The translations under genes and the position numbers were made by a program. This document shows, in pieces, positions 1 through 33,883 of a stretch of 33,883 nucleotides of DNA. The stretch lies in NCBI GenBank assembly GCA_021816155.1, contig JAKAZA010000027.1, positions 1 to 33,883 on the forward strand. Direction: 5' to 3'. The stretch comes from Pseudomonadota bacterium (GTDB lineage Bacteria; Pseudomonadota; Alphaproteobacteria; Caulobacterales; Caulobacteraceae). Every line of letters starts with the position of its first letter. The first letter of the stretch is position 1. The notes beneath the pieces were generated by a model. That model searched no databases, had not been told where the DNA came from, and saw only the letters and a list, made by a program, of their open reading frames with translations.

Positions 1-1
1 A

Positions 2-778
2 CATGGCAGTCCGATGATCGCGCTGGAGACGAACGAGACCAGCCGCGCCTGGGAAGACGTCGCCGCCACCCTGCCGCGCCCGCGCGCCATCCTGAGCATC
101 TCCGCCCACTGGGAGACCCGCGGCACGGCGGTGACAGCGATGGAGCGTCCACGGACGATCCACGATTTCGGCCCCTCGTTCCCGAAGGCGCTGTTCGACA
201 TGCGGTACCCGGCGCCCGGAGATCCCGCGCTGGCGCGACGCGTTGGCGAGCTTCTGGCTCCGACGCCGGTCTACCTCGACATCGATCGCTGGGGTCTCGA
301 CCACGGGACGTGGTCGGTGCTGGTGAAGGCCTTCCCCAAGGCCGACATTCCGGTCATCCAGCTCAGCCTCGATGTCGACGCCCCGCCAGCCCAGCGCCTG
401 GACATTGGCCGGCGTCTCGCGCCGCTGCGCGACGAAGGCGTGCTGATCATGGGCACCGGTAACATCGTCCACAATCTTCCGGCCATGGACTGGGGAAGCC
501 GAGACTGCGCGCCATACGACTGGTCCGCGAGGTTCCTGGGTGAGATCAGGGACGCCATCCTGCGAGATGAGCCGCAGCGCGTGGCCGACTTCGCGCGTCT
601 GGGCGAAGACGCCCGCCGGGCGGCGCCGACGCCGGAGCATTTCTGGCCGCTTCTCTACGTGCTGGGCGCCCGGCTGCCGGGCGATGCCGCGCGGCTGGTC
701 AACGACCGCATCGAGCACGGCTCGCTCGGCATGACCAGCGTGGTGCTGACGCCGGCCGAGGCGCGCGCGGCGGCCTGA
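2..778 (+). CDS. Extradiol ring-cleavage dioxygenase, DODA/YgiD type (5' partial)
   Basis: This is a class III extradiol dioxygenase of the LigB superfamily, related to 4,5-DOPA dioxygenase/YgiD, which uses a metal to open catechol-type rings. The frame is open to the window edge, and positions 2-13 encode His-Gly-Ser-Pro just before the first Met. That HGSP motif carries a conserved metal-binding His of the family, so the true start lies outside the window and the ATG at 14 is internal. Further family motifs are SAHWETRG (second metal His), DHGTW, GNIVHNL and EHFWPLLY near the C-terminus. At about 260 residues the length fits YgiD. The gene stops 1 nt before the TTG of the next ORF, so the two are probably co-transcribed. 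The family is clear; the substrate (DOPA or another catechol) cannot be told from sequence. Confidence 0.85.
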   Translation, partial: HGSPMIALETNETSRAWEDVAATLPRPRAILSISAHWETRGTAVTAMERPRTIHDFGPSFPKALFDMRYPAPGDPALARRVGELLAPTPVYLDIDRWGLDHGTWSVLVKAFPKADIPVIQLSLDVDAPPAQRLDIGRRLAPLRDEGVLIMGTGNIVHNLPAMDWGSRDCAPYDWSARFLGEIRDAILRDEPQRVADFARLGEDARRAAPTPEHFWPLLYVLGARLPGDAARLVNDRIEHGSLGMTSVVLTPAEARAAA

Positions 779-779
779 T

Positions 780-1453
780 TTGGCGCACCGCGTTCGCCTG
801 CCGCCCTGGGCCCGCGAGCGCGGCGCCCTGCTCAACGACTTCCCCGTCCTCGAGCCGGGCCGCACCGCCCTCAACATCGACATGCAGACGGCGTTCCTCG
901 GCGAGGGCGAGGTCTTCGGCAACGTCCACGCCCGCGACATCGTCGGCGCCGTCAACGCGCTCGGCCGCGCCATGCGCGCCGCGGGCGGACCGGTGATCTG
1001 GACACGTCAGACGTACACGGACGAGCCGCCGCTCGCCCCGCCGGACTGGCAGTACGATCCTGGCCGCCCCGGCGTCGCGGCGGCGATGGCTCGGTGACCG
1101 CGGGCGCGCCCGGCCATGGGCTCTATGCGGCGATGGACGTCGCCGCCGGCGACCTCGTGCTCGACAAGCACCGCTACGGCGCGTTCTCGTGCCCGTGCGG
1201 CGCGCTGCCCAGGGCGCTGGAGCGGCTCGGCGTGGCCATGCTGGTGATCGCGGGCACGCTCACCAACGTCTGCGTCGAGTCAACCGCGCGCGAGGCCAAC
1301 ATGGCGGGCTACAAGGTGGTCGTGGCCGCTGACGCCACCGCGGCGGTGACCGACGCCGAGCATAACGCTGCGCTCCTGAACCTGCGCCTGAACTTCGCCG
1401 ACGTGAGGCGGACCAGGGAGCTGCTGCGAATGATCGAGGCGGCGCCCCGCTAG
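780..1453 (+). pseudogene. Isochorismatase-like cysteine hydrolase, split by a frameshift
   Basis: Two ORFs in different frames (780-1097 from a TTG, and 1094-1453) together make one isochorismatase-family hydrolase of about 225 aa. The catalytic Asp (NIDMQ) lies in the first piece. The catalytic Lys (DKHRYGAF) and Cys (TLTNVCVES) lie in the second, so neither piece alone can be active. Reading CGG-TGA-CC with one extra base after CGG gives continuous AAAMARLTAGAPGHGLY, which reads as a normal family linker, so a single missing base near 1094 explains the break. Enzymes of this family hydrolyse isochorismate, nicotinamide or N-carbamoyl compounds; the substrate here is unknown. The gene follows the dioxygenase by 1 nt and ends in a 4-nt CTAG overlap with the convergent SDR gene. 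Sequencing error and recent gene decay are equally possible. Confidence 0.8.
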
Positions 1454-2277
1454 CTGTCGAACCCGGTTGAGAGCGTCAGCTTCGCCCAGCGGCCGATCTC
1501 GGCCTGGTAGGCCGCGAGCTGCCTGGTGGCGTAGAGCATCGCGTCGGCGCCCAAGAGCAGCTGCAACGGCGGCTCCTCCAGACCGGCGACCTCGAGGATC
1601 GCCCGGGCCGCTTTGGCTGGATCGCCAGGCTCCTGGCCCGCATGGTCGGCCATGATGCGCTGTGCGTTGCGCGCGGCGCCGCTGTAATCGTCGATGCGCG
1701 CCTGGGTCACGACCATCGAGCGGCCGCTGTAGTCGGTGCGCAAGCCGCCCGGCTCGATGTTGGTCACCTTGATCCCCAGTTCGGCGACTTCCTCCGCGAG
1801 GGTGCGCGTGACGCCCTCCAGCGCGTGCTTCGAGCCGCAGTACACGCCCGTCCCGGCCCAGGTGGCGACGCCGCTGACCGAGGTGATCGTGATGACATGG
1901 CCGCGGCGGCGCGCGCGGAAGTACGGCAGCACCGCCTGGATCGCGGCGATCGGGCCGAACACGTTGACCTCGAACTGCCGGCGGATTTCGGCGAGGCTCG
2001 ACTCCTCGACCGCCCCCACGAGGCCGTAGCCGGCGTTGCCGACCAGCACGTCGATCCCGCCGAGATCGGCCTCGGCCCGGTCAACGGCGGCACGCACGGC
2101 AGCCTCGTCCGTCATGTCGGCGAGGTAGCCTAAGGCGCGGGCCGGCGCGCGGGCCTCGAAAGCGTCGAGGTCGGTCTGCCGGCGCACCGTGCCGGCCACC
2201 TTGTCGCCGCGCGCGAGCGCAGCCTCGGCGATCGCGCGGCCAAGGCCGCTCGAGACGCCCGTGATCAACCAGTTCAT
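1450..2277 (-). CDS. Short-chain dehydrogenase/reductase (SDR)
   Basis: This is a classical SDR of 275 aa that reduces or oxidises a carbonyl/alcohol with NAD(P). The cofactor motif TGVSSGLG is at residues 6-13, NAG at 81-83, the catalytic Ser at about 133 in TSVSG, and YCGSK with Tyr146 and Lys150. The Rossmann motif sits at the extreme N-terminus, which supports the ATG at 2277. The C-terminal part (PGGLRTDYSGRS, then about 80 further residues) resembles the 'classical, longer' SDRs often annotated as oxidoreductases of unknown substrate. It lies 10 nt downstream of the TauD-type dioxygenase gene on the same strand, so the pair is probably one transcript. The pairing suggests the SDR acts on a product of the dioxygenase pathway, but this is inference. 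Confidence 0.85.
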   Translation of the reverse strand: MNWLITGVSSGLGRAIAEAALARGDKVAGTVRRQTDLDAFEARAPARALGYLADMTDEAAVRAAVDRAEADLGGIDVLVGNAGYGLVGAVEESSLAEIRRQFEVNVFGPIAAIQAVLPYFRARRRGHVITITSVSGVATWAGTGVYCGSKHALEGVTRTLAEEVAELGIKVTNIEPGGLRTDYSGRSMVVTQARIDDYSGAARNAQRIMADHAGQEPGDPAKAARAILEVAGLEEPPLQLLLGADAMLYATRQLAAYQAEIGRWAKLTLSTGFDS

Positions 2278-2287
2278 CGGCTGCAGA

Positions 2288-3142
2288 CTAGTACGGCTTG
2301 TCGCCGCGCACCCAGAGCCGGTGCATGAGGCGGATGTACTTGGTGTCGTCGTAGAGCGTGCCAGTGTGCAGCGTGCAGCGGTTGTCCCACATGAGCACGT
2401 CGCCGACCTGCCACTTGTGGCGATGGACGAAGCGATCCTGGATCACCCAGTCCACGGCCCCCTGAACCAGGTCGAGCCCCTCCTGCTTGGGCATGCCCAT
2501 CACCTCGATCACCGTGCCCGTCGACGGCCACAGCGCCTTGCGCCCATCTGCCGGGTGCGTGCGCACCAGGGGGTGGAAGACATCGGGATTCGCCGCCTTG
2601 AGCTCGTCGCTGAGCTCGCGCGCGCCGAACTCGCGGTTACGCATGAAGTGCTGGTAGGAGTGGTGCACGATCTTGCCGTCGTACCTCGCCTGCTCCGCAG
2701 GTGTCAGCGCGTTCCATGCCGCCACGCAATCCGCCAGCAGCGTGTCGGAGCCCTCGGCCGGGGTCTCGACCGCGTAGAGCATCGTCGCCATGACCGGTTC
2801 CGGCTTGTACGAGTAGTCCGTGTGCCAGCCGACCCCGTCGTTGTGGGCGCCGATCGGCTTGCCGTCCACGACCTTGTTCGACAGCACGTAGACCTTTGGA
2901 TGGCCCGGGACTGTGAACTCCTTCAGCGTGTGGTCCTCGGGCTCGCCGAAGTTGGAGATGAAGTCCACCAAATCGCCGGGCGACATGGTCTGGCCGCGGA
3001 GCAGGATCGCCCCGTGCCTGTGGAAGGTGTCGACCACGGCCTGGATCGTCGACTCGTCGGCGCGCTGCAGATCGACGTCGAGAATCTCGGCGCCGAAGCC
3101 CTCTTTCAACGGACGGGTGCGGACCTGAACCGCGGTGTTCAT
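2288..3142 (-). CDS. TauD/TfdA-family Fe(II)/2-oxoglutarate dioxygenase
   Basis: A 284-aa non-haem iron dioxygenase of the TauD/TfdA family. These enzymes couple 2-oxoglutarate decarboxylation to hydroxylation, often releasing sulfite, a phenol or an amine from the substrate. The iron triad is visible as WHTDYSY (His107, Asp109) and CTLHTG (His259). The Arg residues in YIRLMHRLWVRG (271, 275) are placed to bind the 2-oxoglutarate carboxylate. The N-terminal GFGAEILDVDL and HGAILLRG blocks are typical of the family, and its length is normal. It is the first gene of a two-gene minus-strand unit with the SDR, and a 256-nt divergent region separates it from the formamidase-like gene. Substrates range over taurine, 2,4-D, alkyl sulfates and carnitine relatives, and none can be chosen here. 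Confidence 0.88.
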   Translation of the reverse strand: MNTAVQVRTRPLKEGFGAEILDVDLQRADESTIQAVVDTFHRHGAILLRGQTMSPGDLVDFISNFGEPEDHTLKEFTVPGHPKVYVLSNKVVDGKPIGAHNDGVGWHTDYSYKPEPVMATMLYAVETPAEGSDTLLADCVAAWNALTPAEQARYDGKIVHHSYQHFMRNREFGARELSDELKAANPDVFHPLVRTHPADGRKALWPSTGTVIEVMGMPKQEGLDLVQGAVDWVIQDRFVHRHKWQVGDVLMWDNRCTLHTGTLYDDTKYIRLMHRLWVRGDKPY

Positions 3143-3200
3143 CGGCGAAATCCTGCTCCGAAACGGAACCCAGCTAAGGGTGCGAGCCTAAGGTAGGCGC

Positions 3201-3230
3201 GCGCGGCCGGGCAGTCTTGCCCGACCGCGC
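3201..3230. repeat. Strong inverted repeat in a divergent promoter region
   Basis: Thirteen bases at 3201-3213 pair with 3218-3230 with one mismatch and a GTCT loop. The repeat lies between the start of the TauD-type gene (3142) and the start of the formamidase-like gene (3399). It is not followed by a clear T-tract and no gene reads into it, so it is more likely a leader hairpin or regulatory element than a terminator. The rest of 3143-3398 shows nothing else I can name. Confidence 0.4.
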
Positions 3231-3398
3231 CCGTTCATTTGTGCGCCAACCGTCAGCTGCGGCCGATCGGACTTCCGCGGCGCCTGCAATTTGACCGCAA
3301 TCCCCGCGCAACGCCCGCGAAAGAGCCTCCGGCGAGACACCTCGCGCCTGCGGTGGCTAGCCTCCGCTTCGCCAATCGTTTTCCCGGAGACAGCCTCC

Positions 3399-4481
3399 AT
3401 GCCCTTCGTCTGCGACGCCGACCAGCCCCGCCCGAACAGGCCGCCGGGCGCCCTGCATCACCTGAGGGCGACGCCGAAGACCTGCCACTGGGGCTACTTC
3501 GACGCCGCGCTCGCGCCGGTGCTTCGGGTGAGGAGCGGCGACCTGGTCCAGGCCGAGGCGATCACCCACCACGCCGGCGACGCGCCCGAACTGATGATGG
3601 ACGAAGCCGTCACCGCGATCTTCGAAGGCATCCCCGAGAGCGACCGCAACCCCGGCGTCCACATCATGACCGGGCCGATCTACGTGGAGGACGCGCGGCC
3701 CGGCGACATGCTCGAGGTACGTTACCTGTCGATGATCCCGCGCTGCCACTATGGCTCCAACCTCGCGGCGAACTGGGGCTACCTCTACAAGGAGTTCGGC
3801 GAGACCGAGCGGGTGACGATCTACCAGCTCGACCCGAACGCGGCGCAGGCGCAGGCGCTTTACGCCTACGACTTCCCCGGCAAGTACCTGACGCCCGGGA
3901 CGGTCACCCACTGCCCCGCCTGTGACCGTCAGACCGCGCTGGCCGGCGTGCGCGTGCCGGCGAGACCCCACCTCGGCACCGCCGGCGTCGCGATGGATGT
4001 CGCCGGCCGCGTCTCCACGATTCCACCGGGCGCCCACGGCGGCAACATCGACAACTGGCGGATCGGCGCGGGCGCCACGATGTACTACCCGGTGCAGGTG
4101 AACGGCGGTCTGTTCTCGATCGGCGATCCGCACGTCAGCCAGGGCGACGGCGAGATCTCCGGCACCGCGATCGAGGCTTCGCTGAATGTCCTGATGCAGA
4201 TCGTCCTGCGCCGGGACTTCCACTTCCCAGGCCCGTTGCTCGAGACCCCGAAGCACTGGATCACGCATGGCTTCCACGTGGACCTGAACGCGGCGAACCG
4301 CGAGGCGGCGCTCGCCATGCTGGGCCTGCTTACCGAGCATGTCGGCCTCTCGCGACCCGACGCCTACTCCCTGATGAGCGTCGCGGCGGACTTCGCGGTG
4401 ACCCAGGTCGTCGACGGTCGGCAGGGCGCGCACGTGCGCATACCGCGCTCGGTGTTTCCGGCGAGAGGCGCGGCGGGCTAG
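3399..4481 (+). CDS. Acetamidase/formamidase family protein
   Basis: A 360-aa protein of the acetamidase/formamidase (FmdA/AmdA) family, which hydrolyses short amides to ammonia and the acid. The ATG at 3399 was chosen over one 108 nt upstream because GGAGA lies 8 nt before it and the upstream residues look non-coding. Family features include an early VRSGDLVQAEAITHHAGD block, GPIYVEDARPGDMLEV, the GGNIDNW segment and YYPVQVNGGLFSIGDPHVSQGDGEI, where acidic and His residues shape the metal site. The C-terminal SVAADFAVTQVVDG is also typical. It is followed 26 nt later by the ribokinase-like gene, so they may share a transcript. The true substrate is unknown: many family members near catabolic genes have not been tested. 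Confidence 0.82.
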   Translation: MPFVCDADQPRPNRPPGALHHLRATPKTCHWGYFDAALAPVLRVRSGDLVQAEAITHHAGDAPELMMDEAVTAIFEGIPESDRNPGVHIMTGPIYVEDARPGDMLEVRYLSMIPRCHYGSNLAANWGYLYKEFGETERVTIYQLDPNAAQAQALYAYDFPGKYLTPGTVTHCPACDRQTALAGVRVPARPHLGTAGVAMDVAGRVSTIPPGAHGGNIDNWRIGAGATMYYPVQVNGGLFSIGDPHVSQGDGEISGTAIEASLNVLMQIVLRRDFHFPGPLLETPKHWITHGFHVDLNAANREAALAMLGLLTEHVGLSRPDAYSLMSVAADFAVTQVVDGRQGAHVRIPRSVFPARGAAG

Positions 4482-4507
4482 AGACGGCGTGGGGAGGGCC
4501 ACGCCAG

Positions 4508-5422
4508 ATGAACACCAGCCGGATCGTCGTCGTCGGCAGCTACAATCACGACGTCAGCCTCGCAGTCGCCCGGCTGCCGGCGCCCGGCGAGACCTGCCTC
4601 AGCCAGGGGCGGCTCGAGAGTCCGGGCGGCAAGGGCTCGAACCAGGCGATTCAGGCGGCCAGGGCCGGCGCCGGCGTGGCCATGGTCGCGGCCGTCGGCC
4701 TCGACGGGCCGGGCGACGCGGCGCTGGCGCTCTGGGAGGAGAACGGGATCGAGACGACCGGCGTCATGCGGCTTGCAGACGTTGGGACCGGCATGGCGAT
4801 GATCCTGGTCGACGCCGCCGCCGAGAACGTCATCGTGGTCGACGCCGGCGCCAACGCCCGTCTCGCCCCGGCGCACGTCGAGGCGGCCGCGAACCTGATC
4901 GGCGCCAGCCGCCTCGTCGTCGCCCAGCTCGAGACCCCGGTCGCGGCGACCATCCGCGCCTTCGAACTGGCGCGGGCCGCTGGCGCGGCGACACTGCTCA
5001 ACGCCGCGCCGGCGCCGGACTTCGTCGATCCGGCGCTCATCGCCCTCACCGACATCCTTGTGGTCAACGAGGGCGAGGGCCAGGCCATCTCCGGCCATCC
5101 CGACGCGGCCGCGATCGGCGAGGCGCTGCTGCAGCGCGCCCGCGAAGCGGTGGTGGTCACGCTAGGGGCGAAGGGCGCGATGCTCTTCCGGCGTCATCAG
5201 CCGTCCCTGTCGCTGGCGCCGCCGGCGGTCGAGGTGGTCGACACCACGGGCGCAGGCGACGCCTTCACGGGTGCGTTCGCCGCGCGATGGGTGGCGGACG
5301 GCAATGCGGCGGCGGCGCTCGCCTGGGGTGTGGCGGCCGGCGCGCTCGCCTGCACCGCCCGCGGCGCCGCCGCGGCCTGCGCGGATGGGCGGCGCATCGC
5401 GGCGCTGGCCGGGACCGGCTGA
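4508..5422 (+). CDS. Ribokinase-like PfkB-family sugar kinase
   Basis: A 304-aa PfkB-family kinase of the ribokinase type, expected to phosphorylate a sugar or nucleoside with ATP. The N-terminal signature SPGGKGSNQA (38-47) and the C-terminal DTTGAGDAFTG (245-255, catalytic base Asp251) are both intact, and VVNEGE (185-190) is the ribokinase-type metal/phosphate-site motif. The start has an AGGG-rich ribosome site about 10 nt upstream. No sugar transporter or Rbs gene flanks it, so ribose is only one option beside deoxyribose, a nucleoside or another small polyol. It ends just before a GC-rich hairpin. Confidence 0.85.
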   Translation: MNTSRIVVVGSYNHDVSLAVARLPAPGETCLSQGRLESPGGKGSNQAIQAARAGAGVAMVAAVGLDGPGDAALALWEENGIETTGVMRLADVGTGMAMILVDAAAENVIVVDAGANARLAPAHVEAAANLIGASRLVVAQLETPVAATIRAFELARAAGAATLLNAAPAPDFVDPALIALTDILVVNEGEGQAISGHPDAAAIGEALLQRAREAVVVTLGAKGAMLFRRHQPSLSLAPPAVEVVDTTGAGDAFTGAFAARWVADGNAAAALAWGVAAGALACTARGAAAACADGRRIAALAGTG

Positions 5423-5429
5423 AGCGCGG

Positions 5430-5446
5430 ACGGCGCCCGGCGCCGT
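5430..5446. terminator. GC-rich hairpin after the kinase gene
   Basis: The 17-nt element is a perfect 8+1+8 palindrome (realistically a 6-bp stem with a CCCGG loop), starting 8 nt after the kinase stop codon. It has no T-tract, so a terminator or mRNA 3' stabiliser is likely but not proven. It sits between genes that converge (kinase on plus, DUF4336 remnant on minus). Confidence 0.4.
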
Positions 5447-5458
5447 TCCGGCCTGGCG

Positions 5459-5743
5459 TCACGAGGATTGCTCGCGCACAATCCAGCGGAGCGCGCGCCG
5501 AAGCTCGGCGGCGCCGGCGACGCGCGTGAGCCATCGAAGCACCGGATTGGCCACGCGCCGGGGCTCGAAGTTCTCGATCAGGTCGGTGACGATGAGCGTC
5601 GCGGAGGCGCGGTGCAGGAAATCGACCTCGGTCAGGAACCCGCCCGGCGCGACGCACTGATCGAACGCGCCCTCCCACGCCGCCGGCGGCGCGTCTGCCA
5701 GCGTCTCGTGGATCACCAGCGGACGCTTCGCGCGTCGCGCGAG
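5459..5743 (-). pseudogene. Remnant of a DUF4336 protein
   Basis: A minus-strand frame here reads like the C-terminal half of DUF4336 proteins, a metallo-beta-lactamase-like family of unknown function. It shows KRPLVIHETLADAPPAAW, then GGFLTEVDFLHRASATLIVTDLIENFEP. The block after VLRWLTRVAGA jumps directly to AELRRALRWIV, so about 40-50 residues that normally lie between these parts appear to be missing. Upstream of about 5743 the frame turns into non-family sequence and the N-terminal half is absent. No start codon or ribosome site is in a sensible place. It is therefore a degraded gene with both a 5' truncation and an internal in-frame deletion. The remaining stretch 5744-5813 shows nothing I recognise. 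Confidence 0.6.
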
Positions 5744-5813
5744 GTTCCGACGCGAGCATAGCACGGCGCGGCCAACGCCGCGGCGACAAAGCCGGCTCCG
5801 GCCGGGATCGACC

Positions 5814-6566
5814 TCAGGCGTTGTAGCCGCCGTCGACGTCGAGCGTGGCGCCCGTGACGAAGGCGGCCTCGTCCGAGCAGAGGAAGGCGACGAGCGCGGC
5901 GACCTCTCGCGGCTCGCCGAAGCGGCCGAGGGCGGTGGCGGCGCGTCCGGCGTCGGCCCAGGGTCCATCGGCCGGGTTCATGTCGGTGTCGGTCGGCCCA
6001 GGCTGCACGACGTTGACCGTGATTCCCCGCGGACCGAGGTCGCGCGCCGCCCCCCGTGTGAGACCGGCGACGGCGGCCTTGGTTGCGGCGTAGACCGCCC
6101 CTCCCTGGAACGGGACGCGGTCGCCGTTGACGCTGCCGATGGTCACGATGCGCCCGCCCGCCTCCATGCGGCGCGCGGCCTCCTGCATGCCGACGAACAC
6201 CGCGCGCAGGTTCACCGCGACGCAGGCGTCGAAGTCCTCCAGCCGCGCATCCTCGATCGAAGCGGCCACCCCCATGCCAGCGTTGTTCACGAGGATATCG
6301 AGACGGCCAAAGCTCCGGGTCGCCGCCTCGAACGCCCCGCGCGTCGCGGCCGCATCGGCCGCATCCGCCGCCACCGCCATCGCCCGGCCGCCGGCCGCCT
6401 CGATCTCGGCCACGAGCGCGTCCGCCGCGTCCGCCGAGGCGGAGTAGGTGATCGCCACTGCGGCCCCGTCGGCCGCCAGCCGTCGCGCGATCCCGGCGCC
6501 TATGCCGCGCCCCCCGCCCGTCACCAGCGCAACCTTGCCCGCGAGCTTGCCCGCCCCCATTCCCAT
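5814..6566 (-). CDS. SDR-family oxidoreductase (FabG-like)
   Basis: A 250-aa classical SDR close to 3-oxoacyl-ACP reductases in layout. TGGGRGIGAG (16-25) binds the NADP(H) pyrophosphate, NNAG is at 94-97, the catalytic Ser145 sits in TIGSVNG, and YAATK has Tyr159 and Lys163. The C-terminal end GATLDVDGGYNA is the usual FabG-like terminus, so the protein is complete. The gene starts 59 nt downstream of the universal stress protein gene on the same strand and may be co-transcribed with it. No acyl-carrier or fatty-acid synthesis genes lie next to it, so it is more likely a catabolic or detoxifying SDR than the housekeeping FabG. Confidence 0.88.
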   Translation of the reverse strand: MGMGAGKLAGKVALVTGGGRGIGAGIARRLAADGAAVAITYSASADAADALVAEIEAAGGRAMAVAADAADAAATRGAFEAATRSFGRLDILVNNAGMGVAASIEDARLEDFDACVAVNLRAVFVGMQEAARRMEAGGRIVTIGSVNGDRVPFQGGAVYAATKAAVAGLTRGAARDLGPRGITVNVVQPGPTDTDMNPADGPWADAGRAATALGRFGEPREVAALVAFLCSDEAAFVTGATLDVDGGYNA

Positions 6567-6625
6567 TCTCCGTTTCCGCCCGGGCCGCGGAGATAGGGCG
6601 GCGCGGGCGGCCGCGGCAAGGCGGC

Positions 6626-7477
6626 TTAGTGCGCGAGCAGCAGGTGCGGGCCACCCTTGGCGCTGAGGAAGTCGCGCGTCGCCCCGCCGACCAGGGCCTC
6701 GCCCACCCGGCTGTGACCATAGGCCCCGGCCACGAGCAGCTCTGCGCCGAAGGCTTCGGCGGCCTGCAGCAGTGCAGCGCCGACGCTGCGCCCGCGCGTC
6801 TCGATCGTCGTCTCCACGGCGATGTCGTGTCCCGCGAGATAGCGCTCGACTCGTCGAGGATCGGCCGCCGCGCCGGAGCTGGCGTCGATCTCCTCAACCT
6901 GCTGGACGATCGCCACGCGCGAGGCTTCTCTCAGGAGCGGCAGGGCCGCGCGCACGGCGTGGCCCGCCTCGAAGCTGCCGTCCCAGGCCACCGCCGCGGG
7001 CCGGCCCGGGGCGAGCGTCTCGGCCCGTGCGATGAGGACAGGCGACCGCGCGTCCATCAACGCCTCGCCCAGCGGCCCGCCGAAGGCGCGCACGCCGCAG
7101 GCGAGCGACGGCGCCACGACCACGAAGTCGGCAAGAGGCAGCTCGCGCTTCAGCGCCGTCCAGGTGGTGTCGTCTGGCGGAGCGAGCTCGATCGCCGCCG
7201 CCGCGTTGGATCCAGCGACCCGGTCGAACCGCTCGGCCGCTTCGGACACCAAGGCGGCGATCGCGCCGCGCGCGTTGACCTCGTCCTCGAGCCGGAGCCG
7301 CCAGACCGCCTGAGCACCGCCTGCCTGGAAGGTCGGCGCCAGCTGCGGCAAGGTGTTGAACACGTCGACCGCCCGCTCGGTCGACGCATGACGCCGCGCG
7401 AGGGCCGCCGCGGCCGTGATCGCAAGTCGATCATCGGACGCCGCCGCCGCCAGGGCCAGGACGGACAATGATTTCAT
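6626..7477 (-). CDS. Universal stress protein, tandem UspA domains
   Basis: A 283-aa protein with a recognisable UspA fold in its C-terminal half (GRPAAVAWDGS to the end). The nucleotide-loop motif reads GAYGHSRVGEALVGGATRDFLS, which fits the ATP-binding G-x2-G-x9-G-S/T type. The N-terminal half (KSLSVLALAAAASDDRLAI onwards) looks like a second, diverged Usp domain. The ATG at 7477 is preferred to one 33 nt upstream because GGAGGAG lies 5-11 nt before it. A TTGA-N6-TCAA box centred about 58 nt upstream of the start suggests control by an FNR/FixK-type regulator, as is common for stress proteins made under low oxygen. The function is usually survival of energy or oxygen limitation; the exact role is unknown. 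Confidence 0.85.
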   Translation of the reverse strand: MKSLSVLALAAAASDDRLAITAAAALARRHASTERAVDVFNTLPQLAPTFQAGGAQAVWRLRLEDEVNARGAIAALVSEAAERFDRVAGSNAAAAIELAPPDDTTWTALKRELPLADFVVVAPSLACGVRAFGGPLGEALMDARSPVLIARAETLAPGRPAAVAWDGSFEAGHAVRAALPLLREASRVAIVQQVEEIDASSGAAADPRRVERYLAGHDIAVETTIETRGRSVGAALLQAAEAFGAELLVAGAYGHSRVGEALVGGATRDFLSAKGGPHLLLAH

Positions 7478-7528
7478 GAGCCGCTCCTCCTCCGCGGCGC
7501 ATGCAACCATGCGCGCCGCCGGACCGCC

Positions 7529-7542
7529 TTGATTTCACTCAA
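7529..7542. promoter_or_regulatory. FNR/FixK-type box upstream of the Usp gene
   Basis: TTGATTTCACTCAA is an exact TTGA-N6-TCAA match, with one more flanking pair (CTTGA/TCAAG). It lies in the 138-nt divergent gap between the universal stress protein gene (start 7477, minus) and the acyl-CoA dehydrogenase gene (start 7616, plus). The distance fits activation of the stress protein gene. The dehydrogenase could also be affected. Confidence 0.6.
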
Positions 7543-7615
7543 GACTCCGCCTGACGACGGCCCTTGCGTGCCGCAGAGACAGGCCGGCTGAACTGTTCGG
7601 CGAACGGAGGCCGCA

Positions 7616-8818
7616 ATGGATCTCGATCTCAGCCCGGCCGATCTCGCCTTCCGCGACGAGGTGCGCGCCTTCCTTGCCGATGCGCTGACGCCGGAGCTGC
7701 GGCTGGCGGCGCGGCGGACGACGAGCGTCTTCACCGACAAGACGACCAGCCTCGCCTGGCAGCGCATCCTCAACGCGCGCGGCTGGGCGGCGCCGAGCTG
7801 GCCGGCGGAGTATGGCGGGCCGGGCTGGACCGACATGCAGCGGCACATCTTCGCCGCCGAGTGCGCCAGGGAGGGCGCGCCGGGGCTCGCGCCGATGGGC
7901 CTGCGGATGGTCGGGCCGGTGATCATGCGCTACGGCTCGCCGACGCAGAAAGCCGAGCTCCTGCCCCGCATCCTCTCGGGCGAAGACTATTGGTGCCAGG
8001 GCTACTCCGAACCGGGCGCGGGCTCGGATCTGGCGGCGCTGCGGCTTTCAGCTGTCCGCGACGGCGACGACTACGTGCTGAACGGTTCGAAGATCTGGAC
8101 CACCCACGCGCATTGGGCCAACCGCATGTTCTGCCTCGTCCGCACCCGGACAGGAGGCAAACCGCAGCAGGGAATCACGTTCCTGCTGCTCGACATGGCG
8201 ACGCGGGGGATCACCGTGCGCCCGATCATCACGCTGGCCGGCGATCACGAGGTGAACCAGGTGTTCTTCGAGGACGCCCGCGTACCGGCGTCCGGCCGAC
8301 TGGGCGATGAGAACGACGGCTGGACGGTGGCCAAGCACCTGCTCGAGTTCGAGCGCGGCGGCGGCGGCGCGGCGGGCCTGCGCGTCTCGCTGGAACGGCT
8401 CGTCGCGATGGCGGTGGCCGAGGCGAGCGACGCCGGCGACAGGCTGCTCGACGACCGCGCCTTCAGAGCCAAGCTCGGCGAGGTCGCCGTGGCGATCGAT
8501 GCGGCCGAGATGACAGAGCTGCGCGTGCAGGCTTCGCTCGCGGTGGGCGAGGCGCCGGGCCCGGCCTCGTCGATGCTGAAGACGCAGACCACCGAGCTGA
8601 TGCAGCGGATCGACACGCTCGCCCTTGAGGCGCTCGGCGCCTACGCCGCGGTCGACCAGCCGGAAGCGCGCGCGCCGGGCGTCAATGCGGACTTCGTCGG
8701 CCCGGAGCACGGCCTCACCACGACCGCGCGCTACCTCAACGACCGGGCCGGCTCGATCTACGGCGGCTCCAACGAGATCCAGCGCAACATCATGGCGAAG
8801 GTCGTGCTAGGGCTCTGA
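7616..8818 (+). CDS. Acyl-CoA dehydrogenase
   Basis: A 400-aa flavoprotein of the acyl-CoA dehydrogenase family that oxidises the alpha-beta bond of an acyl-CoA and passes electrons to ETF. The FAD/substrate motif GYSEPGAGSDLA, the KIWTTHAH strand and the C-terminal SIYGGSNEIQRNI are typical. At the position where medium-chain enzymes have the catalytic Glu (YEG), this protein has Gly (YGG). Many catabolic FadE-type enzymes share this and keep the base elsewhere, possibly in the LEFERGG segment. GGAGG precedes the ATG by 5 nt. The gene stands alone on the plus strand, between the divergent stress protein gene and the convergent HpaB-type gene. Its substrate is unknown, and branched, aromatic or terpenoid acyl-CoAs are possible. 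Confidence 0.9.
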   Translation: MDLDLSPADLAFRDEVRAFLADALTPELRLAARRTTSVFTDKTTSLAWQRILNARGWAAPSWPAEYGGPGWTDMQRHIFAAECAREGAPGLAPMGLRMVGPVIMRYGSPTQKAELLPRILSGEDYWCQGYSEPGAGSDLAALRLSAVRDGDDYVLNGSKIWTTHAHWANRMFCLVRTRTGGKPQQGITFLLLDMATRGITVRPIITLAGDHEVNQVFFEDARVPASGRLGDENDGWTVAKHLLEFERGGGGAAGLRVSLERLVAMAVAEASDAGDRLLDDRAFRAKLGEVAVAIDAAEMTELRVQASLAVGEAPGPASSMLKTQTTELMQRIDTLALEALGAYAAVDQPEARAPGVNADFVGPEHGLTTTARYLNDRAGSIYGGSNEIQRNIMAKVVLGL

Positions 8819-8834
8819 CCCGGGGGCGAAAGAC

Positions 8835-10265
8835 CTACTCGGCCGCAAGCGCCTTGGGCGCCGCCGCACCCGCGGCGGCGAGCGCCGCGGCCTTGGCGCC
8901 GGCGAGGTCGTAGATCCGGTTCATCATGACGCGCTGAGCGGAGAGGCCGCCGCCGGCCTGCAGCGCCACCACAAGGTGCCAGCCGCCGTAGGCGTCCGCG
9001 GTGAGGTCGCGGATCAGGTTGTAGACCCGCATCCGCGTCTCGACGTCCACGCTCTGCTTGGTGTGCAGATACTTGCGGATGTAGCGGCCGGACGCCTCGT
9101 TCCTGAGGTCCGCCTCCGACGGCAGCGTCAGCACCAGGCCCCCGGCGAGGTCCTGCAGCTTCTTCACCGCGTCGTGGTAGTTGGCCGCGTAGTAGTACTT
9201 GGCCGTGTTCACGGCGAGCGCGTTGGGGTGGACCATGCCCGACGGCGTCGTCTCATAGCGCGTGCAGGCGTAGTCAAGGCCCATGCGCAGCATCTCCGCG
9301 TAGCAGATCAGCTCGGCGATGGTGTTCTGGCAGATCGCATCGCGCTCCTTGCCCTGCATCTCGGTGACGAGCTGGGCGAGGCCGACGAAGAGCCTCGACG
9401 TGGCGACGGACCCCACGAGCCCGCCGGTGCGCTCCCACAGCCCCAGAGCCTGCGCGAGACGCGAGGCGAGCTGTACTTCGCCGGCCAGGAACACCCGGTC
9501 CCACGGCACGAACACGTCGTCGAACACCACGAAGCCCTCGGGCATCGAGTGATGGCCGCTGGCCGGGTAGTCGAAGGCGTTCAGCTCGGGCGGCGCGAAG
9601 CTGCGGTTGATGATGGAGACACCGGGCGCATTCACCGGGATTGAGAACGAGACGGCGTAATCGGTCTCATCCTGGCGCATGCCCTTGGTGGGCATCACCA
9701 CCAGTTCGTGCACCAGGGAGGCGGCGGTGATGTGGAGCTTGGCGCCGCGCACCACGATGCCCTCGTCGGTGCGCCGCACGATACGAACGTACAGGTCCGG
9801 ATCATCCTGCTCATGGGCGCGTCGGCTGCGGTCGCCCTTCGGGTCGGTGATCACCTCGGCGGCCCGCAGGTCGTTGTCGCGCACGTGCCGATACATCCGC
9901 TCGATGTTGGCCGCGTACTGCGGGCTCACCTCGGCGACGGCGTCCTTCACGCTCATCAGCGCCATGAAGACGCCGGTGACGCCGCCCACGATCGACATGT
10001 CGTGCATCAGCTCGACGCGCGCCGCCAGATCGGTCTCGCTGCGCGGGATCTGGAAGACCCGGTGGGCGAGCGCGCCGTCCTCGTCGTGATAGGTCATGAT
10101 CTCGCGCCGCGTCGGATCGGCATAGTCGTAGTCGCGCTCGGCGACCGCGATCGGGATCTGGAACTTCGGATGCCGCGCGACGTCGTCGATCCGTTCGCCG
10201 TCCCAGTAGACGACGCGCCCGTCGCGCAGGGACTCGCGGTACTCTGCGGGAGTTTTCAAGCCCAT
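8835..10265 (-). CDS. HpaB-family flavin-dependent monooxygenase
   Basis: A 476-aa protein of the 4-hydroxyphenylacetate 3-monooxygenase (HpaB) family, the oxygenase half of two-component systems that use free FADH2 to hydroxylate phenols. The N-terminal domain opens with KTPAEYRESLRDGRVVYWDG. The middle carries IVVRGAKLHITAASLVHE and the PEGFVVFDDVFVPWDRVF block, and the helical C-terminal domain contains GGLVLTLPSEADLRN. The ATG at 10265 follows AAGGAGG closely; the longer reading frame upstream looks non-coding. No Cys/His cluster like that of the related 4-hydroxybutyryl-CoA dehydratase is seen. No HpaC-type flavin reductase is in the window, so FADH2 must come from elsewhere. The MpaB-family gene is 80 nt upstream on the same strand. 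Confidence 0.85.
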   Translation of the reverse strand: MGLKTPAEYRESLRDGRVVYWDGERIDDVARHPKFQIPIAVAERDYDYADPTRREIMTYHDEDGALAHRVFQIPRSETDLAARVELMHDMSIVGGVTGVFMALMSVKDAVAEVSPQYAANIERMYRHVRDNDLRAAEVITDPKGDRSRRAHEQDDPDLYVRIVRRTDEGIVVRGAKLHITAASLVHELVVMPTKGMRQDETDYAVSFSIPVNAPGVSIINRSFAPPELNAFDYPASGHHSMPEGFVVFDDVFVPWDRVFLAGEVQLASRLAQALGLWERTGGLVGSVATSRLFVGLAQLVTEMQGKERDAICQNTIAELICYAEMLRMGLDYACTRYETTPSGMVHPNALAVNTAKYYYAANYHDAVKKLQDLAGGLVLTLPSEADLRNEASGRYIRKYLHTKQSVDVETRMRVYNLIRDLTADAYGGWHLVVALQAGGGLSAQRVMMNRIYDLAGAKAAALAAAGAAAPKALAAE

Positions 10266-10345
10266 GGTCGATCCTCCTTCGCGCTCAGGTGGCGCCGGGC
10301 TCGACGCTATGCCCGCATGACGCGGCGATCCAGCGTGCCCGCGCG

Positions 10346-11266
10346 TCAAGCCGCCTGCGGCGCGTCCGGCGATTCGATCCCCACAGCGCACAGCAGCGCC
10401 GCCTGTTCCGCAGGGCGGCGATACAGGAAATCGTGAGGGAGCCCGAGACGGATGCTGGCCTGGCAGGGCGGCGAGCGGCGGTCGATCCAGCGTTCGGCGG
10501 TGCGAGCGGCGAGGCGCAGCGTGACCGCGTCGAGCGGCGTCAGGTTCCAGACGGGCCCCAGCGCCAGCTTCTCGCGGATGAGCGGCGGAACGACCGAGAC
10601 GGCCCCCCTCGCAAGGGCGAGGCGCAGCCGCCTCGGCGTTCCCGGCGCCGCCTCGCGCGACAGGATCACGGCCAGGAAGGCCTCGACGATCTGGTGCGGC
10701 TCGAAGCGCCCGGCCAGACGACCGGCCATGGCCAGGAAGTCGTCGTCGGATCGGGGCTGCGTCGCGACGCCATAGAGGCGCGCGATCGCGTCGCCCTCCC
10801 GGTAGAACCGCGCCTTCTCCCCCGGCCCGAGCGGCGCTACGAACCGATCGTAGGCGGTGAGAAATCCATAGGCCGCCGTCGCCGCGACCCAGTCCAGCAG
10901 CTCCGGATCGAGGGCCCGATAGGCCTCACCGCCCGGCGTGCGGCCGGCGACGCCGGCGTGCATGTTGGTGACGCCCTGGATGACCCGCCGCGCGGCGCTC
11001 GCGGGCCCGAAGACCCCCACCGCGGCGGCGATCGCGGTGCGACGCGAACGGCCGACGGGATCGTCCTTGAAGACCGAATGGTCCCACACGCCCGACCGGA
11101 TGCGCGGCTCGGCGAACTCCATCAGCACCGCGGCGACACCGCCGATCGCGAGGGCGACCTGGTTCTTGTAGACGCGCCAAGCGACCGAACTCGGCGCGAG
11201 CAGGGCCGGCTCGCCAGCCGGCCGGCTGAAATCGACCTTCCAGCCCAGGTAGGAGGTCTGCGACAT
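10346..11266 (-). CDS. MpaB-family (DUF2236) oxygenase-like protein
   Basis: A 306-aa protein of the DUF2236/MpaB family, which includes haem b-binding latex-clearing (Lcp) enzymes and the fungal MpaB oxygenase. The family core is clear: RRTAIAAAVGVFGPASAA, then VTNMHAGVAG with a conserved His, and YRALDPELLDWVAATAAYG. A basic, helical C-terminal half ends in PHDFLYRRP. The ATG at 11266 was chosen because the preceding 33 codons overlap the divergent promoter region and look random. It is probably co-transcribed with the HpaB-type gene. Bacterial relatives are mostly untested, so an oxygenase role is inferred from the family. Confidence 0.78.
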   Translation of the reverse strand: MSQTSYLGWKVDFSRPAGEPALLAPSSVAWRVYKNQVALAIGGVAAVLMEFAEPRIRSGVWDHSVFKDDPVGRSRRTAIAAAVGVFGPASAARRVIQGVTNMHAGVAGRTPGGEAYRALDPELLDWVAATAAYGFLTAYDRFVAPLGPGEKARFYREGDAIARLYGVATQPRSDDDFLAMAGRLAGRFEPHQIVEAFLAVILSREAAPGTPRRLRLALARGAVSVVPPLIREKLALGPVWNLTPLDAVTLRLAARTAERWIDRRSPPCQASIRLGLPHDFLYRRPAEQAALLCAVGIESPDAPQAA

Positions 11267-11363
11267 CGGACCGGCCGACCTTAGCGGGCCACATGCCGGC
11301 GCGTCCAGTTGACGAGCGCCCCGCGCCTCCGCCCAATGGGCGCGCGAACGGGAGCGGCGCAGC

Positions 11364-12551
11364 ATGGCCGAGCGAAGTCTGAGAGGGCGGGTCGCCGTCG
11401 CCGGCGTCGGCGAGACGACATACTATCGGCACGGGCAGGCCCCCGAGCCGGAGCAGGTCCTGTGCCTGAAGGCGATCCTGGCCGCTTGCGAGGACGCCGG
11501 GGTCGACCCTGCCGACATCGACGGGTTCGCCTCCTATTCGAACGACCGCAACGACCCGCCGACGCTGGCGACGGCGCTGGGATGCCGCGAGCTGCGCTTC
11601 TCCAACATGCAATGGGGCGGCGGCGGCGGCGGCGGCGCGGGCGCGATGGCCAACGCGGCGGCGGCGATTGTCGGCGGGCTGGCCGACTGCGTGGTCGTCT
11701 ACCGGGCCCTCGCCCAGGGCCAGTTCGGGCGGTTTGGGCAAGGGCCCCGGGCGCGCACGGTGTCGGGCGACCTCGCTCTCAGCGTCCCGTATGGCCAGAT
11801 GTCGCCAGCGCAGTGGTATGCGCCCAAGGCGATGCGGTTCATGCATGAGCACGGCATCGGCCAGGAGGCGCTGCGGGCCATCGCGCTCGCGTCCTACCAC
11901 CACGCGCAGGCCAACCCGCGCGCCGTCATGTACGGCCGTCCGCTTACGGAGGCGGCGTACGACGCCTCGCGCTGGATCACCGAGCCGTTCCACCTGTACG
12001 ACTGCTGCCAGGAGAACGACGGCGCCGCGGCCGTCATCCTGACGCCGGCCGAGCGCGCGAAGGACCTGAAGCAGAGGCCGGCCTATGTGCTGGGCGCCGC
12101 GATCGGGGCCGGCTACCGCGTGCACTCGACGCCGGCCGGGTTCGCCACGCCGGACCTCGCCTCGTCGCACTTCCAGACCCTCGCGCCGAGGCTCTACGCC
12201 ATGGCGGGCCTCGGGCCTGCCGACGTCGACGTGGTCCAGGCCTACGAGAACTTCACCGGCGGCGTTCTCATGAGCCTCGTCGAGCACGGGTTCTTCGCCG
12301 CGGACGAGGCGATGGATTTCCTGAAGCTCGACAACCTCATCGCGCCCAGCGGCAAGCTGCCGCTCAACACCTCTGGCGGCAACCTTGCCGAGTGCTACAT
12401 GCACGGGCTCGAACTGCAGATCGAGGCGGTGCGCCAGATCCGCGGACAATCGACCAGCCAGGTCCCTGATGCGGACGTCTCGCTCGCCATCGCAGGTCCG
12501 ATGGTGACGCCGGTCAGCACCATCCTGTTCGGATCGGAGGCCACGCTCTGA
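11364..12551 (+). CDS. Thiolase-fold protein without catalytic Cys (Ltp2-like aldolase candidate)
   Basis: A 395-aa thiolase-superfamily protein of the SCP-x/lipid-transfer branch. Where thiolases carry the nucleophilic Cys, this protein has WGGGGGGGAGA (residues 84-94), so ordinary Claisen thiolysis is unlikely. Two tyrosines, Tyr294 in VVQAYENFTGG and Tyr345 in AECYMHGLE, fall where Ltp2-type retro-aldolases of steroid side-chain degradation are thought to have catalytic Tyr. The later SGGN and EAVRQIRG segments are typical of the branch. Its stop overlaps the start of the OB-fold gene by 1 nt, matching the known Ltp2/DUF35 complex layout. I therefore infer cleavage of a beta-hydroxyacyl-CoA into a shorter CoA ester or ketone. 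The family placement is firm; the reaction is inferred. Confidence 0.82.
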   Translation: MAERSLRGRVAVAGVGETTYYRHGQAPEPEQVLCLKAILAACEDAGVDPADIDGFASYSNDRNDPPTLATALGCRELRFSNMQWGGGGGGGAGAMANAAAAIVGGLADCVVVYRALAQGQFGRFGQGPRARTVSGDLALSVPYGQMSPAQWYAPKAMRFMHEHGIGQEALRAIALASYHHAQANPRAVMYGRPLTEAAYDASRWITEPFHLYDCCQENDGAAAVILTPAERAKDLKQRPAYVLGAAIGAGYRVHSTPAGFATPDLASSHFQTLAPRLYAMAGLGPADVDVVQAYENFTGGVLMSLVEHGFFAADEAMDFLKLDNLIAPSGKLPLNTSGGNLAECYMHGLELQIEAVRQIRGQSTSQVPDADVSLAIAGPMVTPVSTILFGSEATL

Positions 12552-12994
12552 TGTCGCCGCACACCTATCTGCCCGACGGGCTGCCGATCCCGGTCCCTGA
12601 GCACAACAGGCTTTCCGCGCCGTTCTGGGAGGGACTCAGGCAGGGCGTGGTCCGCGTGCAGCGGAATCCGCGCACCGGTCTTCACCATTTCCCGCCCCAG
12701 TGGATCGCCCACGACGACCGCGGCTTCGACCTGGAATGGGTCGAGGTCGAGCCGCGCGGGCGCATCTACAGCTGGACCCGTGTCTGGCACCCCGTGCACC
12801 CTGCCCTGAAGGATGCGTGCCCCTACATCGTGGTCGTGGTGGAGCTGCCCCACGCGGACGGCGTGCGAATGCTCGGCAACCTCCTGGGCGACCCGCGCCA
12901 GGAGGTCCCGTTCGGCGCAGAGGTCGAGGCCGTGTTCGAGCACCATCCCGACGGCGAGCCGCCCTTCAGCCTGCTACAGTGGCGCCTGACATAG
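12551..12994 (+). CDS. OB-fold (DUF35-type) partner of the thiolase-like protein
   Basis: A 147-aa protein of the DUF35/OB-fold type that normally pairs with SCP-x thiolases or Ltp2 aldolases and helps form the CoA-substrate channel. The order is an N-terminal helix (LSAPFWEGLRQGVVRVQ), the ribbon region and an OB-fold with WVEVEPRGRIYSWTRVWHP and PYIVVVVELPHADGVRMLGN. Members usually have a CxxC...CxxC zinc ribbon after the first helix. Here that region reads RNPRTGLHHFPPQW with no Cys, and the only Cys in the protein is in DACPY. The zinc site is therefore lost. Its start codon shares one base with the upstream stop codon, so the two proteins are translationally coupled and probably form a complex. 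Confidence 0.82.
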   Translation: MSPHTYLPDGLPIPVPEHNRLSAPFWEGLRQGVVRVQRNPRTGLHHFPPQWIAHDDRGFDLEWVEVEPRGRIYSWTRVWHPVHPALKDACPYIVVVVELPHADGVRMLGNLLGDPRQEVPFGAEVEAVFEHHPDGEPPFSLLQWRLT

Positions 12995-13091
12995 TTCTTG
13001 TCGTACTCTCAAGGCCTTCGCGCGTCTGCAGAGCGGCTATCGGGTCTGCCGAAGCGTCGACCGAATTCCGAGTTGAAATCCGGCGCGTCGT

Positions 13092-13134
13092 TGACCCTCG
13101 GGTGACGGCTGACCCTCGACAATTCGAAGAATTG
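13092..13134 (+). promoter_or_regulatory. Candidate operator: direct repeats and a palindrome
   Basis: In the 175-nt gap before the aminotransferase gene, TGACCCTCG occurs twice (13092-13100 and 13110-13118). A perfect inverted repeat follows at 13120-13134, CAATTC-GAA-GAATTG, ending 35 nt before the GTG start. Such AT-richer symmetry stands out in this GC-rich DNA and fits a dimeric repressor or activator site. No regulator gene lies nearby, so the protein that binds is unknown. Confidence 0.45.
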
Positions 13135-13169
13135 GCGCTCCACCTGCAGCTCCAGATGGGAGGGAACCC

Positions 13170-14444
13170 GTGACCTGGTCGAACGCGAAGAACAAGGAGC
13201 TGCAGGAGCGGGCGCGCAAGGTGATCCCGCGCGGCATGTACGGGCACGAATCGACGATCCTGCTTCCCGACGAATACCCGCAGTTCTTCAGCCGGGCGCG
13301 CGGCGCGCGGCTCTGGGACGTCGACGGCAACGAATACATCGACTTCATGTGCGCCTACGGCCCGAACCTGATGGGCTACGGGTTCGAACCGGTGGAGGCC
13401 GCCGCCGCGGCCCAGCAGGCGCTGGGCGATGCGATGACGGGGCCGTCGGAGGCCATCGTCGTTCTGGCCGAGACGCTGGTCGGCATGGTCGACCACGCCG
13501 GCTGGGCGATGTTCTGCAAGAACGGCACGGACGCGACGACGATGGCGATCGTCGCCGCTCGCGCTCAGACCCGGCGCCGCAAGATCCTGGCCGCGACGGG
13601 CGCCTACCACGGCGCGGCGCCCTGGTGCACGCCGCGGCCGGCCGGAACCCTGCCCGAGGACCGCGCGCACGTCGTCTATTACCAGTACAACGACGCCGAC
13701 AGCCTGGAGGCGGCGTTCAAGGCCCACGAGGGCGACGTCGCGGGCGTGATCGCCACGCCTTTCCTGCACGAGACCTTCAAGGACGAGGCGCTGCCCGAGC
13801 GCGCGTTCGCCACGGCGGCGCGCGAACTCTGCGACCGGCACGGCGCGCTGCTGATCCTCGACGAGGTGCGCGCCGGCTTCCGGCTCGCGCGGGGCTCGAG
13901 CTGGAGCGATCTCGGCGTGCGGCCCGACCTGTCCGCCTGGGGCAAATGCATCGCCAACGGCCATCCGATCTCGGCGCTGCTGGGCTCGGACACCGCGCGC
14001 AAGGGCGCCGAGGCGATCTTCGTCACCGGCTCGTTCTGGTTCGCGGCGACACCGATGGCGGCGGCCATAGAGACTCTGCGCCACATCCGCGAGGGCGACT
14101 ACCTGGAGCGCACCGTCGCCGCCGGGCGGCGCTTGCGCGAAGGCCTGCAGCAACAGGCGGCTGCGCACGGCTTCACGCTCAGGCAGACCGGGCCGGCTCA
14201 GATGCCGCAGATCCTGTTCGAGGACGATCCGGACCTGAGGCTGGGCTACGCCTGGGTGACCGAGGCGATGAAGCGCGGCGTCTACCTGCACCCCTACCAC
14301 AACATGTTCCTCTCGAGGGCGCATGGGCTGGACGATATCGCCATCGCGCTCGCGGCCACCGACGACGCCTTCGCGGCCGTGAAAAAGCGGCGAGACGTCT
14401 TGGCGCCGCATCCGATCGTCGCGCAGATGCTGGCGCCGCACTGA
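13170..14444 (+). CDS. Class-III PLP aminotransferase, glutamate-1-semialdehyde aminomutase-like
   Basis: A 424-aa class-III aminotransferase that resembles glutamate-1-semialdehyde 2,1-aminomutase. The PLP-phosphate loop CKNGTDATT (116-124), the cofactor Asp in LILDEVRAGFR (Asp231) and the Schiff-base Lys259 in SAWGKCIANGHP are all present, as is the N-terminal WDVDGNEYIDFM. The GTG start is supported by GGGAGGGAA about 5 nt upstream; no ATG is available nearby. In organisms of this type haem precursors come from the ALA-synthase route and the gene sits among catabolic genes. It is therefore more likely an amino-sugar, amino-acid or beta-amino-acid aminotransferase than HemL. It leads a two-gene unit with the SDR 43 nt downstream. 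Confidence 0.85.
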   Translation: MTWSNAKNKELQERARKVIPRGMYGHESTILLPDEYPQFFSRARGARLWDVDGNEYIDFMCAYGPNLMGYGFEPVEAAAAAQQALGDAMTGPSEAIVVLAETLVGMVDHAGWAMFCKNGTDATTMAIVAARAQTRRRKILAATGAYHGAAPWCTPRPAGTLPEDRAHVVYYQYNDADSLEAAFKAHEGDVAGVIATPFLHETFKDEALPERAFATAARELCDRHGALLILDEVRAGFRLARGSSWSDLGVRPDLSAWGKCIANGHPISALLGSDTARKGAEAIFVTGSFWFAATPMAAAIETLRHIREGDYLERTVAAGRRLREGLQQQAAAHGFTLRQTGPAQMPQILFEDDPDLRLGYAWVTEAMKRGVYLHPYHNMFLSRAHGLDDIAIALAATDDAFAAVKKRRDVLAPHPIVAQMLAPH

Positions 14445-14487
14445 CGTGGTCCGTCCGCTCGCGGCGGACTGGAGGGAGACGACGACG

Positions 14488-15297
14488 ATGGCGACCTCAT
14501 TCGAGGGACTGTTCGACATAAGGGGCAAGACCGCGCTGGTGACCGGCGGCTCGCGCGGCATCGGCGAGATGATCGCCGCCGGATTCCTTGCGGGCGGCGC
14601 CAGGGTCTACATCTCCGCACGCAAGACCGCCGCCTGCGATGCGACGGCCAAGCGTCTCTCGGAGACCTACGGCGCCGAATGCGTGTCGCTGCCCTCCGAC
14701 CTCTCGCAGATGGCGGGTGTCGAGTCGCTCGCCGAGCGCCTGGCCGAGCGCGAAGGGCGGCTCGACATCCTCGTCAACAACGCTGGCGCCGCCTGGGGCG
14801 CGCCTCTCGACGCCTTCCCGGAGTCGGGCTGGGACAAGGTGATGGACACCAACGTCAAGGGTCTCTTCTTCCTGACCCAGAAGCTGCTGCCGCTGCTTCG
14901 CAAAGCCGCCGAGGCGCGGCCGCCCGCGCGCGTGATCAACATCGGCTCCGTCGACGGCATCAAATCGGCGACCTTCGACACCTTTTCCTACGGCGCGTCG
15001 AAGGCCGCCGTCCACCATCTGACCCGCTTCCTGGCGGCGCACCTCGTCAAGGAGCGCATCCTGGTCAACGCGATTGCGCCCGGCCCCTTCCCGACCTGGA
15101 TGCTCAGCACCGGCGTGGGCTTCCACGGCGAGACGGAGAACGCCGACTGGGATTCGGTCGGCCGGACCAATCCCAGCGGGCGCGTCGGGTCGGCGGAAGA
15201 CATCGCGGGGCTGGCGATCTTCCTGAGCTCGCGCGCCGGCGAATACGTCGTGGGCCAGACGATCGCCTGCGACGGCGGCGAAGTGGCGGCGTCGTAG
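14488..15297 (+). CDS. SDR-family oxidoreductase
   Basis: A 269-aa classical SDR. TGGSRGIGEM (19-28) is the cofactor loop, NNAG is at 97-100, the catalytic Ser154 is in NIGSVDG, and YGASK has Tyr168 and Lys172. It resembles RhlG/FabG-like reductases in having an acidic SVDG and a long APGPFPTWML loop. The ATG at 14488 follows GGAGGGAGAC, whereas the in-frame GTG at 14446 lies 1 nt after the aminotransferase stop and has no ribosome site. It is probably co-transcribed with the aminotransferase and could interconvert the ketone/alcohol of its substrate. An 8-bp hairpin lies directly after the gene. Confidence 0.88.
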   Translation: MATSFEGLFDIRGKTALVTGGSRGIGEMIAAGFLAGGARVYISARKTAACDATAKRLSETYGAECVSLPSDLSQMAGVESLAERLAEREGRLDILVNNAGAAWGAPLDAFPESGWDKVMDTNVKGLFFLTQKLLPLLRKAAEARPPARVINIGSVDGIKSATFDTFSYGASKAAVHHLTRFLAAHLVKERILVNAIAPGPFPTWMLSTGVGFHGETENADWDSVGRTNPSGRVGSAEDIAGLAIFLSSRAGEYVVGQTIACDGGEVAAS

Positions 15298-15310
15298 CCG
15301 ACAGACCGCG

Positions 15311-15329
15311 CGGGCGCCTCGGGCGCCCG
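15311..15329. terminator. Hairpin between convergent genes
   Basis: CGGGCGCC at 15311-15318 pairs perfectly with GGCGCCCG at 15322-15329, with a TCG loop. It fills the 37-nt gap between the SDR (plus) and the amidohydrolase (minus), so it is in place to end transcripts from both sides. There is no T-tract on either side, so it may be a weak or factor-assisted terminator. Confidence 0.45.
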
Positions 15330-15334
15330 ACCGA

Positions 15335-16630
15335 TCAGGCGGAAGGAGAGGCGTACGCGCGCGGATCCAGCCCGAAGAGGCGGGCGGCGTTGAGGCCCAG
15401 GATCTTCGCGCGCGACTCGTCCGACAACCCGCCCATATTGCGCTCGATCGCCTCGGCCGAATGCGGCCACGAGCCCTCGTGGTGCGGGTAGTCGTTGGCC
15501 CAGAGGAAGTTGTCCGCGAGGTCGTACGCCTCCGCCATCCTGACGCCGGCCGGATCGTCCTGGAAGGTGGCGAAGCAATTGCGCCGGAAGTAGGCGCTGG
15601 GCGGCTCCTTCAGGTGCGGACGCACCCAGAAGTGGTGCGCCTTGGCCGCGTGGTCGAGCGTCTCCAGGAGCCACGGAACGAACCCGACGCCGCTTTCCAC
15701 CAGGCCCGCGCGCAGGCCCGGACGCCGCTCGAATACGCCCGAGGCGATCATCTGCACCAGGGGCTCGATGGTGGTCTCCATCGAGTGGCAGGCGTAATTG
15801 ATGATCGCTCCGCCCGCCCCGCCGACGGCCCGCGGATCGCGGCCGGTGGAGACGTGGAACGTGATCACCAGGCCGGTTTCCTCGATCAGCCGCCACATCG
15901 GCTCGAAGCTCGGATCGTTGTACTCAAGCTCGCCCCAACGCTTGGGACCGTAGATCACCGAGTTGGAGAGGCAGAGCGCGCGAAAGCCGCTCTTCGCCGC
16001 CCATTCGATCTCCGCCATCGCGCCGGCCTGATCGCCAGGCGCAATCAGCGCTGCGGGCAGCATGCGTGGACTTTCGCCTTGCATGTGGGGTCCGCAGAAA
16101 GCGTGCGTCCAGCGGTTCCACCGCCGGCACATGGCCATCGCGAAGCGGGTGTCGGGCGTCGCCCAGCAGAGCAGCCCGCGGTTGGGGAACATCAGCTCGG
16201 CGTCGACGCCGTCGGCGACATGGTCGGCGAGCCGCTGCTCGATGGTGCGGCCAGACGCATTGCGCAGCACGTCCTCGTCGTCGAGCGCGCTGAACGCGGC
16301 GGCCGCGCCGGCCGCGCCGACCGAGCCAGGCGAGGCCGGCGTGTTCGGGCCTCGCACCCGCTGGGGCCGGTTGCCCTCGGTGATCAGCCATTGCGTCCCG
16401 TCGGGCTTCGCCTCAAGGCGTGGGATCCGGTCGCGGTACTCGGGCTCGATGCCGGCGAGATAGTCCGCCGGCTCGACCACGTGGGTGTCGGCGGAGAACA
16501 TGAAGTACTTGTTCGGCGCGCCCGGGCGCGCCGAACGCGGCCAGCCCGCCTCGCCCGGTGTCTCACGCCGCCAGAGGTTGTGAGCGGTCCGCTCCGGCTT
16601 CCGCCTGAGGGCCTGCAGGGTGTCGCTCAT
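15335..16630 (-). CDS. Metal-dependent amidohydrolase (ACMSD-like)
   Basis: A 431-aa amidohydrolase of the group related to ACMSD and other aromatic-acid decarboxylases/hydrolases. The N-terminal metal motif SADTHVVEP (Asp48, His50) follows about 45 residues of variable leader. Further motifs are LVITFHVSTG with a metal His and, near the C-terminus, FLWANDYPHHEGSWP with the conserved metal Asp. The ATG at 16630 has GGAGGCG about 6 nt upstream. It lies 75 nt downstream of the acyl-CoA ligase gene on the same strand. Relatives decarboxylate or hydrolyse ring-cleavage and cyclic carboxylic intermediates, which fits the catabolic neighbourhood, but the substrate is unknown. Confidence 0.85.
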   Translation of the reverse strand: MSDTLQALRRKPERTAHNLWRRETPGEAGWPRSARPGAPNKYFMFSADTHVVEPADYLAGIEPEYRDRIPRLEAKPDGTQWLITEGNRPQRVRGPNTPASPGSVGAAGAAAAFSALDDEDVLRNASGRTIEQRLADHVADGVDAELMFPNRGLLCWATPDTRFAMAMCRRWNRWTHAFCGPHMQGESPRMLPAALIAPGDQAGAMAEIEWAAKSGFRALCLSNSVIYGPKRWGELEYNDPSFEPMWRLIEETGLVITFHVSTGRDPRAVGGAGGAIINYACHSMETTIEPLVQMIASGVFERRPGLRAGLVESGVGFVPWLLETLDHAAKAHHFWVRPHLKEPPSAYFRRNCFATFQDDPAGVRMAEAYDLADNFLWANDYPHHEGSWPHSAEAIERNMGGLSDESRAKILGLNAARLFGLDPRAYASPSA

Positions 16631-16705
16631 GGGACGCCTCCGATCTGCCGTCGGCGAGGCTCGCACGCGCGCCGGCGGAGCGTCAACGCCGGCGGAGATT
16701 CCGGG

Positions 16706-18325
16706 TCAGCCGGCGAGGCGATCGCGGTAGCGATCGCGCAGCACCTTCTTGTCAATCTTGCCGGTGGAGGTGAGCGGCACCGCGTCGAAGAGCACGTCGT
16801 CGGGCAGCCACCACTTGACCACGCGAGCCGACAGGAACTCCAGCACGGCGTCCTTGGTCACCCCATGGCCCTCGTGCGCCTCGATGACCAGCAGCGGCCT
16901 TTCCTCCCACTTCGGGTGCGGCACGCCGACCACTGCGGCGATGCGCACGCCCGGGCAGCCGACGGCGGCATTCTCCAGGTCGATCGAGCTGATCCACTCG
17001 CCGCCCGACTTGATCACGTCCTTGGTGCGGTCGGTGATGCGCATGAAGCCGTTGGCGTCGATGGTGGCGATGTCGCCCGTGTCAAACCAACCCTCGGCGT
17101 CCGTGGCGTCTGCGTCCTGCCTGAAATAGCGGCGCACCACCCAGGGCCCGCGCACCTTCAGGGCGCCGGGCGTGGCCCCGTCCCACGGACACTCGACGCC
17201 TTGCTCGTCGACGATCTTCAGCTCGACGCCGAACTGCAGCCGGCCCTGCCGGGTCCAGATGATCTCCTGCGCCTCCTCCTCGCCGAGCGCGGCGATGGCG
17301 GGCGTGGGCGTGGCGACCACGCCGAGCGGGCAGGTCTCGGTCATGCCCCAGATCTGCAGGGTCTCGACGCCATAGCGGGTCTTGAAGGTCTCGGCCATCG
17401 CCCGGGGGACCGCCGAGCCGCCGATCATGACCCGCTTCAGCGTCGCCGCGCGCTGGCCGGTCTCCGCCAGGTAAGCCAGGTACATCGTCCAGATCGTCGG
17501 CACGCCGCCGGTGAACGTGACGCCTTCCTGGGCGATCAGCTCGTGCAGGGACGCGCCGTCCATCCGGTCGCCGGGAAGCACGAGCTTGGCGCCGCAGATC
17601 GGCGCGACGAACGGCAGGCCCCAGGCGGTCGCGTGGTACAGTGACGAGCACGGCATCACCACGTCGAACGGCGTGAAGCCGAACGCCGAGGCCAGACCCG
17701 CGCCCATGCCGTGCAACACGATTGCGCGGTGGCTGTAGAGCACGCCCTTCGGGTCGCCCGTGGTGCCGGACGTGTAGCAGAGGAAGGCGCCCGCATTCTC
17801 GTCGAGCGTCGGCCAGTCGTAGCCCTCCGGCTCGCCGGCGATCAGCGTCTCGTAGCAGAGTGCGTCGACGGCGCCTGGAAGATGGGCGGCGGCGCTCGCG
17901 AGCATGACGTACGTGGTCACGCGTTCGAGGCGCGGCGCCAGGCGCTCGACCTGGGCCAGCAGGTTGCGCTCGAACAGGAGGACGCGGCTGGCGGCGTGGT
18001 TGATCGTGTAGGCGAGCTGGTCGTCGGAGAGCCGCGGGTTGGCCGTGTGCAGCACCGCGCCGAAGCCTGGCGCGGCGTAGAACAGCTCGAGGTGCCGGTG
18101 GGTGTTCCAGGCAAGCGAGGTCACCCGATCGCCCGACGCCACGCCCAGCCGGCGAAGCGCGTGGGCGGCCTGGCCCGCCCGCGCGGCGAGGCCCGCGTAG
18201 TCGTAGCGCCAAAGGGGCTCCTCGATCGCCCGCGAGACGATCTCGCGCCTCGGATGGGCTGTGGCCGCGTATTTCAAGACGCCGGAGACCAGGAGCGGCG
18301 TCGTCTGCATCAGGCCTGGGATCAT
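16706..18325 (-). CDS. Acyl-CoA ligase (AMP-forming, medium-chain type)
   Basis: A 539-aa ANL-family ligase that activates a carboxylic acid to its CoA ester through an acyl-adenylate. The phosphate loop [16 protein letters not shown], the WGMTETCP motif, [12 protein letters not shown], the hinge [15 protein letters not shown] and the C-terminal catalytic Lys in STGKIDKK are all intact. The layout and the opening [16 protein letters not shown] resemble AlkK-like medium-chain fatty acid ligases. The ATG at 18325 is preceded by GAGG; upstream codons look non-coding. It lies 79 nt downstream of the receiver/partner gene pair and upstream of the amidohydrolase. It probably feeds CoA esters to the dehydrogenases and the thiolase-like aldolase of this window. 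Confidence 0.9.
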
Positions 18326-18404
18326 CGTGAGCCTCTTCGAAGCGCGATGATCTGACTTGTCGGATCGGGCGGGGCGGAAGGCAAGGCCGCCCGCGCCGGG
18401 GTGC

Positions 18405-18905
18405 TCAGGCCGTCGCGGCCCGCCGCGCCACATCCTCGCCGGTGTGGCGGTCGCTCACTTGCTTCAAGCCCGCCAGGACTTTGGCCGTCATGTGCTCGTT
18501 GTTGGCGCCGCCGATGTTGAAGGCCAGCAGTTGCAGCGTCTGCACGTGGACGCCGATGGCGGGGCGGTTGAGACGCTCGGCCGCGACGAGCCGGTCGAGA
18601 AGGTCGCAGAGGCTCACCAGCGCAACGTCCGCGCCCGGCGCATCGCAGACAGCACCGAGGCCTACCGACCGCGACGCTACGGAATAGAGGGCCTGCAGGG
18701 GCTCGGCGGCGAAATCCGGCGGCAGCCCGTTGAACACCGTCAGTATCTCGTTGGCCGCGCGCTGCAGCTCTGTGAGGCATTCGGGCTTGATCTGCTCGAG
18801 ATTGGCGTTGGCCGCCTTGACGGCGGCTGCGACGGTGATTCCGCCGGCTTCGGCCAGCTGGGTCGCCAATCTCAGCTTCGGGAACTCGAACCTCACTCCA
18901 CTCAT
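18405..18905 (-). CDS. Small helical protein paired with a receiver-domain protein
   Basis: A 166-aa protein that I do not recognise with certainty. It is mainly helical by inspection (long Ala/Leu/Glu-rich heptad-like stretches such as ITVAAAVKAANANLEQI and LCDLLDRLVAAERL), with no signal peptide or membrane segment. Its ATG overlaps the stop of the receiver-domain gene by 4 nt (ATGA), a tight coupling that suggests the two proteins work together. Similar small helical proteins next to lone receivers in alphaproteobacteria are often thought to be chemotaxis- or phosphorelay-linked. That link is inference. Confidence 0.6.
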   Translation of the reverse strand: MSGVRFEFPKLRLATQLAEAGGITVAAAVKAANANLEQIKPECLTELQRAANEILTVFNGLPPDFAAEPLQALYSVASRSVGLGAVCDAPGADVALVSLCDLLDRLVAAERLNRPAIGVHVQTLQLLAFNIGGANNEHMTAKVLAGLKQVSDRHTGEDVARRAATA

Positions 18906-19507
18906 GACGCTCGCTCCAAAGATTCGGCGCCCAGGCGCGGACGTGAATCTTCTGGGTGAGAGGGATTACGATTTGGTTCAGCTTGAGCAGGAACGTCGTT
19001 CTCTCGCCGGCGCGGGTGGCTGCTGGGCGGATCGCGCCTGTCGAAACGACGGTCGGGCCCGATGTAGTTGTCCGAAAGCAGGAACGGGCGCCCTTGCCGG
19101 ACGATCCACATGATCCGCTCCAGCATCACCACCGGCGCCAGCGGCTTGGCGATGATGAAATGGCTCCCGCAGTCGCGCGCGTTGGCGACATCGGACATAC
19201 GCGTGTGGCCGGTCGTCAGCAGGACCGGCGTGTGCCGGTTGGGCGGCGGCACGTTCTTGCGCAACCAACGCACGAACGCGAAGCCCTCGCCGGTCTCGGC
19301 GATCGCGTCGACGATCATCAGGTCTACCTGGTTGTGCTCGACCACCTCCTTGGCTTCCGCCACGGTGGCGCAGCGGTGGATATTGCGCGCGCCCAGACCC
19401 GTCAGAATCTGGCCGAGAATCGCCAGACCGATGGGCGAGGGGTCGAGCAACAGCACCACTGTCTTCGACAGGTTGAATCGCTGGTGAGACTTCGGATCGA
19501 GCGCCAT
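18902..19507 (-). CDS. CheY-like receiver-domain protein with a GPDRR tail
   Basis: A 201-aa response regulator with a single receiver domain (about residues 15-140) and no DNA-binding domain. The phosphate-accepting Asp67 is in LMIVDAIAE, the switch Thr98/99 in VLLTTGH and the conserved Lys121 in IIAKPL. The N-terminal acidic pair is reduced to LLLDPSP (one Asp). After the receiver comes a basic, disordered-looking tail with IGPDRRFDRRD and PRRREND. Such a GPDRR motif recurs in alphaproteobacterial lone receivers. The gene is first in a unit with the small helical protein. No kinase is adjacent, although a hybrid kinase lies at the window's end. Confidence 0.85.
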   Translation of the reverse strand: MALDPKSHQRFNLSKTVVLLLDPSPIGLAILGQILTGLGARNIHRCATVAEAKEVVEHNQVDLMIVDAIAETGEGFAFVRWLRKNVPPPNRHTPVLLTTGHTRMSDVANARDCGSHFIIAKPLAPVVMLERIMWIVRQGRPFLLSDNYIGPDRRFDRRDPPSSHPRRRENDVPAQAEPNRNPSHPEDSRPRLGAESLERAS

Positions 19508-19545
19508 CGTCGCTCAAGCGTCCCGCTGACTGCACATTACATTTG

Positions 19546-19574
19546 GCATAACGCTGCCAGTATTCCAGCCACAA
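19546..19574 (-). promoter_or_regulatory. Candidate sigma-70-like promoter of the receiver gene
   Basis: On the minus strand TTGTGG (19574-19569) and TTATGC (19551-19546) are separated by 17 nt, giving a reasonable -35/-10 pair about 39 nt upstream of the receiver-gene start. The 173-nt gap is clearly more AT-rich than its surroundings. This is a pattern match only. The rest of 19508-19680 shows nothing else I can name. Confidence 0.35.
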
Positions 19575-19680
19575 CAACCCGAGCCGGTCGGTACGGAAGC
19601 CGTAGCGGCGACAACTTAAGGAAGACTTCCCAAGCGCCGCAGATCCATCCGCGGCGCGCGCCACGACGCCGAAGCCGCGG

Positions 19681-22152
19681 TCAGCCCGCCGCGCGCCGGG
19701 CCGCTGCCTCGTGGATGAGCGCCGAGCTGCGTGGCCGGCGCTGGCTCAGCGGGATCGGCGCCTCGCCGATGACGCCGGCGGCTTCCAGGCGGTCGATTTC
19801 GCCGCGGGCGAGGCCGAGGATCCGCGAGAGCACGTCGCGGCTCGACTGGCCGAGCGTCGGCGCCGGGCGCCTGATGGGATAGGGCGCGCCTTCCTCGCGG
19901 AACACCGGCGACGGCTGCTGCAGGAATTCCACGTGGGGCCGCTCGACCTCCTGCCACACGCCGCGCGCCATCAGGTGCGGCTCGTAGAGCAGCGTCTCGA
20001 CGGCGCCGCGCGCCACGCCGGCCGCGACGCCGGCCGCCTGCAGCGCTTCCATCGCCTCGTCGGGCGAGCGGGCGCGCGTCCAGTCCGCGATCGCCGCCTC
20101 CAGCTCCGCCTCCCGGGCGCGTCGTCCCGTGGCGGTGGCGAGCGCGGGGTCGCCCCCGAGGTCCGGACGCTCGATCACGCGGCAGAGCGCCCGCCAGGCG
20201 GCGTCGTCCGTCACGGCGACCACCACCCAGCCGTCGTGCGCGTCGCACGGGAAGACGCCATGCGGGACATGCGTCTGATGGCGATTGCCAGTTCGCGGAG
20301 CGACCCGGCCCGTCACCGACTGCTCGATCAGCCAGGGCGCGACCAATGGGAAGAGGCACTCGACCTGCGCAAGGTCGATGTACTGGCCCTCGCCGGTGCG
20401 CTGGCGATGGCGCAGGGCCGCGAGCACCGCCGGGCAGGCCGAAAGGCCGCCGATCGGGTCACCGTAGGCGATGTGGTTCATGGTCGGCGGATCGTCAGGC
20501 CCACCGGTCAGCAGCGGCAAGCCCGCGCCCTGCTCCAGCGTCGAGCCGTAGGCGCGCAGCTCGGCCCAGGGCGAAGCGGCCCCGTAGGCTGGCATCGACA
20601 TCATGACGATGTCCGGCCGCGCCGCACGGAACGCTGCGTAGTCGAGGCCGAAGCCGGCGAGGACGCCCACACCGTAATTCTCGACCACCGCGTCGGCGGT
20701 CGCCACCAGGCGCAGGAGCAGTTCGACTCCCTCACGGCTGGTGAGATCGAGCGTGATCCCCGTCTTGTTGCGGTTCACCCAGTTGAAATAGAGCGGCTTC
20801 TCATAGCCGAACGCCGCGATCGCCTCCTCGCTGTAGTCGGCGCCGCGCCACCAGTCGGGATAGCCGCGAGCTTCGACCTTGATCACCTCGGCGCCGAGAT
20901 CGGCGAGCTGGCGCGTGCCCACCGGCCCGGCCCAGCCCATCGTCATGTCGATGATCCGGACCCCTTCCAGCGGCAACGAGCCGGGGCCGGCCCTCGCCGG
21001 CCGCGGCTCGGGCCGCGACGGGCGCAAGTCCGCCGAATGCTCGCCGGCCAGCGGCGCAACCCCGACGTCCGCCGGCGGCGTCGCCGTAAGGCGCTGCGGC
21101 AGCGTCGGCGCGTCGAAGCGCGCCTCCCCGATCCTCACCTCGCCGTAGGCGCCGTGGGCCCGATGGACGGGCGAGGCCAGCAGCTCGGCGGGCGATGGCG
21201 TGACCACCAGCGGCACGCGGCGCGACAGCGCCTCGTCGGCCCACTCGCGGGCGGTGCGGGTCAGGAGCCGGGCGGCGATGATCGTATCGACCTCGTCGCC
21301 GACCAGAAGCCGCTCGGCCGCGGTCACGAAGCCCGGCCGGCTCGCAAGCTCGGGGACGCCCAGCATGTCGCAGAGCCCCCGCCACTGGTCGGTGGTGAAC
21401 GCCGTAACGCCCAGCCAGCCGTCCCTGGTCGGATAGACCCCGGTCGGGAACACGGGGAAGAAGTGGTTGCGGCCCCATCGCTGCTCCTCGAGCCCCGCCT
21501 GGGTGACGACTGCGTGGGTGAACTCGCCGACCAGCACGTTGGCCTCGTGGATGCTGATCTCGTAGCGCCGGCCCAATCCGCCGCCGATCAGCGCCGCGAC
21601 CGCCGCGGAGAAGGCACTCAGCGCGCCCGGTGCGAACGACTGGTGCTCAGTCAGCATCACCGGCGTCTCAGCCGGCCCGACGCCACGCACAAGCCCGGCC
21701 AGAGCGCGTACGGTGCTGTCGGTCGCCGCGTAGTCCTTGTAGGGACCGCTCTCGCCGAACCAGCTGATCGCGACGATGACGAGCCCCGGATTCGTCGCCC
21801 GCAGGGCGGCGTGCCCCGCGGGTCCGGCATCGTCCCAGGCGCCTCGACGCGCATCAAGCAGGACGTCGACACCGCCGGCGATCCCGGCCAGACGCTCCAC
21901 ATCGCCGGGCGCGACGACGACGCTCCGCTTGTTGGTGTTCATCCAGGCGAAGACGGCGCTCTCGCGACGCCCCCCGCCGACGTCGATAACCGGCGCGAGA
22001 CTGCGGTCGGGGTCGCCGCCCGGCGGCTCGACCTTGACGACGTCAGCCCCAAGGTCGGCGAACAGCTTCCCGCAATAGGCCAGCGCCTGGCCGGTCCCGA
22101 ATTCAGCGACGCGCACGCCCGTCAGCGCACGCCCGCTCGCGCCATCGCCCAT
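19681..22152 (-). CDS. Tandem CaiB/BaiF (family III) CoA-transferase
   Basis: An 823-aa protein made of two family-III CoA-transferase halves in one chain; single-domain members have about 400 aa. Half one (about 9-375) starts RALTGVRVAEFGTGQ and has LGADVVKVEPPGGD and, at YAATDSTVRALAGL, an Asp145 at the catalytic position. A Pro/Arg-rich linker (376-392) follows. Half two (393-823) starts LPLEGVRIIDMTMG, with LGADVIKVE-like LGAEVIKVE, but the matching position reads AYGSTLEQGAGL (Gly536), so its catalytic Asp is missing. CoA-transferases move CoA between acids; the natural dimer is interlocked, so a fused pair may form one unit with one active site. The ATG at 22152 follows GGGAG by about 6 nt. 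Confidence 0.85.
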   Translation of the reverse strand: MGDGASGRALTGVRVAEFGTGQALAYCGKLFADLGADVVKVEPPGGDPDRSLAPVIDVGGGRRESAVFAWMNTNKRSVVVAPGDVERLAGIAGGVDVLLDARRGAWDDAGPAGHAALRATNPGLVIVAISWFGESGPYKDYAATDSTVRALAGLVRGVGPAETPVMLTEHQSFAPGALSAFSAAVAALIGGGLGRRYEISIHEANVLVGEFTHAVVTQAGLEEQRWGRNHFFPVFPTGVYPTRDGWLGVTAFTTDQWRGLCDMLGVPELASRPGFVTAAERLLVGDEVDTIIAARLLTRTAREWADEALSRRVPLVVTPSPAELLASPVHRAHGAYGEVRIGEARFDAPTLPQRLTATPPADVGVAPLAGEHSADLRPSRPEPRPARAGPGSLPLEGVRIIDMTMGWAGPVGTRQLADLGAEVIKVEARGYPDWWRGADYSEEAIAAFGYEKPLYFNWVNRNKTGITLDLTSREGVELLLRLVATADAVVENYGVGVLAGFGLDYAAFRAARPDIVMMSMPAYGAASPWAELRAYGSTLEQGAGLPLLTGGPDDPPTMNHIAYGDPIGGLSACPAVLAALRHRQRTGEGQYIDLAQVECLFPLVAPWLIEQSVTGRVAPRTGNRHQTHVPHGVFPCDAHDGWVVVAVTDDAAWRALCRVIERPDLGGDPALATATGRRAREAELEAAIADWTRARSPDEAMEALQAAGVAAGVARGAVETLLYEPHLMARGVWQEVERPHVEFLQQPSPVFREEGAPYPIRRPAPTLGQSSRDVLSRILGLARGEIDRLEAAGVIGEAPIPLSQRRPRSSALIHEAAARRAAG

Positions 22153-22291
22153 CGACGTCTCCCATCGCGGACGTTCTGAACGGCCATCGGGGCCGCCGGC
22201 GCCCGTCTCCGCGACAGGTGTGCCGCAACCGGCGGGCGCATGCAATCTGGCCGCGACGTAAGCCGGCGCGGGTCCTTCGCGCGCTGTCGGA

Positions 22292-22900
22292 TCAGAGCTT
22301 TTGCGAAATCAGCAGCCGCCCTGGCCCCAGGCGCTCCAGCACCGTCTTGAGGTCGGTGGCGCTGACAGCGAAGCAACCCTCGCTGCGCCCGAGCATGCCC
22401 TGGGCCGTCACCATCGACGGCCCGACGTACCAGGCCGAATGGACCACGATGCCGCGCGCCTCGGCGTTGGAGTTGCTTGGGTCGAGCCCGACGAGGCGCA
22501 TCGAGCGGCCGTGGGCGCCGATGTAGTAGTCCCCGGTCAGGAAGTCGCCGCGCGAGGTGGCGTCCGAGCCCGGCGCGTTGGAGAAGTGGCTGAGCCAGCC
22601 GGTCTTGTACGGGTCCGAGCCGCGGCCATGCGCCACAAGCAGCGTGTCGACCTTGCCGTTCGCCAGATCGACGAGATGGAGGCGCGGCGCGCTGGACGGC
22701 TGGGCGAAGTCCGCCACGCCGACGACGTCGCGGTGGGCGATGCGTGATCCGGCGCGACCAAGACCGGCGCGGGCGGCGTCGAGCACCTTCGACCAATTGG
22801 CCATGGCGCGGACGGGACTTGCGAGCGCGCCCGACCCGACGGCCGCCAGCGCTGCTTTGAGAACGAAACGGCGCGAACGGCCGGAGGAACGATGCGACAT
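22292..22900 (-). CDS. Tat-exported L,D-transpeptidase-like protein (YkuD_2 type)
   Basis: A 202-aa protein with a twin-arginine signal (SGRSRRFVLKAALAAVGSGALA, with cleavage near residue 32 after VRA). The catalytic domain is of the murein L,D-transpeptidase kind. The active-site arrangement is His154 in VVHSAWYV and Ser173-Gly175-Cys176 in GRSEGCFA, the HxnSxGC form of the YkuD family. The segment with HGRGSDP and FSNAPGSDATSRGDF is typical of the YkuD_2 branch. It should act in the periplasm on peptidoglycan cross-links or lipoprotein attachment. The Tat signal favours the ATG at 22900 over the longer frame, although its ribosome site (GGGGG) is weak. It follows the CoA-transferase region with no functional link. 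Confidence 0.82.
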   Translation of the reverse strand: MSHRSSGRSRRFVLKAALAAVGSGALASPVRAMANWSKVLDAARAGLGRAGSRIAHRDVVGVADFAQPSSAPRLHLVDLANGKVDTLLVAHGRGSDPYKTGWLSHFSNAPGSDATSRGDFLTGDYYIGAHGRSMRLVGLDPSNSNAEARGIVVHSAWYVGPSMVTAQGMLGRSEGCFAVSATDLKTVLERLGPGRLLISQKL

Positions 22901-23000
22901 GCCCCCACTTGAAAGGCTACGGCGGTCCGCCGCGAACAATAACCACTGCCCGTTTCCCGTGATCCGCGGCGAGCGTCGACCGGACGATTTGCCGCAGGCG

Positions 23001-23029
23001 CCGCCCGCAGGTGGCGCGGCGGCGGGCGG
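23001..23029. repeat. Inverted repeat in a divergent promoter region
   Basis: CCGCCCGC at 23001-23008 pairs with GCGGGCGG at 23022-23029 over a 13-nt loop. It lies in the 235-nt gap between the transpeptidase gene (minus) and the 83-aa protein gene (plus). In such GC-rich DNA this may be chance. I see no other clear signal in the gap. Confidence 0.25.
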
Positions 23030-23135
23030 ATGGTCGAGGACGACCCCGTACATTTCCTTAGGCGCCCACCCGGAATGGAGCGCCGGCTCAGAACCTTCTA
23101 GCCATGCGCTCAGGCATTTCATGCGGAGAGCCGAC

Positions 23136-23387
23136 ATGGCCGACATCTATCACCCCGCCCAACCAACCCCGGCGCTGGTGAGCCGCCCGCAGGTGCGAAC
23201 CGACGCGCCAGACGAGTATCTCCAGCTGACGCCGCAGGGCGCCGCCATGTGGACCACCGACCCGGCGGCCGCGACCCCCTTCGTCTCGATGCGCGAGGCG
23301 ACGCGCGCCGCCGCCCGCCTGCCGGGATCGCTGCGCGCCTACGGCGTCCCGATCGGAGGCGAACTCGGCCGCAGAATCCTGCACTGA
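23136..23387 (+). CDS. Small hypothetical protein (83 aa)
   Basis: An 83-aa protein with no recognised domain, signal peptide or membrane segment. The ATG at 23136 is favoured because GGAGAG lies 6-11 nt upstream, and the residues before it lose any protein-like pattern. The sequence is Pro/Ala-rich in front (HPAQPTPALVSRPQV), then has a YLQLTPQGAAMWT stretch and a C-terminal GEL-GRRILH. Nearly every gap around it is short, and the start codon, ribosome site and clean stop make it a credible gene. It precedes pfkB by 53 nt on the same strand. Function is unknown. Confidence 0.55.
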   Translation: MADIYHPAQPTPALVSRPQVRTDAPDEYLQLTPQGAAMWTTDPAAATPFVSMREATRAAARLPGSLRAYGVPIGGELGRRILH

Positions 23388-23440
23388 CCATGGCCGCCCG
23401 AGTGAGCGCCAGCCGGTAGGACGCCATCGGAGATCCGCCC

Positions 23441-24427
23441 TTGTCCAGAGGTGCGCCGCGGCCGCTGATCGCCACGCTGACGCCGAATCCGGCGCTCGAC
23501 GTGTCGTTCACGGTCGAGGGCGTATCGGCAGGCCGCAAGCTGCGGTGTCACGACGTACGGCGCGATCCCGGCGGCGGCGGTTTGAACGTGGCGCGGGTGA
23601 TCCGCCGCCTGGGCGGGCGCACGCTGGCGATCTTCCCGGCTGGCGGTCCGATCGGAAAGCAGCTCGAGGCGATGGTGCGCGCCGAGCGGGTCCCGTACGT
23701 CGCCCAGCAGATCGCCGGCGAGACGCGCGAGGACTTCACGGCCGAGGACCGCGTCAACCAGACGGAATACCGCTTCGTCCTGCCGGGGCCCCGGCTTCGC
23801 CGCAGCGAGGCGAACGCGCTGCTGGAAGCCGCGGCCGGCCTGACTCCGACGCCGGCCGTGCTGGTCGCCAGCGGCAGCCTGCCACCTGGCGCGCCAGTCA
23901 CCTTCTATGGCCGTCTGGCGAGCGCCGCGCGAGCGGCCGGCGCCCGGCTCGCGCTCGACACCGCTGGCGCGCCACTCGAACGCGCGCTCGCCCAGGGTGT
24001 GTGGCTGGTGAAGCCCAACCTCGACGAACTTGAGACGCTCGTCCGCCACCCGCTGCCAGACGCGGACGCGCGCCTGGCCGCCTGCGCGACGCTGGTGGAC
24101 AGCGGCCGGTGCCAGGTGGTCGCGCTGTCGATGGGGTCGCAAGGCGCGCTGCTCGTGACCGCGGACGAGGCCTGGCGCGCCGCCGCGCCGATGATCTCGC
24201 CGCTAAGCACCGTCGGCGCCGGCGACAGCTTCATGGCGGCGCTGGTCATGGCGCTTGCGGCTGGCGTCAACGCGCCGGATGCGCTTCGGCGCGCCGTCGC
24301 GGCCGGGTCGGCCGCGCTGATGGCGCCCGGCGCCCAGCTTTGCCGCGCCGCCGACGTACAGGCGCTGGAGAACCGCATCCGCCTCGAGCCGGTCAGCGCC
24401 ACTCGATCCCGCCCACCAGCAGCTTGA
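23441..24427 (+). CDS. pfkB: ATP-dependent 6-phosphofructokinase, PfkB type
   Basis: A 328-aa PfkB-family kinase that closely follows E. coli Pfk-2, which converts fructose 6-phosphate to fructose 1,6-bisphosphate with ATP. Shared blocks include TLTPNPALD (12-20), KLRC (33-36), GGGGLNVAR (44-52), AIFPAGGPIG, YRFVLPGP, SGSLPPG (144-150), VKPNLDEL and STVGAGDS with the catalytic base Asp262. The KLRC and YRFV-PG blocks set it apart from 1-phosphofructokinase. The start is a TTG, because GGAGAT lies about 6 nt upstream and no ATG or GTG is in frame nearby. The 3' end overlaps the convergent PAS-protein gene by 35 nt. Position near stress- and oxygen-type regulatory boxes suggests use in low-oxygen carbon flow, but this is inference. 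Confidence 0.85.
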   Translation: MSRGAPRPLIATLTPNPALDVSFTVEGVSAGRKLRCHDVRRDPGGGGLNVARVIRRLGGRTLAIFPAGGPIGKQLEAMVRAERVPYVAQQIAGETREDFTAEDRVNQTEYRFVLPGPRLRRSEANALLEAAAGLTPTPAVLVASGSLPPGAPVTFYGRLASAARAAGARLALDTAGAPLERALAQGVWLVKPNLDELETLVRHPLPDADARLAACATLVDSGRCQVVALSMGSQGALLVTADEAWRAAAPMISPLSTVGAGDSFMAALVMALAAGVNAPDALRRAVAAGSAALMAPGAQLCRAADVQALENRIRLEPVSATRSRPPAA

Positions 24428-24845
24428 TGTGCCCTTCCCCCCAGGTGGGCAGCAGCAGGCGCGCGTAAGGTCGCTGCGCGCCGGCGCTGGTCCGATGCCG
24501 GTAGAGGGTCGGCGCGCCGCTCTCGACTGTCGCCTCGGCTTGGGAGCGGACGTAGGCGAGCGCAGGCGGCAGGTCGACCTCGTCGAGGAAGCGCCCGGCC
24601 AAATCTCCGACGGCCGTGGCGTTGGGTGTCGCGGCGAGGTCGAGGCGGAAGCGCAGCGGCCGTTCGAAGACGCCGAGCACGAAGGCGTCGGACACCGCCG
24701 CTTCCACTTCCGCCATGTCGAGGTCGTCGGCGAACGGCATCGTCGCCTCGCCGCGCAAGAGGCCACGCCAATAGTCGATGAGCGCGCCCAGCCTCGGACC
24801 CGGGACGCCGTCGAGCGCGAACGGGATATCGGCGGGCTTGGTCAT
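24393..24845 (-). CDS. PAS_5-type protein
   Basis: A 150-aa protein that reads like the PAS_5 (formerly DUF) family of alphaproteobacteria. It has LGALIDYWRGLLRGEATMPFADDLDMAEV, then a FERPLRFRLDL core, LAGRFLDEVDLP, and LLLPTWGEGHIKLLVGGIEW at the end. There is no output domain, so it may sense a ligand or act as a partner for a kinase. The ATG at 24845 follows AAGGAG by about 9 nt. The 3' end overlaps convergent pfkB by 35 nt. A TTGA-N6-TCAA box about 77 nt upstream suggests FNR/FixK-type control. The ligand is unknown. Confidence 0.68.
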   Translation of the reverse strand: MTKPADIPFALDGVPGPRLGALIDYWRGLLRGEATMPFADDLDMAEVEAAVSDAFVLGVFERPLRFRLDLAATPNATAVGDLAGRFLDEVDLPPALAYVRSQAEATVESGAPTLYRHRTSAGAQRPYARLLLPTWGEGHIKLLVGGIEWR

Positions 24846-24915
24846 CGGACGGGGCTCCTTCCGTCGCCGCGTGGTTGCGGCCACGGCAGGCTGGCCGCCG
24901 CGGACGAAGCGCGCC

Positions 24916-24929
24916 TTGACCTCCGTCAA
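24916..24929. promoter_or_regulatory. FNR/FixK-type box upstream of the PAS_5 gene
   Basis: TTGACCTCCGTCAA is a perfect TTGA-N6-TCAA match; including flanks it reads CTTGAC-N4-GTCAAG, fully symmetric over 6+6 bases. It lies between the D-aminoacylase stop (24942) and the PAS_5 start (24845), both minus strand, in the right place to control the PAS_5 gene separately from its upstream neighbour. Confidence 0.6.
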
Positions 24930-24941
24930 GCTGGCCGAGGC

Positions 24942-26687
24942 TCAGCCCGTCGGGGTCCGCTCGCCGCGCAGAAGGCCGCCGGGCGTGGCGCCGGTCCAGG
25001 CGCCGTTCTCGAACGTCACCTCGCCCGACTTGACGGTCCACCGGTAGCCGCGGCTCGTTTGCAGGAGGCGCGAGCCGCCGGCCGGCAGGTCATGGACGAT
25101 CTGCGGCGGACTGAGCGCCAGCGCGTCGAGGTCGATCACGTTGAGGTCGGCGAGGTAGCCCGGCGCGATCACGCCGCGGTCGCGCCAGCCCACGTGCTCG
25201 GCGTTGCGCTGGGTGTAGCCGTGCACCAGGGCCTCCACGGACGCCTTCAGCCCAGACTTCGAGCCGCGCGACCAGAGCCCGATCGTGGTGGTCGGGAAGC
25301 TTCCGTCGCAGATCGCGCCGCAGTGCGCGCCGCCGTCGGAGAGGCCGTAGAGCGCGTGCGGGCCCGTCATCATGCCGTAGACGTCGTCCAGGTTGCCGCG
25401 GGCGTAGTTGATGAGCGGCATGTAGATCAGCCGCCGCCCGCCCTCCTCCATCAGCGTATCGTAGACGAGCGCCGCGGCGTCCTTGCCGGCGCGCGCCGCC
25501 TCGGCGCCGAGCGAGGCGGCCTCGGCCGGCTCGTAGTCGACCGGGTCGCTCATGCGGAACATGCGCGCGTAGCCATGGGTGATCAGCGCAGCGAGGCCGC
25601 CCTGCGGGCGGATGCCGTCATGCTCGGCGAGAATGGCGGCCCGCACGGCCGGATCGGCGAGGCGGGCGAGGCGCTCGGCCACGCCGGCGCCGGTCGATAT
25701 CCGGCGGAACGTCGGCGTGATGAAGAACGGATTCGCGCTCGAGGCGAACGACAGCAGGATGCCGATCGGCCGCGGCGCGACCTGGGCGCTGACGGGAAGG
25801 CCGTCAGCGGTCATCGCCTCGATCTCGGCGAAGATCATCTTCCAGCGGTCGGGCGCATCGTCGGTCTGCTGGACGGTGAACGAAAGGCGCCGCCCGCTCG
25901 CCTGCGCGAGGCGCCGGATCAGCGCCAGCTCGGCGCGGGCGAAGTCGTCGTCGGGCGTGAGATAGGCGTCCGAGATAAGCTGGATCACACCCTTGCCGGC
26001 CCGCTTGAGAGCGCCCGCGATCCCCATCAGCTCGGCGTCGCCCGCGGTCAGCGTGCCGATGTTGGCGCCGTCGCGGCTGCGGTGGACGTAGGTGCGCGAG
26101 GTGGAGAAGCCGAGCGCGCCCGCCTCCAGCGCCTCGGCGGTGAGATTGGCCATGCGCTCGATCTCGGCCTCGCTCGGCTGCTCGGTGTGGTCGGCTCCCC
26201 GCTCGCCCATGACGTACGTCCTGAGCGCCGCGTGCGGCAGGTGGGCGCCGATGTCCATGGTGTAGGACCGCCGCCCGAGCGCGTTCAGGTAGTCCGGGAA
26301 GCTCTCCCAGTCCCACGTCAGCCCTTCGGCCAGGGCCGTACCGGGAATGTCCTCGACGCCCTCGAGCAGCGCGATCAGCCAGTCGTGCTTGTCGCCGTGC
26401 GCCGGCGCGAAGCCCACGCCGCAGTTGCCCATCGCGATCGACGTGACGCCGTTGATCGACGAAGGCGCGAGCACGCTGTCCCAGCAGACCTGGCCGTCGT
26501 AGTGGGTGTGGATGTCGACGAAGCCGGGCGTGACGAGCGCGCCGTCGGCGTCGAGCGTGCGCCTGGCCGCGCCGGCGACCTTGCCAACCTCCACGATCCG
26601 CCCGCCGTCGACCGCGACGTCGCCTGCGAACCGAGCCACGCCGGTGCCGTCTGCGATGACCCCGTTCCTGATCACCAAGTCATGCAT
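24942..26687 (-). CDS. N-acyl-D-amino-acid deacylase family amidohydrolase
   Basis: A 581-aa amidohydrolase (Amidohydro_3 family) related to D-aminoacylases and N-acyl-D-glutamate deacylases. It has the N-terminal scaffold [16 protein letters not shown], a metal motif [11 protein letters not shown] (His60 and His62), a GNCGVGFAP loop and a SDGGAHCG metal segment. The C-terminal beta sheet ([14 protein letters not shown]) folds back on the scaffold domain. The ATG at 26687 has GGAGG about 9 nt upstream. It is divergent from the acyl-CoA dehydrogenase across a 168-nt promoter region with palindromes. Many close relatives in catabolic clusters have no known substrate, so D-amino-acid use is only one possibility. 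Confidence 0.86.
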
Positions 26688-26740
26688 GCGCCGATCCTCC
26701 CGTGCGCTGGTTTGCGCCCCATGCAGCGCTCCCGCAAGCG

Positions 26741-26795
26741 TGACGTCAATCGATTCAAACGGTTGTTTGACAGCGCGCGGGCGCCGGGGCAATTT
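26741..26795 (+). promoter_or_regulatory. Divergent promoter with a PsrA-like palindrome over a -35 box
   Basis: Three symmetric elements lie close together: TGACGTCA (26741-26748), AATCGATT (26748-26755) and TCAAAC-GGTT-GTTTGA (26755-26770). The last contains CAAAC-N4-GTTTG, the form of site reported for the fatty-acid-responsive TetR-type repressor PsrA. The consensus -35 TTGACA at 26767-26772 overlaps its right arm, with CAATTT (26790-26795) as a weak -10 after 17 nt. A repressor bound there would block polymerase to the dehydrogenase gene. Confidence 0.5.
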
Positions 26796-26855
26796 GCCCA
26801 AGCTGCGATAGGACGCAGCCGGCGCGTGGGGCGCCCTGAGGAGGAGACGTTCATC

Positions 26856-28133
26856 ATGGCGGACGACCAGGAGCTGATGGAGCGCGCGATGAGCGCGATG
26901 GACCTGGAGGCCGAGCTCAACAACCTCGGCATGTCGAAGGAGGCGCGCCCGCTCTACGAGGCGGTGAAGCGGCACATCGCCGAGAACGTCGCGCCGATGG
27001 CCGAGGAGTACAACCGCGAGAACGAGACCAAGGCCGACCGGTGGAGCTACACGCCGCGCCAGCTGGAGCTGCTGGAGGGCGCCAAGAACAAGGCCAAGGC
27101 GGCGGGCCTGTGGAACTTCTTCCTGCCGACCTCCGAGATCGGCCGCGGCCTCACCAACCTCGACTACGCCTACATCGCCGCCGAGCTCGGCAAGCAGCCT
27201 TTGGCCTCGGAGACGCTGAACTGCTCGGCGCCCGACACCGGCAACATGGAGGTGCTGGAGAAGGTCGGCACGCCTGAGCAGAAGGAGAAGTGGCTGAAGC
27301 CGCTGCTCAATGGCGAAATCCGCTCGGCCTTCGGCATGACCGAGCCGGGCCTGGCCTCGTCCGACGCCAAGAACATCGCCTGCCGCGCGGAGCTGATCGG
27401 CGACGAATGGGTGATCAACGGCGAGAAGTACTACATCTCGGGCGCCGGCGATCCGCGCTGCAAGATCATGATCCTGATGGTGCAGACCAGCCCCGACGCG
27501 CCGACGCAATTCCGCCAGTCGCAGATCCTGGTGCCGATCCCGACGCCCGGCCTCACTATCCTCGGACCGATGCACGTCTTCGGCCATGACGACGCCCCGC
27601 ACGGCCACATGCACCTCAAGCTGGAGAACGTGCGCGTGCCGAAGGAGAACATCCTCCTGGGCGAGGGTCGCGGCTTCGAGATCAGCCAGGTGCGCCTTGG
27701 TCCCGGCCGTATCCACCACTGCATGCGCTCGATCGGCCAGGCCGAGCGCGCGCTGGACCTCATGGTGAAGCGCGGCGCGACCCGGACCGCATTCGGCAAG
27801 CCGATCATCCAGCTCGGCAAGAACATCGAGGTCGTGTCCCGCGCCCGGATCGAGATCGAGGCGATGCGGCTGATGGTCCTGAAGGCGGCCAAGGCGATGG
27901 ACGTGCTCGGCAACCGCGAGGCGCGCGTCTGGGTGCACATGGTCAAGGCGATGGTGCCCGAGCGGGTCTGCCAGATCATCGACCAGGCCATCCAGATGCA
28001 CGGCGCCACGGGCGTCTCGCAATGGACGCCGCTGGCGGGCATGTACACCAGCCAGCGCACCCTGCGCATCGCTGACGGCCCGGACGAGGTGCACCACATG
28101 GTGGTCGGCCGCGCCGAGCTGAGCCGGCACTAG
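26856..28133 (+). CDS. Acyl-CoA dehydrogenase, ACAD10/11-like
   Basis: A 425-aa acyl-CoA dehydrogenase resembling the ACAD10/ACAD11 branch, which acts on long, branched or hydroxylated acyl-CoAs. It has AFGMTEPGLASSDAKNI, the flavin strand EWVINGEKYYISGAG, GRIHHCMRSIGQAERAL, and the C-terminal TLRIADGPDEVHHMVVGR typical of the branch. GAGGAGGAGA precedes the ATG by about 9 nt. A long open frame upstream of this start is antisense to the deacylase and is not coding. A strong terminator follows the gene. With the PsrA-like operator upstream, I infer that it belongs to a fatty-acid-responsive unit. Confidence 0.92.
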   Translation: MADDQELMERAMSAMDLEAELNNLGMSKEARPLYEAVKRHIAENVAPMAEEYNRENETKADRWSYTPRQLELLEGAKNKAKAAGLWNFFLPTSEIGRGLTNLDYAYIAAELGKQPLASETLNCSAPDTGNMEVLEKVGTPEQKEKWLKPLLNGEIRSAFGMTEPGLASSDAKNIACRAELIGDEWVINGEKYYISGAGDPRCKIMILMVQTSPDAPTQFRQSQILVPIPTPGLTILGPMHVFGHDDAPHGHMHLKLENVRVPKENILLGEGRGFEISQVRLGPGRIHHCMRSIGQAERALDLMVKRGATRTAFGKPIIQLGKNIEVVSRARIEIEAMRLMVLKAAKAMDVLGNREARVWVHMVKAMVPERVCQIIDQAIQMHGATGVSQWTPLAGMYTSQRTLRIADGPDEVHHMVVGRAELSRH

Positions 28134-28162
28134 GCGCGAACTCGACCGCGGATCAGACTGAG

Positions 28163-28206
28163 GGCGACCGGCGCGGCCCACGCGGCCGCGCGGTCGCCTC
28201 TTTCTG
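28163..28206 (+). terminator. Rho-independent terminator of the acyl-CoA dehydrogenase
   Basis: A long stem forms from 28163-28178 and 28184-28198 (GGCGACC/GGTCGCC, then GCGCGGCC/GGCCGCGC, with one bulged G), with loop CACGC, directly followed by TCTTTCT. It starts 29 nt after the dehydrogenase stop and isolates that gene from the downstream cyclase cassette. Confidence 0.8.
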
Positions 28207-28296
28207 AAGCGCGGACGCGACACGGCGAGCCGTCTGCAGGACTTGCCTCATACGCCGGGGCTGGTCGTCCGGTGCGGCTTTCGCCTAGTAGGCGTA

Positions 28297-30228
28297 ATGA
28301 GCGGCGTGTTCGGCATCCTGCGCCTCGACGGCGGCGCAGTCGAGGAAAGCGACCTCCGGCGGCTGGCCGATGCGATGGCGCATCGCGGGCCGGACGGGCG
28401 GGAGTTCGCCACGGCGGGTGCTGTCGGCCTCGGGCATTGCCTGATGCGCTTGACGCGCGAAGACGCATTCGAGGCGCAGCCGCTCTTCGACGACGAGCTG
28501 ATCCTCGTCGCGGACGCCAGACTGGACAATCGCGCCGAGCTGGCCGACGCGCTCGGCATTCCCGCCCGGACGCTGGGCCAGACGCCGGACAGCGCCCTGA
28601 TCCTCGCCGCCTACAAGGCCTGGGGCGAGCACTTCGCCGAGCGCCTGCTGGGCGACTTCGCTGTCGCGGTCTGGGACGGCGCAGCGAAGAAGCTGGTGCT
28701 GGCGCGCGACCACATGGGTCAGCGCGGACTGCTCTTCCATCGCGACGAGCGCCGCTTCATCTTCGCATCCGACCGCGCGGCGCTTTGGAAGCATCCGGAC
28801 GTGCCGCAGACGCCGCTGGACGACGCCGCCATCGGCCGGCTGCTGATTCACGACCTCACCATTTGAGACGACAGCGCCGCCCTCGGCCGGATCACCGGCT
28901 TCGGCGCGGGCAGCGTGCTGACCGTCGGTGCGGACGGCGCTTTCGCCGTTCGACGCTACTGGTCGCCGCGCGCCGACCCGGTTCATGAGGGCAGGGACGA
29001 GGCCTACTACGTCGCCGCCTACCGCCGCGTGCTCGGCGAGGCGGTCGCCTGCCGCCTCGCCCGGCTCACCGCACCGCCGGGCCTGATCTTCAGCGGCGGC
29101 TACGACAGCGGCGGCATCGCGGCTTTGGCCGGAAGCACGCCCGTCCCCGGCGGCAAGCTGATCGCCGCGGCGTCGGTCATGCCGGCGGATTATCGTGGCG
29201 ACATCCGCCACGCGCGCCATTGGGTGGAGCTCTGCGCGCGCCACATGCCCTGGCTCGACGTGCGCTACGTCACCCGCCAGGGCAAGAGCATCCTCACCGG
29301 TCTCCAACGGCGCTTCATCGAGCGGGGCGCGCCCGTGGGCGCATACCACTTCGTGCAGCACGAGCTGCTCGCGAGCCTTGCCGCCGCAGGCGCGCGCCTG
29401 ATCATGGACGGACATGGCGGCGACTACACGCTGAACCCGCGCGGCCAGGCGGCGCTGGCGCGGCATCTGGCGAAGGGCCAGCTCCGACGCTTCCTGAAGG
29501 AGCTGCCCGCCCACCGGCGGCTCGGGACCCACCGCTCATGGTGGGCGCTGATCAAGCTGGACGTCGCAGTCATGCTGGCGCCGGCCTGGGCCCTGAAGCT
29601 CTGGCGGCGCATCCGCCGCGGCCCCGCGCCGGTCTGGGCCGACCAGCCGATCGCCGAGCCTTTCGCCCGGGAATTAATGGCCAGGGGCGAGATCGACCCC
29701 CGCAACCTGCGGCTCAGCGTTCAGCGCGAAACCGAAATGCGCGCGCGACTGCGCGAGGCGCTGGAGCTCGTCGCCGCCGCGCCCGGTCCGGGCATCGGCG
29801 CCGAGGCGGTGGAGCACGGCCTCGACCTCACGCGGCCGTTCCACGACAAGCGCGTGGTGGAGCTGGCGCTCGCCATCCCCGAAGACCTCTACGTGAAGCA
29901 CGGCCGCAACCGCTATCTCGCCTGCCTGGCGCTGAAGGACCTCTATCCGCCGGAGTTCCAGACCCGCTGGCGCATGAACGACGACGAGATCCCCGACTTC
30001 CAGCGCATGGCCAAGTCCATCGAGCCGCAGATGTTGGAGGACCTGGCCCGCATGGAGCAATCGCCCATGCTCGCCCGCTACATCGACTTCGGCAAAATCC
30101 GCAGGCTGCTCGCCGCACGGCCAACCGCCGACGACCACAACTCAGGCTGGGAGCAGGAGACGCAGCTGGCGCTCGGCGGCTATCTCGCCGCCCGCTACAT
30201 CGAATGGGCGCGGCGGGATAATCGCTAG
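28297..30228 (+). pseudogene. Asparagine-synthetase-like (lasso-cyclase type) protein with in-frame stop
   Basis: One continuous frame of 644 codons is interrupted only by TGA at codon 190 (28864-28866). Sequence on both sides is protein-like and family-typical. The N-terminal domain is a glutaminase-like fold (MSGVFGILRLDG, AHRGPDG, LARDHMGQRGLLF) but lacks the usual Cys after the start Met, so it cannot use glutamine that way. The C-terminal domain has the ATP-pyrophosphatase loop FSGGYDSGG (residues 265-273) and a GHGGDYTLNP segment. This Cys-less AsnB form is the type that makes the isopeptide bond in lasso-peptide clusters. With the TGA read as a stop, only the inactive N-terminal domain would be made; the C-terminal half could start at GTG 28915. 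A small CGCCTA-G-TAGGCG hairpin (28282-28294) precedes the ATG. Confidence 0.82.
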
Positions 30229-30443
30229 AGCGCTTGGCGCGCGGGCCGAACGCGGCCACCACTGCGCTGTCGACATGCCCGGACCCGGCCCCCGCTCGCT
30301 GCGCATGGCGGGGTGGGCTGAGGCGGGACACCGCGCCGCAAGCGAGCGATTCTGGATTTCTGCATGGCTAGGCTTTTACCTTTCCCGGCGCAGCGGCTAA
30401 GTTGTCGGAGATCGGGACACGAGGAAAGAGACGCGGGCGGGCC
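30229..30443 (+). other. Intergenic region with possible short peptide ORFs
   Basis: This 215-nt gap inside the cassette is where a precursor peptide gene could sit. A 41-codon ORF runs from ATG 30275 to TAA 30400 and ends in an aromatic stretch (ERFWISAWLGFYLSRRSG). A 45-codon frame starts at TTG 30235 and ends at 30372. Neither has a good ribosome site, nor the Thr before the core and ring acid expected of a lasso precursor. Small GGCCG/CGGCC symmetry at 30244-30257 is the only hairpin. The 3' part is AT-richer and may hold the promoter of the PqqD-like gene. Confidence 0.3.
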
Positions 30444-30719
30444 TTGAGCACATTTTTGCACCATAATGACAAGATTATCGGCGCGCCAGTGGGTGAAGAC
30501 GATCTCGTGATGCTCAGCGTTGAGACCGGTTGCTACTTCAGCACCAACGTCGTTGGCCGGAGACTATGGGAGTTGCTGGAAACACCCAGAACTATACCCG
30601 ATTTGCGGCAGGCGGTCTGCGCCGAATTTGATATCGACGAAGCGACCTGCGAGGCCGACATCGTCGACTTCGTGCGTGAGCTGATGGGCAATGGCCTGAT
30701 CCAGTCCGTGGAGGCGTAG
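30444..30719 (+). CDS. PqqD-like peptide-binding protein (RiPP recognition element)
   Basis: A 91-aa PqqD-family protein, the winged-helix fold that binds leader peptides of ribosomally made, modified peptides (B1 in lasso clusters). It has VMLSVETGCYFSTNVVGRRLWELLE, then a DLRQAVCAEFDIDEATCEADIVDFVRELMGNGLIQ helix pair, the normal order and length. The start is not certain: TTG at 30444 gives a family-like length and has GGAAAGAG at 30423-30430, while TTG at 30402 would add 14 basic residues of no clear value. The gene is visibly less GC-rich than its neighbours. It stands between the cyclase-like gene and the kinase gene, so I infer that it presents a peptide to these enzymes. A free-standing PqqD protein for another substrate is possible. 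Confidence 0.8.
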   Translation: MSTFLHHNDKIIGAPVGEDDLVMLSVETGCYFSTNVVGRRLWELLETPRTIPDLRQAVCAEFDIDEATCEADIVDFVRELMGNGLIQSVEA

Positions 30720-30762
30720 GCATGGTGGAGGCGGCCAGCAGAGCCCGACGCGCTTGAACGGG

Positions 30763-31674
30763 ATGGCGTACAGCTACCGCATAAGCGGGCTCACGGTCGC
30801 TTGCGACTTTCCCTTGGCTGGCGCGGTCGCGACGGAGCCCGCCGTAACGCCGGACGTGCGCGTACGGCTGGCGGACGTACCGCAGACGCTGGAAGGCGGC
30901 GCGGCGCTCGGACCCAATTGGGACATGTTCGGCGAGGATTTCCTGCTGAGGGCGCCCCGGCTGGCGCGATTCCTGATCCGCGGCGGGCGCGAAATCGTCA
31001 TCGCGCTGGAAGACGGCGCCACCGCCCGCGACGCCAGCGCCTACGTGCTGGGCACCGCCTTCGGCATCCTCCTGCACCAGCGCGGCGCCCTGGTGCTTCA
31101 CGGTGCGGCGGTGGCGCGCGGCGGCGAGGCGATCGCGATCTGCGGTCATTCAGGCGCCGGCAAGTCCACCCTCGCCGCAGCGCTCTGCCGCCGGGGTTGG
31201 GCGTTGGTCACCGACGATCTCTGTGCGCTCAGCCCCGGCGACGACGGACGCCCGGTCATCCGGCCGGACGGCCGGCAGCTGAAACTATGGCAGGAGGCGG
31301 TCGAGGCGCTGGACCTCGGCGAGCAGCGCGGCGAAGCGGTGCTCGCTAGGTTCGAGAAGTACTTTGTCGCGCCGGCCGAGGTCGCCACCGAGGCCACGCC
31401 CCTGCGGGCGATCTACGTGCTTCGCGAATCGCGTCCGCCGCTGACCGACGGGATCGAGCCCCTGCCGTTGCCCGACGCGATGCACATGCTGGACCGCGAA
31501 GCCTACCGGCCTGGGTTACGGCTGAAGATGGGCGTGCGGCCCGAGCTGGTGGCCCAGAGCGCCGGCATGCTGGCGCACGTGCGGATGTTCGAGCTCACCC
31601 GGCCGCGCGACCTCGCCAGGCTTCCCGAGACCGTCGAGGCGCTGCTGGCCCACTGGGAACTGGCGGCGGCGTGA
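30763..31674 (+). CDS. HPr-kinase-like kinase (HprK-related)
   Basis: A 303-aa protein with the C-terminal HPr kinase/phosphorylase fold. It contains the P-loop GHSGAGKSTL (residues 128-137), the LHGAAV strand and the DD motif of VTDDLCAL (151-152), which coordinates the metal and the Ser hydroxyl. The first about 100 residues differ from classical HprK. Families of this kind sit next to PqqD-like proteins; in some lasso clusters an HprK-like kinase phosphorylates the peptide's C-terminal Ser. The ATG at 30763 gives the typical opening MAYSYRISGLTVACDFPL; TTG 30754 is the alternative and neither has a clear ribosome site. The stop overlaps the sulfotransferase start by 4 nt (GTGA). Confidence 0.82.
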   Translation: MAYSYRISGLTVACDFPLAGAVATEPAVTPDVRVRLADVPQTLEGGAALGPNWDMFGEDFLLRAPRLARFLIRGGREIVIALEDGATARDASAYVLGTAFGILLHQRGALVLHGAAVARGGEAIAICGHSGAGKSTLAAALCRRGWALVTDDLCALSPGDDGRPVIRPDGRQLKLWQEAVEALDLGEQRGEAVLARFEKYFVAPAEVATEATPLRAIYVLRESRPPLTDGIEPLPLPDAMHMLDREAYRPGLRLKMGVRPELVAQSAGMLAHVRMFELTRPRDLARLPETVEALLAHWELAAA

Positions 31675-32540
31675 CCGGCTCGGCCGCGATAATCTGGCTG
31701 GCCTCCTTCCCGAAGTCGGGCAACACTTGGTTCCGGATCTTCCTCGCCAACCTCGCCGCCGGCGAGAACGGCCCGGCCGACATCAACGATCTGGACGAGC
31801 GCGGCGGCATTGCCAGCAGCCGCCACGAGTTCGAGGCTGCCACCCAGCTCGACTCCGGCTTCGTCGGCCACGACGACATCGATGAGCTGCGCCGCGATGT
31901 CTACCACCGCATCGCAGCCGAGGTGGATCACCAGCGTTGGATCAAGACCCACGACGCCTATGTCATGACGCCGAGCGGAAGGCCGATGTTCGGCGTAGCG
32001 GGGACCCGGGCCGTGTATCTCGTCCGCGACCCGCGCGACGTGGCGGTCTCGTTCGCGCACCACAGCAGCACCACGGTCGACAGGGCCATCGAGCTGCTGA
32101 ACCGGGAGGATGGCGCGCTGTGCGCCAGCCGCACGGCCCTCGCGCCGCAACTGCGACAGAAGCTGCTCGGCTGGAGCGGCCACGCGGCCAGCTGGCTTGA
32201 TCAGTCCGACCTGCCGGCCATCCTGCTGCGCTACGAGGACATGAGGGCCGCCCCCGAGGCGCGCTTCGCCGCCGCCCTCGCCTTCGCGGGCAGAGACGCG
32301 ACGCCCGACGAGATCGCCCGCGCCGTCCGCCACGCCGACTTCAGCGAGCTGCGGCGCCAGGAAAGCGAGAAGGGCTTCGCCGAGCGCATGTCCCGAACCG
32401 CGCCATTCTTCCGCTCGGGTCAGGTCGGCGGCTGGCGGGCCGCGCTCACCGCGGAGCAGGTCGCTCGCATAGAAGAGGCGCATGCGCCGATGATGCGGCG
32501 ACTGGGCTACGAGCTGTCAGCGCCGCCGCACGAGCGCTGA
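31671..32540 (+). CDS. Sulfotransferase (PAPS-dependent)
   Basis: A 289-aa cytosolic-type sulfotransferase that moves sulfate from PAPS to a hydroxyl or amine. The 5'-phosphosulfate loop is ASFPKSGNTWFR (11-22), the catalytic His is probably His94 in IKTHDA, and the 3'-phosphate motif is YLVRDPRDVAVSF (116-128). Near the C-terminus, RSGQVGGWRAALT is the usual PAPS-binding GxxGxWR-like turn. The GTG start overlaps the kinase stop codon, so kinase and sulfotransferase are translated together. With the PqqD-like protein and cyclase it may modify the same peptide or small molecule. Sulfotransferases are promiscuous, so the substrate is open. Confidence 0.88.
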   Translation: MTGSAAIIWLASFPKSGNTWFRIFLANLAAGENGPADINDLDERGGIASSRHEFEAATQLDSGFVGHDDIDELRRDVYHRIAAEVDHQRWIKTHDAYVMTPSGRPMFGVAGTRAVYLVRDPRDVAVSFAHHSSTTVDRAIELLNREDGALCASRTALAPQLRQKLLGWSGHAASWLDQSDLPAILLRYEDMRAAPEARFAAALAFAGRDATPDEIARAVRHADFSELRRQESEKGFAERMSRTAPFFRSGQVGGWRAALTAEQVARIEEAHAPMMRRLGYELSAPPHER

Positions 32541-32585
32541 AGACCCTCGTGCGGCTCGTCGGCGGCCTCGCGCAGCGCGCCTGGC

Positions 32586-33212
32586 TCAGCAAGGCTGCGC
32601 CCCCGCTTTCGTCCGCTCCACGGCCGCGCGGACCAGCGGCAGGCGGTCGTTGCCGAAGTACATGTCGGCGCCGTCGACGAAAATCGTCGGCGAGCCGAAG
32701 CCGCCGCGGGCGATCACCTCGTCGGTGTTGGCGCGGAGCCGGTCCTTCACGGCCGGAGCGCCCTGGGCGGCCAGCAGCGCCGGGCCGTCCAGCCCCAGGC
32801 GCGCGCAGATATCGACGAGCGACGCGTCCTGGGAGATGTCGCGATCGTCGCCCCAGTACGCCTCGAACACGGCGCGGGCGAAGTCGAGCATCGGCCCGCC
32901 GTCGGCCTGCAGCACCAGGCAGGCGCGCATAGCCTTGACGCTGTTCACCGGGAAGACGCTCGGCGGCATCCTGATCCTGAGGCCCGCGAGCCGCGCCCAG
33001 TCCTGCAGGTCCTTGGCGCCGTAGCGCGCCTTCGGTGGCGGCGGCGGGGTCTGGCGCGACGCGTAGACGGTCGGATTGACGGCGTTGAATATCCCTCCGA
33101 CGAGGATCGGGCACCACACGATCGGGACGCCCAGCTCGGCCGCCATCGGCTGGATGTTGTGGAACGCGAGATACGTCCACGGGCTGGAGCAGTCGAAGAA
33201 GAACTCGATCAT
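32586..33212 (-). CDS. DsbA-like 2-hydroxychromene-2-carboxylate isomerase-type protein
   Basis: A 208-aa member of the DsbA/kappa-class thioredoxin-fold group that includes 2-hydroxychromene-2-carboxylate isomerase. The active-site loop reads FFFDCSSPWTYLAF, with Ser where DsbA has CxxC, and the cis-Pro loop is GFGSPTIFVDG. This is typical of glutathione-using isomerases rather than disulfide oxidases. The length (about 200 aa) and the C-terminal YFGNDRLPLV also fit the isomerase branch. The ATG at 33212 has GAGGA about 9 nt upstream. It converges on the sulfotransferase across 45 nt, with no clear hairpin. A role in aromatic or polycyclic degradation would fit the wider neighbourhood, but this gene stands alone here. 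Confidence 0.83.
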   Translation of the reverse strand: MIEFFFDCSSPWTYLAFHNIQPMAAELGVPIVWCPILVGGIFNAVNPTVYASRQTPPPPPKARYGAKDLQDWARLAGLRIRMPPSVFPVNSVKAMRACLVLQADGGPMLDFARAVFEAYWGDDRDISQDASLVDICARLGLDGPALLAAQGAPAVKDRLRANTDEVIARGGFGSPTIFVDGADMYFGNDRLPLVRAAVERTKAGAQPC

Positions 33213-33289
33213 TGTGGGGTCCTCGCGGCCGCGCGAAACGAAGCACCGGCGGCGCAGCTTGCCAAGATCGGCATGGTCGCCTCGCGAGG

Positions 33290-33883
33290 CTACGCCGAAG
33301 CCGGGGGGGCCTCGCCCTGCGCGGCGGTCCAGTGAGCGATCTTGTGGACGAGATCGGCCGGGTCGATCGGCTTGGCGATATGGTCGTTCATGCCCGCCGC
33401 ACGCGCCTCGGCGACCTGCTCGGGCAGTACGTTGGCCGAGATCGCGAGGATCGGCGTGGCCCGGTTCAGGTCGGAGTTGGCGCGGATCGCGCGTGTGGCG
33501 GCGGCGCCATCCATGCCGGGCATCTGGAGATCCATCAGCACGAGGTCGAAGCGTTCGGCCATCGCCGCCTTCACCGCCTCGGCGCCGCTCGCCGCTTCCA
33601 CCAGCGTGACGTTGAACGGAGACAGCATTGCGCTGATCAGCTCCCGGTTCACCGCCACGTCGTCTACGACGAGGATCGAAGTGCGCCCGACCTCGATGTC
33701 CGCCGGCGCGCCCGCGACGGCGGCGGCCTCGTCGGCGGCGGTGGCGACCGGCGCCGGGATGTCGAACCAGAACGTCGAGCCGCGCCCCGCCTCGCTCGCA
33801 AAGCCGATCGAGCCATCCATCATCTCGATCAGCGCCTTGCAGATCGCCAGGCCCAGTCCGGTTCCGCCGCGACGGTGGTTGTT
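33290..33883 (-). CDS. Hybrid sensor histidine kinase, C-terminal part (partial)
   Basis: The frame is open to the window edge, so the 5' end lies outside. The visible 197 residues begin with the end of a HATPase domain ([15 protein letters not shown], then [20 protein letters not shown]). After a short Ala/Pro linker follows a receiver domain with the acidic pair [10 protein letters not shown], the phospho-Asp in [14 protein letters not shown], a [10 protein letters not shown] switch block and the conserved Lys in HIAKPIDP. It is thus a hybrid kinase that passes phosphate to its own receiver and probably to a phosphotransfer protein. The sensor region is not visible, so the signal is unknown. 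Confidence 0.9.

Follow-up and report, generated by a model that had tools for sequence, protein, structure and literature searches.

A candidate lasso peptide cassette with paired kinase and sulfotransferase genes and dispersed putative partner genes

The four genes of the cassette described here probably code for the core enzymes and the tailoring enzymes of a lasso peptide pathway of the kinase-sulfotransferase type, whose leader peptidase (B2) and precursors would be scattered elsewhere in the genome and whose peptide would receive both a phosphate and a sulfate group. It lies in a window of 33,883 nucleotides, the whole stretch of DNA that was analysed (Table 1). If this reading of the cassette holds, a recurrent enzyme pair places phosphate and sulfate on lasso peptides of a group that is widespread among Proteobacteria, and the kinase, sulfotransferase and precursor triples found in relatives form a concrete set open to testing. 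A lasso pathway with precursors, leader peptidase and cyclase apart could moreover be missed by cluster-based mining.

Layout and enzymes of the cassette

Table 1. Features of the cassette and its upstream flank, with positions in the window
Feature	Position	Strand	Evidence or remark
Strong hairpin, rich in GC, with a short T-rich run behind it, 5′ of the cassette	28160..28206	+	stable fold at 28150-28212: -42.5 kcal/mol, z -5.3 vs shuffles
Lasso cyclase, N-terminal Cys-less (MSGVFG...) glutaminase-like domain, 189 aa	28297..28866	+	NF033535 E 5e-57
Lasso cyclase synthetase domain, 453 aa, frame unchanged past TGA	28867..30228	+	NF033535 E 7e-25
Cyclase 3′ end, two degraded copies on contig C58	30145..30227	+	83 nt at 92%, 77 nt at 88%
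Gap between cyclase and PqqD genes	30229..30401		both strands without precursor-like ORF
PqqD-like B1 leader-binding protein (RRE)	30402..30719	+	NF033536 E 4e-16; PF05402 E 3e-18
HprK-like lasso kinase (K)	30754..31674	+	HprK_rel_A E 5e-14
PAPS-dependent-type sulfotransferase (S)	31671..32540	+	Sulfotransfer_1 E 2e-25; 4-nt overlap with kinase gene

On the forward strand, a Cys-less AsnB- or lasso cyclase-like frame is followed by PqqD-like, HprK-like and sulfotransferase genes. This order on one strand, together with the four-nucleotide overlap of the last two genes, stands as the first-pass annotation had given it, but the cyclase is split in this assembly by an in-frame TGA (28864-28866), which that annotation had not noticed, into its N-terminal and synthetase domains, so that the intact macrolactam cyclase of a lasso system is lacking here despite the family match. 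The synthetase domain retains the SGGxDS motif, which we take to be the ATP site. Whether the pathway functions depends on whether the nonsense codon is recent, an assembly error or the mark of a split gene.

Because of this in-frame stop, a serious though less probable alternative is that this strain has recently lost the pathway through the nonsense codon, which would have removed the cyclase and left the B2, precursor and cyclase-fragment sequences as scattered remnants. Against such decay, the PqqD, HprK, sulfotransferase, B2 and five precursor genes are all open frames, key residues are retained in the kinase and the sulfotransferase (see below), the 453 cyclase codons past the TGA have a coding-type composition and no frameshift, and the three precursors on contigs C136 and C187 combine near-identical leaders with varied cores, as maintained families show. 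More in line with it, C58 carries two truncated 3′ fragments of the cyclase that adjoin two precursor genes and, judged by eye, lie close to a transposase-like gene, and at the locus of the closest kinase relative (G480) an internal stretch is missing from the sulfotransferase.

All NCBIfam matches of the cassette score under their curated cut-offs, and the Pfam Hpr_kinase_C match also falls under its own. The PqqD-like protein passes the cut-off of PF05402 and reaches 59 of the 80 bits required for lasso PqqD (NF033536); its nearest solved structure is TbiB1 (E 3.5e-15), and its gene gives the sole PqqD match in the genome at E ≤ 0.001. For HprK-related kinase A (TIGR04352), the kinase scores 52.1 bits against a cut-off of 200. 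The sulfotransferase, with 90.4 bits against a gathering cut-off of 22 for PF00685, has the features of a PAPS-dependent enzyme, including the PKSGNTW, KTH and FFRSG motifs, which presumably form the PAPS site. K15, S16, G17, T19, W20, H94, R119, S127, R248 and G250 are unchanged across the six proteins of alignment A2, R248 being only nearly invariant among 20 proteins. In the kinase, His116, Lys137, Asp154 and Asp155 (alignment A1) retain the His-Lys-Asp-Asp catalytic motif of lasso HprK-like kinases (PMC9266682).

The strong terminator that had been proposed in front of the cassette is present as a stable hairpin (Table 1); its significance is supported by folding, while a simple terminator pattern scan, with 2 seen against 1.6 expected in shuffles, shows no excess. 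The left-flank gene is present in 10 of 16 genomes of the genus, the own genome counted, and the right-flank gene lies within 1.5 kb in none of the fetched loci, so that this empty-site comparison speaks neither for nor against insertion of the cassette. A first collection scan with P0002 gave no match, and a second scan returned four weak relatives.

Kinase-sulfotransferase pairs and precursors in relatives

A kinase gene directly 5′ of a sulfotransferase gene (hereafter a K-S pair) is found at 20 of the 29 HprK-anchored loci compared across the class (29 out of 38 sites, the window itself not counted) and at 9 of 23 further loci across the phylum, seven of these nine lying outside the class, in four genera. 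Within the window's own bacterial order a sulfotransferase stands beside the kinase in just 3 of 25 HprK loci, and within its genus in none of five. A four-nucleotide overlap is frequent among the pairs, whose gaps are approximate since the earliest start was used in ORF calling; several of the 33 tabulated pairs, and of the class and phylum loci, are near relatives and non-independent. The gap rule left L164 out of the 33-pair table and a similar reason kept L188 out of the 29-locus class count, both of which look like K-S pairs; L245, with its sulfotransferase upstream of the kinase, is uncounted in the phylum tally.

Within 6 kb of the 33 pairs, PqqD genes occur in 26 cases, cyclase genes in 23 and B2 genes in 11, and where PqqD and cyclase are both present (23 pairs) the distances of kinase and sulfotransferase give the best correlation (Mantel r 0.86, against 0.58 for kinase and cyclase). 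The repeated adjacency, the frequent overlap, this co-divergence and the association with PqqD, cyclase and precursors ending in Ser make it very improbable that the two enzymes have a polysaccharide or small molecule as substrate and neighbour the lasso genes by chance, even though the sulfotransferase family is broad. HprK is absent from 18 of the 40 homologue regions fetched (picked from the homologue list by a mix of rank and genome), many of these 18 carrying tandem sulfotransferases, and the homologues inspected from the window's own family (two loci in G096 and one genome more, G107; 30-39% alike) have no lasso genes around them.

The seven K-S pairs without PqqD or cyclase within 6 kb, all in Tistrella-like genomes, leave some room for a linear or split-enzyme RiPP, in which the cyclase would be dispensable or made as two chains (GTG 28915 being a possible second start) and the product would be a linear phospho- or sulfopeptide resembling the linear polyphosphorylated peptides (LPP) of Bacillota, whose clusters have an RRE and HprK and no cyclase (PMC13381572). 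With a cyclase near 23 of the 33 pairs, and with the acidic residue of the own precursors placed 7-8 residues past the proposed (inferred) cleavage site, as a lasso ring requires, we consider this unlikely.

At 16 of the 21 K-S loci scanned, a precursor-like ORF lies no more than 700 nt from the enzyme genes, and these precursors carry a W/YxxPxL leader. All 19 short ORFs with both leader and ring pattern within that distance end in Ser. Over the whole K-S loci, 28 of 31 such matches in 340 kb are Ser-ended, against none of two in 250 kb of control sulfotransferase loci without the kinase; with the ring filter off, the contrast among leader-only matches is weaker (39/103 Ser-ended at K-S loci versus 6/43 in controls). 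The first-pass annotation had made its RiPP reading hinge on short peptide genes accompanying homologous cassettes at least sometimes; since the K-S loci and the genome itself (five candidates, below) do carry precursor-like genes, that reading is supported, and the protein families and precursor-bearing loci of relatives likewise uphold its view of a lasso-type cassette with two tailoring enzymes.

In a set of 33 cores, confined to Ser-ended precursors with the Thr-acid pattern and thus leaving aside three non-Ser matches and the pattern-less precursors of L144, L181, L103 and L091, Tyr is absent from 24, which weakens Tyr sulfation as a candidate, and in nine the last Ser is the sole hydroxyl residue of the tail; for both reasons the sulfate acceptor is ambiguous. 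No single fixed inner Ser or Thr acceptor was found across the 33. The last Ser aside, no hydroxyl residue type is common to all of them, which fits a convergence of kinase and sulfotransferase on the C-terminal Ser, giving a phospho-sulfo ester or a leaving-group handle (e.g., for decarboxylative elimination to a C-terminal enamide), an idea that we regard as a long shot. A phospho-sulfo ester or a doubly activated C-terminal Ser would, to our knowledge, be a new peptide modification.

Leader peptidase and precursor candidates on other contigs

As had been noted before, the window holds neither a B2 gene nor a clear precursor: leader-motif scans, with and without Ser and ring filters, found no precursor-like ORF in it, the loose matches falling inside known genes or in unlikely frames. 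This absence likely reflects scatter over other contigs, the candidate parts of the pathway being spread across five. The only protein of the B2 family (PF13471) in the genome is encoded on C122; among the 22 B2-type proteins that it matched, the best four are B2s of K-S clusters, with that of G488 on top (45%), a genome whose kinase, sulfotransferase and cyclase are likewise close to those of the window. From these best matches we infer that the C122 protein may be the partner of the cassette.

Five candidates for the precursor expected of a lasso system (YxxPxL leader, Thr near the proposed cleavage site, acidic residue at ring position 7-9) are encoded on C58, C136 and C187, and all end in -Pro-Ser. 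Three came up in a search with a profile derived from the sequences of other genomes (E 4e-4, 1.4e-3 and 0.013) and two in a motif scan; a profile of the five found no sixth in the genome, the next match having E 0.47.

Proposed pathway and known systems

In the pathway that we favour, the PqqD-like B1 protein would bind the precursors with YxxPxL leader and -Pro-Ser end encoded on the other contigs, and the HprK-like kinase would phosphorylate them, most likely at the C-terminal Ser. The sulfotransferase, made together with the kinase, would add sulfate to the precursor; the stand-alone B2 would then cut off the leader and the cyclase close the ring, both after tailoring. The C-terminal Ser as putative kinase target is suggested by the ends of the candidates, Ser in five of five own precursors and in the 19 of 19 cluster-linked ones of relatives, and several studied lasso HprK kinases modify this residue in the linear precursor (PMC8498205; PMC9266682). 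The cooperation of the scattered parts, both reactions, their order and the presence of both groups on one peptide are deductions. The K-S loci suggest that some lasso peptides bear both phosphate and sulfate. The literature searched yielded no report of this combination on lasso peptides and none of a sulfated lasso peptide, so that nothing there offers a direct precedent for the sulfotransferase step.

Among solved structures, the sulfotransferase is closest to Teg12 and Teg14 by profile and to Teg12 by fold, yet identity to the glycopeptide sulfotransferases Teg12, Teg14 and StaL is only ~20%, and the substrates of these are, judging partly from entry titles, presumably non-ribosomal glycopeptides. 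Comparable in gene content are the phosphorylated lasso systems of SyanK and PadeK/ThcoK (paeninodin) in Proteobacteria and Firmicutes, which share the PqqD B1, cyclase and His-Lys-Asp-Asp HprK-like kinase and, with the candidates on the other contigs, the B2, Ser-ended precursor and W/YxxPxL leader; unlike them, the cassette couples a sulfotransferase to the kinase, has its candidate B2 and precursors outside the cluster and has a split cyclase frame. Like the pathway proposed here, the LPP clusters use an RRE and an HprK-like kinase to modify a precursor with a YxxP leader, but they have a signal-peptidase-like protease, lack a cyclase and place the phosphate at Ser3 (PMC13381572). In the pseudomycoidin and bsf systems (kinase and nucleotidyltransferase), a second tailoring enzyme is likewise paired with an HprK-like kinase; the available parts of these accounts describe hexose transfer onto phospho-Ser for pseudomycoidin and, for the related kinase BsfK, ring Ser3 as target instead of the C-terminus, and mention no sulfotransferase. 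Kinase and sulfotransferase genes in lasso clusters are already known from Gram-positive bacteria: excerpts of the sources report HPr kinase and sulfotransferase genes in some such clusters (PMC4289311, 2014) and place the gene at the cluster start (Zhu 2016, via PMC8498205). The proteobacterial K-S arrangement is a further variant in which both types of tailoring gene recur, differing from the Gram-positive clusters, as far as these excerpts describe them, in having the sulfotransferase directly 3′ of the kinase, across many Proteobacteria.

Cassette genes and the interrupted cyclase

The window constitutes the entire contig C37 of a 3.6 Mb draft genome (188 contigs). The four cassette genes were recovered in the order claimed by the first-pass annotation, i.e., cyclase, PqqD-like B1, HprK-like kinase and sulfotransferase, the last two overlapping by 4 nt. 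The protein described there as Cys-less and AsnB-like matches the lasso cyclase model NF033535 with both halves, but its frame is broken by a TGA that had been overlooked, and the scores before (193.8 bits) and after it (87.5 bits) each stay below the cut-off of 525. Since 453 open codons with a retained gene-like codon-position composition follow, the TGA is either recent, or an assembly error, or it splits the enzyme into two chains. Pfam domains above cut-off in the cassette were GATase, Asn_synthase, PqqD and Sulfotransfer_1, while Hpr_kinase_C (28.2 bits, cut-off 33.3) and the lasso PqqD model on the window's PqqD (59 bits, cut-off 80) scored below.

The kinase retains a His-Lys-Asp-Asp motif and was modelled confidently (pLDDT 94.5); PEP carboxykinases lead its fold matches, with HprK from rank 32 down, and HprK comes first in the sequence-based ranking. 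For the sulfotransferase (pLDDT 92.0), the best fold match was Teg12 with teicoplanin aglycone, and the motifs it retains are presumably the PAPS and catalytic sites. Near the cassette lies one of two similar amidohydrolase-like genes (Table).

Coordinates of the cassette and of features in related or own loci (L, fetched loci)
Feature	Location	Strand	Remarks
Cassette	28297-32540	+
TGA in cyclase	28864-28866	+
Amidohydrolase-like gene (N-acyl-D-amino-acid deacylase type, by eye)	24942-26800	-	near cassette
Similar amidohydrolase-like gene	L230:1441-3006	-	adjoins C136 precursor repeats
Second, distinct sulfotransferase (Sulfotransfer_3)	L144:9652-10887		G488 cluster, between B2 and PqqD
Sulfotransferase minus an internal stretch	L161:7438-8082		G480, closest kinase relative (kinase 56% identical to the window's)
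Kinase, sulfotransferase, nucleotidyltransferase (NTP_transf_6), consecutive	L110:7138-9745		Tistrella pTM1
Three kinase-sulfotransferase pairs, three precursor genes	L145:671-19999		one genome, inside 20 kb
Phage tail collar domain protein	L144:14686-15222		GNAT acetyltransferase adjacent (Pfam)
Phage tail collar domain protein	L091:11755-12306		GNAT adjacent (only by eye)
Phage tail collar domain protein	L104:13015-13557		GNAT adjacent (annotation)
TIR-domain gene	L041:15246-16358		C122 (own genome), after stand-alone B2; truncated by contig end

Kinase-sulfotransferase pairs among relatives

Within the window's own genus, kinase relatives cluster with a short peptide gene, PqqD, cyclase and the transglutaminase-like leader peptidase B2 (four genomes; in a fifth divided over two contigs), and none of these clusters has a sulfotransferase beside the kinase. 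In the order as a whole, genus counted, such a neighbour occurred in only 3 of 25 HprK loci. A class-wide search found sulfotransferase relatives (E<=1e-20) in 89 of 385 genomes; an HprK gene lies immediately upstream in 22 of 40 fetched homologue regions and is absent in the other 18, with 16 of the 22 among the first 20 regions, which are mostly top-ranked matches. Anchored on the kinase (E<=1e-15), the class yielded 39 places in 20 of 372 genomes (window counted), and the sulfotransferase followed immediately in 20 of 29 loci examined. A phylum-wide sample gave kinase matches in 28 of 398 genomes; nine of 23 further loci carried the pair, seven of them outside the class, in four genera. Across class and phylum the pair thus recurs often, but few of the window's nearest kin have it, a pattern consistent with the cassette having been transferred into this genome. 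Pair counts overstate independence because some pairs come from near relatives.

When 33 pairs from 49 loci were tallied, PqqD was found within 6 kb of 26, cyclase of 23 and B2 of 11. For the 23 pairs with both PqqD and cyclase (the other 10 were dropped), the Mantel r of kinase distances was 0.86 against sulfotransferases, 0.77 against PqqDs and 0.58 against cyclases. The cluster of genome G488 shares 46% identity with the window in the kinase, 46% in the sulfotransferase and 48% (N half) or 39% (C half) in the cyclase.

Some loci differ in composition (Table). Neither PqqD nor cyclase occurs within the 17 kb read around the Tistrella pTM1 trio, and a separate cyclase-kinase-PqqD set lies elsewhere on this plasmid. 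Phage tail collar domain proteins adjoin lasso clusters in three genomes.

Candidate precursors and leader peptidase

The search for precursors asked for a [WY]xxPx[LIVMFA] leader together with Thr and an acidic residue at ring distance, and left the last residue free. The paired loci (340 kb) contained 31 precursor-like ORFs, 28 of them Ser-ended, and 18 control sulfotransferase loci without kinase (250 kb) contained two, neither Ser-ended. Nineteen, across 16 of 21 paired loci, lay <=700 nt from enzyme genes and all ended in Ser, as did 9 of the 12 farther out. An earlier Ser-requiring scan is left out of this claim; some cluster precursors without the Thr pattern (e.g., in G488) were detected by that scan only. 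With core starts inferred by a T-x rule, Tyr is absent from 24 of 33 listed cores (28 from relatives, five own), and nine lack any tail Ser/Thr/Tyr apart from the last residue.

No precursor-like ORF was found downstream of the cyclase when the window was scanned. The genome encodes five candidate precursors on other contigs (two on C58, two on C136, one on C187), which all share an RR[PQ]YxxPxL leader, a T-x-K, an acidic residue and a GPS or GPPS end. The C136 and C187 genes form repeats that are 84-87% identical; their leaders hardly differ, and their cores vary. The two genes on C58 point towards one another, and ahead of each lies a degraded cyclase 3' end resembling the window's, which suggests that cyclase-precursor ends were copied away. 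The leader-motif aromatic is Tyr in all five and Trp in 25 of the 28 listed others; this Tyr/Trp residue steers RRE choice in Bacillota, according to PMC13381572.

There is one PqqD in the genome and one B2-type protein, the latter on C122 beside a Coq4-type gene and a TIR-domain gene. Among 22 matched B2-type proteins, its best four all belong to paired loci (G488, L181, L164 and L145), led by G488 with 45% identity over 154 aa.

Comparison with known lasso systems

The window kinase shares its His-Lys-Asp-Asp motif with the paeninodin and Sphingobium lasso kinases, which phosphorylate linear precursors on their C-terminal Ser (PMC8498205, PMC9266682); the Bradymonas kinase phosphorylates ring Ser3 with the help of B1 (PMC10368454). 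In searches confined to open-licence literature, we found no report of a sulfated lasso peptide and no description of the proteobacterial kinase-sulfotransferase pair. HPr kinase and sulfotransferase genes, with a role unknown there, are mentioned for some Gram-positive lasso clusters in PMC4289311 (2014) and by Zhu 2016 (as cited in PMC8498205).
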